DNA of 64,000 nt from Nitrosopumilaceae archaeon. GTDB taxonomy: Archaea; Thermoproteota; Nitrososphaeria; Nitrososphaerales; Nitrosopumilaceae. The stretch lies in NCBI GenBank assembly GCA_024644385.1, contig JAHELB010000001.1, positions 39,739 through 103,738 on the forward strand, read 5' to 3'. A program made the translations under genes and the position numbers. The notes beneath the pieces are model-generated. The model was given only the letters and a program-made list of their open reading frames with translations, did not search any database and was not told the origin of the DNA. This document shows positions 1 through 64,000 of this stretch, piece after piece. Numbering within the stretch: position 1 is the first letter of the stretch; each line of letters starts with the position of its first letter.

Positions 1-320
1 AAAATTACAAGCGACCGTTCCTTTGAGATTTTTTTAATAATATCTTTGAGGTCTTTTTCAAAATTGATCCTACTTGAGCGAAAAATTTTTAGCTTTTCAT
101 TTTTTTTAATCATTCCGGAAATCAAAAAACCACTATACAATAAGTCAAAATCTAAAAAAATTATTGAGCACGTATTTGAATTAACCAATCTGTTTAAAAA
201 CTCAGTTTTTAGAAAAGGTTGGGAACATAAAATAATATTGGGATTTTTTTCAGAAAATTCTTTTTTAATTTGTGAAAAATCATTATCCAAAACCTGCTTA
301 GGATTTTTATCCAACACCAA
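1..320 (-). CDS. Hypothetical protein, partial (C-terminus beyond window start)
   Basis: Reverse-strand frame open from TTG/GTG/TTG (320/317/314) to position 1: LVLDKNPKQVLDNDFSQIKKEFSEKNPNIILCSQPFLKTEFLNRLVNSNTCSIIFLDFDLLYSGFLISGMI...; more protein-like than the overlapping + ORF 46..360. Confidence 0.65.
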   Translation of the reverse strand, partial: MVLDKNPKQVLDNDFSQIKKEFSEKNPNIILCSQPFLKTEFLNRLVNSNTCSIIFLDFDLLYSGFLISGMIKKNEKLKIFRSSRINFEKDLKDIIKKISKERSLVI

Positions 321-343
321 TTTAGAAATTTCCAGATATAATA

Positions 344-1492
344 ATGAATTTAGACTCTAAAGACGTATCTGAGGACTTTCCATGTGGAAAAATCTACCTA
401 AACAATGCGTCAGTTTCTTTGGTGCCTACATCAAGCATTGAGGCTATGAATGAATTTCTAAAATCTTATAATTCGATAGGTCCAGACTCCATTGATTCTG
501 AACCATTTGTTAGTGAAATATTAAAGAAAACTAGGAAAGTTATAGCAAAGATCATAAACTGTCAACCTGATGAAATTATTTTAACTCAAAGTACAACTGA
601 TGGTGTAAATATTGTCGCAAATGGGCTTTCGTTTGATTCAAATTCTAATATCATAATACGTGGTATGTCTCATGAACATCACGCAAATTTTTATCCTTGG
701 ATTCGACTGAAAAATAAAGTAGAAATTAAAAATCTAACAATTGATAAAAATGGATTTTTTAATTTTGATGAATTAAATAAATTTCTAGATAACAACACAA
801 AATTAGTTGCTCTCAGTCATGCCTTGTATAACACTGGTTCAATTTTACCCATAGAAAAAGTAGGAAAAATCCTGGAAAATAAAATCCCATTTTTCGTTGA
901 CGGAGCTCAAACTGTAGGCTGTTTAGGTAATCTTGATGTAAAAGATCTAAAATGTAATTTTATGGCTTTTAATGGATCAAAATGGCTTTGTGGGCCAATG
1001 GGGACAGGAATATTTTATTGCGATCGAAGTTCAAGTAATTTACTTGAACCAATATCTATAGGTGGTGAATCTGCAATGTTATACGAAGGGTCAAATTTAT
1101 CTTTTAAAGAGTTACCTGAAAAATTTCAAACAGGATTCCGAAACTATGTTGGAATGGTTGGTTTAGAATCATCTGCAAACTATCTTTACAGGTATGGAAT
1201 GGAAAATATCCGGAGAAAAAACCTACATCTCTCAAATATGCTCAGAGAAGAATTATCAAAAAATGAAAAAATAATCTTTTACGGTCCCACAACATCCCAT
1301 GATCGTACAAGCATTATTTCTTTTACAATAGATGGATGCCAGCCAGATATTGTGATAAAAAAATTAGAAAAACAAGGAATTATTTTGGCTGTTAGAGAAA
1401 TTTATGACAAAAAGATAATTCGAGTTTCTCCTCATTTTTTTAATACTGAATCAGAAATTCTTCGAGTTATAGATGCAATAAAGAAATTATAG
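344..1492 (+). CDS. Class V aminotransferase / cysteine desulfurase-like PLP enzyme
   Basis: LNNASVSLVP...DEIILTQSTTDGVNIVANGL...FVDGAQTVG...FNGSKWLCGPMGTG. Confidence 0.85.
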   Translation: MNLDSKDVSEDFPCGKIYLNNASVSLVPTSSIEAMNEFLKSYNSIGPDSIDSEPFVSEILKKTRKVIAKIINCQPDEIILTQSTTDGVNIVANGLSFDSNSNIIIRGMSHEHHANFYPWIRLKNKVEIKNLTIDKNGFFNFDELNKFLDNNTKLVALSHALYNTGSILPIEKVGKILENKIPFFVDGAQTVGCLGNLDVKDLKCNFMAFNGSKWLCGPMGTGIFYCDRSSSNLLEPISIGGESAMLYEGSNLSFKELPEKFQTGFRNYVGMVGLESSANYLYRYGMENIRRKNLHLSNMLREELSKNEKIIFYGPTTSHDRTSIISFTIDGCQPDIVIKKLEKQGIILAVREIYDKKIIRVSPHFFNTESEILRVIDAIKKL

Positions 1493-1759
1493 ATTTTCTT
1501 GTTCTTCTATGACCATCATTGTTAGGGTCGATTGTACTTTACTTATCTTCCTAATCTTATTTGTGATAATTGAGCGTAGATTTTCAGCATTGTCGGAAGT
1601 TAATTTCAGTACAATGTCATAAACCCCATAAACTCCTTGTATCTCAAATTGGATATTTTCATCTTTGAGTATTGGTTTTATTTCTTCGATTATAGAATTA
1701 TCTGAACCAAGATCAGAATTCAAGAGAACGTAGGCAGTAGGCATGTTGCAGATTTTCAT
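1487..1759 (-). CDS. Lrp/AsnC ligand-binding (RAM) domain protein without HTH
   Basis: MPTAYVLLNSDLGSDNSIIEEIK...GVYGVYDIVLKL. Confidence 0.75.
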   Translation of the reverse strand: MKICNMPTAYVLLNSDLGSDNSIIEEIKPILKDENIQFEIQGVYGVYDIVLKLTSDNAENLRSIITNKIRKISKVQSTLTMMVIEEQENL

Positions 1760-1821
1760 GAACAGTATTTAACCTTTAATAAAAATAAAAGACTGATTAA
1801 CTATTCCAAACATCTCGTGAT

Positions 1822-2466
1822 ATGAATTATCTAGATCTTACATTAACGATTTCTGAAAAAATTCCCAACTTTCCAGGTTCACCCACCCCTCACTTTATTC
1901 CTTGGTCTACAATTAAAGATAATTCTTACAATCTTGAATTACTTTTTTTAAGCACTCATACTGGAACCCATCTAGATGCACCTTACCATTTTGTAAAAAA
2001 AGGAGAAAAAATTCATCAAATACCAGTAACCAGGTTTATTGGAAATGCTCTATTAATTAAAATAAAAAAGAAAAAAAATCAAGAAATTACAAAAAAGGAC
2101 CTTCTTGAATTTGAACAAAAAAATGGAAAAATCACAACTTCTTCTTCAATTATTTTTTTCACGGGTTGGCAAAAAAATTTAACTAAGGAATTATATTTTG
2201 AGAATAATCCCGGTCTATCAAAATCAGCAGCTGATTATCTAGTATCAAAAAAAATCAACTTGGTTGGAACAGATTCCCCAAGTATTGATTTAGGAAAAAA
2301 CAAAAATTTCCCTATACATAAAATTTTTGCAAAAAATAATATCTTAATTGTTGAAAACCTATCCAATCTAGAAAAAATTCCTATTCTTGAATTTAACTTT
2401 ATTATTTTACCTCTTAAATTAAAAGGCGCGACAGGCTCCCCTGTTAGAGCTATCGCTTACTACTGA
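1822..2466 (+). CDS. Cyclase family protein (kynurenine formamidase-like)
   Basis: STHTGTHLDAPYHF motif and GTDSPSID. Confidence 0.85.
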   Translation: MNYLDLTLTISEKIPNFPGSPTPHFIPWSTIKDNSYNLELLFLSTHTGTHLDAPYHFVKKGEKIHQIPVTRFIGNALLIKIKKKKNQEITKKDLLEFEQKNGKITTSSSIIFFTGWQKNLTKELYFENNPGLSKSAADYLVSKKINLVGTDSPSIDLGKNKNFPIHKIFAKNNILIVENLSNLEKIPILEFNFIILPLKLKGATGSPVRAIAYY

Positions 2467-3518
2467 ATCATGTGAAATCGATTTTTTTTATAATTTTTTG
2501 ATAAATTCCCCACTATTGGAATTTGATTTCCACAAAATTGACATTGATTCTTTTCATTAAGGTTCCATGACTCTATATCAAAACTAAATCTTTTGATTAC
2601 AATATTATTACATTCAGGACAGTATGTGTGTTCAAGTGGATGACCTGGAACATTTCCAATATAGGCATACTTTAGTCCCACTTTTTTGGCAATTTGATGA
2701 TGTTTTTCCAAAGTTTTCACTGGAGTAGAATCAAACTCCATCATTTTATAATCAGGATGAAAACGCAGAAAATGAATAGGCATCTCTGGCCCAAATTCAT
2801 CATAAACAAATCTACATAACTTTTCAGCATAATCTAAATTATCTCCAACTTGCGGAATAATCAAATCAGTAATCTCTACATGAATTTTGGTTTTATCTCG
2901 AATTTCTAAAAGAGTATCAAAAACCGGTTGAGGATCTGGAATTCCGATGAATTTTCTTGTAAACTCTGGTTCTGCATTACCCTTGAAATCAACCGTGATA
3001 GAATCTAAAAATTCTCCCATCATTTTAACCGATTCGGGAGTATCATACCCATTTGAAACAAATATGTTGTAAAGATTTTTTTGATGAGCTATTATTCCAC
3101 AATCCCTTGCAAATTCTATAAAAATGGAGGGTTCATTATAGGTATAGGCAATGCCATCTGCACCGTTATCTATGGCAGTTTGTACAACTTCTAGTGGAGT
3201 CATATCGACACCTTCAATTTTTCTCCTTTGACTAATATCGTAATTTTGGCAATATTTGCAAAGCCAATTACACCCTGTCGTGGCAATAGAATATACTTTT
3301 GAGCCTGGATGATAATGAGTAACAGGTTTTTTTTCAACGGGGTCAACATGACCTGCAATTACCTTACCATAGACAAATAGATCCAGTTTGCCTTCAATAT
3401 TTCCTCTAATACCACAAAGACCAATTTGTCCTTCAGCCATCTCACAATATCTTGCACATGCTGTACAACGTACCTTGTTGTTTGGTAATTTTTTATAAAG
3501 AACTGCTTCTTTTCCCAT
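2460..3518 (-). CDS. amrS: AmmeMemoRadiSam system radical SAM enzyme
   Basis: GCNWLCKYCQNYDISQRR radical SAM motif; YTYNEPSIFIEFARD. Confidence 0.85.
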   Translation of the reverse strand: MGKEAVLYKKLPNNKVRCTACARYCEMAEGQIGLCGIRGNIEGKLDLFVYGKVIAGHVDPVEKKPVTHYHPGSKVYSIATTGCNWLCKYCQNYDISQRRKIEGVDMTPLEVVQTAIDNGADGIAYTYNEPSIFIEFARDCGIIAHQKNLYNIFVSNGYDTPESVKMMGEFLDSITVDFKGNAEPEFTRKFIGIPDPQPVFDTLLEIRDKTKIHVEITDLIIPQVGDNLDYAEKLCRFVYDEFGPEMPIHFLRFHPDYKMMEFDSTPVKTLEKHHQIAKKVGLKYAYIGNVPGHPLEHTYCPECNNIVIKRFSFDIESWNLNEKNQCQFCGNQIPIVGNLSKNYKKNRFHMIQ

Positions 3519-3600
3519 TTTATCATACTAGATGTTTTTCCAATATAAGGGGATAGCATTTTTCGCAATCCTAAAAATATACAATATTTACAAAATACTT

Positions 3601-4095
3601 ATGAGCAAACCAGGAAATGCATGGAGAAAAATCCATGGAAAAATTACCAAAAGGCCAACTAATTTCTCTTGGTTAATTGAAGAAAAACTCGCCGGATCTG
3701 GAATGCCAACAAGTTTTGATGAGTTAAACTGGATTCTAGAACAGGGAGTAAAATCTATTGTAACTATGACAGAAAATTCCTTGCCAGAAAATTGGGTAAA
3801 CGACATTAGATATTTGCATGTTCCTACCCCGGATCTAACTGCTCCAGATATGGAGAAAATTGATGTAGCAGTTGACTTTATTCATGAAAACATAACAGAT
3901 AATCAAGCTGTGATGGTTCACTGTGCTGCCGGGATGGGAAGGGCAGGAACCATTTTAGCCTGTTATCTAGTAAAATATCAAAAATATTCCTCGAAAGAAG
4001 CAATAAAGAAAATTCGAAAAGAAAGACCTGGTTCTATTCAATCTGAAACGCAGGAACTAGCAATTACTTTTTATCAAAAACATATTGGAAATTAA
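3601..4095 (+). CDS. Dual-specificity protein phosphatase family
   Basis: VMVHCAAGMGRAGTILACYL matches HCxxGxxR; ORF track opens at 3532 but ATG 3601 (MSKPGNAW) fits better. Confidence 0.85.
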   Translation: MSKPGNAWRKIHGKITKRPTNFSWLIEEKLAGSGMPTSFDELNWILEQGVKSIVTMTENSLPENWVNDIRYLHVPTPDLTAPDMEKIDVAVDFIHENITDNQAVMVHCAAGMGRAGTILACYLVKYQKYSSKEAIKKIRKERPGSIQSETQELAITFYQKHIGN

Positions 4096-4096
4096 T

Positions 4097-4234
4097 TTAA
4101 ACAAACTCTGAAACTAGCTTTCCATCTACAACTTTTATTCGAAGTTTTATATTTTCTTTAAATATTAAAATTAATTCTTCAGTCTCTTCGACCTTCACTA
4201 ATTCTTGCATTTTGATTTGATCAAACTTTGCCAT
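4097..4234 (-). CDS. 45-aa hypothetical microprotein
   Basis: Manual translation MAKFDQIKMQELVKVEETEELILIFKENIKLRIKVVDGKLVSEFV*; resembles the adjacent ORF. Confidence 0.6.
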   Translation of the reverse strand: MAKFDQIKMQELVKVEETEELILIFKENIKLRIKVVDGKLVSEFV

Positions 4235-4243
4235 ATTTCTCAC

Positions 4244-4396
4244 CTATTCTGGAATTGACACAGTTTCAATCTTTCCGTCAACGGCCTTGATGAATAAAAA
4301 CCTGTTATCTTTAAAAATAAATGTAATTCCCCCTTCCTTATCTGGTTCCTCAACCTCAAGAACTATTTGTCCCAAAAGACCGTCGTACTTTGCCAT
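4244..4396 (-). CDS. 50-aa hypothetical microprotein
   Basis: Manual translation MAKYDGLLGQIVLEVEEPDKEGGITFIFKDNRFLFIKAVDGKIETVSIPE*. Confidence 0.6.
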   Translation of the reverse strand: MAKYDGLLGQIVLEVEEPDKEGGITFIFKDNRFLFIKAVDGKIETVSIPE

Positions 4397-4519
4397 ATTA
4401 ATCCATAAAAAAAGTTCCTTATATCCCTAATTGAACTAAATATTATTTTTATATTAATGGTAATTTTGAAAGGTGAATTTAAATTATAAATTATTTTCAA
4501 AAAATCAAAATAAAAAACT

Positions 4520-4930
4520 GTGAACAGGAAAAAACTTGAACAAATAATAAGGATAATTTTTTCTGTTTTTATGAAAATGGACCATGCACAGTTTTGCCAA
4601 GAAATCTTAGAAAAAAACCCTCAAATTCGATTTAGTGGAATTTTAAACTCTCGAGGAGATTTAATGGTAGAACGTAATCGAGATGAATCTGCAAAACTAC
4701 TGGATGATGGCGAAATTAAAATGTCAATTCATTATACTTTTCAAAGATGGACTAGTATTCAAAATCTTGCCCATAAAATAGGTAAGGAAAAAACAAGCAT
4801 TACAGAATTTGACAAAGTAACACTAATTAGTATTCTTTTAAATGATGGAAATCTTCTTTTATTGAGTTCAGAACCTGGAGTCAATTATATGGAGATATTA
4901 TCCAAAGTTAGACAATCCATACCACATTAA
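4520..4930 (+). CDS. Hypothetical protein
   Basis: 136-aa ORF, GTG start. Confidence 0.65.
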   Translation: MNRKKLEQIIRIIFSVFMKMDHAQFCQEILEKNPQIRFSGILNSRGDLMVERNRDESAKLLDDGEIKMSIHYTFQRWTSIQNLAHKIGKEKTSITEFDKVTLISILLNDGNLLLLSSEPGVNYMEILSKVRQSIPH

Positions 4931-5011
4931 TAATTTAAAAAAAATATTGAATTTGATTTTATTAGATTAATTTATTCTCAAATTATAAGGCAGTAAAAAA
5001 ATAAAAAAATA

Positions 5012-5272
5012 ATGAAAGGACTTTATTGGTTAGTATTAGGACTCTGCGTTTGGTTTATTCCATACATAATCATGCAATCAATAGAGACACCAGAAAATCC
5101 TGAAGAATCTACCAAGGAAATATTATATACGCTTCCTCAAGAAATAATTATTTTTCATCTTGGAATAGCTGTAGTTATTATGGTAAAAGCAGTAATAACA
5201 ATTCGAAAGGAACGCAGAAATTCAAGATCTGAAGATTCAAAAAAAGGAAAGAAAAAATCCAAACACTCGTAG
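5012..5272 (+). CDS. Hypothetical small membrane protein, two TM segments, Lys-rich tail
   Basis: GLYWLVLGLCVWFIPYIIM and IIIFHLGIAVVIMVKAVI; tail KKGKKKSKHS. Confidence 0.7.
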   Translation: MKGLYWLVLGLCVWFIPYIIMQSIETPENPEESTKEILYTLPQEIIIFHLGIAVVIMVKAVITIRKERRNSRSEDSKKGKKKSKHS

Positions 5273-5385
5273 TATCAATGATTTACCAAAAATAAGAACC
5301 AAAATTCAAAATTATCAAATATTTTTTCCTTTTCATAATTGATAATTAGATAGTATAATAAATACGAAAATTTTTGACATTTAGT

Positions 5386-5964
5386 ATGAAGAAAATTGAG
5401 GCTATAATTAAGAGATCCAGTTATACATTAATTGCTGAAAAATTAAATGCCCTTGGATATACTATCATTGATAAGAGAAATTTAGAAGATAATCCGATCT
5501 TTGATAAACAAAGATTATCTAAAAAGGTAGGGGATAGTCCTTTTGAGGTAATCCCTCTTTCCAAAATTGAATTGGTTGTAACAGAAAAAGATGCTAGAAA
5601 AGTTATAGATATTATTTCAAAAAAATCAGGGTTCTCTTCAAACCAAATTGGGAAAATCTTTATTTCAGAAATGGAAGAGGTGGTAGAAATTGATTCTCTT
5701 CAAAGTACACAAGATCTTGAGATAGATGAAAATAAATCTCCACAAAAACCAAAAATTATCCGAGGTAGATTGGTTCCCCTTCAGAAACATACTTTGCTTC
5801 GACTACAACATGTTTATACTGAAAACCACGAGATCCTGATTTCAGATTATAGAATAAAATCATTTAGTGATTTTGTTAATCACTGTATAATGGGATATCT
5901 TCCCGCCTTTGAAAAAAAACTCAAACACTCTTCGATTATTTATGAAAATAATTTTAAATTTTAA
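5386..5964 (+). CDS. Divergent PII-like protein with C-terminal extension
   Basis: MKKIEAIIKRSSYTLIAEKLNALGYTIID...IELVVTEKDARKVIDIISKK...IGKIFIS resembles the PII fold, followed by about 80 extra aa. Confidence 0.65.
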   Translation: MKKIEAIIKRSSYTLIAEKLNALGYTIIDKRNLEDNPIFDKQRLSKKVGDSPFEVIPLSKIELVVTEKDARKVIDIISKKSGFSSNQIGKIFISEMEEVVEIDSLQSTQDLEIDENKSPQKPKIIRGRLVPLQKHTLLRLQHVYTENHEILISDYRIKSFSDFVNHCIMGYLPAFEKKLKHSSIIYENNFKF

Positions 5965-6290
5965 ATAACTTCCTCTCCTTCATTCCCAGTTGCAATATCG
6001 ATAGAGCGAAGAACTGGTGAAACAAAGATTTTCCCGACAGTACCTTTATTTTTAAAAATAGTTATAACTTGATCTTCTTTGCTTTCTGGAATAACTAACT
6101 CAATAATATATTTCTGGCTAAATTGGGGTTGAAATATAGCACTTCCTTTTTTGGCATGAATTTCCGGTGGAGGTCGTTTTCCTCGCCCTCGAACTTTACC
6201 TACAGTAAGACCACCAATGTGGAACTCCTTTAATGCCTCACTAATGGCCATTACATCATTATTTGCAAGAATTGCTTCTATTTTTAACAC
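5961..6290 (-). CDS. glnK: P-II family nitrogen regulator
   Basis: MLKIEAILANNDVMAISEALKEFHIGGLTVGKVRGRGKRPP...YIIELVIPE...GKIFVSPV; adjacent to amt. Confidence 0.9.
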   Translation of the reverse strand: MLKIEAILANNDVMAISEALKEFHIGGLTVGKVRGRGKRPPPEIHAKKGSAIFQPQFSQKYIIELVIPESKEDQVITIFKNKGTVGKIFVSPVLRSIDIATGNEGEEVI

Positions 6291-6407
6291 TAAAAAATTT
6301 ACGAGGTTTTTCCCAAATAATAGTTTCAGATTTTGATAATCATTTGATTATCAATTAGTTATCAATTTTCGTTATTATTATTTAGTTTCCCAAACTTTTG
6401 ATTACCG

Positions 6408-7724
6408 TTGCCAATTGATACAGGTGATACTGCATGGATGCTCGTAGCAGGGAGCTTGGTACTTTTAATGATTCCTGCTCTAGGACTTTTCGAATCAGGT
6501 TTATTAAGAAAAAAAAATGCTGTATCGGTTTTCATGCAAATTTTCTTTGGTTTAGCATTACTTAGCGTAATGTGGTTTGTATTTGGTTTTAGTTTATCGT
6601 TTGGTCCAGATGAAACAGGCGGGTTAATGGGAAATTTGGATTGGGTTTTCCTTAAGGGAGTACCGTGGGACGATGCACTTGATTATGCACCGACAATCCC
6701 AGGAGTTTTGTTTGTAAAATTCCAATTAATGTTTGCCGCGATTACTCCACTCCTTCTTACAGGTACTATAGCAGAACGAATGAAATTTAGTTCTTTTATC
6801 ATTTTCATAGCAACATGGTCCATACTCATCTACTATCCTCTGGTGCATTGGGTATGGGGGGGAGGATGGTTATCTGCCATTGGGGTAGTTGATTTTGCCG
6901 GCGGTATAGTAATCCACACAAGTGTAGGAATGGGAGCATTGGCTGCTGCAATTGTTCTTGGTCGAAGAAGGTTCTTTGGCCCAGCAATTGAAATTCCACA
7001 CAGTATCCCATTGGCTGTAGTAGGTTCTTCACTTCTTTGGCTTGGGTGGTTTGGATTTAATGCAGGAAGTGCTTTAGCCTCGGGATCTCTAGCAGGAAAC
7101 ACCGTCATTGTAACTCACATGGCATCTTCGGTTTCTGCTTTGATATGGGTAGGATTATCATGGATGAGGACAGGAAAACCTTCAGTAGTTGCAGCTATAA
7201 ACGGAGCAATTGCAGGGTTGGCGGGAATTACACCAGCATCAGGTTTTGTTAGTGTAGAACACTCCTTTGTCATTGGGATTGCAATAGGACTTGCTTCCTA
7301 CTCTACAATTATTATCTTCAAGGAGAAATTGAAAATAGATGACGCATTAGATGTAAGTTCAATCCATGGAACTGCTGGTATAATAGGAGCTCTGGCAATA
7401 GGGATTTTCGCCAGTCAAGCTGTTAACCCTGCAGGTCCTAATGGTCTTCTCTTTGGCAATCCAGATCAATTAGGAATACAAGCAATCGGAGTTGGAGTGG
7501 CAGCAGCTTTAGGATTTGGGGGAACTTTCATAATTATGAAAGTTCTTGATTTTTTAATAGGAGTACGAGTATCGCCAGAAGTAGAAGATGCTGGTTTAGA
7601 TATAAGCGAACATGCTGAACGCGCCTATGCTGATGAAGAGGAGTTCAAACTAGACATGGATGAGTATGTTAAAAGTTTAAAGGATAAAGGAGAATTTTTC
7701 TTCAATAAAAAAGATAAATCATAA
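6408..7724 (+). CDS. amt: Ammonium transporter (no N-terminal signal extension)
   Basis: DTAWMLVAGSLVLLMIPALGLFESGLLRKKN; GWFGFNAGSALA; SSIHGTAGIIGALAIG; TTG start. Confidence 0.93.
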   Translation: MPIDTGDTAWMLVAGSLVLLMIPALGLFESGLLRKKNAVSVFMQIFFGLALLSVMWFVFGFSLSFGPDETGGLMGNLDWVFLKGVPWDDALDYAPTIPGVLFVKFQLMFAAITPLLLTGTIAERMKFSSFIIFIATWSILIYYPLVHWVWGGGWLSAIGVVDFAGGIVIHTSVGMGALAAAIVLGRRRFFGPAIEIPHSIPLAVVGSSLLWLGWFGFNAGSALASGSLAGNTVIVTHMASSVSALIWVGLSWMRTGKPSVVAAINGAIAGLAGITPASGFVSVEHSFVIGIAIGLASYSTIIIFKEKLKIDDALDVSSIHGTAGIIGALAIGIFASQAVNPAGPNGLLFGNPDQLGIQAIGVGVAAALGFGGTFIIMKVLDFLIGVRVSPEVEDAGLDISEHAERAYADEEEFKLDMDEYVKSLKDKGEFFFNKKDKS

Positions 7725-7753
7725 CATAACTATTTTAAAAAATTTTATGGTGT

Positions 7754-8299
7754 TTAATTTATTATTAATTCAATCTCTTTGGAATTGTTTTTTATACTAT
7801 CTGATTCCGTATAATCGTGTTTTTGCCAAGAGGCAAAAACCTCTGCTCCAATCTTATGTTTACCCGGACCAAGATCTGAGGCTTTGAAGGTAAATTTTTC
7901 GTTAAAATCAAATAATTCTTGCCTTACCTCTTCTTCTGAAAGTCGAATAAATGGTTCAAAATTTTTGGCAACTTGGACCCAAATTCTTCTATCCTTCATT
8001 GGATTCACTAATTTTGGATTCCTAGTCCAAAAAATTGCAGCTTTTCTATAAGTATCAATTGTTTTACCAATCTCTTTTTTTCTAAAACCTCCAGAGATCA
8101 ACTTAACACCATACTTTAATTTGAAAGTGACATCATTGTTGTTGTAGGCTTTTGTCCAATTTGCCTCATTGAACGAATCTCGAATATCGCCTTCTATTGA
8201 AAATTGGACGTTTATTTCGATGGTATCATTAGAAGAATGTTGGTCCTTACTATCTACAAGTAAAATCTCTGAAATCTTACTATTACTCATTCTAACCAA
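7754..8299 (-). CDS. Hypothetical protein
   Basis: 181-aa ORF filling the space between amt and rpoL. Confidence 0.65.
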   Translation of the reverse strand: MVRMSNSKISEILLVDSKDQHSSNDTIEINVQFSIEGDIRDSFNEANWTKAYNNNDVTFKLKYGVKLISGGFRKKEIGKTIDTYRKAAIFWTRNPKLVNPMKDRRIWVQVAKNFEPFIRLSEEEVRQELFDFNEKFTFKASDLGPGKHKIGAEVFASWQKHDYTESDSIKNNSKEIELIIN

Positions 8300-8341
8300 T
8301 CATAATGATTTATATCCACAATAAGTGCGTTTTCTGAATAC

Positions 8342-8620
8342 ATGCACGCTCAGATTCTAAGTTCAGCACCAAAGGAACTCAATTTATCAATTAAAAACAC
8401 GGATGTAGGAATTTTGTATATTATTCAGCATGAACTCTTAAAGTCTTCAAGTATCGATTTTGCTGGAGTTATTGTAAAACACCCACTAACAAATGAATGC
8501 TGGATGAAAGTCAACTCTAAAAATAAACCCATACAAGAAATAAAAAATGCCACCCAGACAGCAATCAAAACAGTAGATGATCTTAAAAAATTATTTAATT
8601 CGAAAATTAAGGTAAATTAA
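8342..8620 (+). CDS. rpoL: DNA-directed RNA polymerase subunit L
   Basis: NTDVGILYIIQHELLKSSSIDFAGVIVKHPLTNECWMKV. Confidence 0.85.
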   Translation: MHAQILSSAPKELNLSIKNTDVGILYIIQHELLKSSSIDFAGVIVKHPLTNECWMKVNSKNKPIQEIKNATQTAIKTVDDLKKLFNSKIKVN

Positions 8621-8935
8621 ATGAAATTTTGCCCCAAATGTGAGGTCAAATTAAAAAAAGATGGTGGAGACCTTAAATGCCCAAAATGTGGTTATGTTGA
8701 GGGAAAAATTTCTGTAACAAAAAAAAAAATAGTACAAGAAAAATCGACTGAACCATTCAATGTATTTGAAGAGAATGAAGGAGAAGAAACATTGCCCACT
8801 ATCAAAATTGAATGTGAAAGTTGTGGTCATAATGAAGCTGTTTGGTGGATGTTGCAAACTCGAAGCGCTGATGAACCCACTACACAGTTTTACAGATGTG
8901 TAAAATGTAGATACACTTGGCGCAATTACGCATAA
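8621..8935 (+). CDS. tfs: Transcription factor S (TFIIS-like)
   Basis: FCPKCEVKLKKDGGDLKCPKCGY... C-terminal ribbon QTRSADEPTTQFYRCVKCRYTWRNY. Confidence 0.93.
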   Translation: MKFCPKCEVKLKKDGGDLKCPKCGYVEGKISVTKKKIVQEKSTEPFNVFEENEGEETLPTIKIECESCGHNEAVWWMLQTRSADEPTTQFYRCVKCRYTWRNYA

Positions 8936-8969
8936 CGTTTAACTGGACCTTAGGCACCTAAAAAATAGT

Positions 8970-9716
8970 TTGACTTTTGGCGCAAGAACAAGTGGTTCTG
9001 ATGATCTAAAAGCGATCATCTCAGCTATATCCACACTAGTAGAAGAAGCTACCTTTGTTGCAACAGCAGAGGGAATTACCTTTAGAGGAATGGATCCTTC
9101 ACATGTAGCCCTAATCGATATTTCATGGCCTAACTCTGCTTTTGAAAAATATGAGTGCGATAGCGATATTAAATTTGGAGTTAGAATTGATGAATTTTCT
9201 AAACTTATCAAAAGAGCTGATAAGAAAGATAGTATTGAGATTAGCATTTCTGAGCAAAATATGTTACTTGTAACTGTAGGAAAAAATAAAAAATACAAAA
9301 TTCGTTTAATTGAAAGTTCTGCAACAGATACACCCTTACCAAAAATTCCTTATAATTCAAAAATTTCATTATCATCTTCTAAATTTGACAAAATTTTAGG
9401 TGATGTCCAAGTAGTATCTGATTACTTAACCATACATACCTCTGACTCTAAGGCAAATTTTTCTGGTAAAGGGGATTCAGGAGAAGTTGTTATTGATCTT
9501 GAAAAAGAACCAGATGATATCGATGAAATATCATCAACTGAAGACAGCACAGGCACATATAGCCTAGAATATTTGAATCCTGTGGTAAAGGCTGTGGGTA
9601 CAACCGCAGGTTTAATCACCTGTGAATTTTCTAGTGCAAAACCACTCAGAATTGAATTTAAGGTTGCAAACATTGGTAGAATCCACTTTTATCTAGCCCC
9701 ACGAGTGGAAAGTTAA
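8970..9716 (+). CDS. pcn: DNA polymerase sliding clamp (PCNA)
   Basis: EGITFRGMDPSHVALIDISWPNSAFEKYECD; C-terminal IGRIHFYLAPRVES. Confidence 0.92.
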   Translation: MTFGARTSGSDDLKAIISAISTLVEEATFVATAEGITFRGMDPSHVALIDISWPNSAFEKYECDSDIKFGVRIDEFSKLIKRADKKDSIEISISEQNMLLVTVGKNKKYKIRLIESSATDTPLPKIPYNSKISLSSSKFDKILGDVQVVSDYLTIHTSDSKANFSGKGDSGEVVIDLEKEPDDIDEISSTEDSTGTYSLEYLNPVVKAVGTTAGLITCEFSSAKPLRIEFKVANIGRIHFYLAPRVES

Positions 9717-9751
9717 AGCATTTAAAGATATAATAATTCAGTTATTTTGAT

Positions 9752-11161
9752 TTGAAACTTGTATTAAAATATGGTGGAACCTCAATTTCATCGGCAAACG
9801 ATATCCAGAATGTCGCCAAACACATCAAATCATTATCAAAAAACAATCAACTTGTAATTGTTTGTTCTGCAATTAGTGATACCACGGATGACCTGATTGA
9901 GATATCTGAATCGATAAAAAAGGAAAATAAAAAAAAGGCAGAACTATTAGCAAAAAAAATTACAAAGAGACATCAACTACTTGCAAATCAAACAATCAAA
10001 AAATCACAAGTAAGAAAAAAATTGTTACAAACATTTGATGAATACTCTTCTGAGTTAATTGCTCTAATTGATGGAATGGTATTGTTAGGAGAAGTAACTC
10101 CACGATCAATGGACTATTTATTTTCCTTTGGGGAACGACTTTCAATAAAATTAATTGCCACAGCCATTAACGATATAGGAAAAAAATCAATATCTCTTAC
10201 CGGAAAAGAAGCAGGAATTGTGACAGATTCTAATTTTGGAGAATCTAAACCTTTAATGGATACAACAAGACTCAGAGTTTCCAAAACTTTAGAATCATTA
10301 TTTTTAAAGAAAACAATTCCTGTGATTGGAGGATTTGTAGGAGCAGATCAACATGGACATGTAACAACTTTTGGAAGGGGGGGTTCAGATTATTCAGCCA
10401 CAATAATTGGTTCGTGTATTAAGGCTGACGAAATTTGGCTGATGAGCGATGTTGATGGTTTAATGACTGCTGATCCAAAAATTGTCAAAAATGCCAAATT
10501 GATTGATGAAGTCTCGTACGTTGAAGCAATAGAAATGGCCATGTTTGGTGCAAAACAAATTCATCCACGTACCTTTGAGCCTTTACTTGCAAAAAAAATA
10601 CCAATGAAAATAAGAAGCTCATTTAATTTAAAAAATGAAGGTACCCTAGTTACCTCTTCTCCTTCAGTAGCTGCAAAAAATACTGTAAAATGTGTCAGCA
10701 ACGTTTCTAATAATGGATTAATTGATATTCGTGGAGGAAGTATGGTAGGAACACCTGGTACTGCGGGAAAGATTTTTTCTACCCTAGCTAACGCAAGCAT
10801 TAATGTTATGATGATTTCTCAAAACCCTTCTGAATCCAGCATAACTATTGTAGTAAAAAATTCAGACCTTGATAAGGCAGTTAATACCTTGGAGATGGAA
10901 CTACTTGGAAAAATAATCAAAAAACTTGAGGTTACTACCAATATGGCAATAATTGCTCTAATCGGATCTGGAATGCGTGGAACAGTAGGTGTTGCCTCGA
11001 AGGTATTTGGGTCAATGGCAAAAAATAAGGTAAATGTTTCAATGATTACTCAGGGATCCTCCGAACTTAATCTTGCATTTGTAGTAAAAAATTCTGATGC
11101 GAAAACTGCAATTAATGCATTACATGATGAGTTTAACCTTTCTAAAATTAACTTAAAATAA
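9752..11161 (+). CDS. lysC: Aspartate kinase with ACT domains
   Basis: LKYGGTSISSANDI; GGFVGADQHGHVTTFGRGGSDYSA; two C-terminal ACT-like repeats. Confidence 0.93.
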   Translation: MKLVLKYGGTSISSANDIQNVAKHIKSLSKNNQLVIVCSAISDTTDDLIEISESIKKENKKKAELLAKKITKRHQLLANQTIKKSQVRKKLLQTFDEYSSELIALIDGMVLLGEVTPRSMDYLFSFGERLSIKLIATAINDIGKKSISLTGKEAGIVTDSNFGESKPLMDTTRLRVSKTLESLFLKKTIPVIGGFVGADQHGHVTTFGRGGSDYSATIIGSCIKADEIWLMSDVDGLMTADPKIVKNAKLIDEVSYVEAIEMAMFGAKQIHPRTFEPLLAKKIPMKIRSSFNLKNEGTLVTSSPSVAAKNTVKCVSNVSNNGLIDIRGGSMVGTPGTAGKIFSTLANASINVMMISQNPSESSITIVVKNSDLDKAVNTLEMELLGKIIKKLEVTTNMAIIALIGSGMRGTVGVASKVFGSMAKNKVNVSMITQGSSELNLAFVVKNSDAKTAINALHDEFNLSKINLK

Positions 11162-11194
11162 ATTAATTTAAGGGAACAAAATTAAAGAATTTCA

Positions 11195-12655
11195 TTGAAC
11201 AAGTACTTAATTATTTTTATAGTTGGAATTTTTGTTACAGGGATTTTATCTATATCATTGGTTTCAGATCAATTTGCTGATGCAAATTCTAGAAAAAAAA
11301 TTCACTTTACACAAACCATATCTTCATCGCAAGATCCAGGTCAAGGGCATGAAAACCATCAAATATTATTTATTCTATCTCCAAGTGAAGGGACGATTTA
11401 TGATGGCTCCTTGAATTTTGCAGCAAGTCAACCAGTTCAAATTGTAGTCTTACATGAAATTAATGAAAACGATGTCAAAGGACAACCTACATGGACGATT
11501 GATGGAAAAAAAATTTATGGATTTTCGTTAATTGATAAGGGAACCCAATCTGATTCCTTTGAATTCACTGGAGCTGCACTGGCACTTCACACAGATAATT
11601 CCCAAGAATTTACTGCAACTATAAGTATTGATGGTTGGATTAGAGGACAACCTACAGAAATAATTATGCAGCCATTGGAAGTAGAGAAAAAAGAATCATC
11701 ATTCATTTTATCAAAAACAAATATTCCAGTACAAATCCCTATGCATAAAGGAATTTTTAATTCAAATTCTACTTTTTATATAATAACTGATTCAAGTGAT
11801 AAAGATTTAGCAGAAAAAATCACCGAAAAACAAGGTTGGAAAGTAGAACTAGCACCACCTCTATCCAACACACCGGAAACTGCCCTTCAGAAAATTTTCG
11901 TTTTTACAAATGGTGTTGCAGGAGATGGAATTTACGGCTACCAGCCAAATGTATTTTCAAGTACGCCTTCTCAATTAGAATATAGTCCACTAAGTTCAGT
12001 GGTGGAGGTTGAATGGAAAAAAGGACAAAACAAAACAATCTTTGAATCGGCTGAGGAAATTTTAAAAGCTAAAGAAGGAGGAAGAATCAACTTTAAAGAA
12101 ACTGGTATTGTAATTAATACTCCTCAAATTATTTGGCCTGAAGGTCAAATGACAATAAGAGATGACCAACCAATTACGGATAATTCTTCATACATAGGTG
12201 GCCAAATTACAGAAATCAATGAAGAAGAAATGAGTGTAACCTTCATTGCACATCGAGGTTGGGGACCGGATGGAAGAACCATATATTACATAGTAACCGA
12301 TGCTACCCCTAGTGGCCCTGCAGAAATGATGGGGGTACCTCACACTCCTATTAATTCAGAATTAATCACAAGTTCAGCTGCCGTTGATTTATTTCAATTT
12401 CAAAATGGAATCAAAGGTACGGGACCAATGGGATTCCAACCTGGTATTGCCTCTGCCGCACTAGGAGATGAGACCTATAGTCCAATTTGGAGAATCTATA
12501 ACATAGAATGGAATAATCCCCAAAATGCCAAAATTCTAGAAACCCGATTTGATATTGATTCGGCTAGTGACGAAGATCTATTAACAGTAAGTATTGCTCG
12601 TCCAATGAATAGTGATCATTTAGTAAATTGTCCCTTTATAGATCCATTCCAATAA
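11195..12655 (+). CDS. Secreted hypothetical protein with internally duplicated domain
   Basis: N-terminal signal-like segment; FYIITD...YGYQPNVFSS...YSPLSSVVEVEW repeated as YYIVTD...MGFQPGIASA...YSPIWRIYNIEW. Confidence 0.75.
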   Translation: MNKYLIIFIVGIFVTGILSISLVSDQFADANSRKKIHFTQTISSSQDPGQGHENHQILFILSPSEGTIYDGSLNFAASQPVQIVVLHEINENDVKGQPTWTIDGKKIYGFSLIDKGTQSDSFEFTGAALALHTDNSQEFTATISIDGWIRGQPTEIIMQPLEVEKKESSFILSKTNIPVQIPMHKGIFNSNSTFYIITDSSDKDLAEKITEKQGWKVELAPPLSNTPETALQKIFVFTNGVAGDGIYGYQPNVFSSTPSQLEYSPLSSVVEVEWKKGQNKTIFESAEEILKAKEGGRINFKETGIVINTPQIIWPEGQMTIRDDQPITDNSSYIGGQITEINEEEMSVTFIAHRGWGPDGRTIYYIVTDATPSGPAEMMGVPHTPINSELITSSAAVDLFQFQNGIKGTGPMGFQPGIASAALGDETYSPIWRIYNIEWNNPQNAKILETRFDIDSASDEDLLTVSIARPMNSDHLVNCPFIDPFQ

Positions 12656-12707
12656 AAATTCATTTCACTAAAGGGATAAATTACTTGAAAGAAACCCTAT
12701 TGTAAAA

Positions 12708-13502
12708 TTGACTGGGAAGCTATACATTGTTGGTGTTGGACCTGGCCACCATGATCATATGACTTTCAGAGCTAAGGAAGCCATAGCTGATAGCAATACC
12801 ATAGTTGGTTACGAAACTTATGTTAACTTAGTAGCGGATCTTATTGAAGGCAAGGAAGTACATCGATATGCTATGACTCAAGAGGTAGAACGTGCTCATC
12901 AATGTATTGATTTGGCAAAATCAGGAAAAATAGTTTCCCTTGTTTCAAGTGGAGATCCAGGAATTTATGGAATGGCTGGATTAATCTATGAAACCCTTGC
13001 AGAATCTGGATGGAATCCGGTGGATGGATTGAAAGTAGAAATAGTTCCAGGTGTATCAGCCTTGAATTCTTGTGCATCCATTATTGGTTCACCATTAATG
13101 ACAGATTTTGCCGTCGTAAGTATGAGTGATCTACTGGTACCTTGGGAAATAATCCAAAAACGAGTTGAAGCTGCTGCAAAAGGTGATTTTGTAATCGTTA
13201 TTTACAATCCTTCGAGTAAAAAACGAATTCATCAACTTCAAGATACAAGAAAAATTCTTCTCAAGTATAGAAAACCCACAACTCCTGTAGCGATTATCAA
13301 GGGAGCCTTTAGAAATTCTCAAGCAATTGTTATGACTAATTTAGAAGAATTACCCAATTATTCTGACAAGTTAGGGATGATTAGTACTGTTATTGTTGGA
13401 AATTCCTCAACATACAATTACAAGGATTTAATGATAAATCCTAGAGGTTATAAATCAAAATATAATTTAGAAGAACAAACAAATCCAGATCTAAAAATTT
13501 AG
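12708..13502 (+). CDS. cobJ: Precorrin-3B C17-methyltransferase family
   Basis: GKLYIVGVGPGHHDHMTFRAKEAI; SSGDPGIYGMAGL; VIVIYNPSSKKR. Confidence 0.9.
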   Translation: MTGKLYIVGVGPGHHDHMTFRAKEAIADSNTIVGYETYVNLVADLIEGKEVHRYAMTQEVERAHQCIDLAKSGKIVSLVSSGDPGIYGMAGLIYETLAESGWNPVDGLKVEIVPGVSALNSCASIIGSPLMTDFAVVSMSDLLVPWEIIQKRVEAAAKGDFVIVIYNPSSKKRIHQLQDTRKILLKYRKPTTPVAIIKGAFRNSQAIVMTNLEELPNYSDKLGMISTVIVGNSSTYNYKDLMINPRGYKSKYNLEEQTNPDLKI

Positions 13503-14545
13503 AAACTCTTTTTTATTGTATCAAATAAAGCATCGCTCAGATGCAATTTATCTCGAATTGGGGCAACCACATTAACCAGATAATTTCCAACGGTTTGTTT
13601 AAGATCTGTTGGATGCAAATTTTTAATGGCAAAATCTGATTCCAATTGATTATAATCAGTATAATCAATATTTCCACCAAATTTTTGAGGTCTTTCAACT
13701 TTCATTTCTTTAAATTCGTGAAAAATTACATTTTTTGAAAATTCCAATAAGGGGTTGTTTGTTATGTTACCTTCCTCACACCATGCTTTATTGATTTTTG
13801 TTTTAATCTCTTTGTCAGAATCATGAATAAAAATTCCCGAATTGGGATCAGATTTACTCATTTTTCCTAAAAATTGGAGGTCATTTGAATCAGCAGGTTT
13901 TGAAAGGCCAGGTAATAATTTGTGATGAACAGCTATTGGAACCTTCCAATTCATTTTTGGAAAAATTTCTCTAACCAACATATGGATTTTACGCTGATCC
14001 ATTCCAGCATGTACAATATCTAAATCAAGAGAATGAATATCTACTGCTTGCATTGGAGGATATAACAATTTTGCAAGATCAATTTTGGATTCATCCTCAG
14101 ATCTTCCCATTATCGTTAATGTTCTCATTGTTCTTTTGAGTGACATATGTTTTGTAAATTTCATAAATTCTTTCCAATACTCTTTTTTTGAATCATAAAG
14201 ATCAGAACCTAGTACAATATTTGCCTCAGGGCAAACTAGTTTGAATGCATCAGCATAATATTTTGAAACCTTGGTAATGGTATTCCAATCTCCACCAAGT
14301 TTATCATTAATCATTGTATGCCAATCTGCTAAAAATATGGTGCAATTTACACCTGCTTTGACAAAATCATTAATTTTGAAACCTGTGCTAATAAGACTCC
14401 CTAAATGTAAAAACCCAGAAATTTCTAAGCCGATGTAATGTTTAGGTGAAGAATTTGTTTGGAATAAATGAACTAATTCATCATGAGTGACTACTTCTTC
14501 TGTAGGAGGCCTTTCAATTAATTCCACTTTTTCAGTTATATCCAA
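13499..14545 (-). CDS. tyrS: Tyrosine--tRNA ligase (archaeal)
   Basis: HYIGLEISGFLHLGSL; KMSKSDPNSGIFI. Confidence 0.9.
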   Translation of the reverse strand: MDITEKVELIERPPTEEVVTHDELVHLFQTNSSPKHYIGLEISGFLHLGSLISTGFKINDFVKAGVNCTIFLADWHTMINDKLGGDWNTITKVSKYYADAFKLVCPEANIVLGSDLYDSKKEYWKEFMKFTKHMSLKRTMRTLTIMGRSEDESKIDLAKLLYPPMQAVDIHSLDLDIVHAGMDQRKIHMLVREIFPKMNWKVPIAVHHKLLPGLSKPADSNDLQFLGKMSKSDPNSGIFIHDSDKEIKTKINKAWCEEGNITNNPLLEFSKNVIFHEFKEMKVERPQKFGGNIDYTDYNQLESDFAIKNLHPTDLKQTVGNYLVNVVAPIRDKLHLSDALFDTIKKSF

Positions 14546-14652
14546 ATCAAAACATCTTCTAAATGGTAAACCTATAAAGATTCTGACAATTTTTTAAAAA
14601 AAGAAATCTGGAACATTTTTTATTTAATTTTTAATTAAAATTGAAAAAATTC

Positions 14653-14841
14653 TCATTTACAATTTTTTTTATGCTTTCTTAAATCCTCAGAAAAATCGAA
14701 TTCCGTACCACACACCCTACATTTTTCTTTTTTCTTGTTATGGGCTTTTTCTTGGTGTTTTTTTAATCTCGCTTTATCAGGAAGTACTGTTCCACATTTC
14801 TTACATTTTATCTCATTTTTATTTGATCCAAATAATCCCAT
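14653..14841 (-). CDS. Small protein with two C2H2-type zinc fingers
   Basis: CKKCGTVLPDKARLKKHQEKAH and CRVCGTEFDFSEDLRKHKKNC. Confidence 0.85.
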   Translation of the reverse strand: MGLFGSNKNEIKCKKCGTVLPDKARLKKHQEKAHNKKKEKCRVCGTEFDFSEDLRKHKKNCK

Positions 14842-14889
14842 AACAACTAATATTAGATAATAGAAATGGTAGTTTAATCTTTTTAAAAC

Positions 14890-15468
14890 TTAGGAACCCA
14901 AAATTTTTCGGGGTCTTGTGCTAAGATAAAATGCATGAGCACTAATAATAAAAGCTGATAAGAAAATTTTTGTTGCAAATACTAAATTCCATGGCCTATC
15001 CGGATCAGGATAAGCTATAGAAAGCTTGTCAATATCTGGAACTTGTCCATTAATTGTACCAGCAGATATCATCGCGTTTAAAACTGTAAAATTATACAAT
15101 ACCTCGTATAAAGTAATTATGGCAAATCCTAATAACATTAATTGAAGTAAAGCCATCCTCGTACCTACAATTTTATCTCCCGCAGTTTTTTTCCAACCAA
15201 TTCTTGAAACACAATACCAACCAATAATCGTAGAAAAAAATATCCAAGTAGAAACTCTTGCAAAATTTTCGAAAGGAATTACTGTATTATGTATTACTTC
15301 TCCCATCACATAAGTTCCTTTTTCTATCCATTCTATCATTGTAACATAAACACCAAAAACAAGAGAGGCTGTCATAATAAATGCACAAACATAAAAAATG
15401 TACAAAAAAACTTTGTAGGCAGTATCTGATTCTTCAAGATGACGAGGTTTCAATATGCCGTTTCCCAA
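14890..15468 (-). CDS. Hypothetical polytopic membrane protein
   Basis: About four hydrophobic segments in 192 aa. Confidence 0.75.
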   Translation of the reverse strand: MGNGILKPRHLEESDTAYKVFLYIFYVCAFIMTASLVFGVYVTMIEWIEKGTYVMGEVIHNTVIPFENFARVSTWIFFSTIIGWYCVSRIGWKKTAGDKIVGTRMALLQLMLLGFAIITLYEVLYNFTVLNAMISAGTINGQVPDIDKLSIAYPDPDRPWNLVFATKIFLSAFIISAHAFYLSTRPRKILGS

Positions 15469-15532
15469 TTTTTTAAATATAAAAATTCATAGCTAATCGA
15501 GGAAACTTATAGACTAGTTAGGCACTGAGAAA

Positions 15533-16624
15533 TTGTTGAAAATCCCAATAAATGTTCCATTGGTAGGCAAGGAAGAAATTTCTGCCGTCATTTCCACATT
15601 AAAAGACGGGACATTAACATCCGCTGCGAATGAAGGAGGAAAAAATGTGCGTGAATTTGAAAAGCTTGCATCTTCCTTTGTAAAATCGAAATTTGCGGTT
15701 GCAGTAAATTCTGGAACTGCAGCCTTACAAGCATCCCTAGTTGCTTTAGATATAAAAAAAGGAGACGAGGTTCTCATTCCATCCTTTACATTTGTTGCTA
15801 CAGCAAATGCTGTGGTTTCTACAGGTGCAAAACCAGTTTTTGTTGATATTTTAGGAGAAAATTATACTATGGATCCCAGAGACATGGAAAAGAAAATCTC
15901 TAAAAAAACAAAGGCCATAATACCCGTTCATCTTTATGGTAATGTTAGCTTTCTAGACAGGATTTTAGAAATTTCAAAAAAACATAACCTTAGTGTAATT
16001 GAGGATTCTGCTCAATCTTTAGGGTCTACTTTAAAGCGAAAACATACCGGTACCTTCTCTGATCTAGGATGTTATAGTATGTATCCAGCCAAAGTTATGA
16101 CTGCAGGCGAAGGTGGTTTTATAGTCACAAGTAGCAAAAAATTACATGAGAAATTATTAATGATTAGGAATCATGGAATGCTGAAAGGATATGATACACG
16201 AATGTTTGGATTAAATCTTAGACTGCCAGAAATTAGTGCTGCAATAGCCAAAATACAAATAAAAAAGTTACCTAAATTTTTAAAAACTAGAAAGAAAAAT
16301 TCCAAATTATTATCACAATTAATTTCTGATTTAAAAATTAAAATTCCAAAAGAAAGGAAAAATGAATCTGTAAACTGGTATCTTTATACGATAGAAACAT
16401 CAAATAGAAATAAAATTTTACACAAACTTAACTCCAAGGGGATTGGAGCTGCAGCATATTACCCTACTCCTATCCATAAGACCCCCTTTTACAAACAGAA
16501 AATTTCACTTCCCCAAACTGATTGGGCATCCTCCCATGTTTTATCCCTTCCAATTCATCCCAAAGTTAATCCTAAAGACATTGAATTTATTGCAAAAACC
16601 TTACGTGAGATTCTAAATGAATAG
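15533..16624 (+). CDS. DegT/DnrJ/EryC1/StrS family aminotransferase
   Basis: SGTAALQASLVAL; IPVHLYGN; IEDSAQSLGS; SMYPAKVMTAGEGG. Confidence 0.92.
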   Translation: MLKIPINVPLVGKEEISAVISTLKDGTLTSAANEGGKNVREFEKLASSFVKSKFAVAVNSGTAALQASLVALDIKKGDEVLIPSFTFVATANAVVSTGAKPVFVDILGENYTMDPRDMEKKISKKTKAIIPVHLYGNVSFLDRILEISKKHNLSVIEDSAQSLGSTLKRKHTGTFSDLGCYSMYPAKVMTAGEGGFIVTSSKKLHEKLLMIRNHGMLKGYDTRMFGLNLRLPEISAAIAKIQIKKLPKFLKTRKKNSKLLSQLISDLKIKIPKERKNESVNWYLYTIETSNRNKILHKLNSKGIGAAAYYPTPIHKTPFYKQKISLPQTDWASSHVLSLPIHPKVNPKDIEFIAKTLREILNE

Positions 16625-17087
16625 TTTAGAAAACATGGTCGGAGAATTATGTAAGATAGTATTACCGATACCTGAAGAATACTACTTTGGAAATAATAAT
16701 TCTTCAATTGCTATTTGTACCCTCTCGAGCCTAGACCTATTAAAAAAATTGGCTAATTCTGATATTTTAAAACAAATTTCAATCGTTGGAAGATTACTAT
16801 CAGAAAATAAAGGAATTGATGTTATTATTCGCCATCTAAATCAAAATCAAAAAATCAAAACACTAATTGTATGCGGCAAAGAAGTTTCAGGTCACCTAGC
16901 AGGACATTCCTTGTTTAAATTATATGAAAATGGAATTAATAATAATGGAAGAATAATTGGTTCAACTAGTCCAGATCCCTTTCTCACAGTTAAAAACTCA
17001 CAGATTAATTATTTTCAAAATGAAATTAATCTGATAAATATGATTAATGAAACAAATCTTAACAAAATCAAACAAAAAATAATCTAG
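16617..17087 (+). CDS. MtrA-like corrinoid-binding domain protein
   Basis: LIVCGKEVSGHLAGHSLFKLYENGINNNGRIIGSTSPDPFL resembles MtrA. Confidence 0.75.
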   Translation: MNSLENMVGELCKIVLPIPEEYYFGNNNSSIAICTLSSLDLLKKLANSDILKQISIVGRLLSENKGIDVIIRHLNQNQKIKTLIVCGKEVSGHLAGHSLFKLYENGINNNGRIIGSTSPDPFLTVKNSQINYFQNEINLINMINETNLNKIKQKII

Positions 17088-17455
17088 TAACCATTTCTTT
17101 GCCTTTCACGATTGATTTCATTTTTTCTTTTATATTCCTCAACAATGTCGTCTGGAGTTAAATTAAGTTCCAGTGATGCTTGAACCACGAAATGCCAAAT
17201 ATCAATTAATTCTTCTCTTGCATCTGCTTTATTGAAGGGGGTAGGAGTTTTCCACCATTTCCAATTGGTTGTTCTCTGTAGTTCAACTGCCTCATGAATG
17301 ATTGCAGTACATAAAGCAGAAACCCTGCCTTCAGAGTCTTTTGGATATCTATCTAAATTCATCATTCCTGCCAAACCCTTTTGAAGTTTAAATATAGTTT
17401 CTAGTCGATCATCTGTTTTTTCAGAAATTTCTTGAGACAATAAATATTTTAACAA
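17084..17455 (-). CDS. dUTPase/MazG-like nucleotide pyrophosphohydrolase
   Basis: IIHEAVELQRTTNWKWWK...AREELIDIWHFVVQASLEL. Confidence 0.8.
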   Translation of the reverse strand: MLKYLLSQEISEKTDDRLETIFKLQKGLAGMMNLDRYPKDSEGRVSALCTAIIHEAVELQRTTNWKWWKTPTPFNKADAREELIDIWHFVVQASLELNLTPDDIVEEYKRKNEINRERQRNGY

Positions 17456-17477
17456 AAAGGATTTAACTTAAATCTTT

Positions 17478-18371
17478 TTAGAAACGAACCATTTTTTCAT
17501 ATAAATTAACTCGTTTTAAAATATCGGATTTTTTTAAATAAAGAATTCCATCTAATCCAAATTTTTCTACTGCAAAAGATCCTAAAACATTTCCGTAAAC
17601 TACTGCTTTTTTAATTTCGGAAAGGTTAGTAGATCGTTTGCTTGATAAATATCCAATCATGGCTCCTGCAAACGAGTCTCCTGCGCCAGTGGGATCAACC
17701 ACATCCTCTAATGAAAATCCTGCTGAAGGAAAGATTACATCATCGAAAAACATCAAAGATCCATGCTCACCTTTTTTAATAATCACATATTTCGCACCCC
17801 ATCCCATCATTTTTTTGGCACATTTTATCAAATTGAATTCTTTAGTTAGCAATTTTGCTTCTTCATCATTTATTACTACTGCATCTACGGCTTTTATCAT
17901 CTTTATCACCGATTCCCTTTTTGTTGAAATCCAGAAATCTATTGTATCACACATTGAAAATTTTACCTTGTCAAATTCTTTTAAAAGATCTGTATTTTGA
18001 TCTGGGTCATTATTTGCAAGATAGATAAATTGGGATTTTTTATACTCCTCAGGTACAATGGGTTTAAAACCTTCAAGTACGTTAAGTTCTGTTTTTAAAG
18101 TTTCTCGTGTACTTAATGTATCATCAAATTTTCCGTCATAGCGAAATGTTTTTCCTTCTTTAATGGTAAATCCAGTTAAATCAAGATGTTTTGATAAAAT
18201 TTTTTGGTGCTCCTTAGGAAAATCTGTTCCTACCACTGCAATTAAACCAGTTTTTACGAAATTACTTGCAGATATTGCTGCAAATGTTGCAGCCCCTCCT
18301 AAAACATTTTTCAAAATTCTGTTTGGGGTTCTTATAGTGTCTAAAGCGGTAGATCCAAAAACAGTAAGCAT
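17478..18371 (-). CDS. PfkB family carbohydrate kinase
   Basis: GGAATFAAISASNF; VVDPTGAGDSFAGAMIGYL. Confidence 0.9.
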   Translation of the reverse strand: MLTVFGSTALDTIRTPNRILKNVLGGAATFAAISASNFVKTGLIAVVGTDFPKEHQKILSKHLDLTGFTIKEGKTFRYDGKFDDTLSTRETLKTELNVLEGFKPIVPEEYKKSQFIYLANNDPDQNTDLLKEFDKVKFSMCDTIDFWISTKRESVIKMIKAVDAVVINDEEAKLLTKEFNLIKCAKKMMGWGAKYVIIKKGEHGSLMFFDDVIFPSAGFSLEDVVDPTGAGDSFAGAMIGYLSSKRSTNLSEIKKAVVYGNVLGSFAVEKFGLDGILYLKKSDILKRVNLYEKMVRF

Positions 18372-18382
18372 TTTATAAAAAA

Positions 18383-18835
18383 TTAATCTTGATGTATAAA
18401 TTCTCTTGCTTGATCCTCGGTAGGATAAAAAACAAAAGGCACATCAATTGTTGAAATCAATACATCATACTTTGTCATCCCACTAATCATGACTACTGGA
18501 ACTTCTTCTGATTTGGAATTGGATTCTGTTTGAAACGTTCCATATGCTAAACTACTACCTAATGCAGGTAAAGTAAATGGTTCTAATTGACCCTCACCAA
18601 TTGTTTTACCATCTGCAATTACCAAAAAATCCGTTTCCCCAGCAGTTAAAATCAATAAAGAAGGATTTTCAAATTCTAAAACAACATTATATGTTGATCC
18701 ACGATCAGTTTTTTCAATAAGATCGCTTTCAGTTATTATCACCCCTATTTGTGAGGCTGAAGCGTATTGTGAATATCCAAAAATACTCATGCCTACTACA
18801 AATGTAATGATTAGGGCTTTTCTTGGTTTATTCAT
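18383..18835 (-). CDS. Secreted/anchored protein with LEA/WHy-like domain
   Basis: Signal segment, then TYNVVLEFENPSLLILTAGETDFLVIADGKTIGEG. Confidence 0.6.
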   Translation of the reverse strand: MNKPRKALIITFVVGMSIFGYSQYASASQIGVIITESDLIEKTDRGSTYNVVLEFENPSLLILTAGETDFLVIADGKTIGEGQLEPFTLPALGSSLAYGTFQTESNSKSEEVPVVMISGMTKYDVLISTIDVPFVFYPTEDQAREFIHQD

Positions 18836-18967
18836 GCGTAATTCTCAAAAAATTCCTTTTTAATCTAAAAGAGAAAAATTCCCAATAACGTGTGTAAAAA
18901 TTTTGATCTAGTCTTAAACCTCCTTAGAGCTAACAGAATAAATTAAAACTCTTTAGTTTAAGAATAG

Positions 18968-19447
18968 ATGGCAAAAATAAAACTAAAATTTGGAATAAAT
19001 GAAATTGAATTAGATTCTAGGGATTTCTATTTTGATAACCAGACTATAGGAGAAGTAATTGAAAATCTTGCAAAACTTTTAGAAGAAAATCAAACCACAC
19101 CAACATTTGAAGTTCCAAAAAGTGAGCCAATTAGTGATGAAACAAATTATGATAGTTTGAATTCTTTAGAAGATGTTGAAATTTTTGAACCAGAGTTTAA
19201 TGAACCTAAACCCATTTCTTCTAGAGAAATAAAAGATAAGTTACAAATTTTAGAGAAAAATTCGTTCTTTAATACCCCAAGAACAGTTACCGATACAGTG
19301 CAACAATTACGGGAATATGGTTGGGTTGCAAGCCCCTTGGATGTTTCGAAATCATTAGTCAATATGGCCTCAAACAGAGAGATATCTAGAAATTCTTCAG
19401 AGAATAGAACTCATTACTTTGTCCAAGAAGCAATTTTAACTAATTAG
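18968..19447 (+). CDS. Hypothetical protein
   Basis: 159-aa ORF; C-terminal part looks helix-turn-helix-like. Confidence 0.6.
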   Translation: MAKIKLKFGINEIELDSRDFYFDNQTIGEVIENLAKLLEENQTTPTFEVPKSEPISDETNYDSLNSLEDVEIFEPEFNEPKPISSREIKDKLQILEKNSFFNTPRTVTDTVQQLREYGWVASPLDVSKSLVNMASNREISRNSSENRTHYFVQEAILTN

Positions 19448-19631
19448 TTTTAAATTCACACTTGATACAAATATCAAAAATTTCTCCCTCTAGATGGTCA
19501 AAGTGCGTTTTACAATTTTTACATGTGTGATGAATATCAAAATACCCGTCATCTTCTATCTTTCCCACTCTATTTGATTCAAGATCGTTACATCCACATT
19601 TAATACAGTGACACCCACATTCAATTTTCAT
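19440..19631 (-). CDS. Cys-rich small zinc-ribbon-like protein
   Basis: MKIECGCHCIKCGCND...HHTCKNCKTHFDH...CIKCEF. Confidence 0.7.
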   Translation of the reverse strand: MKIECGCHCIKCGCNDLESNRVGKIEDDGYFDIHHTCKNCKTHFDHLEGEIFDICIKCEFKTN

Positions 19632-19682
19632 TATTCAATACACCAAATAATCTATGTATAGTTCTTGCACATAAAGAAACTG

Positions 19683-19838
19683 TTGAAAAAAAAAAGAGAG
19701 ATACCCTTAGAAATTGATGATCATTTTAAATTATTTGGAAAGGAGCCTTGGGAGGTAGAATTTGGAGAAAAATGCCCTGTTTGTAATGTTAGAATAGATG
19801 AATATGGTTTTTGTTCCTGCGGATCAGGTGGAGATTAA
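19683..19838 (+). CDS. 51-aa zinc-binding-like microprotein
   Basis: Manual translation from TTG: MKKKREIPLEIDDHFKLFGKEPWEVEFGEKCPVCNVRIDEYGFCSCGSGGD*. Confidence 0.6.
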   Translation: MKKKREIPLEIDDHFKLFGKEPWEVEFGEKCPVCNVRIDEYGFCSCGSGGD

Positions 19839-19839
19839 A

Positions 19840-20766
19840 TCATTTTTTTCTTTTAACCAAAATTACACCGATAATTATTATTACAATTAATGCCAATCCA
19901 ATCACTACGAATTCGTATGGAAATTCGCTGTTTTGTGAGTGAATCATTTCAGCGATTTCAGGAGATATTAATCCTGTAATTGAAACTTCTCCCAAACTTT
20001 GAGGCCTAATATTTAACCAAACATGAGTTCCATTACTAAAATATTCTTGAAAAAATATTTTTTCTCCATCTAAAAATATTTGGTATGGCTCTGACAAAAG
20101 AGCTACAGGAATAATCATTGTTACAAATCTGTTTTTGTCTAATACATCAAAATTTAATCCTTCTGAAGCAGGATCAAAAATAATTGGGGTCAATTTAGCC
20201 CATGTTCTAGTTTCAATCAAGAACCCTTTTTCTTGAATTTTTATTTTATCAAATTGTGTTGGTACATCCAAAGAATACTCCAAAATCATTTTACAACCAT
20301 GACATGTAATACCTTTTGCCTCCCCTAAATGTGCCGCTCTCTCATTCACAAAAACAAGGTCTACCCCTTCAGGAAGTAAAAAAATAGTACTTTCAAGATA
20401 AAAAAAGTCCCAAGTCCATACATTATCTTTTAAAAGTAATTGATCCGAGAGATCATATTCTACAATTACAAATTCCTCTGAGGGAAAGATCATTATCGAT
20501 TCGTTTTCATTAAGTGATCCAAAAACCACATCATTTTCATTTTTATCTTTCACAGTAAGATTTGATTTTATTCCATCAATCAAATCTATCTGAGCAGGTA
20601 AAACTTGAGGCTTAATAACATGTTTTACGTGAACATCTCCCGCAGTATCAATTTTTACTTCGATTGATTTTTGTTTTGACCCTTCAGTGGATGTTTGGCC
20701 AAACGCGGTTGGGAAAATTATTAACACTGAAAAAATTATTAAAAAAACAATTGAGTTTATCTTCAT
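19840..20766 (-). CDS. Hypothetical secreted protein, signal peptide and C-terminal TM anchor
   Basis: N-terminal IVFLIIFSVLIIFPTAFGQ; C-terminal FVVIGLALIVIIIIGVILVKRKK. Confidence 0.75.
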   Translation of the reverse strand: MKINSIVFLIIFSVLIIFPTAFGQTSTEGSKQKSIEVKIDTAGDVHVKHVIKPQVLPAQIDLIDGIKSNLTVKDKNENDVVFGSLNENESIMIFPSEEFVIVEYDLSDQLLLKDNVWTWDFFYLESTIFLLPEGVDLVFVNERAAHLGEAKGITCHGCKMILEYSLDVPTQFDKIKIQEKGFLIETRTWAKLTPIIFDPASEGLNFDVLDKNRFVTMIIPVALLSEPYQIFLDGEKIFFQEYFSNGTHVWLNIRPQSLGEVSITGLISPEIAEMIHSQNSEFPYEFVVIGLALIVIIIIGVILVKRKK

Positions 20767-21243
20767 CTATTCCACGGTCACATGAAGCATTTTTGCTTCT
20801 TCCAAAGGACAATCATTTTCATTCCTTTGTAAGTTCACAATTTTATCTGCAACTTCAATCCCATCTATCACTTCACCAAAAACAGTATACTGTTTATCCA
20901 AAAAAGTGCTATCTGAAGTAACAATAAAAAATTGCGAACCAGCACTATCCGGATCTTGCGATCTAGCCATTGAGACTATTCCTCGTAAGTGAGATCTCGA
21001 ATTGAATTCAGCCTTTATAGAATATCCAGGACCTCCAGTCCCCCAAGAATTTTTATCTCCACCTTTAGTATTAGGGTCTCCGCCTTGAATCATAAAGCCT
21101 GGAATAACCCTATGGAAAAGAGTACCGTCGTAAAATCCATCCTTGACTAATTTTTCAAAATTCCTAACCGTCTCAGGAGCCAAATCCGGGAGCAATTTCA
21201 AGGAAATTTTCCCAAAATTTGTATCAATTATAACGTTACTCAT
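20767..21243 (-). CDS. Cyclophilin-type peptidyl-prolyl cis-trans isomerase
   Basis: LFHRVIPGFMIQGGDPNTKGG; SMARSQDPDSAGSQFFI. Confidence 0.95.
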   Translation of the reverse strand: MSNVIIDTNFGKISLKLLPDLAPETVRNFEKLVKDGFYDGTLFHRVIPGFMIQGGDPNTKGGDKNSWGTGGPGYSIKAEFNSRSHLRGIVSMARSQDPDSAGSQFFIVTSDSTFLDKQYTVFGEVIDGIEVADKIVNLQRNENDCPLEEAKMLHVTVE

Positions 21244-21500
21244 TAGAGAGAACTTTATTTATCACACCTTAAGAGTCTTTTTGTGGGGAAATTTTAAAAA
21301 TTATCAAAGATGATTATTTTAAAATGAAAATTTTTCAAATGTTAATCCGTAATTCGTTAAAAAAATTATAGTTTTTATTTTAGATAGGACTAGAATAAAA
21401 AATTTGTTAAAATAATAAATTGTAAAATTTAGATTTAAAACAAAATAAACCAATTTCAAAAAGTTATAGTGTTATATAGAACAAATAAAATAAAAATTCG

Positions 21501-21719
21501 TTGAATCGTACAAATCAGAGCACGATCATTAAAGAAGCGATTAATTCTTATCTAGACAAAGGGGTAACAGACAAACAAGATATCTATTCCAAAGTTGTAG
21601 ATGAACTAGGAGTTCCCCGACCAACCGTTAGAAGAGTTGCAAGAGATCTCCGAACTGAATTATTACAAAAAATTCAGATCTTACAATCTGATATGCCTAA
21701 GACTACTGAAGACGAATAA
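21501..21719 (+). CDS. Small helix-turn-helix-like protein
   Basis: DIYSKVVDELGVPRPTVRRVARDLRTEL. Confidence 0.65.
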   Translation: MNRTNQSTIIKEAINSYLDKGVTDKQDIYSKVVDELGVPRPTVRRVARDLRTELLQKIQILQSDMPKTTEDE

Positions 21720-21804
21720 ATTCGGCTCTTTTTTCTTTTTAATTAAAACCACCTAGTGAATTCTAGCATTACTGTTATAAACAATGAAATTTTTTTACTA
21801 AATA

Positions 21805-22281
21805 ATGGGCTATCTAGGGAACCATTTAGCTACAGTAGTGACAGGAGTTTTTGCTGCTGTTCTTACAGGTTTATGGCCAATCTTTGTTGAATTTGCGCCG
21901 ATCCTTGATTTTATATTCCTAATGGCGGTTCCAATAACCTGGTTCCTAACTCTCATGTGTTGGCTTTCTCAAAAGAGCACTGATTATGCACATAAAAATT
22001 CATCTTATAGCGTTCATGAAAAAAAAAGCTTGAGTAACCAACCCCAAATTGCTCAAGTATACACTGCTGATGGAAAACAAGCAAGCCAAAATGAAATTAA
22101 AGAAGCAAAAACAGAATTAATTGAAGACCTAAATTTTTTAAAAGAAACTGTAAAAATTAAAGATGATGAAATCGAAAGACTGAATCAGGAAATTTCTAAT
22201 TTACAAACATTGGTCCAAATTGAATCTTTAAAAACTGAACTTGCAAATCTAAAGATTTTAGCATCTAAATCAAAAAAATAG
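21805..22281 (+). CDS. Hypothetical membrane protein with C-terminal coiled coil
   Basis: N-terminal hydrophobic segments, then KETVKIKDDEIERLNQEISNLQTLVQ. Confidence 0.7.
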   Translation: MGYLGNHLATVVTGVFAAVLTGLWPIFVEFAPILDFIFLMAVPITWFLTLMCWLSQKSTDYAHKNSSYSVHEKKSLSNQPQIAQVYTADGKQASQNEIKEAKTELIEDLNFLKETVKIKDDEIERLNQEISNLQTLVQIESLKTELANLKILASKSKK

Positions 22282-22282
22282 T

Positions 22283-22396
22283 CTAATCCATGCAATGACA
22301 GCAAGACATCCCATGATTTTCTTTACACCCAGGACAACTTACAGCACCACCAAAGTGGCATTTACATGGACATATTTCAGTTAATTCTTCTTTCAA
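22283..22396 (-). CDS. 37-aa Cys-rich microprotein
   Basis: Manual translation from TTG: MKEELTEICPCKCHFGGAVSCPGCKENHGMSCCHCMD*; 8 Cys and 3 His in 37 aa. Confidence 0.5.
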   Translation of the reverse strand: MKEELTEICPCKCHFGGAVSCPGCKENHGMSCCHCMD

Positions 22397-22724
22397 ATTC
22401 TTTCACATTCTTTCTATAACCAATTAATATTTTATTCTTAAACTCTTTGTGACTAAAATTAAACAATATTAAATTTAACTGCGAGTTTTACAAATGGTAA
22501 TAAAAGTATTTTTTAATAGGTCTGTCTTTAACATATTTTTTGAATTGTTTACTTTAAAAATAATGATTTTAATTTGTAACAACTGTGAAAATTTTCAAGG
22601 ATGTAATTTTTGAATAAATCATTCTCTTAAACAGAATTTCGACATTCTAAAAAACAAATTATTAATTTTAGATTTATAAATATTTTAAAATTATTTTTAA
22701 AAATGAAAAGAAAATTTCTTAAAT

Positions 22725-23252
22725 TCACTCTCGAAATTTGGAGGCCATTTTTAAGGTTCCCTCTACCATTTCTTCTAATCTTTCTTTCGCAGAATCATTC
22801 AATTGTTTTTTATTGGAAATTTCATCCACAGTCAAAAATACTGCCTTGGGGTTTGCCACCACTCGAAAATATGTTAATAATTGAGTAATTAAAGTCTGTA
22901 CGTCTATAAAGCCAATAGTCCCTGCAGCCATAATGACCGTACCTGCAATCTTTCCCCCGGTTTTTTTATAATTAACATATTCAAACAAATTTTTTAAGGC
23001 TGAACTAAAAAAGGAATTGTAAATAGGAGAGCCTATCAACCACACATCTGCATCGATAATGTCATTGGTAGCATTTTTTGTAGCTTCATTATAGTTTTCT
23101 TCCGGACCTCGATAACATTCGATTTGTCCTCCTGAAAGATCAATGAATTTAACATCTACCTTTTTAGTTTTGGTAAATTCATAGACATATTTCATGGCAA
23201 TCTGAGTGTTTGCATTTTTTCTTGGGCTCGCTGAGATTACTACGACTTTCAT
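22725..23252 (-). CDS. NADPH-dependent FMN reductase / flavodoxin-fold protein
   Basis: VVVISASPRKNANTQIAMKY; DVWLIGSPIYNSFFSSALKNLFEYV. Confidence 0.85.
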   Translation of the reverse strand: MKVVVISASPRKNANTQIAMKYVYEFTKTKKVDVKFIDLSGGQIECYRGPEENYNEATKNATNDIIDADVWLIGSPIYNSFFSSALKNLFEYVNYKKTGGKIAGTVIMAAGTIGFIDVQTLITQLLTYFRVVANPKAVFLTVDEISNKKQLNDSAKERLEEMVEGTLKMASKFRE

Positions 23253-23310
23253 AATTTTCCTAATTTTCTTTCTATTTAAATCGCCATAATAATTTTTTAA
23301 TTTTTAAAAC

Positions 23311-23402
23311 GGGCTTGGAGGGCTTCGATCCCTCGACCTGTAACTTAGGAGGCTACCACGCTATCCATGTTTCGCGTCAAATTGACTCTGCGCCACAAGC
23401 CC
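23311..23402 (-). tRNA. tRNA-Arg (CCT), 92 nt with enlarged 28-nt D-loop (probable intron/insertion)
   Basis: Acceptor GGGCTTG/CAAGCCC; anticodon arm GTAGC-CTCCTAA-GTTAC; T arm GAGGG-ATCGAAG-CCCTC; D stem GCGC/GCGT. Confidence 0.85.
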
Positions 23403-23426
23403 AGCCAAAAAAATACTTGTAAATAT

Positions 23427-24161
23427 TTAAGCGTAATCGAGATTAGTTTTGATAATATCCTGAATGTTTTTCCAATTTAGATTTTTTTTATCATCCCATT
23501 TTTCAAAATAAATTACATCCTTTAATCCAAGTCTTGGTAACCAACCTGCAGTTTCAAGATCTGGTTTTGGTTCAAACTGGTCAACATACCCTAGACACAA
23601 ATATGCAACTGGAACTATGTGATTCGGTAGATCAAGAACATCTTTTAGAACATCATTTGAAAGGATACTCACCCAACCAACTCCAACACCTTCAGTCCTT
23701 GCTGCAAGCCAAAGATTTTGAATAGCACAGCAAACACTATACAATCCAGCCTCAGGGATAGTTGATCTTCCAATCACAAAGGGACCAAATTTTGATGGAT
23801 CATAGGTTACACAAAGGTTTACAGGAGATTCTAAAATTCCCTCCAGTTTAAATGAAAGATATTTTGATTTTTTGGGTTCTTCGATTAATCGAGAAGAATT
23901 TTCTTTTTCTAATTCAAAAGAATTTTTGATCTTTCTTTTTGTTTGGGGATCTTTAATTAAAATAAAATTCCAAGGCTGAGAAAAACCTACAGATGGTGCA
24001 TGGTGTCCAGCATTTAGGATTTTTGATAAAATTTCTTCTTCTATTGATCGAGATGAAAAATGTGATCGAACATCCCTTCTTGAATGAATTGCCTTGTATA
24101 ACCCATTTTTCTCTTCATCTGTAAATTCCTTAGTCATCGTTCCTATTATTTCACCTTTCAT
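23427..24161 (-). CDS. bluB: 5,6-dimethylbenzimidazole synthase-like (nitroreductase family)
   Basis: HSRRDVRSHFSSR; APSVGFSQPWNFILI; SVCCAIQNLWLAARTEGVGVGWVSI. Confidence 0.85.
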   Translation of the reverse strand: MKGEIIGTMTKEFTDEEKNGLYKAIHSRRDVRSHFSSRSIEEEILSKILNAGHHAPSVGFSQPWNFILIKDPQTKRKIKNSFELEKENSSRLIEEPKKSKYLSFKLEGILESPVNLCVTYDPSKFGPFVIGRSTIPEAGLYSVCCAIQNLWLAARTEGVGVGWVSILSNDVLKDVLDLPNHIVPVAYLCLGYVDQFEPKPDLETAGWLPRLGLKDVIYFEKWDDKKNLNWKNIQDIIKTNLDYA

Positions 24162-24205
24162 TTGTTAAACGTTAATAATGTCTGCAACAAGTCTTGTTTT
24201 TCATT

Positions 24206-24279
24206 GGGCCGGTAGTCTAGCTGGTTAGGATACCGCCTCGACACGGCGGTGATCGTGAGTTCGAATCTCACTCGGCCCA
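24206..24279 (+). tRNA. tRNA-Val (GAC)
   Basis: Acceptor GGGCCGG/TCGGCCC; D stem GTCT/GGAT; anticodon arm CCGCC-TCGACAC-GGCGG; T arm GTGAG-TTCGAAT-CTCAC. Confidence 0.9.
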
Positions 24280-24285
24280 CTTTTT

Positions 24286-24780
24286 TCATATGGAACTATT
24301 GAATTCCTTTTCAATTGTACTCCAGGCACTTTCTGTCGTTATAACACCTTCAGCTCTAAAACTTTGAATTTTATCAACTAAAATTGCTTGATATATTTCA
24401 CTATTTACTTCTGACATGTTTATTTCAAATATATTTTTCAATGGAATTTCTGCTCCAGAACTAAAAATTGCCCTACCAGGCATTGCAATATCTGCAGTTG
24501 AATATTGTCCAGAACCTAACAATTCCTCATCTGCAAATAATTGATATCCAATCAATGGAACGGTAAAAGTTTTCTCACTTGGATTTTTAACTAAAAATGT
24601 TACACTCAATTTTGCTGAATTTTCTACCTTGTTTACGCTAATAACTTCTACATCTTTTAATTCAATTTCAACTTGTTCTAAATCTGGATTATCAAGACTA
24701 GCAAACCAGATAATTCCCACCAATAGCCCTACCAGTGCTACAATTGCTGCATAAACTAAAAGTTTACTTTGAAGAGCCAA
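24286..24780 (-). CDS. Membrane-anchored LEA-like domain protein
   Basis: N-terminal TM, then VEIELKDVEVISVNKVENSAKLSVTFLVKNPSEKTFTVPL. Confidence 0.7.
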   Translation of the reverse strand: MALQSKLLVYAAIVALVGLLVGIIWFASLDNPDLEQVEIELKDVEVISVNKVENSAKLSVTFLVKNPSEKTFTVPLIGYQLFADEELLGSGQYSTADIAMPGRAIFSSGAEIPLKNIFEINMSEVNSEIYQAILVDKIQSFRAEGVITTESAWSTIEKEFNSSI

Positions 24781-24862
24781 ACCAACGATTGCACCTTCTT
24801 ATCAACTAAAAAAGGTTGTCTAGATCCAAATACATAATATTTGATTTAACCTTCAAAATTTT

Positions 24863-25357
24863 GTGGCCATAGAACATGCAATTCTCACATGGATTCATCT
24901 TGTTTCAGCTTCAATATGGGTCGGAGGATCTATTTTCATTGGAATTGTTTTTTCGCCAATACTAAAAACTGTTGCAACTTCTGTGGAAGAGCGGATGAAA
25001 ATAATGATTAAGGTTGGTAAAAGATTCAATAAAATTGCTGTCCCATCATTAATTATTCTAATGATTACAGGATTGTATAATTCACATTTACTTTTAAGTA
25101 AACCTGACTTGTTAATGGCAACAAGTTATGGCATCTTCCTTACAATAAAGATCATTTTAGTATTTGCTTTAATCATCACCTATGCCATCCATGTTAGGGT
25201 AATCCGAAAAGAAGTGGAAGATCAAATCATGTCAAAACAAATGCCAGTAAACCAAATTAAAAAATTAAGAAAAAAAATTATAATTTTAGGGGAGGTTACC
25301 GTCGTTTTATCTATTACAATTTTATTCTTTGCAGCTTTACTTGATGTGGGGGTATGA
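24863..25357 (+). CDS. CopD-like/DUF2269-like integral membrane protein
   Basis: TWIHLVSASIWVGGSIFIGIVFSPIL with several TM helices. Confidence 0.75.
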   Translation: MAIEHAILTWIHLVSASIWVGGSIFIGIVFSPILKTVATSVEERMKIMIKVGKRFNKIAVPSLIILMITGLYNSHLLLSKPDLLMATSYGIFLTIKIILVFALIITYAIHVRVIRKEVEDQIMSKQMPVNQIKKLRKKIIILGEVTVVLSITILFFAALLDVGV

Positions 25358-26365
25358 AATCCCCTCGATTCTTATTTCAAAACCATCTTTTAATTTTCCA
25401 ATTCCGTATTTACAACCAGTGATTTCGGAGGCAACAAATAGATTTGTTTCCAAATGCTTTGAAATTTTATTGACTTGAAATATTGTAATACCATGTGCAA
25501 GACTTGCTGGCAAAACGAGCATGTCAGCTAGGTGATCATCAACACTATGTGAGTTTTCAATAAATTGATTTAAATTTAAATCAAATTGTTTTGTTTTAAT
25601 ATTAAATATAGAATCAATTCCAATAATCGAACCCTTATCTATATTATTAATTAAAAGAGAGGAACCTGAATCAAGAGCTGTGTCTTCCTTTAATATGATT
25701 TCAATTTTAAAATCATTTTCGATTAATTTTTTTTCAATTAATTTAATTTGATTAGTTATTAACTTAGAAGGCAATTTAGAAAAAATACATTTCAATCCAG
25801 CATTTTTTACCGTTCGTTTATTTAGAATAATTGAATTAATTTTTTCAGATGGAAAAACTTTCAATTCAACTATTCCACCACCTTTAGGATAAAAACCCCT
25901 TTTGATAATTTTGATTGAACAGTTAATTCCCATTCGTGAATATGCCTCTCGTAAAACAATTTGAGTATAATCTATTGTAGGACTCCAAAGAACATTTGTC
26001 CCACCTGTAATTGTAAGTTTTAATTTTCTTTTACAAATTGCTATTAAAGGAATTAAAACTTGAAATATTAAGGAAATACTTCCAGCTGTTCCTACATTTT
26101 CTTTAAGGTCAAAACTTTGTACTTTGCCAGGAATAAATGTTAAACTTGTATCTCCGATTTTTACCTTATCAAAATTTGCATTACAAATTTTTTTTAGAAT
26201 ATTTAGAGCTGTTAGATGTTGAGGTTTTAGCCCAGGATTTTTTCTGTTTTTCCTAATATTTTCCACGATTATAGGTTGATTCATTATACAAGAAAGTGTG
26301 ATTGCAGTCCGAAGGATTTGGCCTCCACCTTCTCCAAAAGATCCATCTATTTTTAGAAATTTCAT
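25337..26365 (-). CDS. rtcA: RNA 3'-terminal phosphate cyclase
   Basis: LKIDGSFGEGGGQILRTAITLS; KNPGLKPQHLTAL; MLVLPASLAHG. Confidence 0.92.
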   Translation of the reverse strand: MKFLKIDGSFGEGGGQILRTAITLSCIMNQPIIVENIRKNRKNPGLKPQHLTALNILKKICNANFDKVKIGDTSLTFIPGKVQSFDLKENVGTAGSISLIFQVLIPLIAICKRKLKLTITGGTNVLWSPTIDYTQIVLREAYSRMGINCSIKIIKRGFYPKGGGIVELKVFPSEKINSIILNKRTVKNAGLKCIFSKLPSKLITNQIKLIEKKLIENDFKIEIILKEDTALDSGSSLLINNIDKGSIIGIDSIFNIKTKQFDLNLNQFIENSHSVDDHLADMLVLPASLAHGITIFQVNKISKHLETNLFVASEITGCKYGIGKLKDGFEIRIEGISYPHIK

Positions 26366-26425
26366 GTTATTGGTCCTTATTTGGTTAATGATAGTTTTTT
26401 AAAAAAGAATTTTCTAATCTTTTTT

Positions 26426-26920
26426 ATGAAAGGTCTTTTAATTGGAAGATTCCAACCATTTCATCTAGGACATCTGGAGGCTTTACAGTTTGCTTTATCA
26501 AAAGTGGATAAATTATTTGTAGGCCTTGGTAGCTCAAATAAACCCCTAGGAGAAGAAAATCCATTTTCTGCAGAGGAAAGAGAAAAAATGATAATTTCTT
26601 CTATTGATGCAACTATTAGAAATAAAATTGAGATTTATTTTATTCCCGATTTTGATGATCATCAGAAATGGGTAAAGCATATTGAAACCATAATTCCAAA
26701 ATTTGAAATTGTTTTTACTAATGATGAAATGACCCAATTTCTTTTTTCCAAAAAAGGGATTAAAGTTGTTACCATCCCATTTACTAAAAGAGACATTTTA
26801 TCTGGAACAAATATTCGTGGTCTGATTCTAAGCGATCAACCATGGGAAGATTTAGTCCCAGATGGTACCAAAAATTTTTTGAATGAAACTAATGCCAAAC
26901 ACCGACTAAAAAATCTCTAA
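26426..26920 (+). CDS. Nicotinamide-nucleotide adenylyltransferase (archaeal)
   Basis: MKGLLIGRFQPFHLGHLEALQFAL; SGTNIRGLI; start chosen downstream of track start 26381. Confidence 0.88.
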   Translation: MKGLLIGRFQPFHLGHLEALQFALSKVDKLFVGLGSSNKPLGEENPFSAEEREKMIISSIDATIRNKIEIYFIPDFDDHQKWVKHIETIIPKFEIVFTNDEMTQFLFSKKGIKVVTIPFTKRDILSGTNIRGLILSDQPWEDLVPDGTKNFLNETNAKHRLKNL

Positions 26921-26961
26921 TTATAAATAAAGCCCAGCTGGTGGTTCAATGGAGATAATAT

Positions 26962-28107
26962 TTGGAATATTTATCGATGCTTCCTGGTCCCACAAATGTT
27001 CCCAACAGAGTTATGCGGGCAATGTTAGCTCCTATTATCAACCATCGAAGTGATGACTTTGTTGAATTATACACCGATGTCGTTGATAAAACACAACAAG
27101 TTTTTCAAACCCAAAATGATATTGTAGCTCTTTCTGCCTCTGGAACTGGTGCAGTTGAAGCTGGAGTAATTAATTTAATTAAAAAAGATGATAAAGTAAT
27201 AATTCCTGTAAACGGTGAATTCAGTAACAGACTCTCACAATTAATTGCTGGCCAAGGAGCAAATGTAATTAAACTTGAAACTCCACCAGGACAAAATGCC
27301 ACCTATGATCAGGTAAAAGAAGCGTTTGATAATAATAAAGATGTCAAGGCATTTTATGTTGTTCATAATGAAACTTCTACAGGGACAATGGTAAATTATC
27401 TTGATAGGATATCAGATTTAACGTCCCGGAATGATGCATTTTACGTAGTTGATTCAGTTTCTTTATTGGGTGGTGTTGCACTTCCTGTTGATAAATGGAA
27501 CATTGATGTTTGTATGACAGGTGCCCAAAAGGCACTTGCTGCTCCACCTGGAATTTCTCCCATATCTGTTAGTGCGAAAGCAAAAAAATACATGATTGAA
27601 AATCCACCATCTACAATGTACTTTAACTTAGCAAGATACTTCCATTATTATGAAGAGTCAAAACATACGCCGTTCACTCCTGCCCTACCCTTACTATATG
27701 CATACAGAGAAGCCTTGACAATAATGTTAGAAGAAGGATTAGAATCAGTATACAAACGTCACAAAGTTTGCTCTGATGCTCTTTATTCTGGACTCAGTGC
27801 AATCGGACTTACACCCTTTGCTAAAGAAGAAGATCGTTCCATCTCTATTGTTGCACTAAACTATTTGGAGGGTCTACAAGATAAAACATTTAGGGACACA
27901 CTAGCTCAAAAATTCAAGGTATTAGTTGCTGGAGGATTTGGAGATTTGAAAGGTAAAGTATTCAGAGTTGGATGTATGGGTGAAGTTAGTCCTTATCATG
28001 TAATGCGAACAATTTCGGCAATTTCTTCAACACTAGCTATGATGGGATTTGAGACTGATGCTCAAGCAGGTCTCAAAACTGCAGAAGAGAAACTTAAAGA
28101 CCTTTAA
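26962..28107 (+). CDS. Class V aminotransferase (alanine-glyoxylate/serine-pyruvate type)
   Basis: LPGPTNVPNRVMRAMLAPIINHRSDDF; VVDSVSLLGGV; TGAQKALAAPPG. Confidence 0.92.
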   Translation: MEYLSMLPGPTNVPNRVMRAMLAPIINHRSDDFVELYTDVVDKTQQVFQTQNDIVALSASGTGAVEAGVINLIKKDDKVIIPVNGEFSNRLSQLIAGQGANVIKLETPPGQNATYDQVKEAFDNNKDVKAFYVVHNETSTGTMVNYLDRISDLTSRNDAFYVVDSVSLLGGVALPVDKWNIDVCMTGAQKALAAPPGISPISVSAKAKKYMIENPPSTMYFNLARYFHYYEESKHTPFTPALPLLYAYREALTIMLEEGLESVYKRHKVCSDALYSGLSAIGLTPFAKEEDRSISIVALNYLEGLQDKTFRDTLAQKFKVLVAGGFGDLKGKVFRVGCMGEVSPYHVMRTISAISSTLAMMGFETDAQAGLKTAEEKLKDL

Positions 28108-28147
28108 TTCATGTAACTTAATATAAGGAAATTCGAGATCGATCACA

Positions 28148-28897
28148 TTGACTTTCAACAAAGGTTCATTGATTCTTATTGATTACGTTGCCAAAGTTAA
28201 AGACACTGAAGAAGTTTTTGACACAACCTTAGAGGAAGAAGCAAAAAAATATTCTATTCATGAAACTAATGTAAAATACCAACCAAAATTAGTCTCTGTT
28301 GGTGAGGTTTCCTACCCAGTGCTTAAAGGGTTAGATGAAGCCTTAACTAAAACCGCAGTAGGTGACAAACTTACTGTTGAGGTAACACCCGACAAAGGCT
28401 TCGGAGAACGTGATTCCACAAAAGTTAGAATGATCCCCATCAGAAAACTTGGTGAAGATGCAGAAAAGGTTTCAGTAGGAGATACTATTGAAATTGATAA
28501 CAAAAGAGGAATGATACGATTTATCGGTTCTGGGCGAGTTCAAATTGATTATAATCACAGGTATGCAGGAAAAACAATTCTTTATGATGTAAATGTTATA
28601 CAATCACTTGATTCGGATCATGATAAAATTGAGGGCATATTAAAAAACCGACTTCCAGTGGAAAATTCAAAAATTGAATTTTCTATTAAGGAAAAAGAAG
28701 TAAACATTTCCATTCCCGAGGAAATAGTTAGAGCTGAAGGACTTCAGATAATGAAACATTTCATCCAATTAGATATTTTCAAATTTGTACCTTTATTGGA
28801 AAAAACTAACTTTATTGAAACTTATCAAAACAAACAAGCCCAAACAAAGAAATCTGAGACAAAGGAAATCAAAGCTCCTGAACCTAAGGCGACATAA
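28148..28897 (+). CDS. FKBP-type peptidyl-prolyl cis-trans isomerase
   Basis: LKGLDEALTKTAVGDKLTVEVTPDKGFGERD; DYNHRYAGKTILYDV. Confidence 0.9.
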   Translation: MTFNKGSLILIDYVAKVKDTEEVFDTTLEEEAKKYSIHETNVKYQPKLVSVGEVSYPVLKGLDEALTKTAVGDKLTVEVTPDKGFGERDSTKVRMIPIRKLGEDAEKVSVGDTIEIDNKRGMIRFIGSGRVQIDYNHRYAGKTILYDVNVIQSLDSDHDKIEGILKNRLPVENSKIEFSIKEKEVNISIPEEIVRAEGLQIMKHFIQLDIFKFVPLLEKTNFIETYQNKQAQTKKSETKEIKAPEPKAT

Positions 28898-28898
28898 A

Positions 28899-29963
28899 TC
28901 AAATAACTTTTGTACTTTTTGCTAGATTGAAAGCTTTTCGTTCTGTCATTTCTATTTCTTTTAATATTGTATATCTTTCAGGTCTCAACTCTTGAGCAAT
29001 CATTAATGCGTCAATTACTTCATTTTTCTTCACCCCAATTTGTTTGGCCGTAGTTGGCGCTCCAACTTCTTTTAATGTTTTAATAATCTTTTTCCAATTT
29101 TGTCCTTGTAACTTTGCCATCATTATAGAACCAATACCACATTTTTCTCCATGCAAACCTTTTCCTGGTGCAATTTTATCTAATGCATGCGAAAAAAGAT
29201 GTTCGGCACCAGAACAAGGTCTACTACTACCTGCAATGCAGGATGCGACACCTGCACTGATTAATGCTTCTACAATAACTCTAGCATCCAATCCTTTCTT
29301 GGAATATTTACTTGAATTGTCCATTAATATCTTAGCACTCATCATTGCCAAATCTGCTGAATACATACCGTAATACTCTCCAGTTTTTTCATGACCTAAC
29401 TGCCAATCTTTTACAGCAATAATGTTTGCAATTAAATCCCCACATCCACTTGCCAAAAGTCTTGCAGGAGCTTTTTTGATCACATCTATATCCACAAAAA
29501 CTCCCAGAGGAGCAGTTGCCACAATTGAATGAGGTTTATCACTTTTTACAGAAACAAATGGACTCGCCATTCCGTCATGAGATGCCGCAGTTGGAACACT
29601 GACAAAGGGGATATCTAGATTAAAAGAGACCATTTTCGCCGAATCTACAGAACGCCCCCCTCCAATTCCCGCAATGATATCACTATCATCATTTTTAACC
29701 TCTTTTTGTATTTGATTTAAGGTCCTGATCTGATTATCTTTTGCTATATGCCAAACAAATTTGATTTTTTTTAATTTTAACGAGTTTTCAATTTTTTTCT
29801 TGAGAATCTTTTTTACATGAATTCCGGAAATTAAGGAAATTTTTTTGGGTTTATTCAAAGAAAAGAGAAATTCTCCAAATTCCTTAATGTTGTTATCCCC
29901 AACCACAATTAACCTTGGTAATTCCATGGTATGTGATTGCATGCGTTTTTCCTTTTTTGTCAC
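28899..29963 (-). CDS. egsA: Glycerol-1-phosphate dehydrogenase [NAD(P)+]
   Basis: GIGGGRSVDSAKMVSFNLDIPFVSVPTAASHDGMASPFVS; SGCGDLIANI; HGEKCGIGSIMM. Confidence 0.93.
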   Translation of the reverse strand: MTKKEKRMQSHTMELPRLIVVGDNNIKEFGEFLFSLNKPKKISLISGIHVKKILKKKIENSLKLKKIKFVWHIAKDNQIRTLNQIQKEVKNDDSDIIAGIGGGRSVDSAKMVSFNLDIPFVSVPTAASHDGMASPFVSVKSDKPHSIVATAPLGVFVDIDVIKKAPARLLASGCGDLIANIIAVKDWQLGHEKTGEYYGMYSADLAMMSAKILMDNSSKYSKKGLDARVIVEALISAGVASCIAGSSRPCSGAEHLFSHALDKIAPGKGLHGEKCGIGSIMMAKLQGQNWKKIIKTLKEVGAPTTAKQIGVKKNEVIDALMIAQELRPERYTILKEIEMTERKAFNLAKSTKVI

Positions 29964-30030
29964 TATTTATCATTTGAAGAGATCAAAAAGTTATTTAAAA
30001 GGGTGAATACCACTTACATTATCTCTAAAG

Positions 30031-30672
30031 GTGTATCTTTTGTCAAATAATGTCCAAGAAAAAATTCTACACGGAACCACTACTGTGGGTATCAAAGCCA
30101 AAGATGGTGTAGTATTATGTGCTGACATGAGAGCCAGTGCAGGTTATTTCATAGCAAATAACAACACTATGAAAATACAAAAAATTGACATCCATGCAGG
30201 CTTGACTTTGGCAGGCGGTGTGGCTGACGCACAGAATATTGTTGATATCTTACGATATCATTCAAATCTTCATAGGGTAGAAAAACATGGACCCATTTCA
30301 ATTCACTCTCTTAGTAGACTCTGTTCACTCATATTTCACCAAAATCGTGGTTATCCATTCATGGCTGATATTCTTATAGGCGGATATGATGCAAACGGGC
30401 CAGCATTGTTTAATGTGGATATGTTTGGTTCAGTAGAAGAAAAAAACTATGTCACAACTGGAAGTGGTTCTCCGGTTGCATATGGTTTACTAGAAGAAGA
30501 ATATCGTGGGGATTTAACAGTGGAAGAAGCAAAAAAAATTGCTTTAAGAGCGGTCAAAGCGGCAATTGTAAGAAACATTGGAACTGGAGATGGAATTAAT
30601 ATTGCAGTTATGGATAAAGATGGATTCCGCCTTATTACCGAAGAACAAAAGAAAGCAATCATTGAACTTTAG
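30031..30672 (+). CDS. psmB: Archaeal proteasome beta subunit
   Basis: LHGTTTVGIKAKDGVVLCADMRASAGYF with predicted cleavage before Thr; GSGSPVAYGLLEEEY. Confidence 0.93.
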   Translation: MYLLSNNVQEKILHGTTTVGIKAKDGVVLCADMRASAGYFIANNNTMKIQKIDIHAGLTLAGGVADAQNIVDILRYHSNLHRVEKHGPISIHSLSRLCSLIFHQNRGYPFMADILIGGYDANGPALFNVDMFGSVEEKNYVTTGSGSPVAYGLLEEEYRGDLTVEEAKKIALRAVKAAIVRNIGTGDGINIAVMDKDGFRLITEEQKKAIIEL

Positions 30673-30715
30673 AAATTTACCCAATAAATAATCCCAATCA
30701 AACTTTCGTGATTTA

Positions 30716-32653
30716 ATGCAAAGGAAACTTCAAGAAAAAGAATCGACTAACAGCCAAAATATAATGGCCACCATACTGCAAAGTATTCCCAAAGAAGCAA
30801 GTCTAACAAAAATAGAATACGAGGGACCTAGGATTGCACTTTACACAAATTCCCCACGCTATCTTTTAGAACACAATGATACAGTTTCAAATCTTGTAAA
30901 TATTATAAAAAAACGGATTGTGATTAGGACTGATGAATCGATTAGAAAACCAGAAGATGAATCTAGACGAATAATAACAGAATGTGTCCCTGAAGAAGCC
31001 AAACTTCAAGGAACTGTTTTTGATACTGCCACGGGCGAAGTTTCGATTGAAGCAAAAAGACCTTGGCTACTTCAAAGAAATGCAACAGAATTCAATCATG
31101 CTGATATTACAGAAAAAATAGGTTGGAAAATTCGTATTAGAAAAGCAACTACAATACAATCTCGTACCATTCAGACGATCAAAGCTACACTAAAACAATC
31201 CTCTGCAGAAAGAAGTCGGCAACTAAAAGAGATTGGAGATGAAATTTTTAGACCTAGATTATCTCAAAGATCCGAAGTTTCTCTTTTCACCTTAGGAGGA
31301 TTTGGCCAAGTAGGCAGATCTTCCATGTTGTTATCTACTCCTGAAAGTAAAATTTTAATTGATTGTGGAGTTAATCCAGGAGCTAAATCTCCAATGGATG
31401 CCTATCCTAGGTTAGATTCTCTCAATATCACCTTAGATGACCTTGATGCAGTTGTAATTGGACATGCACATTTAGATCATACAGGATTCCTACCAACTTT
31501 GTGTAAGTATGGGTATAAGGGCCCAATTTATTGTACAGAACCAACCCTACCCATGATGAATTTAATTCAACTTGATGCTATCAAAGTTGCAGCAGCTCAG
31601 GGAAGAGTTCCAATTTATTCTGAGAGAGACGTAAAACAAATAATGAAACAAACCATTACACTTCCTTACGGAACCGTAACTGATATCTCACCTGACATTA
31701 AACTAGTGCTTGCAAATGCTGGACATATTCTTGGTTCAGCCTTATGTCATTTCCATATTGGAAATGGAGATCATAACTTTGTTTATTCTGGGGATATAAA
31801 ATTTGGAAAAAGTATTTTGTTTGAAGCTGCCAGTTGGAATTTTCCTAGGGTTGAGACTTTACTAATCGAAAGTACATATGGTCTAAAAGAAGACATCCAA
31901 CCAACCAGACAAGAGGTAGAATCTTCTTTCATTAACGCAGTTAACAATACTCTTGCAGATGGAGGAAAAGTCTTAATTCCAATTCCAGCCGTAGGTCGGG
32001 CTCAAGAAATTATGATGGTAATTGATCATTATATGAAATCAGGCGAAATGGTCGAAGCACCTGTTTTTACGGAAGGAATGATTTCAGAAGCTTCAGCCAT
32101 ACACGAATCATATCCGGAATATCTTGCAAGAGAATTAAAACAAAAGATTCTACAAACAGATGACAATCCATTTGATTCAGAATATTTTACCAATATTGAA
32201 CATGCAGACGCTAGGGAAGAACCTCTACGTGAAGACTCTCCCTGTATTATTTTAGCAACATCTGGAATGCTTGAAGGAGGACCTGTATTAGAATATTTCA
32301 AAAATATTGCTCCTGATAAAAAGAGCAAAGTATTGTTTGTTTCCTACCAGGTAAACGGAACTTTAGGGAGGAGAGTTTTAGATGGTTCCAAACAAGTTTC
32401 TATGCTTGGAAAAGAAGGCAAGGTAGAAGTTGTAAACATAAATTGTAGCGTGGAGAAATTAGATGGATTTAGTGGACATAGTGATTATAATCAATTAATG
32501 TCATTTGTTCAAAGATTAAGACCAAAACTTCGTAGGGTGTTGGTTAATCACGGTGAAAGAAAAAAATCTGAAAACCTTGCAATGAATATCAGAAGAATGT
32601 ACAGAGTTCCAGCTCATTATCCTCAAATACAAGAGGCAATTAAATTATTTTAG
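30716..32653 (+). CDS. aCPSF1/FttA-type beta-CASP ribonuclease with KH domains
   Basis: TLGGFGQVGRSSMLLSTPESKILIDCGVNPG; GHAHLDHTGFLP; SGDIKFG; SGHSDYNQL. Confidence 0.95.
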   Translation: MQRKLQEKESTNSQNIMATILQSIPKEASLTKIEYEGPRIALYTNSPRYLLEHNDTVSNLVNIIKKRIVIRTDESIRKPEDESRRIITECVPEEAKLQGTVFDTATGEVSIEAKRPWLLQRNATEFNHADITEKIGWKIRIRKATTIQSRTIQTIKATLKQSSAERSRQLKEIGDEIFRPRLSQRSEVSLFTLGGFGQVGRSSMLLSTPESKILIDCGVNPGAKSPMDAYPRLDSLNITLDDLDAVVIGHAHLDHTGFLPTLCKYGYKGPIYCTEPTLPMMNLIQLDAIKVAAAQGRVPIYSERDVKQIMKQTITLPYGTVTDISPDIKLVLANAGHILGSALCHFHIGNGDHNFVYSGDIKFGKSILFEAASWNFPRVETLLIESTYGLKEDIQPTRQEVESSFINAVNNTLADGGKVLIPIPAVGRAQEIMMVIDHYMKSGEMVEAPVFTEGMISEASAIHESYPEYLARELKQKILQTDDNPFDSEYFTNIEHADAREEPLREDSPCIILATSGMLEGGPVLEYFKNIAPDKKSKVLFVSYQVNGTLGRRVLDGSKQVSMLGKEGKVEVVNINCSVEKLDGFSGHSDYNQLMSFVQRLRPKLRRVLVNHGERKKSENLAMNIRRMYRVPAHYPQIQEAIKLF

Positions 32654-32923
32654 GTCGTATTCAGGTTTCCATATTTTAATTCTTGAAGGTGCAACAATAA
32701 TTCGTTCTTCTCCCAATCTTGCAATATCTGCACCTGCAGTTTTGGCAATAGAATACAAATCTTCCACAACTTTTCGAAGTTGCTCCACATCTTTTTGAGC
32801 TAATGGCGTTACTCTTAAAATCAATATCATTCCTTTTTTGATATCCTCCTTAATAGAATGAACATCACTTGCGTCTCGAATAGTGATTGCTTTCAAGTAT
32901 GTGGGATTGTCCTGTTTTTGCAT
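32645..32923 (-). CDS. sepF: SepF-like cell division protein
   Basis: YLKAITIRDASDVHSIKEDIKKGMILILRVTPLAQKDVEQLRKVVEDLYSIAKTAGADIARLGEERIIVAPS. Confidence 0.85.
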   Translation of the reverse strand: MQKQDNPTYLKAITIRDASDVHSIKEDIKKGMILILRVTPLAQKDVEQLRKVVEDLYSIAKTAGADIARLGEERIIVAPSRIKIWKPEYDLK

Positions 32924-32996
32924 CCTTGATGAAAATGTAATCTACTCCTTCAAAAACTCTTCCTTAGTTTTAACTAATTTGAGTAAGATTCCATGC

Positions 32997-34004
32997 CTAA
33001 ATTCTAAATTTAAGGTAGGATTCTTCTTTTGCAGGTTCTGTAATAGTCTCATTTTTCTTTGTGTCTTTGATTATTGTAACAAAACTTTTCTTGGCACTTG
33101 GTGCATCTGAATATCTTAAAGTAATTGACGATGCTAGTTCAATATGATTCTCAAGATTGTTTCCTCGTAAAATTGAAATTGGTCCCATATGATCTCTTGA
33201 CTCTAACAAAATATCATTGGGTAGTGCAATTGCCTTAATCATTTCGTTTTCTTCTTTATTTCTTCCAACCACAAGCTTTGTTTCATTGGTTAGTCTGAAG
33301 TGTCTTCCAACTTTTAACAAGTCAATATCATTTATTGTTGGTGTTTCGATATGTTCAAACAAATCCTTAGCTCTTAATCCAAAAGCTGGATCAGTCAAAA
33401 GACATCCACCACCGGCATTAGGAGGGTTTTCAATTCCGTATTTTTTTGCTAATTCTAATTGTGATTTTCTAGTTCTACCTTTAATCATTCCAAGATTTTC
33501 TCTTTTGATTAGTCCATTCCTTTCGGGATCTGTTTCAGGTAGCAGTGCAGCTGATAAGGGCCGCACAATTTTTCCGATCAAACCTGTTTCTTTCTCGATT
33601 GTCCTTAATGCAGGAGCATGTTGACTCATTGGTCTTTGTCCTAAAACCTCTCCGGAAATAATAAACTCCGCACCAATTTCTTTCATTTGTTTTTCTGCTG
33701 CTTTAAACATCATAGATCTACAATCCACACATGGATTGAAACCTGCGCCCCTGCCATACTTGGGATGTTTGAGCATCTCGATATATTCATCTCCAAGATA
33801 AACTGTTTTGAGATTTACATTTAGATCGTCTGCTCGTTCTCTAATTTCAAATCCACATCCTCTTCCACAATCAAAATCACAAAAGGGAGTCTTAATTGCG
33901 ACAGCCGAAACATCAAAACCTTGTTCTTGCATCATCCTTACGGCAAGTTGGCTATCTAAACCACCAGAAAGTAATGCTACCACTTTCTTTTTTTCATCAG
34001 CCAT
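32997..34004 (-). CDS. ThiI/MnmA-like PP-loop tRNA-thiolation family ATPase
   Basis: VVALLSGGLDSQLAVRMM; NPCVDCRSMMF; GEVLGQRPMSQH; GGCLLTDP. Confidence 0.85.
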   Translation of the reverse strand: MADEKKKVVALLSGGLDSQLAVRMMQEQGFDVSAVAIKTPFCDFDCGRGCGFEIRERADDLNVNLKTVYLGDEYIEMLKHPKYGRGAGFNPCVDCRSMMFKAAEKQMKEIGAEFIISGEVLGQRPMSQHAPALRTIEKETGLIGKIVRPLSAALLPETDPERNGLIKRENLGMIKGRTRKSQLELAKKYGIENPPNAGGGCLLTDPAFGLRAKDLFEHIETPTINDIDLLKVGRHFRLTNETKLVVGRNKEENEMIKAIALPNDILLESRDHMGPISILRGNNLENHIELASSITLRYSDAPSAKKSFVTIIKDTKKNETITEPAKEESYLKFRI

Positions 34005-34075
34005 AATTTTTTACCAACTAATTCAATATACAAACTTTGCATCATACATAAATTATGAAAAGAAGATGATTTCTT

Positions 34076-35140
34076 GTGAAGGAACGAAGAAAAAATCTTC
34101 TTAAATTTGCCAAACAGATCGACTGTGACACTTTAGTTACATTTGAGCCTGAAAATCTCTTTTACATGACTGGATTTTGGGGTGAGGCTATTGGAATTTT
34201 GGAAAAAGGAGGGAATGCCACTATTATTGCGCCAGAGCTTGAAGTGGGACGAGCAAAAGAAGAGTCGCGTGAATGTAGTGTTATTACAGGTGAAAGGGGT
34301 GTTGGTATAATTTCATCATTAAAATCTAAAATCCAAAAAAATAAAGTTTGTACTGACTGTAATGATTTTTCTATAATGACCACATTGAAAAAATCCATCC
34401 CTAAAATTAAATCATCAACCATGCCATTTTACAATTCCAGAATTATAAAGGACGAAAAGGAAGTCCAAATTCTCAAAAAAGGCTCGAAAATAATAGATGA
34501 AATGTTTGAAATCTGTTCAAATAGGATGAAAGTCGGTCAGAGAGAGTCAGAACTTCAAGCAATCTTAATGGCATATGCCATCGAACAACAAATGTTTGAT
34601 ACTGGTTACAAATCCACCCTAAATCCACTCATTATAGCAGGTGGACCCAATGGAGCATTACCTCATGCACAGGTTACCCAAAGAAAATTCAAAAAAGGTG
34701 ATCTTGTTGTGGTGGACTTGACACTAAGATACAAAGGCTATGTGTCAGATTCAACTAGAACATTTGCAATTGGTAAAATTTCAGATAAAGCGGCAGAAGC
34801 TTATGAAATTGTAAAAGAATCACAAACCCATGGAATAAATGCAGTAAAACCCAAAGTAAAATGCAAAGAAGTTGATTTTGCTTGTAGAAAACTTATTGAA
34901 GATAAAAACTATGGAAAATATTTTATCCACTCAACTGGTCATGGAATTGGATTAGAAGTTCACGAAGTCCCAAATGTCTCTTATCAAAGTGAAACTCTAC
35001 TTGAAGGAAATATGGCAATTACCGTCGAACCTGGTATTTACATTCCAAAGAAATTTGGAATTAGAATAGAGGACTCTTTAATTGTAAAACAAAACCCAAT
35101 TGTTATGCATAAATTTACCAAAGATTTAGTAACCATTTGA
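34076..35140 (+). CDS. M24 family peptidase (Xaa-Pro aminopeptidase-like)
   Basis: VVDLTLRYKGYVSDSTRTFAIG; HSTGHGIGLEVHEVPNV; ITVEPGIYIP. Confidence 0.93.
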   Translation: MKERRKNLLKFAKQIDCDTLVTFEPENLFYMTGFWGEAIGILEKGGNATIIAPELEVGRAKEESRECSVITGERGVGIISSLKSKIQKNKVCTDCNDFSIMTTLKKSIPKIKSSTMPFYNSRIIKDEKEVQILKKGSKIIDEMFEICSNRMKVGQRESELQAILMAYAIEQQMFDTGYKSTLNPLIIAGGPNGALPHAQVTQRKFKKGDLVVVDLTLRYKGYVSDSTRTFAIGKISDKAAEAYEIVKESQTHGINAVKPKVKCKEVDFACRKLIEDKNYGKYFIHSTGHGIGLEVHEVPNVSYQSETLLEGNMAITVEPGIYIPKKFGIRIEDSLIVKQNPIVMHKFTKDLVTI

Positions 35141-35157
35141 GGCTTGTTGTAGAAAAT

Positions 35158-35652
35158 TTAGTCATAAAAATCAACTAAATTAATGATATATTTAGAATCT
35201 TCATTGTTTCCTTTAATGTCTCCAGTTTGCTTGTTAAGATCCCAACTATAATGAAAATCATCCTTATATGATTCAAAATCGAGAACAACCTGATAATTTT
35301 CATTTTCTAAATTAGAAATGACAACAGTTACCTGAGTATTTTTATTATCATAAATTTTCTCATTGGGATATTTTTCATTTATCTCATTTGAAATAGCGTC
35401 CATAACACTCAAGCCTTTATCATTTGGCCCTTTGTAGGACATTAAAGAATTTAATACCAAATTTTCCTCTTCTGTTAAAGTCTGGGGAAAGCTACTTTGC
35501 AAATCTCCCTTTGTTAATTCAGGTACTATAAAGATTATCAATATTGCTAAGACGGCAAGGTAAATGGGAGCTCGTTTTTTAATAAAATTTTTAAATTGCG
35601 AATTTTTAGGTTTTTCTTCTTTCTTTTTTGAATTTTTCACCATTTTTCTCAA
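35158..35652 (-). CDS. Hypothetical single-pass membrane protein
   Basis: RAPIYLAVLAILIIFIVPEL after a Lys-rich N-terminus. Confidence 0.65.
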   Translation of the reverse strand: MRKMVKNSKKKEEKPKNSQFKNFIKKRAPIYLAVLAILIIFIVPELTKGDLQSSFPQTLTEEENLVLNSLMSYKGPNDKGLSVMDAISNEINEKYPNEKIYDNKNTQVTVVISNLENENYQVVLDFESYKDDFHYSWDLNKQTGDIKGNNEDSKYIINLVDFYD

Positions 35653-36497
35653 ATCTTGTTTTTTGCGGTTAAAATTAAAACTTCCCAGGGAAATTCTATT
35701 GTTTTATTTTTTAGTGTATATGGTTTTATATTTTCTCTAACTAAATCCCTCAATTCTTTTTTCCTTGTTGTATCAAGTGAATCTAATTTTTCTTTTAATG
35801 GTTTTGCAACATATTTCAGATAATTTCTCCAATAGATTTCAAATGTACCAGGATTGAATTTAAAAATAAAATCTTTAACTTTGATTTTTGTAAATCCCGC
35901 CTTTTTTATTTCCCTTTGTAATGCAGATTTAGTGCTAAATCTATCTAAATCAGGAGAACCAAGAGGCACATAATCTGGGATAAATTCTGTTACTGCATCA
36001 AAAATACTGCTAAAAAAAGGAACTTTTTTTGGATTCCCGTGAACGGTTATGCCTATTTTTCCAGTATTTTTGAGATTTTTTTTGATATTTTCAAGTGCTT
36101 TTTGTGCATTTGGAAAAAAAAACAGAGCAAATTGACATGTGATAATATCAAAAGGTTTCGAAAAGTAAAAATTTTCTGCATCGACATTAACAAAATCTAA
36201 ATTAGATTGTAATGGGTTCCATTTTTTTGCGATCTTTATAGCTGTAATTGAGGTATCCCCTCCAACAGCGTATCCTGAACGACCCAATTTTTTCTTAATT
36301 TTATTTATTACAACCCCTGTTCCACACGCGAGGTCAAAAATTTTATCGGCTCTCTTGATATCTAACAATTCAATTAGTTTGGGAGTACTTTGAAATGGTC
36401 CTTGATTAACACTTGCCCATCTTTTATGATATCGGGGTGCTATTTCATTCCATATTGTTATATTCCGTTGCTTGTATTCTGAATGGTTTAATTTCAT
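35649..36497 (-). CDS. Class I SAM-dependent methyltransferase
   Basis: DKIFDLACGTGVVINKIKKKLG; FDIITCQFALFFFPN. Confidence 0.88.
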   Translation of the reverse strand: MKLNHSEYKQRNITIWNEIAPRYHKRWASVNQGPFQSTPKLIELLDIKRADKIFDLACGTGVVINKIKKKLGRSGYAVGGDTSITAIKIAKKWNPLQSNLDFVNVDAENFYFSKPFDIITCQFALFFFPNAQKALENIKKNLKNTGKIGITVHGNPKKVPFFSSIFDAVTEFIPDYVPLGSPDLDRFSTKSALQREIKKAGFTKIKVKDFIFKFNPGTFEIYWRNYLKYVAKPLKEKLDSLDTTRKKELRDLVRENIKPYTLKNKTIEFPWEVLILTAKNKI

Positions 36498-36526
36498 ATT
36501 TAATTCTGTTTTTTATTTGAAATATC

Positions 36527-36694
36527 TTATGTAATCTCTTTTAAAAAAGAGTCTAAGTTTTCTCCTGTTTCATGAAAGTATCTATGCTCTATCTCCTCTA
36601 ATTTTGTTTTCAATTTTTCATTTGGCAATTTTGTTAATCTCTCCTTAATTTCTTTATATTCAAATACAAGTTTCCTAAGCTCTGTTTTTTTCAT
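36527..36694 (-). CDS. 55-aa hypothetical microprotein overlapping the coaBC stop
   Basis: Manual translation MKKTELRKLVFEYKEIKERLTKLPNEKLKTKLEEIEHRYFHETGENLDSFLKEIT*; its ATG overlaps the coaBC TGA. Confidence 0.65.
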   Translation of the reverse strand: MKKTELRKLVFEYKEIKERLTKLPNEKLKTKLEEIEHRYFHETGENLDSFLKEIT

Positions 36695-37947
36695 TTTAAT
36701 TTATTTTCAATCTCTTTTCTGATAAATTTTACAACTCTTTGTTTATTTTTCCAACCTGATGACCTTACCTTTCCTGAATCGATAACTAGTACTTCATTAT
36801 AATTTGGATTTTTTTTATATCTTTTTGAACCTATATCATTTGCAATAATCATATCCGCATCTGATTCTTTTAATTTCTTTTTGGCCAAACCTATTAATTC
36901 TTTTTTTGTTAGATTTGCTTCAGCTTTAAACCCAATTAAAATTACATTTTTTTGAATTTTTTTTATCTGATCAATAATTTTTGGCATTCTTTTAAGGCTA
37001 ATTTTGATCTTATTTTGTGTACTTTTGATTTTCTTCTTACTTTGGGTTTCTGGAATATAATCTGCTACAGCAGCAGCCATAATGACTATATCAAATTTTG
37101 TTTTCAATTCCTTTTTCACAGTATCAAACATTTCTTTACTTGTTAAAACTCTAATTACCTTTGCCCCACTGGGCGGTTTTTCAAACCCTGGACCATAAAT
37201 CATTGTTACTTTAGAACCAGCCAAAATTAATTCTGACGCCAATAAAACTCCAGTTTTCCCAGAGCTTTGATTTGTAATCACTCGTACTGGATCAATATAC
37301 TCAATTGTAGGACCAGCTGTCATCAAGACTTTTTTATTTTTTAAAACAGATGAAAAACCAAACTTTTCTAAGACAAATCCTAAAACATCTTCCGGCTCAG
37401 GAGCCTTTGCTTTTCCTTCAACCATTCGAGGGGACAGAAAGTCAATTTTATTTTTTAAAAACTCTATATTTTTCTTTACTGCTAAATTATCATACATTGA
37501 TGCATGCATAGCAAGACACATCAAAATAGGTATTTTTGATCCAAATCCCACTGTAAGAACCGTGGATATTGGTGTATCATCAATACCGTTTGCCAATTTA
37601 CCAAGTGTATTTGCAGTTCCTGGATACACGACAATCAAATCCGCTTGATTATAGTCTGCCAATCTAATGTGCTCAAGCTCTCCGGTTAGTTTTGTAATTA
37701 CCTTATTTCCAGTGGCCCATTTGAAATAATCTGGTTGTATCAGCTTGGTTACAGCATTACTTGCAACACAAGTTATATCAGCTCCATGTCTCATAAACAA
37801 TCTTGCTAGTTCTATAGCCTTGTATGCTGCGACACTTCCTGCAACACAAAGAACAACTTTTTTCCCTGTTAATTCAAACCCATGGGAGTTTATAATATCC
37901 AAAGAAGGATGATCTTTTTTTTTCTTTATTTTCTTTTCATTTGCCAA
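36691..37947 (-). CDS. coaBC: Bifunctional phosphopantothenoylcysteine decarboxylase/phosphopantothenate--cysteine ligase
   Basis: VVLCVAGSVAAYKAIELARLF; TAGPTIEYIDPVRVITNQSSGKTG; AAAVADYIP. Confidence 0.94.
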   Translation of the reverse strand: MANEKKIKKKKDHPSLDIINSHGFELTGKKVVLCVAGSVAAYKAIELARLFMRHGADITCVASNAVTKLIQPDYFKWATGNKVITKLTGELEHIRLADYNQADLIVVYPGTANTLGKLANGIDDTPISTVLTVGFGSKIPILMCLAMHASMYDNLAVKKNIEFLKNKIDFLSPRMVEGKAKAPEPEDVLGFVLEKFGFSSVLKNKKVLMTAGPTIEYIDPVRVITNQSSGKTGVLLASELILAGSKVTMIYGPGFEKPPSGAKVIRVLTSKEMFDTVKKELKTKFDIVIMAAAVADYIPETQSKKKIKSTQNKIKISLKRMPKIIDQIKKIQKNVILIGFKAEANLTKKELIGLAKKKLKESDADMIIANDIGSKRYKKNPNYNEVLVIDSGKVRSSGWKNKQRVVKFIRKEIENKLK

Positions 37948-38776
37948 TTTCTTCTCGTAAATTTTCCAATTCCTTAGGATCCATTGAAAACCAATGCTCT
38001 GGGGCAGGAAACATGCCTGATTTTATATCCTTGTTGTAATTTTCAATTGTCCTAGTGATATCTTCAGACAAATTCATGTATCTCTTTACAAATTTTGGCT
38101 TTATTTTGTCATACATTCCTAGTAAATCCTGAATAACTAAAACTTGGCCATCACATCCCACTCCTGAACCAATACCTATAGTTGGAACATTAATTGTTTC
38201 AGAAATTATTTCTGCAACTTCATGGCTTATCATTTCAAGCGCGATGCTAAATACTCCTGCTTCTTCAAGTTCTTTGGCGTCATCGATTAATTTTAATGCA
38301 GAATTTTTGGTTTTGCCTTGAACTTTATATCCCTGATACAACATTGTTGTTTGTGGTTGTAAACCTATATGCCCCATTACTGGAATTCCAACATCAACAA
38401 TTGCACTAATTGTTTCAGCCATAGTAGAACCCCCTTCTAATTTTACAGCATCAGCCCCAGCTTTTATTAACTTACCAGAGTTTTTAATAGCATCATCAAT
38501 ATTTACTTGATATGACATAAAGGGTAGATCTGCTACTAGCAAAGAATTTTGTCTTGCTCTACTTACAGCTTCTGTAAACATACACATTTGATCCATTGTT
38601 ACTGGAATAGTATTTTCATATCCAAGCATTACCATTCCAGCACTATCACCTACCAGAAGTACATCTACTTCTGCCCTATCGCATAACGTTGCAAGAGTAT
38701 AATCATAACTAGTTATTACAGATATTTTCTTTTCATTTTTCTTCATATCTATTATGTCTTGAATGGACTTATGCAA
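37937..38776 (-). CDS. panB: 3-methyl-2-oxobutanoate hydroxymethyltransferase
   Basis: VITSYDYTLATLCDRAEVDVLLVGDSAGMVMLGYENTIPVTMDQM; GHIGLQPQ. Confidence 0.95.
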   Translation of the reverse strand: MHKSIQDIIDMKKNEKKISVITSYDYTLATLCDRAEVDVLLVGDSAGMVMLGYENTIPVTMDQMCMFTEAVSRARQNSLLVADLPFMSYQVNIDDAIKNSGKLIKAGADAVKLEGGSTMAETISAIVDVGIPVMGHIGLQPQTTMLYQGYKVQGKTKNSALKLIDDAKELEEAGVFSIALEMISHEVAEIISETINVPTIGIGSGVGCDGQVLVIQDLLGMYDKIKPKFVKRYMNLSEDITRTIENYNKDIKSGMFPAPEHWFSMDPKELENLREEIGK

Positions 38777-39533
38777 TACGAGACCTCTTTGTTAAATTTT
38801 TTTTAATTTCAATTATATTTTCTGAAAGATTTTTTTTATTATCAAATTCCCTTGCAATTCTTTCAAGAGTATTTTTATTTTTTTTAGATAATTTTTTACA
38901 ACTTTCAATTAACAAACTCATTGCACGAGTTACGTTATCAACAATTGTAATATTAGCAGTCTGTGAAGTTCTCGAAAGTGGATTTAGATCAAACGTAATT
39001 ACTTTCTTTCCAGCTTTTTTTAGTGCTAAAGTTCTATCTCCATCCTCCAATGGAACAACAATAACATCTGCCAACAATATTCCATTTTTATCAACAATTC
39101 TCCTTGCTGAATCAATACCGGAAAGAATAGCTTTTTTGGTAGAATCCAGGCCTAAAATTTCATTTGCTCCATTTTTTTTAAGCACATTTGCAATTGATTT
39201 TTTCCTTTTTTCATTTGAATAAAACAGATTTACCTCAATTTTTGAACCTGTTTGCTTTGCTAATCGAACTATCTCCTTTGGACACAATGCAGCTATATTT
39301 CCATTTACTGAAATTACCGGCATCTTTGCCAAAAGAATTTGTGCTGCTGCTGCCTTTATGGCGGATTTAGCAGATTTCCCGGTTTTTTCACCTAATAAAT
39401 AATCAAAAGCTTCTCCTCTTCCTTGGGCAAGAAGACCTTCTTTTGCTACTAAACCCATATCAAAACCAGATACAAGCTTTTCTCTAATTAATAGTGATTT
39501 TGCCCTTGGATGGGATTTTGGAATTAAAGACAT
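38769..39533 (-). CDS. 4-phosphopantoate--beta-alanine ligase (archaeal PPS)
   Basis: IPKSHPRAKSLLIREKLVSGFDMGLVAKEGLLAQGRGEAFDYLLGE; located between PoK and PanB. Confidence 0.9.
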   Translation of the reverse strand: MSLIPKSHPRAKSLLIREKLVSGFDMGLVAKEGLLAQGRGEAFDYLLGEKTGKSAKSAIKAAAAQILLAKMPVISVNGNIAALCPKEIVRLAKQTGSKIEVNLFYSNEKRKKSIANVLKKNGANEILGLDSTKKAILSGIDSARRIVDKNGILLADVIVVPLEDGDRTLALKKAGKKVITFDLNPLSRTSQTANITIVDNVTRAMSLLIESCKKLSKKNKNTLERIAREFDNKKNLSENIIEIKKNLTKRSRIA

Positions 39534-39543
39534 TTAGATTAAA

Positions 39544-40455
39544 TTAATTTTTAAGAACTCTTGCACCTTGCACATCTAACTGTGATGTAATAATTTTCCC
39601 TTCAGGATATTTTTTGAAAATTTTTAAAACTTTATCTTCAAGTTGTTTAGGTACCATTGAAAAAATAGTTTCACCAAAAAGCGCAACACCACATTTGATT
39701 TCATTAAGAGTTAGTTCATCAATTAATTTTTCCATCTTTGGAGTCATTACATTAACATATCTTGCAAATTCTAAAGACATATCTTGAAAATGTTCATAAT
39801 CCTTTGTTGCAAGTAATTTATCTACCATTTTTCCTCCTAATCCATTAATTTTAGAGAGGTTTTCTTGTAGAAATTCATGGGTAGATATGGGAGAAAAACA
39901 AATCATGATAACAGAAATATTATCTGCCTCTATTTTTTTAACTTCTCCAATTCCTGGTGCACCTGGTTTTACCCTTATTTCAAAACCACCATGATACGAT
40001 GCCAAGACATCACCTAATCCTGTTTTACAATTTATTTCAGCTCTATGTGCAATTTTTCCAATTTCAGTCCTATCTAATTTTGTATCAAGTACTTGATCAA
40101 GTGCATATGAAAGAGATAGTGCAACAGCTCCACTAGACCCTAAACCAAACCCCACAGGAATTGATATTGTATGCTCGATATCAAAGAAAAAGCTTTCAAA
40201 TTTTTTTAATTTTAGGAATTCATTTAATACAAATTCAGATACATCTGTTTTTTTAGATTGAAAACCATTAATTGAAATTTTAAAATTTGAACCTTGACTA
40301 GTTTTTTGTGATAGGGTAACCTTAGTAGTTACTCCTTCCTTGATTGAAAATCCGGCACCCATCGAACCAAATTTTTCAAAATCAATTCCCATTCCATCAT
40401 AATGGGCTTTAAAAAATCCAGTAATATGTGCAGGACAAAATGCTACGGCCTCCAT
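39544..40455 (-). CDS. Pantoate kinase (GHMP family)
   Basis: FCPAHITGFF; GFGLGSSGAVALSLSYAL; heads the CoA gene cluster. Confidence 0.9.
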   Translation of the reverse strand: MEAVAFCPAHITGFFKAHYDGMGIDFEKFGSMGAGFSIKEGVTTKVTLSQKTSQGSNFKISINGFQSKKTDVSEFVLNEFLKLKKFESFFFDIEHTISIPVGFGLGSSGAVALSLSYALDQVLDTKLDRTEIGKIAHRAEINCKTGLGDVLASYHGGFEIRVKPGAPGIGEVKKIEADNISVIMICFSPISTHEFLQENLSKINGLGGKMVDKLLATKDYEHFQDMSLEFARYVNVMTPKMEKLIDELTLNEIKCGVALFGETIFSMVPKQLEDKVLKIFKKYPEGKIITSQLDVQGARVLKN

Positions 40456-40520
40456 TGATCTGAATTTAAACTATTCACAAAATATAAGAATATGGCTTAA
40501 ATTAATTATATTAGTATAAA

Positions 40521-41501
40521 TTGACTAAATTCATTCGACGCCTACAAAAAATTGGAAGCAGTATTTTAGTTTCTCTCCCAAAGGAATGGGTGGATGCAAA
40601 TAATCTTGATAAAAGCAGTCAGGTAGAAATTGAAACAGGGCATGACACGATTTCAATTTCAGCAAATAAGGAAACTCGTCCAGCAAAGGAATTAGAAATT
40701 TCTTATCCTTTATCCAAAGAGGAAAACATTGTAGCAAACATTACAGGGGCTTATCTTTTAGGATATGACATAATACAAATTAATTCTAAATCTATTATTC
40801 CTGGAGAAGATCGAGAAAAAATTCGAAACTCTATGAGAGGTTTAGTTGGAATGGAAATCATTGAAGAAGATTCCTCTAAAATCAACATGCAATTTCTTTT
40901 AGATACCACCACGCTAAATCCAGAAAAAATTCTAAAGAGAATGAGTTCCATTGCTCTTGGAATGTATGATGATGTATCAAATGGTTTGATTTCTGATGAT
41001 AAATCAAATCTTCAAACATTATCAAAAAGAGATGTTGAAGTTAATCGTCAATATTTCCTCTTAGTTCGTTTGATTAGAAGTACGCTTGTTGATAAAAGAC
41101 TAGCAAACGTATTTAATCTTGAAAATATTGATATTTTAGATTACAGAGTCGCAGCTAATCTTTTAGAAAATGCCGGGGATACTATAGTTGAACTATCTAA
41201 TTTTATTTACAGTTCTTCATTATCAAAAGAACTTTTAAAAAAAATATTTCTAGATGTACAAAATTTTAATGGTTTGGCAGAAAAATCTATTGATGCCTTT
41301 ACAAAACCTGATAGAAAATTAGCAATAGAAGCAATAGCATCACATAAAAAATTTCAAGAAAGGCTTTCTAAACTTAGAATTACCATAGGAAACAAAAAAC
41401 ATATTCCAATAGATTTTCTTGATATTGTATACATGTTTGAAAGAATTGCAAAATCATGGGCTGATGTAGTTGATCTCATAAAACCCATCTACAATAAATA
41501 A
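40521..41501 (+). CDS. PhoU-like protein with N-terminal AbrB/SpoVT-type domain
   Basis: RRLQKIGSSILVSLPKEWVDANNLDKSSQVEIETG; helical PhoU-like C-terminus. Confidence 0.85.
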   Translation: MTKFIRRLQKIGSSILVSLPKEWVDANNLDKSSQVEIETGHDTISISANKETRPAKELEISYPLSKEENIVANITGAYLLGYDIIQINSKSIIPGEDREKIRNSMRGLVGMEIIEEDSSKINMQFLLDTTTLNPEKILKRMSSIALGMYDDVSNGLISDDKSNLQTLSKRDVEVNRQYFLLVRLIRSTLVDKRLANVFNLENIDILDYRVAANLLENAGDTIVELSNFIYSSSLSKELLKKIFLDVQNFNGLAEKSIDAFTKPDRKLAIEAIASHKKFQERLSKLRITIGNKKHIPIDFLDIVYMFERIAKSWADVVDLIKPIYNK

Positions 41502-42017
41502 TTAAAATATTTTTTTCTTGGCTGCATAAGTTAAAACTGCACAAATTGTTTTTGAGTCTTGGATTTTTCCAGTTTTAATCATACCGAGTAGTTTTTTTAT
41601 GTCAATTTTTACTACAGATAAAATTTCATCATCATCCAAACTCAAATCGGCTATTTTTTTAAGTCCAGAGGCCACAAAGCAGTGAATAACCTCGGTATTG
41701 TAGCCTATAGAAGGATAATATGTGATCAAAGGAGACATTTTTTTTGCTCTATAGCCAGTCTCTTCCTCTAATTCCCTATAAGCACATTTTAAGGGATCTT
41801 CTTGTTTTTCTAGAGTCCCTGCAGGTATTTCTAAAACATAACCATGAGGATATCGATGTTGTTTAACAAGAATTAATTTATCGTTTTCATCGAAGGCAAG
41901 CATAGCAGCTGCTCCTCTATGCTCTATCATTTCACGTTTTACTTTTCGACCTTCAATTACTCCCTCATAAACACTAAGACTTAAAATTTTTCCTTCAAAG
42001 ATCTTTTTCTTTTTCAT
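41502..42017 (-). CDS. NUDIX hydrolase (ADP-ribose pyrophosphatase-like)
   Basis: EIPAGTLEKQEDPLKCAYRELEEETGYRAKK Nudix box. Confidence 0.93.
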   Translation of the reverse strand: MKKKKIFEGKILSLSVYEGVIEGRKVKREMIEHRGAAAMLAFDENDKLILVKQHRYPHGYVLEIPAGTLEKQEDPLKCAYRELEEETGYRAKKMSPLITYYPSIGYNTEVIHCFVASGLKKIADLSLDDDEILSVVKIDIKKLLGMIKTGKIQDSKTICAVLTYAAKKKIF

Positions 42018-42041
42018 ACAAAACTAAATTTTTTATTATAT

Positions 42042-42944
42042 TTAATTTGTTTGATATACAAGATGCAGTGTTGAAGATTTCTTTGATTCAGTTATTGCCA
42101 ATTCTAACCATTTATGTAGGAACATTATCTTTTTGGGAATAAACAAATCCGCCCCTTTTACATTCTCAAATTTTTGTAATTGATGAGTCAATTCATCCAT
42201 TTCAAAAATGTTCTTACTAAACATAAACAAAACAATTTGATTTTTTGCAATAAAAGGAACCTGTAAGAATGAATCTGAAAATTTACTCTCTAATTTTTTT
42301 AAAGTATTTTTAAGATCCCTCTCAATCCAAACAAGAACTGCATGTGAAATAAATCCAATAAATTTTTTTGGATCGTAAACTAAAGTAAACTGAATTCCTT
42401 CATTTTCATTTAACTTCTCAATACATCTTGTTACAGTTTTAGTAGAAAAATCAGTCTTAGCTGAAATCCTATCAATTTTCTGTCGTGGGTCTTTCATTAA
42501 CTGCTCCAAAATTTCTAAATCAGTTCTTGTTAAGTTAGAATCAAATCCAGAATTCTCAGCCTCAAAAATTGATAACACTCTAACATCCTTCATTAATTTT
42601 TTTGCAAGTTCAACCTTATCTTTTAAATTACCTTTAACAACAATACCACAAACAGTAATACCCCCAACACAAGGAACAACAAAAAATGGTTTTCCGACAA
42701 GACTAATTTGTTCTGAAATCTCTTGGATGTTTTGACCTGATACAACAATATACAAAACACCTAATCCTAATACGGGGGGGTCAACCTTAACGGTAAAACC
42801 TTCAATAATTTGAGCTTCCTCCATTTTACGAATTCGGGCACTTACAGAACCACCTGAAATTCCTAATTCTTTCCCAATCTGCCTGTCAGATTCTCGACAA
42901 TTATTCAATAACCTGCTTAATATTTTGATATCCAATTTGTCCAA
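42042..42944 (-). CDS. Lrp/AsnC family regulator with tandem HTH-RAM units
   Basis: MDKLDIKILSRLLNNCRESDRQIGKELGISGGSVSARIRKMEE and second LTRTDLEILEQLMKDPRQKIDRISAKTDFSTKTVTRCIEKL. Confidence 0.85.
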   Translation of the reverse strand: MDKLDIKILSRLLNNCRESDRQIGKELGISGGSVSARIRKMEEAQIIEGFTVKVDPPVLGLGVLYIVVSGQNIQEISEQISLVGKPFFVVPCVGGITVCGIVVKGNLKDKVELAKKLMKDVRVLSIFEAENSGFDSNLTRTDLEILEQLMKDPRQKIDRISAKTDFSTKTVTRCIEKLNENEGIQFTLVYDPKKFIGFISHAVLVWIERDLKNTLKKLESKFSDSFLQVPFIAKNQIVLFMFSKNIFEMDELTHQLQKFENVKGADLFIPKKIMFLHKWLELAITESKKSSTLHLVYQTN

Positions 42945-43061
42945 ATTAACACCTTACCTGATATTATACAATACAAAAGTACCTATTTCCTTATAAAATT
43001 GTCTGTACTGTTACCACTAGACAACAAACACGTTAAATATCTGACAATAATCTGGATATTC

Positions 43062-44249
43062 ATGGAATACCGATTGAGATTGGCTAAAAGAATGTTATTT
43101 AATAAAAAAGGCAGTCTCATAGGAGCCGTCTTAGCGGTAACTATTGGAATTTTGGTAATTCATGTTAATTTTGTAATTTTTCAGGGTTTGTTTGATGCTA
43201 TTGTTCGGGACATTAGCAATTATCGTAATGGAGATATCCTTGTGACAGATGAGGCAGACTACATAGACAAGTCTGATTTAGCTTTAGTGAATTGGTTTGA
43301 GCGAATTCCATTTGTTCAAGGAGCAACACCGAGGTTATCATCCTCTGCCGAAATTAATATGACGAAAAATGGAAACTTGATTGAGGAAACCAGAGTTCCT
43401 GTTGTTGGAGTTGATCCATTACGAGATGTAAAAGCATCTACTGCACATGAAACCGTTGCTGAAGGAACCTATATTCTTAATCGAAATTCTGTAGTTTTAG
43501 GGAATAACGTCGCAACTGATCTTGGTAATGCACAAGTTGGTGACAGTTTAAAGATGCTTATTGTTGACAGATCAGGTGAGGATCAGATTAGAAGATTCAC
43601 TGTTGCTGGAATTGTAAAATCCCCTGGAGGGCAGGGTTTGGATTACAGTGTGGTAATGCACATTGATACCTTACGTGATATGATGGGCAGATCAGGAGAA
43701 TCTGGTTCCTTTATGGTAAAGCTAAATGATCCCACCAAAGCATTTGAAGTTAAAGAATTCTTTTTAGCTGCATTTCCAAATGATGATTTTATTGCTGAAA
43801 CAATAGAAGAATCTGCCGAAGAACAATTAGCGGGTTTTAGATCTGGAATTGCAATGATAAATTTAATCGGATACTTTGGCATGATGTCCTCAGCTTTTGC
43901 AATAGTTACAATTCAGATGATGCTTGTAAATGGAAAAACAAGAGAAATTGGAGTTATGAGATCAATTGGTGCAAAACGCAAAGATATTCTAATTATCTTT
44001 ATTTTCCAAGGAATGATTATTGGAGCTATTGGTGCAGGGGTAGGTACAGCTGCTGGTTTGGGATACACCATTTATGCCAAGGAGACCAAGATGTCATTTA
44101 TGAACAGCATTCCTTTAGAAGTAAATTACAACTGGGAGAAAATAATTCAGACTGCTTTGCTATCTTTTTCTTTAGCCATACTTGCATCTCTATATCCATC
44201 CTACAGGGCAACAAAACTATTACCAGTGGAGGCGATGCGAACTGTCTAA
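43062..44249 (+). CDS. ABC transporter permease, FtsX/MacB type
   Basis: TM near N-terminus, large extracytoplasmic domain, three C-terminal TMs; REIGVMRSIGAKRKDI. Confidence 0.88.
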   Translation: MEYRLRLAKRMLFNKKGSLIGAVLAVTIGILVIHVNFVIFQGLFDAIVRDISNYRNGDILVTDEADYIDKSDLALVNWFERIPFVQGATPRLSSSAEINMTKNGNLIEETRVPVVGVDPLRDVKASTAHETVAEGTYILNRNSVVLGNNVATDLGNAQVGDSLKMLIVDRSGEDQIRRFTVAGIVKSPGGQGLDYSVVMHIDTLRDMMGRSGESGSFMVKLNDPTKAFEVKEFFLAAFPNDDFIAETIEESAEEQLAGFRSGIAMINLIGYFGMMSSAFAIVTIQMMLVNGKTREIGVMRSIGAKRKDILIIFIFQGMIIGAIGAGVGTAAGLGYTIYAKETKMSFMNSIPLEVNYNWEKIIQTALLSFSLAILASLYPSYRATKLLPVEAMRTV

Positions 44250-44946
44250 AGTTCTTGAGGTAAATAATTTGACTAAAATTTATGGAATGGGAGAAAACAA
44301 AGTAAAGGCTTTAGATGATGCTTCGTTTTCTATTGAAAAAGGGGAATTTGTTTTAATCGTGGGCAGTTCTGGATCAGGAAAATCTACTCTTTTAAACATG
44401 ATTGGACTATTGGATAGGCCTACAAAAGGAAAAGTCTTCATTGATGGAACTGATACCACGAAACTAAATGATAATAAAATTTCAGCCTTTAGAAATAAAA
44501 AGTTAGGATTTATTTTTCAATTCTCAAATTTACTTACTGATCTAACTGTTTTAGAAAATGTTTTACTACCAAGACAAATTGCTGGAACAAATGGCTCTGC
44601 TGAAAAAGATGCAAGAGAACTTTTAAAAATTGTAGAATTAGAATCTCAAATAAATAAGAGAGCAAACAAAATTTCTGGAGGACAAGCTCAAAGAGTAGCC
44701 ATAGCACGAGGATTAATTAACCGCCCTTCAATTGTTCTAGCGGACGAACCCACAGGAAACTTGGATTCTGTTACTTCTAAAATTATTGTGGATTTGATGA
44801 AATCAATGGCAAAAAAACTTAATCAAACTTTCATTATCGTAACACATGAACCAGATCACTTTGGTGATGTTGATAAAATAATCACAATTAAGGATGGAAA
44901 GGCCTTTGAAGGAGAACCCTTAGCACACCCGGAGATAATTGCATGA
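44182..44946 (+). CDS. ABC transporter ATP-binding protein (MacB/LolD type); true start uncertain
   Basis: VGSSGSGKSTLLNMIG Walker A; ISGGQAQRVAIARGL signature; VLADEPTGNLDS. Confidence 0.93.
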   Translation: MHLYIHPTGQQNYYQWRRCELSKVLEVNNLTKIYGMGENKVKALDDASFSIEKGEFVLIVGSSGSGKSTLLNMIGLLDRPTKGKVFIDGTDTTKLNDNKISAFRNKKLGFIFQFSNLLTDLTVLENVLLPRQIAGTNGSAEKDARELLKIVELESQINKRANKISGGQAQRVAIARGLINRPSIVLADEPTGNLDSVTSKIIVDLMKSMAKKLNQTFIIVTHEPDHFGDVDKIITIKDGKAFEGEPLAHPEIIA

Positions 44947-46250
44947 TTAATTCTAAACTTTTGTTTTCATTTGCAGTAGTACTACTGACTCCATTTTTAA
45001 TAGATAACTCATTTGCTCAAATTAATTCAGGTGGATTTGGTAAATCACCATTTGAGCGCGATTTTTCAGATGTGAAATTCCTTGATGCATATTTTGGAAC
45101 TTTAAACCAAAAAATTGAAGTTGAACCTGGTGATTCAAACGTTCCATTTACTGTAGTATTTGCAAATGTTGGCACTCAAGACATCACAGGAATTAGGGGG
45201 CAACTTTCTTTACCCTATGGATTTTCAGGTTCCGATGGTCCAGGTTCAATTATCTTAGCTGACAGTGATTCAAATTCTTTAGCAGGAGATAATTTTCACC
45301 TTACATTTTTTGTAAATATTAATACAAATACCAATATCCAACAGTATCCGGCTTCAGTAAAGGTTGATTATTCAAGATTAAGAGAGGCTGGTGTAAGAAC
45401 AGCATTCTCGGATTTTTCCTTCAAGGTCACAGGGGATAGTATAATTAATGTCAAAGCTATGGAACCATTTCTTACCTCCCTAAAAACCAATGATGTGATA
45501 ATAGAAATTTCCAATGCAGGAACTGCACCTTTATCTAGTGTAGAAATTGTTGCTACCAATACCCAAACAGAAATGGCATCCACTACTTCCTCTACTACGA
45601 ATATAGAAAAAGTAGTAATATTAGAATCTAATTGGGATGTTGGAAATATTGAACCAAAATCCTCTAGAGAACTAACTGCAACTGTGTACGTACCGGAAAA
45701 TCTAAGGGGTACCACCTTGCGTATTCCCTTATCCATTTCCTACTATAACGCCCATGGAGATTCACAAACTGTAGATAAAATAGTAGATTTTTACATTAAA
45801 GGACTAATTGATCTCAGAGTTTATGGAATAGGTGTAATTGATTTGGCAAACACCCAAATGGTAATTGGAGAAATTATCAATGAAGGAAATGAAGATGCTT
45901 TATTTAGTTTCGTATCTCTTGAGCCTCTTGGTGATTCAAACATTAGACCCCAAATACAATTTATCGATGAGATAGAAATTGATGCACCTGTCCCATTTAA
46001 TATTCCATTAGAATTTGATGGGGAACCAAAATACGGAGAACATGAAATTAAAATTACGGTGAGATACAAAGATAATGTTAGGGATGAAATATTTCTTCCC
46101 TACGAAACTTCCATAATGATAGAGGAACCATCAAATGATAATGAAAATGAGGACAACACTTTGTGGATAGCTATTCCGATTGCTATTGCAATTGGGATTG
46201 TTGTTTTTGTATTACGTAAACGTAAAAAAGAAGAAATTGAAAATAGTTAG
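44943..46250 (+). CDS. Secreted CARDB/S-layer-like domain protein with C-terminal TM anchor
   Basis: Signal peptide; VPFTVVFANVGTQDITGIRGQLSLP; C-terminal LWIAIPIAIAIGIVVFVLRKRKK; follows ABC genes. Confidence 0.8.
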   Translation: MINSKLLFSFAVVLLTPFLIDNSFAQINSGGFGKSPFERDFSDVKFLDAYFGTLNQKIEVEPGDSNVPFTVVFANVGTQDITGIRGQLSLPYGFSGSDGPGSIILADSDSNSLAGDNFHLTFFVNINTNTNIQQYPASVKVDYSRLREAGVRTAFSDFSFKVTGDSIINVKAMEPFLTSLKTNDVIIEISNAGTAPLSSVEIVATNTQTEMASTTSSTTNIEKVVILESNWDVGNIEPKSSRELTATVYVPENLRGTTLRIPLSISYYNAHGDSQTVDKIVDFYIKGLIDLRVYGIGVIDLANTQMVIGEIINEGNEDALFSFVSLEPLGDSNIRPQIQFIDEIEIDAPVPFNIPLEFDGEPKYGEHEIKITVRYKDNVRDEIFLPYETSIMIEEPSNDNENEDNTLWIAIPIAIAIGIVVFVLRKRKKEEIENS

Positions 46251-46286
46251 AGGAAATTTAAAAGGACAAAAAATTAGAAGGTCTAA

Positions 46287-46484
46287 ATGGAATTACATCA
46301 AAAACTTACAATTTTAGGCGTGATTTTGTTGTTGGCAACCTTTATCCTTCATTTTTACCATGAACAAGATCAACCTGGCTTGGGATTCAACTATGCATAT
46401 GTTACTGGAATTGCAATGTTAATTGCATTTTCTGTGAGTTTTTTATTATTTAACAAGGACAAACTAAAAGATTCTAAAAAATAA
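46287..46484 (+). CDS. Small membrane protein
   Basis: Two TM segments in 65 aa. Confidence 0.65.
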   Translation: MELHQKLTILGVILLLATFILHFYHEQDQPGLGFNYAYVTGIAMLIAFSVSFLLFNKDKLKDSKK

Positions 46485-46591
46485 ATCTGATTTTCAAAAT
46501 AAGCCAAAAATAAATTATTTAATAATTTCTTCCTTGAAGTCTTGAAAAGTCCATGTAGCAGATTTTTAATTTGAATTTAATTTAGAATTTT

Positions 46592-46897
46592 TTAAGGAGT
46601 GGTTTTGGAATTTTTTTTGTAAACAAAAACAATTCTAGCATTTTCTTGTAATTCTTTAGGATTTCCATCAGTATTTTTTTCTAAAAAATATTTTTCTACT
46701 CTTTTTGCCACCTCTTCTGTATCAGCACCAAAAGAAATCCAAATTCCGGTGTCTTCGACATTATGCAATTCAAATAATCCTTCGTCTAGATTTTTTGTTA
46801 TTCCGACAAACCAATCAGAATAATCCCCTTCAAATTTACTCATGTAAGTCTCTATTCTCTTAATTACAGTAAGATAATCCATAATATGATAATCCAT
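46592..46897 (-). CDS. Hypothetical protein
   Basis: 101-aa ORF YMSKFEGDYSDWFVGITKNLDEGLFELHNV... Confidence 0.65.
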   Translation of the reverse strand: MDYHIMDYLTVIKRIETYMSKFEGDYSDWFVGITKNLDEGLFELHNVEDTGIWISFGADTEEVAKRVEKYFLEKNTDGNPKELQENARIVFVYKKNSKTTP

Positions 46898-47158
46898 AAA
46901 TCAAGTTTATTTACAAACATAAAATGTTTTAAGTTTTATTTGATGATAAATGAAAATTAATGTTCCATTACGAATTTCCATTCCAAAGATGAACCTTATC
47001 GTTTTACAATAAGAAAAAAATTATACTCGTTAAGATTGTGTAAAAACTGAAATTATTTTTTGGAAAAATAAAAATCACTAAATGTTTTTCATTTTATTGT
47101 AAATAATCTTAGGAAACCTCTAATGACAACTTGTAAATTCTACAGATTTCAAAGATGA

Positions 47159-47359
47159 GTGTTAATGCACTGTGATGATAAAAGAACTATTTTTGCCCTT
47201 AAGCAATACATTTTAGATTCTATACTAGAATTACAAGAGGCATTTAAGCAATTAAAAACTGAGGATGATAAAGGAAAGAGATTGCAAATCCAAACAAGAA
47301 TTGATGACCTTGAAAAAACCATCAAAGAATCAACAAACCAGCTTTTATCAATAAAATAA
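47159..47359 (+). CDS. Hypothetical small coiled-coil protein
   Basis: GTG (47159) or ATG (47165) start; heptad-like C-terminal half. Confidence 0.5.
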   Translation: MLMHCDDKRTIFALKQYILDSILELQEAFKQLKTEDDKGKRLQIQTRIDDLEKTIKESTNQLLSIK

Positions 47360-47509
47360 TTTAAGAAATTATTTTTTTAAAGGAAGAGGATTTAAGAAAG
47401 TTCATTTTTTTTGGAAAGTCCACAAGAGAGCAGAGCATAGAATTTCCCTATTCTTTCAATAGGATCCTTAATCCCCGTTTGACACAATTAGGAGATTTGG
47501 TAAACCCAC

Positions 47510-47659
47510 TCATTTTTTATAGAAATAATTCTTAAGGACAAGATTTAGAGCTTTAGAAAAGCTACATGAATCTTGATTTTTCTTAATATATTTTGCTTGA
47601 TACAACCGAAGTAATTTATTGACATCATCATCAAGTATAATACAAAATCTTTTAACCAT
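47510..47659 (-). CDS. 49-aa ribbon-helix-helix-like protein
   Basis: Manual translation MVKRFCIILDDDVNKLLRLYQAKYIKKNQDSCSFSKALNLVLKNYFYKK*. Confidence 0.6.
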   Translation of the reverse strand: MVKRFCIILDDDVNKLLRLYQAKYIKKNQDSCSFSKALNLVLKNYFYKK

Positions 47660-47937
47660 AATTTTTTTTAAAAAAACTTTCTTTATTGATAGAATTTATT
47701 TTGATTATCAAATTTGTAAATTCTTTTTAATTATTCCCAATAGTGGAAATATGAAAAACAACAAATTTTTTATTTAAACAAAGATACCTACATCAAAAAA
47801 CAGAAGAATTTTTTATTATTCTTGTTTTTGGAAATTTGAAAAATTAAAAGGAATTTGAAATAAAAATTTTGTTACAATTTTAATTAAAAATTCTTAAAAA
47901 TTTTTTTGGAAAATAAAAGTCAGAGATGAAATAGAAT

Positions 47938-48126
47938 CTAAGAATTAATGAATATCTTAGAGTTTGATGCTGTTATCATTTCTACCATAGAAATAGGTAT
48001 ATTTTCTTTTTTAGAAATGTCTAACATTTCTGAATGATGCTCTTCTTTCAAATGATTTAGAAATTCTTTTTCTTCAATACCGTTACGCTTGTATTTACAA
48101 GAAGTAAATACACAATTGAAATTCAC
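47938..48126 (-). CDS. Small C2H2 zinc-finger-like protein
   Basis: FNCVFTSCKYKRNGIEEKEFLNHLKEEHHSEM. Confidence 0.65.
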   Translation of the reverse strand: MNFNCVFTSCKYKRNGIEEKEFLNHLKEEHHSEMLDISKKENIPISMVEMITASNSKIFINS

Positions 48127-48151
48127 GAATTTTCTACATTAAAGTAGGAAT

Positions 48152-48394
48152 TTAATCATTTATTTCTTCATCGTCTTCTATGATTTTTCCCATTTTTCCA
48201 AAAAAATACATTTTTTGAATCATTTCCTGTAGAGATCCTCTTTCATCTTCTACATCCTGTTTGTAATGCCATAATTGGGATATGCAATCTATTTTTTCTT
48301 CTTCGGTTAATTCCCCAATTTTTACTTCATTATTTTTGTATGTTATTGTGAGATATTTTGGATTTTCTATTAATTTCTCCTCAACTTCATCCAT
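48152..48394 (-). CDS. Hypothetical acidic protein
   Basis: 80-aa ORF. Confidence 0.55.
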   Translation of the reverse strand: MDEVEEKLIENPKYLTITYKNNEVKIGELTEEEKIDCISQLWHYKQDVEDERGSLQEMIQKMYFFGKMGKIIEDDEEIND

Positions 48395-48517
48395 GATTTT
48401 TTTGATATTGAATGAAGATAAGGATATAGCAGATTTTCAATAAAAAACTGATAAACGAGTCTGGATTCTTTTAATTGCAACAACTAAGATTATAAGCTAT
48501 TACTAGATCAAGCGATC

Positions 48518-48904
48518 ATGTTTAGGGATGAGATTGAGGTCCCAAAGGAGTTACGGGAATTTATGCTAGAAGGAGCAGAAGAAACTCCGCTTGGCCAAAA
48601 AAATGGTGCTAAAAAACAATATCGATATGGAAACTTGCACATTAGAGAATATGAAAATAAATTTCTAGTTCATTCCGACAAGGTAGACCCTCGAAAAGAT
48701 CCTATAGGACATTTACTTTATGATGCACCAGAAGTTTTGGTAGGTTTGGGATGTGCTATTTTTGGAGGACTTCAAACCGGGAAATTATTATTTAATAACA
48801 ACAAATCAAAAAAATTCGTTTTATCCTCAGGTTTATTGTCTTCGATATTAACGGGATACCTGGGATATACGGTTACAAAGAAAATTAAAAATTATCTGGA
48901 GTAA
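48518..48904 (+). CDS. Hypothetical membrane-associated protein
   Basis: 128-aa ORF immediately upstream of the AarF-like gene. Confidence 0.65.
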   Translation: MFRDEIEVPKELREFMLEGAEETPLGQKNGAKKQYRYGNLHIREYENKFLVHSDKVDPRKDPIGHLLYDAPEVLVGLGCAIFGGLQTGKLLFNNNKSKKFVLSSGLLSSILTGYLGYTVTKKIKNYLE

Positions 48905-48909
48905 TTCTT

Positions 48910-50463
48910 TTGTCAAGGACTCGGACCTTAAAGGTTCTAATCAAACTACTCCCTTCAATACTAGCACTAAGAAAAGACCGTAGAACATGGGTTAAACAGG
49001 AGGGTAAAGACATTGATATTGAACATTATCGTAAAAATGCTCGCAAAGTGTTAAACACTTTCATAACTTTAGGTCCGGTCTACATCAAACTTGGGCAATG
49101 GCTTTCCTCAAGAGCAGATATTTTACCCCAACCTTATTTGGAAGAATTAGCTAAACTTCAAGATAAAGTACCTGCAGCTCCATTTGACCAAGTAAAACCG
49201 ATAATTGAAAATGACCTTGGACCAATAAATGAAAAATTTGATACGATTAACCCTGATCCAGTTTCTGGTGCATCCTTAGGTCAAGTGTATCGAGGATCTA
49301 TATCTGGCCAACAAATTGTTGTTAAAGTAAAAAGACCTGGAATTGAAAAAATAGTATCACAAGACCTTGAGGTGTTAAAAAAAATCCTTCCACTTGCATT
49401 AAGATTTGTAGACCCTAACTTACGATTTTCAGCAAAAGCGATGCTTTCTCAATTTATTGAAACCATTCATGAAGAAATGGATTATACAAAAGAATCTTCA
49501 AATCTAAAAAAGATTAAGCATGATTTAGAAAAAAGCAAAAAGGTGATTATTCCCTCAGTATATGATGATTATTCGTCAAAAAATGTATTAACCATGGAAT
49601 ACCTGCCTGGAATCAAAATCACCAATGTCGAGGCATTAGATGAAAAAGGAATAGATAGGCAACAATTGGTAATTGATGTCCATCGTGTATTTTTTACAAT
49701 GTTGCTTCGTCATTCACTTTTTCATGCGGATCCCCACCCTGGAAATATTTCAGTTACCGATGAGGGAAAACTTATCCTTTATGATTATGGAATGGTGGGG
49801 AAGCTAGATAATGAAACTAGATTACAATTAATCCGTCTCTATCTTGCTTTAGTTGAAAAAGATCCACCACGAACAGTAAACGCGATGAGTGATCTTGGAA
49901 TGCTAACTCCTGATTTTAATCGATCTGTTATTGAAAAAGGAATAGAGCTTACCGTTAGAGCTATGCACGGAAGAAAACCTGATGAAATGGAAGTTCAAAG
50001 TCTAATGGAACTGGCAAATAAAACAATGAGTAAATTTCCTTTTATTCTTCCAAAAAATCTTGCTTTGTACATGAGAATGGCATCAATAATTGAAGGAATT
50101 TACAAACAACATAAAGTAGATTTTAAATTTATTAAAGTAGTACGAGAAATTTTAGAGGAAGAAAGTCTAATCAAAGATGCTTATATTGAAGAATTAAAGT
50201 ATTCATTTCAAAGATTTGCCAAATCAATAGATGCAACTATCTCCATTGCACCTGAACTAAAAAAATTTATTGACGATAATAGATCTATTCAACTTTTAAA
50301 TTCTAAACCTAAATCAAACGTTCTCCTTCCTGTAAGTATTATTTCTGCTGCAATTTTCGTCGGGTCTGCAGTTTTGTTTTCTTCAAATGAACCTATAGGT
50401 ATCACAGGAATGATAAGCTCTCTAATTTTAATGGGGATATTTACTATTTTTAGAAAAAAATAG
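48910..50463 (+). CDS. ABC1/AarF/UbiB family atypical kinase
   Basis: FITLGPVYIKLGQWLSSRADILP; PVSGASLGQVYRG; HADPHPGNISVTDEGKLILYDYGMVG. Confidence 0.95.
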   Translation: MSRTRTLKVLIKLLPSILALRKDRRTWVKQEGKDIDIEHYRKNARKVLNTFITLGPVYIKLGQWLSSRADILPQPYLEELAKLQDKVPAAPFDQVKPIIENDLGPINEKFDTINPDPVSGASLGQVYRGSISGQQIVVKVKRPGIEKIVSQDLEVLKKILPLALRFVDPNLRFSAKAMLSQFIETIHEEMDYTKESSNLKKIKHDLEKSKKVIIPSVYDDYSSKNVLTMEYLPGIKITNVEALDEKGIDRQQLVIDVHRVFFTMLLRHSLFHADPHPGNISVTDEGKLILYDYGMVGKLDNETRLQLIRLYLALVEKDPPRTVNAMSDLGMLTPDFNRSVIEKGIELTVRAMHGRKPDEMEVQSLMELANKTMSKFPFILPKNLALYMRMASIIEGIYKQHKVDFKFIKVVREILEEESLIKDAYIEELKYSFQRFAKSIDATISIAPELKKFIDDNRSIQLLNSKPKSNVLLPVSIISAAIFVGSAVLFSSNEPIGITGMISSLILMGIFTIFRKK

Positions 50464-50874
50464 CTATTCTATTTTAATTTCTTTTCCATGTTTTTGAACG
50501 GGAATAATAATTGTTAAAACCCCTTGGGAATATTTGGCAGAACTTACCCCATCATCTTCATTTTCTATATCCACCGGTAACTTAATTTTTTTATCAATAA
50601 TGTTGGGTCTTTGGTTACATATCATTTTATGAATATTCTCATCGGGGGTTTCCTTGCATGCTTGAATAGACAAGATATTGCCTTCTATGGACAATTTGAT
50701 GTCTTTTTTCTGAAATCCTGGAACGTCAATTAAAACAGTTAACTTGTCCTCATCTAGATGCATATCTACGGGGGGCAAAACAAACTCGTAAAATTCTCTC
50801 GATTTGTTTCCAATTTCTTTCATCATTTCTTTAGCCATAGATTTTACTAGTTCCATTTTGAAAGATATGCTCAA
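50464..50874 (-). CDS. Hsp20/alpha-crystallin family small heat shock protein
   Basis: VDMHLDEDKLTVLIDVPGFQKKDIKLSIEGNILSI; YSQGVLTIIIPV. Confidence 0.9.
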   Translation of the reverse strand: MSISFKMELVKSMAKEMMKEIGNKSREFYEFVLPPVDMHLDEDKLTVLIDVPGFQKKDIKLSIEGNILSIQACKETPDENIHKMICNQRPNIIDKKIKLPVDIENEDDGVSSAKYSQGVLTIIIPVQKHGKEIKIE

Positions 50875-50974
50875 TTTTTGGTTATAAACCTTGGTGAGAA
50901 TTTTTTATTAAATATCTTAATTTGAACTCAATTTTTTGAAATACTTTTTGTTACATAAATAATCTTTATTTTTT

Positions 50975-51763
50975 TTAATTTGATGATTTTCCATCTTTGG
51001 TATCTGATATAATAAAAGTTTCAAATTTTTGAAAATTAATTGAATCCAAATATGTAACATTTACCTCAACGAAATATGTACCGCCTTGAATCAAATTTTG
51101 AGCTACAAAGAAATCCTCATTCCAATATCCTTTAGAATTTGTTTGACCTATCAGTTTCGTTAATTCCTTTCCGGTTGAATCCTTTAATGTTACATCAATT
51201 TCTGCTTTATTGATTGCACCCAAACTTTGATAGAATTGTGGACGTGAATTTATTGATTTGTCAAAAACCTTTATTTCTATATCATAGGTATCATTCCAAA
51301 ATGTTTTGATATCCTGTTGGACCAAAACTATCATTTGTGGTTGCAATGATTTATCTTTTAATTTTGTTGGAACTGATTTTGGAACTGTAGTTAATTTTAT
51401 GGGATCTAATTCATTTCCTCCAAGCAAATAACTATTAATTGAATAATTTTCGTTCCCGACACCTTTTGCATAAATTAAAATATTTTCAGAATGTATTACA
51501 AAGGAATTTCCCATAATCTTGGTTCTAGCATTGTTAATTTCTAATATGCTTTCACCCACTACAAGCGAACCTGTTGTTAAAGTAGGAATTATTCGATCAA
51601 ATCTAGAAATTTGATTTTCACCAAATTCTAGAGACAGTATAACATCCTTATCTTGAGATTCAGCTATAATTTCTTTATTTTCAAGATCTGCAAATCCAAA
51701 GGGAATACTAGATACTAAAATTAGGGGAAATAAAGAAAACAAAACAATTTTGTTCAAGGTCAT
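50975..51763 (-). CDS. Hypothetical secreted protein
   Basis: Signal peptide IVLFSLFPLILVSSIPFGFA. Confidence 0.7.
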   Translation of the reverse strand: MTLNKIVLFSLFPLILVSSIPFGFADLENKEIIAESQDKDVILSLEFGENQISRFDRIIPTLTTGSLVVGESILEINNARTKIMGNSFVIHSENILIYAKGVGNENYSINSYLLGGNELDPIKLTTVPKSVPTKLKDKSLQPQMIVLVQQDIKTFWNDTYDIEIKVFDKSINSRPQFYQSLGAINKAEIDVTLKDSTGKELTKLIGQTNSKGYWNEDFFVAQNLIQGGTYFVEVNVTYLDSINFQKFETFIISDTKDGKSSN

Positions 51764-51863
51764 TTTGAAATGTCTATAATATGTTTAAAAATTTTTAATA
51801 AAATCTTTAATTCAAAGCGAGTTAAAATTATTGATAGATTTTTAATCAATTACTTTCTCTAAA

Positions 51864-52454
51864 TTGGTATTAATGATTGTTGTAATCGAAGGTGGTGATC
51901 AGGCAGGAAAAAAAACCCAAACAACACTACTTTTCAAGGCCTTGAAAAAACGTAAAATAAAGACCAAAATTTTTAGTTTTCCTGATTATTCCACGCCTGT
52001 AGGTAAGGAAATTAGTCAATATCTAAAAGGAAAAAGGAAATTTCCTCCCCAAACAATTCACTGCCTGTTAGCAGCAAATAGGTGGGAAAAATTAAATGAA
52101 ATTTTAGAAGCTCAATCCAAAAATTCAGTTTTAATAATGAATAGATATTATCAATCAAATTTAATTTATGGCCTCGCAAACGGAATGAAAAAGAAATGGT
52201 TGGAAAATTTAGATGCTGGTCTTCCAAAGGCTGATCTAATAATATTACTTGATGTTTCTCAAAAAGAATCATTCCACCGAAAGAAAACAAAACGTGACAA
52301 ATTTGAAAAAAATGAAGAATTTTTGAAGAAAATATCCAAAATTTACCGCGAAGTAGGAAAGAAAAAAAAATGGAAAATAATTAACGCATCCCAATCAAAG
52401 GAAAAAGTTCACCAAGAAATTTTAAAAATTTTTTCTAGAAAAATAGGAGTATGA
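51864..52454 (+). CDS. tmk: Thymidylate kinase
   Basis: IVVIEGGDQAGKKTQTTLLFKAL; LLAANRWE; NRYYQSNLIYG. Confidence 0.9.
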   Translation: MVLMIVVIEGGDQAGKKTQTTLLFKALKKRKIKTKIFSFPDYSTPVGKEISQYLKGKRKFPPQTIHCLLAANRWEKLNEILEAQSKNSVLIMNRYYQSNLIYGLANGMKKKWLENLDAGLPKADLIILLDVSQKESFHRKKTKRDKFEKNEEFLKKISKIYREVGKKKKWKIINASQSKEKVHQEILKIFSRKIGV

Positions 52455-53686
52455 AAAAAAATTATTCAGATATCATAGATCCTATACATGATTTTATCCG
52501 GATCTATGATCACGAACTTGAAATTATTGACAATCCCATTTTTCAAAGATTAAGACGTATTAGACAACTTTCCGGTGCCCATCTCACATACCCCGGGGCT
52601 CAGCATACTAGATTTGAACATTCTTTGGGTGTAATGCACATCGCAAGCCAAGCAGGAGCAGTCCTAAAAGAAAAGGGAATTTTAACCATGGATGATATTG
52701 AAATTTTAAGAGTTGCCGGTCTTTTACATGATATAGGTCATGGACCTTTTTCACATCTATTTGAAGAAATAATACAACAAAAAAATTTTTCCCATGAAGA
52801 TTTTGGAAGAGAACTAATTCTTAAATCAAAAATTGGAGATAATTTATCTAAAAATGGATTTAATAAAAGACTGGTAGCCAAAATAGCTTTTGGTGATTCA
52901 AAATTTCAATACCTAAACGAGATTGTATCAGGTGCTCTTAGTGCTGATATGATGGATTACCTTTTACGAGATGGATACTTTACAGGTGCAGAACATGCAA
53001 AAATTGATCATAAACGAATAACACAATCTCTAGATGTTCATAAGAAAAAACTCGCATTAGAAAAATCAGCATTATATTCCTTTGAATCTATGATGCATTC
53101 CCGGTATCAAATGTTCAAGGCAGTTTATTTTCATAAAACCGTTAGAGCAGCAGAGGTAATGTTGTTAGAAGCCTTAAGACAATCTGATGATGAATTTGGT
53201 TTTACGTCCTTTAAAATAAATGAATTTGTCAAACTCACAGATGAATATGTATTATCAATGCTCCTATCTTCAACTTCCTCTAAACTAAAAAGAGCTAGAA
53301 AGCTTGCAGAAGATTATCAAAATAGAAAATTGTTAAAATGCGTTTATGAGCGAATTTTAACAAGTAAAAAACTATTAGAAAAAATCAAGACAAATGAAAT
53401 AAGATCATCCATTTCTAAAAAGTCAAAAATAGACGAAAATGAGATCTTTGTTGATAGTTCTGTAACTCCCTCAATTCCTCTAACTCCATCTAAAAAGGAA
53501 TCACAAAAAATTATTCTAATTACCAATGAAAATGACAAAGGACAGGCACAAGAATTACATATATCTAAAATTCCAGTTGTCTTTTCAATATCTGGATTTA
53601 TGAATATTTTAAGAGTGTATACGCCTCAAAAAAACAGAAAAAAAGTTGAAATTGCCGCAAAATCAATCTTGGGTGAGCTGAATTAA
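52451..53686 (+). CDS. HD domain phosphohydrolase (dNTPase-like)
   Basis: [52 protein letters not shown]. Confidence 0.92.
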
Positions 53687-54369
53687 TGAAAAAAAAAATT
53701 GTGATTAAACTTTCAGGAAAAATTTTTGGAATGGATGATGTCAAAGTTTTAAAAGATTATGCCTCGTTTCTTGTAAAAATAAGTAAAATCTGTCAACCAA
53801 TCGTGGTTGCAGGTGGAGGAAATATCGCTCGTCACTACATCTCCCATGCAAGGTCTTCGGGAGCTGATGAATCTACCTTAGATGAACTGGGAATAGAAAT
53901 CTCCAGGTTGAATGCAAAACTTTTGATTTATACACTGAAAAATAAAGCCTATTCTCATCCTCCAACTACTTTACAAGAGGTCAAACATGCAGTTGATGAT
54001 GGTCTCATCGTTGTAACTGGAGGATTACATCCTGGACAAAGTACTAATGGAACAGCTGCCTTAATTGCAGAAAAAATCCAGGCTGAACAATTTCTCAATG
54101 CTACAGACGTAAATGGAGTCTACGATATGGATCCTAACAAATACAAGCGAGCAAAACAATTCAAAAGAATTGAATTAAGAAATCTCAAGAATATGTTGGT
54201 TCATGAGGATTCTATTGCGGGAGGGTATGATTTAATGGATATTGTAGCTTTGAAGATTATTGAACGATCTAAAATAAATACTCGTATTTTAAAAGCGGAT
54301 CCAAAAATTATTGAAAAAGCCATTAAAGGTGATGATGTAGGAACCAAAATTGTTTTGCCATCGAAATAG
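53686..54369 (+). CDS. pyrH: UMP kinase (archaeal)
   Basis: [37 protein letters not shown]. Confidence 0.92.
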
Positions 54370-54726
54370 TTATTCTACTAATTCATGTTGAATTGTAGGA
54401 CGATCTTCAGTCCATATTTTAATAACAGGCTCGGGATACTCAGGCGTTCCTGATTCTCTTAATTTTTTAAAAATTTCTAAAGCTTCTTTTTTTTCTACTC
54501 CCTTTGATTGAGCTTTTGTAAATCCATCTTTATCTACAATCACAGCAACATACCCATCTTCAGATTTGATAACTGCAGTAAAATCTTCTTCACCTACCGG
54601 AAAAAACTTACCATTAATTTTTTTTGTTGTTAAGGTAAGCATTCCAAACCCAGCAATTTCAAATAATTTCATTTGGGATTTACTGGATCTAATTTTCCCT
54701 TCTTGAACGGCCTGAAAATATTGCAC
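54370..54726 (-). CDS. Hypothetical protein
   Basis: 118-aa ORF abutting the pyrH stop. Confidence 0.65.
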   Translation of the reverse strand: MQYFQAVQEGKIRSSKSQMKLFEIAGFGMLTLTTKKINGKFFPVGEEDFTAVIKSEDGYVAVIVDKDGFTKAQSKGVEKKEALEIFKKLRESGTPEYPEPVIKIWTEDRPTIQHELVE

Positions 54727-54796
54727 AACATTTTTTCTTTATAATGGTATAATAACTATCTCAACGTTTAAGATATCATGGAGGCAAGTAAAATCA

Positions 54797-55342
54797 TTGA
54801 ATCCTAAGATATTTGTTATAGCAGCAATAGTAGTCCTAGTTGGAATTATTGGTGTTATTTTTATTACAACTTCAAATATCGATACGTCAGAGAACGGAAC
54901 TCCTCAAGAGATTCAAAACCAGGTAGAGTCAATAACTGTGGAATTAAAAGAAGTTTCAATTTTACAGGTTTCTGATAGGGCAGCTACTATAGAAATACAA
55001 TTCAAACTTGATAATCCCAACTCCAGGTCCGTTATAGCACAACTTTTACAATATTCACTTTATTCCATTAGTGATTCAGGAGAGTATAAGGTAGCGTCTG
55101 GAGAAATTGGAAGTAGGCCAGAAGGGATGGTTGATGGTTCTAATTACTTTACCCTTCTTAGCAACAATTCAGTAATTCTTAAAGAGAAAATTGTTTTGGA
55201 ATATCCAGGAAATTCCCCAGAGTTGATGGCAATTCTCCAAAATCCTGATCCAAATTGGAAGGCAAAAGGTACTGTCTTTTTTAATCTCAGTTCAATGACC
55301 AGTGGTCAAGAAAACGAGATTAATTTTGAGTCAAGAATATGA
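54797..55342 (+). CDS. Membrane-anchored LEA-like domain protein
   Basis: N-terminal TM, then ITVELKEVSILQVSDRAATIEIQFKLDNPNSRSVIAQL. Confidence 0.65.
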   Translation: MNPKIFVIAAIVVLVGIIGVIFITTSNIDTSENGTPQEIQNQVESITVELKEVSILQVSDRAATIEIQFKLDNPNSRSVIAQLLQYSLYSISDSGEYKVASGEIGSRPEGMVDGSNYFTLLSNNSVILKEKIVLEYPGNSPELMAILQNPDPNWKAKGTVFFNLSSMTSGQENEINFESRI

Positions 55343-55413
55343 ATACTCCAATAAAGTATCATAATTTTTCAATTTTATGATAATTTGTTTTTAGATCAAA
55401 TATATTGACAAAA

Positions 55414-55421
55414 TTATAAAA
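55414..55421 (+). promoter_or_regulatory. Candidate TATA box of the 36-aa TM peptide gene
   Basis: TTATAAAA about 25-32 nt upstream of ATG 55446. Confidence 0.45.
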
Positions 55422-55445
55422 GCCCGTACGATCGTTTTTTATCAA

Positions 55446-55556
55446 ATGGCAGAAGCAGGAATGGCAGCATATGGTGCAGCAGCAGGAGTCGCAATTGCTT
55501 TAGCAGTTGTATGCTTTGCATTACGTGGTAAAGGACATCCAGAACCACTCGATTAA
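55446..55556 (+). CDS. 36-aa Gly/Ala-rich single-TM peptide
   Basis: Manual translation MAEAGMAAYGAAAGVAIALAVVCFALRGKGHPEPLD*; upstream TATA-like box. Confidence 0.65.
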   Translation: MAEAGMAAYGAAAGVAIALAVVCFALRGKGHPEPLD

Positions 55557-55590
55557 ACAAAGGACTTTAATCCTTTACAATATTTTTAAT

Positions 55591-56238
55591 TTAATTATCC
55601 TTAGATAATCCTAGCATTTCTGCTAGGGAAAATTGTTTAGAGTGCTTTTTGCTAATATAGCATCTTTGATAGTACTGACAGTCCAAGCAATTTTGTGAGG
55701 GCTCTAAAATAGGAGTTTTTTGCTCATTTAAAAGATCACTTAGGACTCGAACTCGTCTGATTACTTCTTCAAACATTTTTTTATCTCGCGTCAATGAAAA
55801 TGAAAATTCTTCTCTATCTCCGGTAATGTAGATTATCATTCCCTCCATTTTATCATAAATCCACAAACACGCATTTAGGTAAAGTAAATCATTAGCATGG
55901 GGTGATTTGGGAGTACTTTGAGCGGGCCTAAATAAGATGACAGTATCATCTACCTTCATGTCCGCCTGCCCGGTTAATTTTATATCATCTATACCAAATT
56001 CTTTTGGTTCACTTCCATACTCCAATTTTCGGAGCAATCCGCTAAGCAGATCATTGAACCCCCTCCTTTCAACTCCTTTGGGATCTGTTCTGTCATAATA
56101 TGATCTTCTTAGGCATTGGACGACCTCCTGTAAATGAATAGTTTTAAAATCATCAACATCAATTGCTATCTCCAGCTCTCGACCTATAGAATCTACTGCA
56201 TTTTTAATTATACTTCTATAATCTTTATCTCCCATCAT
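55591..56238 (-). CDS. Cas4/RecB-like (PD-(D/E)XK superfamily) protein with Fe-S-type cysteines
   Basis: VVQCLRRSYYDRTDP; GQAD; CLDCQYYQRCYIS. Confidence 0.7.
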   Translation of the reverse strand: MMGDKDYRSIIKNAVDSIGRELEIAIDVDDFKTIHLQEVVQCLRRSYYDRTDPKGVERRGFNDLLSGLLRKLEYGSEPKEFGIDDIKLTGQADMKVDDTVILFRPAQSTPKSPHANDLLYLNACLWIYDKMEGMIIYITGDREEFSFSLTRDKKMFEEVIRRVRVLSDLLNEQKTPILEPSQNCLDCQYYQRCYISKKHSKQFSLAEMLGLSKDN

Positions 56239-56270
56239 GATAAATCAACTAGAAATATCATCCTTATAGG

Positions 56271-56507
56271 TTAATTCATTATCTTTATTAGAAATTTTGA
56301 AATTTTATCAGAAAAGACCAGAGCTACTACATGAACCCCAAATCCCAAAACTGCTCCTAGGACAAGATTTCCCGTACCGTAGTAAATTCCTAAAAATATC
56401 GCAAGAGCAGGTAAAGTAAAGATCATTGCCAAAAACGTGCTAATCCAGATTGTATTAATTATTACTTTGGTAGGAACTTTCTTTTTTTTAGAGGGAAAAT
56501 TTGCCAT
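56271..56507 (-). CDS. Small membrane protein
   Basis: Two TM segments; lies between the ATPase subunit C gene and the Cas4-like gene. Confidence 0.65.
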   Translation of the reverse strand: MANFPSKKKKVPTKVIINTIWISTFLAMIFTLPALAIFLGIYYGTGNLVLGAVLGFGVHVVALVFSDKISKFLIKIMN

Positions 56508-56515
56508 TTTTAGGC

Positions 56516-57544
56516 TTAATCTTCTTCAAGAATTAATTTAGACATTGTAATTTCTGTTGGGATTTTTTGTTCCACGGCATAAGCAATAGCTGCCAAATTT
56601 CTTACCTCATAAGCAGTTAATTTTGTAATTCCAATTATCGTTGCAAAATTGAACATTTTACTAAAAGACCTAAGTGAAGATTGATAAATTTCTAATTCAA
56701 ATGCTCTTTCAAATTCTGCAATCGCATCCAATTCATTTTCTGTTTCTGGTATCAGATTTTTGTACTTTGAACTACTTAGCTCATTGAACGCATCTCTAAC
56801 TGAACCAGCACTTATCATTCGTCCCAGTAACTCTCTTGAAGCCCCTGTAGTGGCAGACACAATCAAATCATTTATTTGATCTTCTGTTAGTCCCCAAAAC
56901 TTGCCACGGATTACACTTAACAAGTTGTAAAAATCAATATCCATCCCTATCAGTTTTGAAACATCCGTGTTTTTCATTGCTCGCCCTAAGTTCTGAAACA
57001 ATATTTTATCAAAATAAAGATCAAAAATTTGAATATTTTTTTTATCATTATAAAGAGCAGCTGCTTTTGCAATTTCTTCTCCAAATTGTGCAGAGCTTAA
57101 ACTTGCTACTGCCTCCTCCAAATCTTTTGCAACCAAGGCTTTTAGCACCACATCCCTTTGTTTTATCAATTCTTCTGCTCGGAGATTGATATGAGATTCA
57201 ATTTCTTCCTGAGATTTTCCAAGAATTTTTCCTTTTAAGACTGATTTTAAATTCGAAATAATGAATTTCATGTAATATGCGTTAAAGATACTCTTATCAC
57301 CTGCCATCTTTGCGATGGAATAATGAACATCTGCTAAATGTCCTCTTAATGCATTTTCTATTTTTTGAGAAGAATAAGGTTTTGCAACATCTGAAATTGA
57401 TTCCCCATAAATAGTATTTTTAATTCTAGTTACCAATTCTTCCAAATCTCTTGATTCAGCCAAAGTTTGAAAATCAGCTTTTTTTAGTAACCTACCTCTT
57501 TTACTGTATGATTTGACTGAGGCATAGACATTATTTGCGCCCAT
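56516..57544 (-). CDS. atpC: A-type ATP synthase subunit C
   Basis: NNVYASVKSYSKRGRLLKKADFQTLAESRDLEELVTRIKNTIYG; YMKFIISNLKSVLKGKILG. Confidence 0.8.
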   Translation of the reverse strand: MGANNVYASVKSYSKRGRLLKKADFQTLAESRDLEELVTRIKNTIYGESISDVAKPYSSQKIENALRGHLADVHYSIAKMAGDKSIFNAYYMKFIISNLKSVLKGKILGKSQEEIESHINLRAEELIKQRDVVLKALVAKDLEEAVASLSSAQFGEEIAKAAALYNDKKNIQIFDLYFDKILFQNLGRAMKNTDVSKLIGMDIDFYNLLSVIRGKFWGLTEDQINDLIVSATTGASRELLGRMISAGSVRDAFNELSSSKYKNLIPETENELDAIAEFERAFELEIYQSSLRSFSKMFNFATIIGITKLTAYEVRNLAAIAYAVEQKIPTEITMSKLILEED

Positions 57545-57609
57545 TTCATTGGATCTCGCTTGATAACTGATTTTAATGTTTGGCGATGACTTTGAAGGGG
57601 TTGGATTTT

Positions 57610-58278
57610 TCAGGTAATTTCATTGAGGAATTTTATTGCCTCATCTTTTTCTTGTTTTGTTAGTTTTAAAAATGCCTCCAAGATTTCTTTTTGAATTACT
57701 AAAGAATCATCAGAAATATTTTGTAGTTTTGAGAGGTCAAAAGGAAGGAGATCTTTGAATTTATCGTCGCAAAAACCTTTGACATATTTTTGAAAAATTG
57801 AGTAGGTAAAATTTGGGCTTGTTTTGGAAAGATTAGTTAGGATTTTTTCAAATGTTTTTTCTTTAGGATCAGATTTTAAAAAAAACTCTTCTAGTAAATT
57901 TTCCTTATTTTCAATTTCCTTTATAGATAAGGCAATTAAAACCCCTTTTCGAGTCAAATGATAAAAAGGAATTCCCTTTTCCTGTAATGCCTTGGGGCCT
58001 CGTTTTAGTGGCAACCTTCCATCTTCTTCAGCAATTCCCATAGGCAGTAGAATCTCATCAAGATCCCGAAAAATTCCAGAATAGATATTTTTCCAAACAA
58101 TTCCCTGGCCTTTGGCTATCTCTTGAGAAATACCCGTTCTTGTACGGTCTGCAGGATTTGTTTTACTAGACAAAATTCGAATAATAGATCTTTGCCGGTT
58201 AGCCTCGCCAGTTAGGCTATTATCTTTAGTCTTGAAGGTATCAAATATTGATAGTTTTGTGCTTGACTTTACCTTCAT
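57610..58278 (-). CDS. Hypothetical protein, possibly winged-helix
   Basis: RTGISQEIAKGQGIVWKNIYSGIF...PFYHLTRKGVLIALSI. Confidence 0.6.
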   Translation of the reverse strand: MKVKSSTKLSIFDTFKTKDNSLTGEANRQRSIIRILSSKTNPADRTRTGISQEIAKGQGIVWKNIYSGIFRDLDEILLPMGIAEEDGRLPLKRGPKALQEKGIPFYHLTRKGVLIALSIKEIENKENLLEEFFLKSDPKEKTFEKILTNLSKTSPNFTYSIFQKYVKGFCDDKFKDLLPFDLSKLQNISDDSLVIQKEILEAFLKLTKQEKDEAIKFLNEIT

Positions 58279-58376
58279 TTATTCACCACATATCACAATT
58301 TCCAAATTCTATGATAATATCTAAATAAACTAAAATATAATAATTTACAATTTTACCAATTTTGTGGTCTCAAACC

Positions 58377-58384
58377 TTATATAA
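58377..58384 (+). promoter_or_regulatory. Candidate TATA box for the second amt gene, suggesting a leaderless mRNA
   Basis: TTATATAA ends 22 nt before ATG 58406. Confidence 0.45.
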
Positions 58385-58405
58385 TTTTCATTTTCGATAA
58401 ATTTA

Positions 58406-59971
58406 ATGAATTCTAGGAACCACAAGTATGCTCTATTACTTGTGGCCGCAGTAGCCATTACAGCAACTGGGGCAATGGCACAAGCTTTTGCCCAAAGTGT
58501 TGACGATGGTATGGACGGATATGTAAAAGGAACCAGTGGAATTTACACAGGCAATCCTAACGAATGTTGGTTTGATGACGGCGAAGGCGGCTATCTCCCT
58601 TGTATGGTAGATACAGGTGATATGGCATGGATGCTAACAGCTACGTCATTAGTACTTTTCATGTCTCCAGGAGTCGCATTCTTTTATGGCGGTTTAGCCA
58701 GATCAAAGAATGTAGTCAATGTACTTGGTATGACCATAGTTGTTATGGGTTTAATGTCAGTACAATGGGTTCTTTGGGGATACTCGTTAGCCTTTGCTCC
58801 AAACGCTGATGAAGGCGCCAATATGTTTATGGGAAGTCTTGATTATGCCGGATTCAACATGGTATCGGCCTGGGCACCAATAGGTGAAGTAGGTCCATGT
58901 CATGACACATGGTCGGCAGCGTACCAAATGAATGAGTTTAAGGAAGGCGACGTTTGTAGTCTAAGTTGGCCTGGTACTGTTCCACATCAATTGTTTGCAA
59001 TGTTCCAAGGTACATTCGCAATTATCACACCAGTCCTAATTATTGGTGGATTAATTGACAGAATGAAGTTTAGTGCCTTAGTAATATTCGTACTCTTATG
59101 GGGAACCTTCGTTTATGACCCAATTGCACATTGGGTTTGGGGAGGTGGTTTCGTAGGAGGAGGTGGTTTAGACCTCGATCCAGAACTATCACCGTCATTT
59201 GCATTAGACTTTGCTGGTGGTACTGTTGTACACATTTCTTCAGGATTCTCTGCATTGGCAGGTGCCATGATCCTTGGCAGAAGACTAGGATATGGTAAAG
59301 TTCCAATGGAGCCTCACAACATACCTTTGGTTGTACTTGGTGCATCCATTCTATGGTTTGGATGGTTTGGTTTCAACGCAGGAAGTGAAGTAATGGTAGA
59401 CGGCATTACAGTAAGCGCATGGACAGTAACTAATACTGCAACCGGTATGGCTGTAGTAACTTGGGTACTTGTTTCATGGGCTCATACAGGAAAACCAAGT
59501 ATCGTAGGTGCCGCATCTGGCGCAGTAGCAGGATTGGTAGCAATCACTCCGGCTTCTGGTTGGGTAGGTCCTATGGCAGCAATAATTATCGGTATTGCAG
59601 CTGGTACAATTTGTTATGCAAGTATCGCATTCAAGAATGCACGAAAATGGGACGACGCTCTCGATGTATGGGGAGTACACGGAATGGGTGGTCTTACAGG
59701 TGCAATTCTGACAGGTACATTAGCTAGTCCACACGTGTGGGATACTGGAGACGGTATTGGCGCATGGACTGGTACTGCAGAAGGAATGGAACAGCAAGCA
59801 ATTAGCATAATTGGTGCAGCAGTATCAATCGCTTATGCATTTGGTGTTACTCTTGTAATCCTGAAAGTAATGGATGCCGTTTGGCCTGGCGGAATCAGAG
59901 TCACTCCTAAAGAAGAGGAGATTGGTCTTGATTTGGCTCAGCATGGAGAAAGAGCATACGTAAACGAATAG
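58406..59971 (+). CDS. amt: Ammonium transporter with N-terminal signal and extracytoplasmic extension
   Basis: VDTGDMAWMLTATSLVLFMSPGVAFFYGGLARSKNVVNVLGM; GWFGFNAGSE; WGVHGMGGLTGAILTG. Confidence 0.95.
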   Translation: MNSRNHKYALLLVAAVAITATGAMAQAFAQSVDDGMDGYVKGTSGIYTGNPNECWFDDGEGGYLPCMVDTGDMAWMLTATSLVLFMSPGVAFFYGGLARSKNVVNVLGMTIVVMGLMSVQWVLWGYSLAFAPNADEGANMFMGSLDYAGFNMVSAWAPIGEVGPCHDTWSAAYQMNEFKEGDVCSLSWPGTVPHQLFAMFQGTFAIITPVLIIGGLIDRMKFSALVIFVLLWGTFVYDPIAHWVWGGGFVGGGGLDLDPELSPSFALDFAGGTVVHISSGFSALAGAMILGRRLGYGKVPMEPHNIPLVVLGASILWFGWFGFNAGSEVMVDGITVSAWTVTNTATGMAVVTWVLVSWAHTGKPSIVGAASGAVAGLVAITPASGWVGPMAAIIIGIAAGTICYASIAFKNARKWDDALDVWGVHGMGGLTGAILTGTLASPHVWDTGDGIGAWTGTAEGMEQQAISIIGAAVSIAYAFGVTLVILKVMDAVWPGGIRVTPKEEEIGLDLAQHGERAYVNE

Positions 59972-59976
59972 AAAAC

Positions 59977-60001
59977 CTCTATTTTCTTTTCTTTTCTTTT
60001 T
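59977..60001 (+). terminator. Pyrimidine-rich intrinsic-type terminator
   Basis: CTCTATTTTCTTTTCTTTTCTTTTT starting 6 nt after the amt stop. Confidence 0.5.
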
Positions 60002-60042
60002 AAATTATTTTAAATTACACGTTACCAAATTCTAAATTAATT

Positions 60043-60819
60043 ATGTTAATCACTACAAAAGATTTAGAATCAAAACTTGACCAACCTAAATTACTAGTAA
60101 TTGACACTCGTTCATTTAAGGAATATTCAGAAGGACACATTCCAGGAGCTGTCAATTTGGATCTTTTTGCATTCCATTGGATAGATACAACAAAACAAGG
60201 AATACAAAATTTTAACCACCAAACAGAGATGATCTTTTCTTTTGTGGGGGTTAATTCTGAAAAAAAAGTGGTGTTTTATGATAATGCCAGTGGAATGTTG
60301 GCAGCAAGAGGTGTTTGGATGTTAGAATATTATTCACATCCAGATGCATCTCTTTTAGATGGGGGAATAACCAAATGGAAAGGAGAAAATCGCCCAATCG
60401 AGATAAAATCAAACCATTTTCAACCTTCAAAATTTTCCGGAAAAATTAATCCCAGAATAATATCCAGTTATGAATTCATTTTAAACAATAACAAAAATCT
60501 AACAATTATTGATGCCAGATCTGAGGAAGAATATAATGGAAAAATTGTAAGAGCAGCACAAACTGGACATATCCCAAAATCTATCAACATTGATTGGAAT
60601 CTCAATCTGAAAGAAGATGGAACCTTCAAATCTGATGATGAACTCTCCAAACTTTACAAAATGCCTAAAGATTCTCCAATTGTGACTTATTGTCAGGGCG
60701 CTTATCGCGCTGCAAACACGTTTCTTGCTTTGAAGAAACTTGGTTTTAACAATGTCAGGGTTTATCTAGGTTCTTGGGGTGAATGGGGAAACAAGCTAGA
60801 ATTACCCGTGGAAAAATAA
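60043..60819 (+). CDS. Tandem-rhodanese sulfurtransferase
   Basis: VIDTRSFKEYSEGHIPGAVNLD; IIDARSEEEYNG; VTYCQGAYRAAN active-site loop. Confidence 0.93.
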   Translation: MLITTKDLESKLDQPKLLVIDTRSFKEYSEGHIPGAVNLDLFAFHWIDTTKQGIQNFNHQTEMIFSFVGVNSEKKVVFYDNASGMLAARGVWMLEYYSHPDASLLDGGITKWKGENRPIEIKSNHFQPSKFSGKINPRIISSYEFILNNNKNLTIIDARSEEEYNGKIVRAAQTGHIPKSINIDWNLNLKEDGTFKSDDELSKLYKMPKDSPIVTYCQGAYRAANTFLALKKLGFNNVRVYLGSWGEWGNKLELPVEK

Positions 60820-60925
60820 GCCATTTTTAATTAAATGGATTTTTTGGTATCAAATTTAAAAACCAGTTTTCAACATTTCAAATTATTTTGAAGATTACTT
60901 TTCCATAGGAAAAAAGATCATTGAT

Positions 60926-61450
60926 ATGAATAAATTATTCGTGACTGTTATTAACAAAATTAGTAGAACTAATACTATGAAAAATAACAATATGTCGCAT
61001 CCATCTTCAAACGAAGTAATGAGACACTCAATAACTGCAAAACAAACCGTTGTATCCATACAAAATATCTCAAAGAACATCAGAGAATATTCTCTTAGAA
61101 TGAGAGAAACCATGGGTACCCTTCGTGAAAGTGGCGCTATCCCAGAGATGGCAGAAGCAATACGTGAAGCATCTTATGCTGTTCGAGATACTGCAAAAGA
61201 CATTAACGAAGCAACCATAGAGCTGAAGAAAAATGGTGTCATTGTAGATACTGCAAGTGCTGTCGAAAACACTCTGAAATCTGCAGAAGAATCAGTGAAA
61301 ACTGTAAAAGAAATTACGAATGATGCTGAAAAGGTATCACCAAACACCACAAAGGCAGTTCATGACGGGTTTCAAAGAGTTAGGAACGAAACTAGTCAGG
61401 TAACTGACAAAGTAATGAAAGATGTCAAAAACAAAGTAGGCTCAAAATGA
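60926..61450 (+). CDS. Hypothetical long-helix/coiled-coil protein
   Basis: Helical repeats MRETMGTLRESGAIPEMAEAIREASYAVRDTAKDIN; ATG 60977-60979 is a possible alternative start. Confidence 0.65.
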   Translation: MNKLFVTVINKISRTNTMKNNNMSHPSSNEVMRHSITAKQTVVSIQNISKNIREYSLRMRETMGTLRESGAIPEMAEAIREASYAVRDTAKDINEATIELKKNGVIVDTASAVENTLKSAEESVKTVKEITNDAEKVSPNTTKAVHDGFQRVRNETSQVTDKVMKDVKNKVGSK

Positions 61451-61794
61451 CTAACCACAATATGGGGAAAATAGGACCAAACTCAATCCTATCCATTCTT
61501 TCTATTTCTGATTCTGCAAAATTTAATGGATTTATTCACCTGTTAGAAATTACAATAAAAGTTGGAAAACATTTTCCGCTCATTATACTCTCCCTAACCA
61601 GTCTAAATCTTTTGTTGGCAGCTAATGACTTTTTTGCAAATAGCATTAATTTTGCGATACTTAATTCCATGTTTGCCACTGGGGGTTTTGTTTCCCTTGT
61701 ACAATTGTACCAGAGCCGTAAAGCCAATTCGGTTGGATATGGTTCCAATAATCTAGAAATTCAAACGAAACAACTGGAAGAATTCAGAAGGTAG
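61447..61794 (+). CDS. Hypothetical membrane protein
   Basis: ATGA overlap with the preceding stop; hydrophobic segments FPLIILSLTSLNLLLAANDFF and AILNSMFATGGFVSLVQLY. Confidence 0.65.
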   Translation: MTNHNMGKIGPNSILSILSISDSAKFNGFIHLLEITIKVGKHFPLIILSLTSLNLLLAANDFFANSINFAILNSMFATGGFVSLVQLYQSRKANSVGYGSNNLEIQTKQLEEFRR

Positions 61795-61805
61795 GTTGAA
61801 ACCAT

Positions 61806-62336
61806 ATGGAAGGGAGAAATACTAGTAAACTACATGAAATCAAAGAAACTGCATCAGATGCAGTAGAAATAATGCGTCAGCTAGGTACTCCAGGGGTACA
61901 AGATTCTTTGAATAAAGTAAAAGAAACTGCAACAGTGGTAAATGAAATTATACAAAATCTCAAAACACCAGAAATCATAAAGAACATTGAAAATTTTCGT
62001 TTGATTTCAGAAAATATGAATGAAGTCTCAACAAAGATGGAAAATACTATGGAAAGGCTAAGGGATACTGGTGTAATTGAAGAATCTACAGAATTAATAA
62101 AATCTGCAAAAAATCAAATCAATTCATTTGGTGTTGGTGAAGATAACATTAATGGTCAAGACCTCCGTGAGGTAAGTCTAGCTACTAAAGAAATGTTGGT
62201 ATCTCTCAAAGATCTAATGGTTGAATTACAAGTAACTGTAGCATCCTCTACAAGATCAGGAACCATTTGTAATGTAAAGGAGACTATCTATGAGGTCTCA
62301 GATATTTACAAAACAACAATAACACAGGCTAATTGA
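61806..62336 (+). CDS. Hypothetical long-helix/coiled-coil protein, related to 60926..61450
   Basis: MENTMERLRDTGVIEESTELIKSAKNQI resembles MRETMGTLRESGAIPEMAEAIREASYAV. Confidence 0.65.
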   Translation: MEGRNTSKLHEIKETASDAVEIMRQLGTPGVQDSLNKVKETATVVNEIIQNLKTPEIIKNIENFRLISENMNEVSTKMENTMERLRDTGVIEESTELIKSAKNQINSFGVGEDNINGQDLREVSLATKEMLVSLKDLMVELQVTVASSTRSGTICNVKETIYEVSDIYKTTITQAN

Positions 62337-62461
62337 TAATATCAATTTTAAAAAAATTAATCCTGCTAGATTTATAGCCAGACTTGTAAATTTTTTCTAA
62401 ATTGTTCTAGTACAAAACTCCTAACTCTTTTGACGAAACTAAAAAAAAATTACTTTTAGAA

Positions 62462-63283
62462 TTATTCGTTAGAATTTCCTTTCCATATGACACGTTGTGG
62501 AAATGGAATTTCAATTCCTTCAGAATCAAGTGCATTTTTAATTACTTCCAGTAATATTGGCATGACTTCGGCTAGGTCATCACGTGGATGCCATACTCTT
62601 ACCCAAATATTCACGCTGTTATCACCAAGCTCCGTTACCCAAAATGTGGGGCCAGGTTCCATTAGAGAGTATGTTACATTTTTTTCAATTGCCTCCTTCA
62701 TTACTGCCATTGCTTTTCTGATGTCTTCCTTGTAGGCAATCCCTACTGTAACATCACTTCTCCTTACCTCAGATAATGCAAAGGTGCGGATATTGGATGT
62801 AAACACTTTTTCATTTGGAATCCTTACAACTGTTCCATCAAATTGTTGAATTCGGGAAGAAAAAGTGTTGATGTCAATTAAAGTTCCAGAGACACTTGAA
62901 TCTGGTAGTTCTACGTTATCACCCTGCCTCACTGGTTTTTCAATCATTAAGAACAAACCAGAGATCAAATTAGAAACTACAGATTGAGATGCAAAACCGA
63001 TTACAATACCCAAAAATCCTCCAGCTACAATCAACCCGCCCAGATCAATTCCTTGACTTGCAGTTGCCGCCAATAGAAAAATGACAATAATTCCATAATA
63101 GATCAACTTGTCAAGACTTTTTGCAGTATCCTTTGGAATGGTTGGTGCAAATCTTCTTTTGAAAACCATGCGAGCAATTCTTGCAATAATCACTCCTGCC
63201 ATTACAATTATTGCAGTGATTAGGATACGACCAACCGTAATTCCTGTATCCATTATTTGAGTATCTAAAATTTCAAAGGCCAC
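62462..63283 (-). CDS. Small-conductance mechanosensitive channel (MscS family)
   Basis: GLIVAGGFLGIVIGFASQSVVSNLISGLFLMIEKPVRQGDNVEL; IRTFALSEVRRSDVTVGIAY. Confidence 0.93.
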   Translation of the reverse strand: MAFEILDTQIMDTGITVGRILITAIIVMAGVIIARIARMVFKRRFAPTIPKDTAKSLDKLIYYGIIVIFLLAATASQGIDLGGLIVAGGFLGIVIGFASQSVVSNLISGLFLMIEKPVRQGDNVELPDSSVSGTLIDINTFSSRIQQFDGTVVRIPNEKVFTSNIRTFALSEVRRSDVTVGIAYKEDIRKAMAVMKEAIEKNVTYSLMEPGPTFWVTELGDNSVNIWVRVWHPRDDLAEVMPILLEVIKNALDSEGIEIPFPQRVIWKGNSNE

Positions 63284-64000
63284 TATTCAAAACCCCTATT
63301 CATGATGAATGTCTCTTTTATCGATTTAGGCTTTAGTCTTAGAGATAGATTCCATTTTTTTTCTTTTTTCGTCAAAATGACATGATGAATCTCTATTATT
63401 TTTCCTCCAGGTTCGTTTTTTATTTTGGCATCAATATCATCAATATGAGCCTCAAATGAATTTTGAAGATAGTACATCTCATGATGTCCCACAGGGAAAA
63501 CTAATTTCCCAACCGTAATTCCTTCGTTTAATTCGTTGGATATGGTTGCCCTAATCTTTGCAAAAACATATGGTTTAGGTTTTTCAGATTCCTCAAGTTG
63601 TGCTACTTTGCCATACATGCACAAATTTCCATTTTCAGGAGTTCCATACAAAGCAAACCTGGAATGCATTGGTTCGCATGTAAAGCAATCAAAAAAATCC
63701 CGGGTATTGTCATTATTTAAAACAAAAATCCCAATTTCAATGGGAAACTCCAACAACACACTAGATGCTGAATTTTTTTCAATAAAGAGTGACTCTTTTA
63801 GTCGTAAAAACATTAGATCATTTGTCTTTTTTGATGGGAGATTCAAAGGTAAAATTGGCGCAAGTTCTAATTGTAAAGTATCTTTTTTTCCTGGAATTGA
63901 CTTTCGTAATTCCTGACCTTCCGAGTTTTTTCTATAATATGAAAATTTGTTTGTTTTTTTCTCAATTAATATTTGAGTTTTAGGTAAATGTAGTTCTAAA
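63283..64000 (-). CDS. Hypothetical protein, partial (5' end beyond window)
   Basis: Frame stays open upstream of the track start 63846 to position 64000: ...LELHLPKTQILIEKKTNKFSYYRKNSEGQELRKSIPGKKDTLQLELAPILPLNLPSKK... Confidence 0.65.
   Translation of the reverse strand, partial: LELHLPKTQILIEKKTNKFSYYRKNSEGQELRKSIPGKKDTLQLELAPILPLNLPSKKTNDLMFLRLKESLFIEKNSASSVLLEFPIEIGIFVLNNDNTRDFFDCFTCEPMHSRFALYGTPENGNLCMYGKVAQLEESEKPKPYVFAKIRATISNELNEGITVGKLVFPVGHHEMYYLQNSFEAHIDDIDAKIKNEPGGKIIEIHHVILTKKEKKWNLSLRLKPKSIKETFIMNRGFE

Follow-up and report, generated by a model that had tools for sequence, protein, structure and literature searches.

A conserved three-gene module of ammonia-oxidising archaea that may encode a membrane-tethered helical scaffold

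In Bacillus, YtxG (DUF948) and YtxH are encoded in a small operon and are membrane-tethered, helical, apolipoprotein-like stress proteins. Apolipophorin-III is likewise built of amphipathic helices, each of approx. 30 residues, joined by short hinges, and the all-helical proteins of the PspA/Vipp1/ESCRT-III and BAR types assemble into coats on membranes. Few cells on Earth outnumber the ammonia-oxidising archaea, yet the organisation of their envelope inside the S-layer is poorly understood. Here, a locus is described from a 64,000-nucleotide stretch of DNA (the window) of a Nitrosopumilaceae genome (G000) that is closely related to, among others, San Francisco Bay Nitrosopumilus MAGs. An earlier note on this DNA had described related helical proteins at 60926-61450 and 61806-62336 on either side of a small membrane protein (the open reading frame 61447-61794), the first two genes overlapping by ATGA, followed by an MscS channel and an unknown protein in convergent orientation. 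All of these are present; the unknown protein belongs to DUF432, and the start of the first gene has been moved. The three genes are referred to as A, B and C:

60916..60957, non-coding: conserved element upstream of A (DNA alignment of 11 loci and pattern scan)
60977..61450, plus strand: gene A (corrected), 157 aa, four predicted helices (alignments and AlphaFold model)
61447-61794, plus strand: gene B, 115 aa, predicted hydrophobic helical hairpin (hydropathy and alignment)
61806..62336, plus strand: gene C, 176 aa, homologue of A (alignments and AlphaFold model)
62462..63283, minus strand: MscS-type mechanosensitive channel (Pfam MS_channel domains), convergent neighbour outside the module
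63283..63999, minus strand: DUF432 protein (Pfam PF04254, E 3e-24), running off the window, outside the module

No family above the cut-off was found for A, B or C in Pfam, NCBIfam, PHROG or PDB, and a literature search found no papers on these genes. They appear as an undescribed set of three protein families.

Organisation and conservation of the module

The stop codon of A and the start codon of B share ATGA, and B and C are spaced by 11 nt. In 17 loci examined, the genes follow the same order, A-B-C, with overlapping or near-touching ends: the A-B gap is -4 or -1 in 14 of them, and the B-C gap ranges from -4 to +31. Judged by this spacing, the junctions are of the translational-coupling type. 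Moreover, the pairwise distances among loci follow the same pattern in the three proteins (matrix correlation r 0.86-0.88, Mantel p 0.0002). The dN/dS ratios (0.14-0.38 for A, 0.22-0.64 for B and 0.10-0.26 for C) are well below 1 and indicate that all three genes are under purifying selection. By these comparisons, A-B-C is a real, operon-like conserved module. The gene-neighbourhood comparison proposed in the earlier note, which named a lack of co-conservation as grounds for giving up the cassette, thus came out in its favour.

The flanks behave differently from the module. On the plus strand, an ammonium transporter (Amt) gene and then a rhodanese gene lie 5' of A. Neither these nor the MscS and DUF432 genes are conserved across the other cassette loci examined, and none of them showed the MscS/DUF432 pair next to the cassette; the adjacency of this pair is therefore probably incidental. 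A link between the MscS channel and the cassette was rejected, as no MscS gene turned up beside it at the other loci examined. Three cassettes lie directly 3' of tRNA genes for Arg, Val and Asp (L029 8238-8313, L081 236-312 and L023 347-424), which suggests that tRNA-adjacent positions are insertion sites of the cassette.

The start of A had been placed at 60926, which would add 17 aa to the protein. This start is rejected: relatives carry in-frame stop codons between 60926 and 60976, while the DNA of this segment is strongly conserved in the 11 aligned loci. Translation of A therefore probably begins at ATG 60977, and the 17 extra residues are probably not translated. The upstream element contains the near-palindrome GAATAAATTATTC and a TATA-like TTATTAA at 60948-60954, centred approx. 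26 nt 5' of ATG 60977. Leaderless transcription is known in archaea, and if the A mRNA is leaderless from ATG 60977, the block GATCATTGATATGAATAAATTATTCGTGA...TTATTAAC lies where a TATA box and, 5' of it, a regulator site would be expected. The element probably serves as promoter and regulator site for a leaderless mRNA. A relaxed pattern of the element matches once in the source genome and lies ahead of A in eight of nine genomes, and a reversed control pattern gave zero matches in the same scan. A wide regulon was rejected, as the relaxed pattern gives only one or two matches per genome. A second copy, in G007 (G007:C101:23633-23674), stands ahead of a decayed A start.

The helical proteins A and C and the membrane protein B

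The motif shared by the two helical proteins is present as MRETMGTLRESGAIPE in A and MENTMERLRDTGVIEE in C. BLASTP of A against C gives E 5e-7, and hhalign of the two family profiles gives a probability of 95% and E 2e-8 over 49 columns. The A profile scores a median of 24.9 bits on real C proteins, against a maximum of 10.6 among 1000 heptad-phase shuffles; with 7-residue block shuffles, which preserve local motifs, the real median was reached in 1 of 1000. Because the heptad-phase shuffles score far lower, composition is excluded as the source of the similarity, and A and C are, on these scores, truly homologous. The description of A and C as two related, mostly helical proteins is borne out, and the reservation attached to it, that their similarity might not go beyond generic coiled-coil composition, falls away. 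The part common to both is the inter-helix hinge L-R-(E/D)-(S/T)-G-x-I.

Four helices are predicted in A, with hinges at SG, NG and SP, and six in C (residues 4-26, 29-52, 55-88, 91-109, 117-150 and 153-175), with TP/TG hinges. The AlphaFold models of both proteins contain helices only, with hinges at SG, TP, TG and NG motifs, and are of low confidence (A: pLDDT 64.8, pTM 0.45; C: pLDDT 57.5, pTM 0.27). Structure prediction, which the earlier note had suggested, thus agrees with all-helical proteins; these low-confidence models gave no PDB fold match at E <= 0.001, and a fold assignment from them was dropped on account of their pLDDT and the missing match. A PDB sequence search returned only designed coiled coils and similar proteins. 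Residues R70 and D71 of A and N60, E62 and N63 of C are invariant in the alignments. The window's A is mildly basic and its C acidic, a tendency that also holds across loci.

A hydrophobic period of 11/3 is typical of helices lying on lipid surfaces, and one of approx. 104 degrees is typical of packed coiled coils. Over most of A the periodicity is heptad-like (approx. 104 degrees), and the last helix has the 11/3 amphipathic period (97-99 degrees). Inspection of the A and C alignments revealed no hydrophobic segment; it is B, or at other loci a small peptide, that carries the membrane segment. The hydropathy profile of B has two hydrophobic stretches (residues approx. 43-62 and 70-88) separated by a short loop. 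Lys and Arg residues lie on both outer flanks of this hairpin, so that, by the positive-inside rule, both ends of B are probably cytoplasmic.

Distribution of the module and membrane partners of C

A search for C in 84,980 species genomes returned only Nitrososphaerota records, and C was found in 65 of 400 genomes of the class. In the collections searched, all three families are limited to ammonia-oxidising Nitrososphaerota. Named carriers belong to estuarine, freshwater/lake, groundwater and soil lineages, and the genome search found C to be missing from several complete Nitrosopumilaceae genomes. A viral origin of C was rejected, as no phage or IMG/VR relatives of C were found.

In Nitrososphaeraceae, A, B and C are often unlinked, and A is multi-copy, with up to nine matches per genome. 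Among 70 genomes of this family (threshold E < 1e-8), 30 have both A and C, 38 have neither, two have A only and none has C only; this agreement in 68 of 70 is inflated by relatedness because entire genera have or lack both. Two genomes of g47, a genus of carriers, have neither A nor C. Several loci are rearranged but linked: A-C-x-B beside a second A (L217; G163), A-x-C-B in a Nitrosotalea genome (L236; G375) and C-B (L227; G172). A and B are divergent at L221 and L229 (genomes G183 and G370).

Further small proteins were observed at some of these loci. A Lys/Glu-rich protein of 51-61 aa containing KEKFKEK is encoded in two clusters from distant genomes (L217 7802-7957 and L236 3001-3186). 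A small hydrophilic protein with the sequence KRDQALxDxTxGQFGEEPRPE adjoins A copies in two Nitrososphaera genomes (L217 6205-6399 and L224 5769-5954). In Nitrososphaeraceae, an EVE-domain protein is encoded directly 5' of C-A (L035 6087-6545; L089, L090, L114 and L219).

In Nitrosotalea and several soil lineages, C occurs without adjacent A or B. At 24 loci lacking A and B, on 22 distinct contigs because two loci repeat a contig already counted, a hydrophobic peptide of approx. 50 aa is encoded directly 5' of C, which suggests that C often has a small membrane partner. Such an ORF was found in none of the loci having B, and homology between B and the peptide was ruled out (hhalign probability 0.1%). 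This independent replacement of one partner by another is the strongest evidence that C may work with a small membrane protein, and it strengthens the earlier suggestion that the membrane protein recruits the helical ones. Both arrangements occur in genome G375, where one C is short and accompanied by the peptide (L142) and another is full-length and clustered with A and B (L236). Most peptide-linked copies of C lack its C-terminal helix (L083/L134 are the exception). The rule that this helix marks the presence of A holds in most Nitrosopumilaceae; as a strict marker it was rejected on account of G291, where a long C occurs with the small peptide and A is absent, and it is retained only as a lead. 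In Nitrososphaeraceae, neither B nor the peptide adjoins C at L089, L094, L100 and L101; adjacency of a membrane partner is therefore not universal.

Proposed role and comparison with known systems

It is proposed, with a probability of roughly 0.45, that the A-B-C operon encodes a membrane-tethered scaffold of the helical proteins A and C, with a role in stress or in the envelope. B, a small hairpin in the membrane whose two ends would be cytoplasmic, would be the docking site. C would be the core scaffold protein, with B as its membrane anchor or, in other lineages, the unrelated hydrophobic peptide encoded just 5' of it. A, mildly basic, would pair with its acidic homologue C. Both proteins would be chains of helices, each of approx. 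25-40 residues, with Gly/Pro hinges in between, and a flexible coat or scaffold built from the two may line the inner side of the membrane and support the envelope under stress. A and C carry no direct membrane-contact signal, and the argument from the partner is genomic, not biochemical; the clues to a stress role come from neighbours in other genomes, none of them from the source genome. The comparative support extends to membrane recruitment but not to the filament-forming rods envisaged in the earlier note. It is improbable, if conceivable, that A and C go further and co-polymerise into a hinge-jointed filament or coat, forming a lineage-specific membrane skeleton with an interchangeable anchor (B or the ~50-aa peptide) that is independent of Cdv/ESCRT and actin-like systems.

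A and C might instead be disordered or loosely helical amphipathic stress protectants, LEA- or apolipoprotein-like, which coat membranes without ordered assembly and which B only helps to target. For 12 of 22 A proteins, apolipophorin-III is a match that stays under the curated cut-off (best E 2.7e-6), and the period of the C-terminal helix of A, the low AlphaFold confidence for A and C and the extra Lys/Glu-rich protein in some clusters point the same way. However, the remainder of A is heptad-like, and the conserved hinges and the invariant residues of both proteins exceed what a protectant needs; such a role is considered rather unlikely. Alternatively, the module might be an accessory of iron/manganese and oxidative-stress handling that, for example, tethers Dps or metal transporters to the membrane. 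In G181, C is divergent from a Dps gene and B follows (L224 8138-8971), and Dps is divergent from C in a second Nitrososphaera genome, G183 (L222 8132-8668). A VIT1 iron/manganese transporter gene lies tail-to-tail with C or A in six loci (L035 7704-8453; L094, L097, L100, L101 and L106), and genes for Nramp and a DtxR-type regulator adjoin B and C in G069 (L036 999-3968). The best match of the G181 Dps is structure 8ff9, a bacterial Dps from P. aeruginosa. This match is consistent with Dps4, and the dps gene next to C and B in G181 is presumably NVIE_RS13730. Dps4 (NVIE_RS13730) is reported to be close to P. aeruginosa Dps and to be induced more than 6-fold in air-exposed, filter-grown cells (PMC11561398). 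However, no metal genes flank the cassette within the window, and the neighbour contexts are single observations that serve only as leads; moreover, several VIT1 loci may descend from one ancestral arrangement. A function in metal handling is accordingly judged improbable.

Patchy presence, non-conserved flanks, the positions 3' of three different tRNA genes and the decayed A start in G007 that carries a further copy of the promoter element would be compatible with a mobile toxin-antitoxin-like or defence module, in which the small membrane-active protein is the toxin and the helical proteins neutralise it. The divergence of A, B and C is, however, correlated and constrained rather than fast, and two helical proteins per membrane protein, together with many A copies without B, are unlike such a pair. 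PADLOC gives just weak coiled-coil matches (ZorA-tail and LmuB for A, none for B or C), and the absence of viral relatives of C speaks against this idea as well, which makes it very unlikely. Helical proteins of this kind yield many weak Pfam and PDB matches, as chance neighbours with generic coiled-coil similarity would; co-conservation, partner replacement and the shuffle controls have already refuted this, and its probability is negligible.

The role of the module is open to direct test, since a cultured Nitrososphaera appears to have several copies of A together with a C, and Nitrosotalea devanaterra a peptide-linked C. The swap of unrelated small membrane partners may be regarded as a natural experiment in which the recruitment of soluble helical proteins to an archaeal membrane can be studied.

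Among described proteins, Dps/ferritin is a neighbour of the module in Nitrososphaera and gives a weak match to the A profile; this match is not significant (E 0.25-0.7), and homology is not proposed. With the membrane-assembling PspA/Vipp1/ESCRT-III and BAR coats A and C share an all-helical make-up, but neither has a significant sequence or fold match to them, the fold comparison resting on low-confidence models: Snf7 matches occur in two of 40 C members (best E 2e-4), and BAR and Vipp1 appear only at E > 1, from a low-confidence model. Apolipophorin-III (PF07464) is the best recurring Pfam match of A and resembles it in its hinged amphipathic helices. A scores below the cut-off, however (20.4 bits for the window's A and 25.4 for that of L217, vs 36.3), and is encoded alongside a membrane hairpin. 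To YtxG/YtxH (PF06103, PF12732) the likeness lies in weak, sub-threshold DUF948 and YtxH matches in A, C and the small extra protein: DUF948 scores 10.7 bits in the window's A and 16.9 in C of L217, vs a gathering cut-off of 37.2, and YtxH at best 13.6 vs 37.5. DUF948 and YtxH proteins have their own N-terminal transmembrane helix, which is absent from A and C. In contrast to the Bacillus pair, the archaeal module has two paralogous scaffold proteins, and a separate protein seems to supply their membrane helix.
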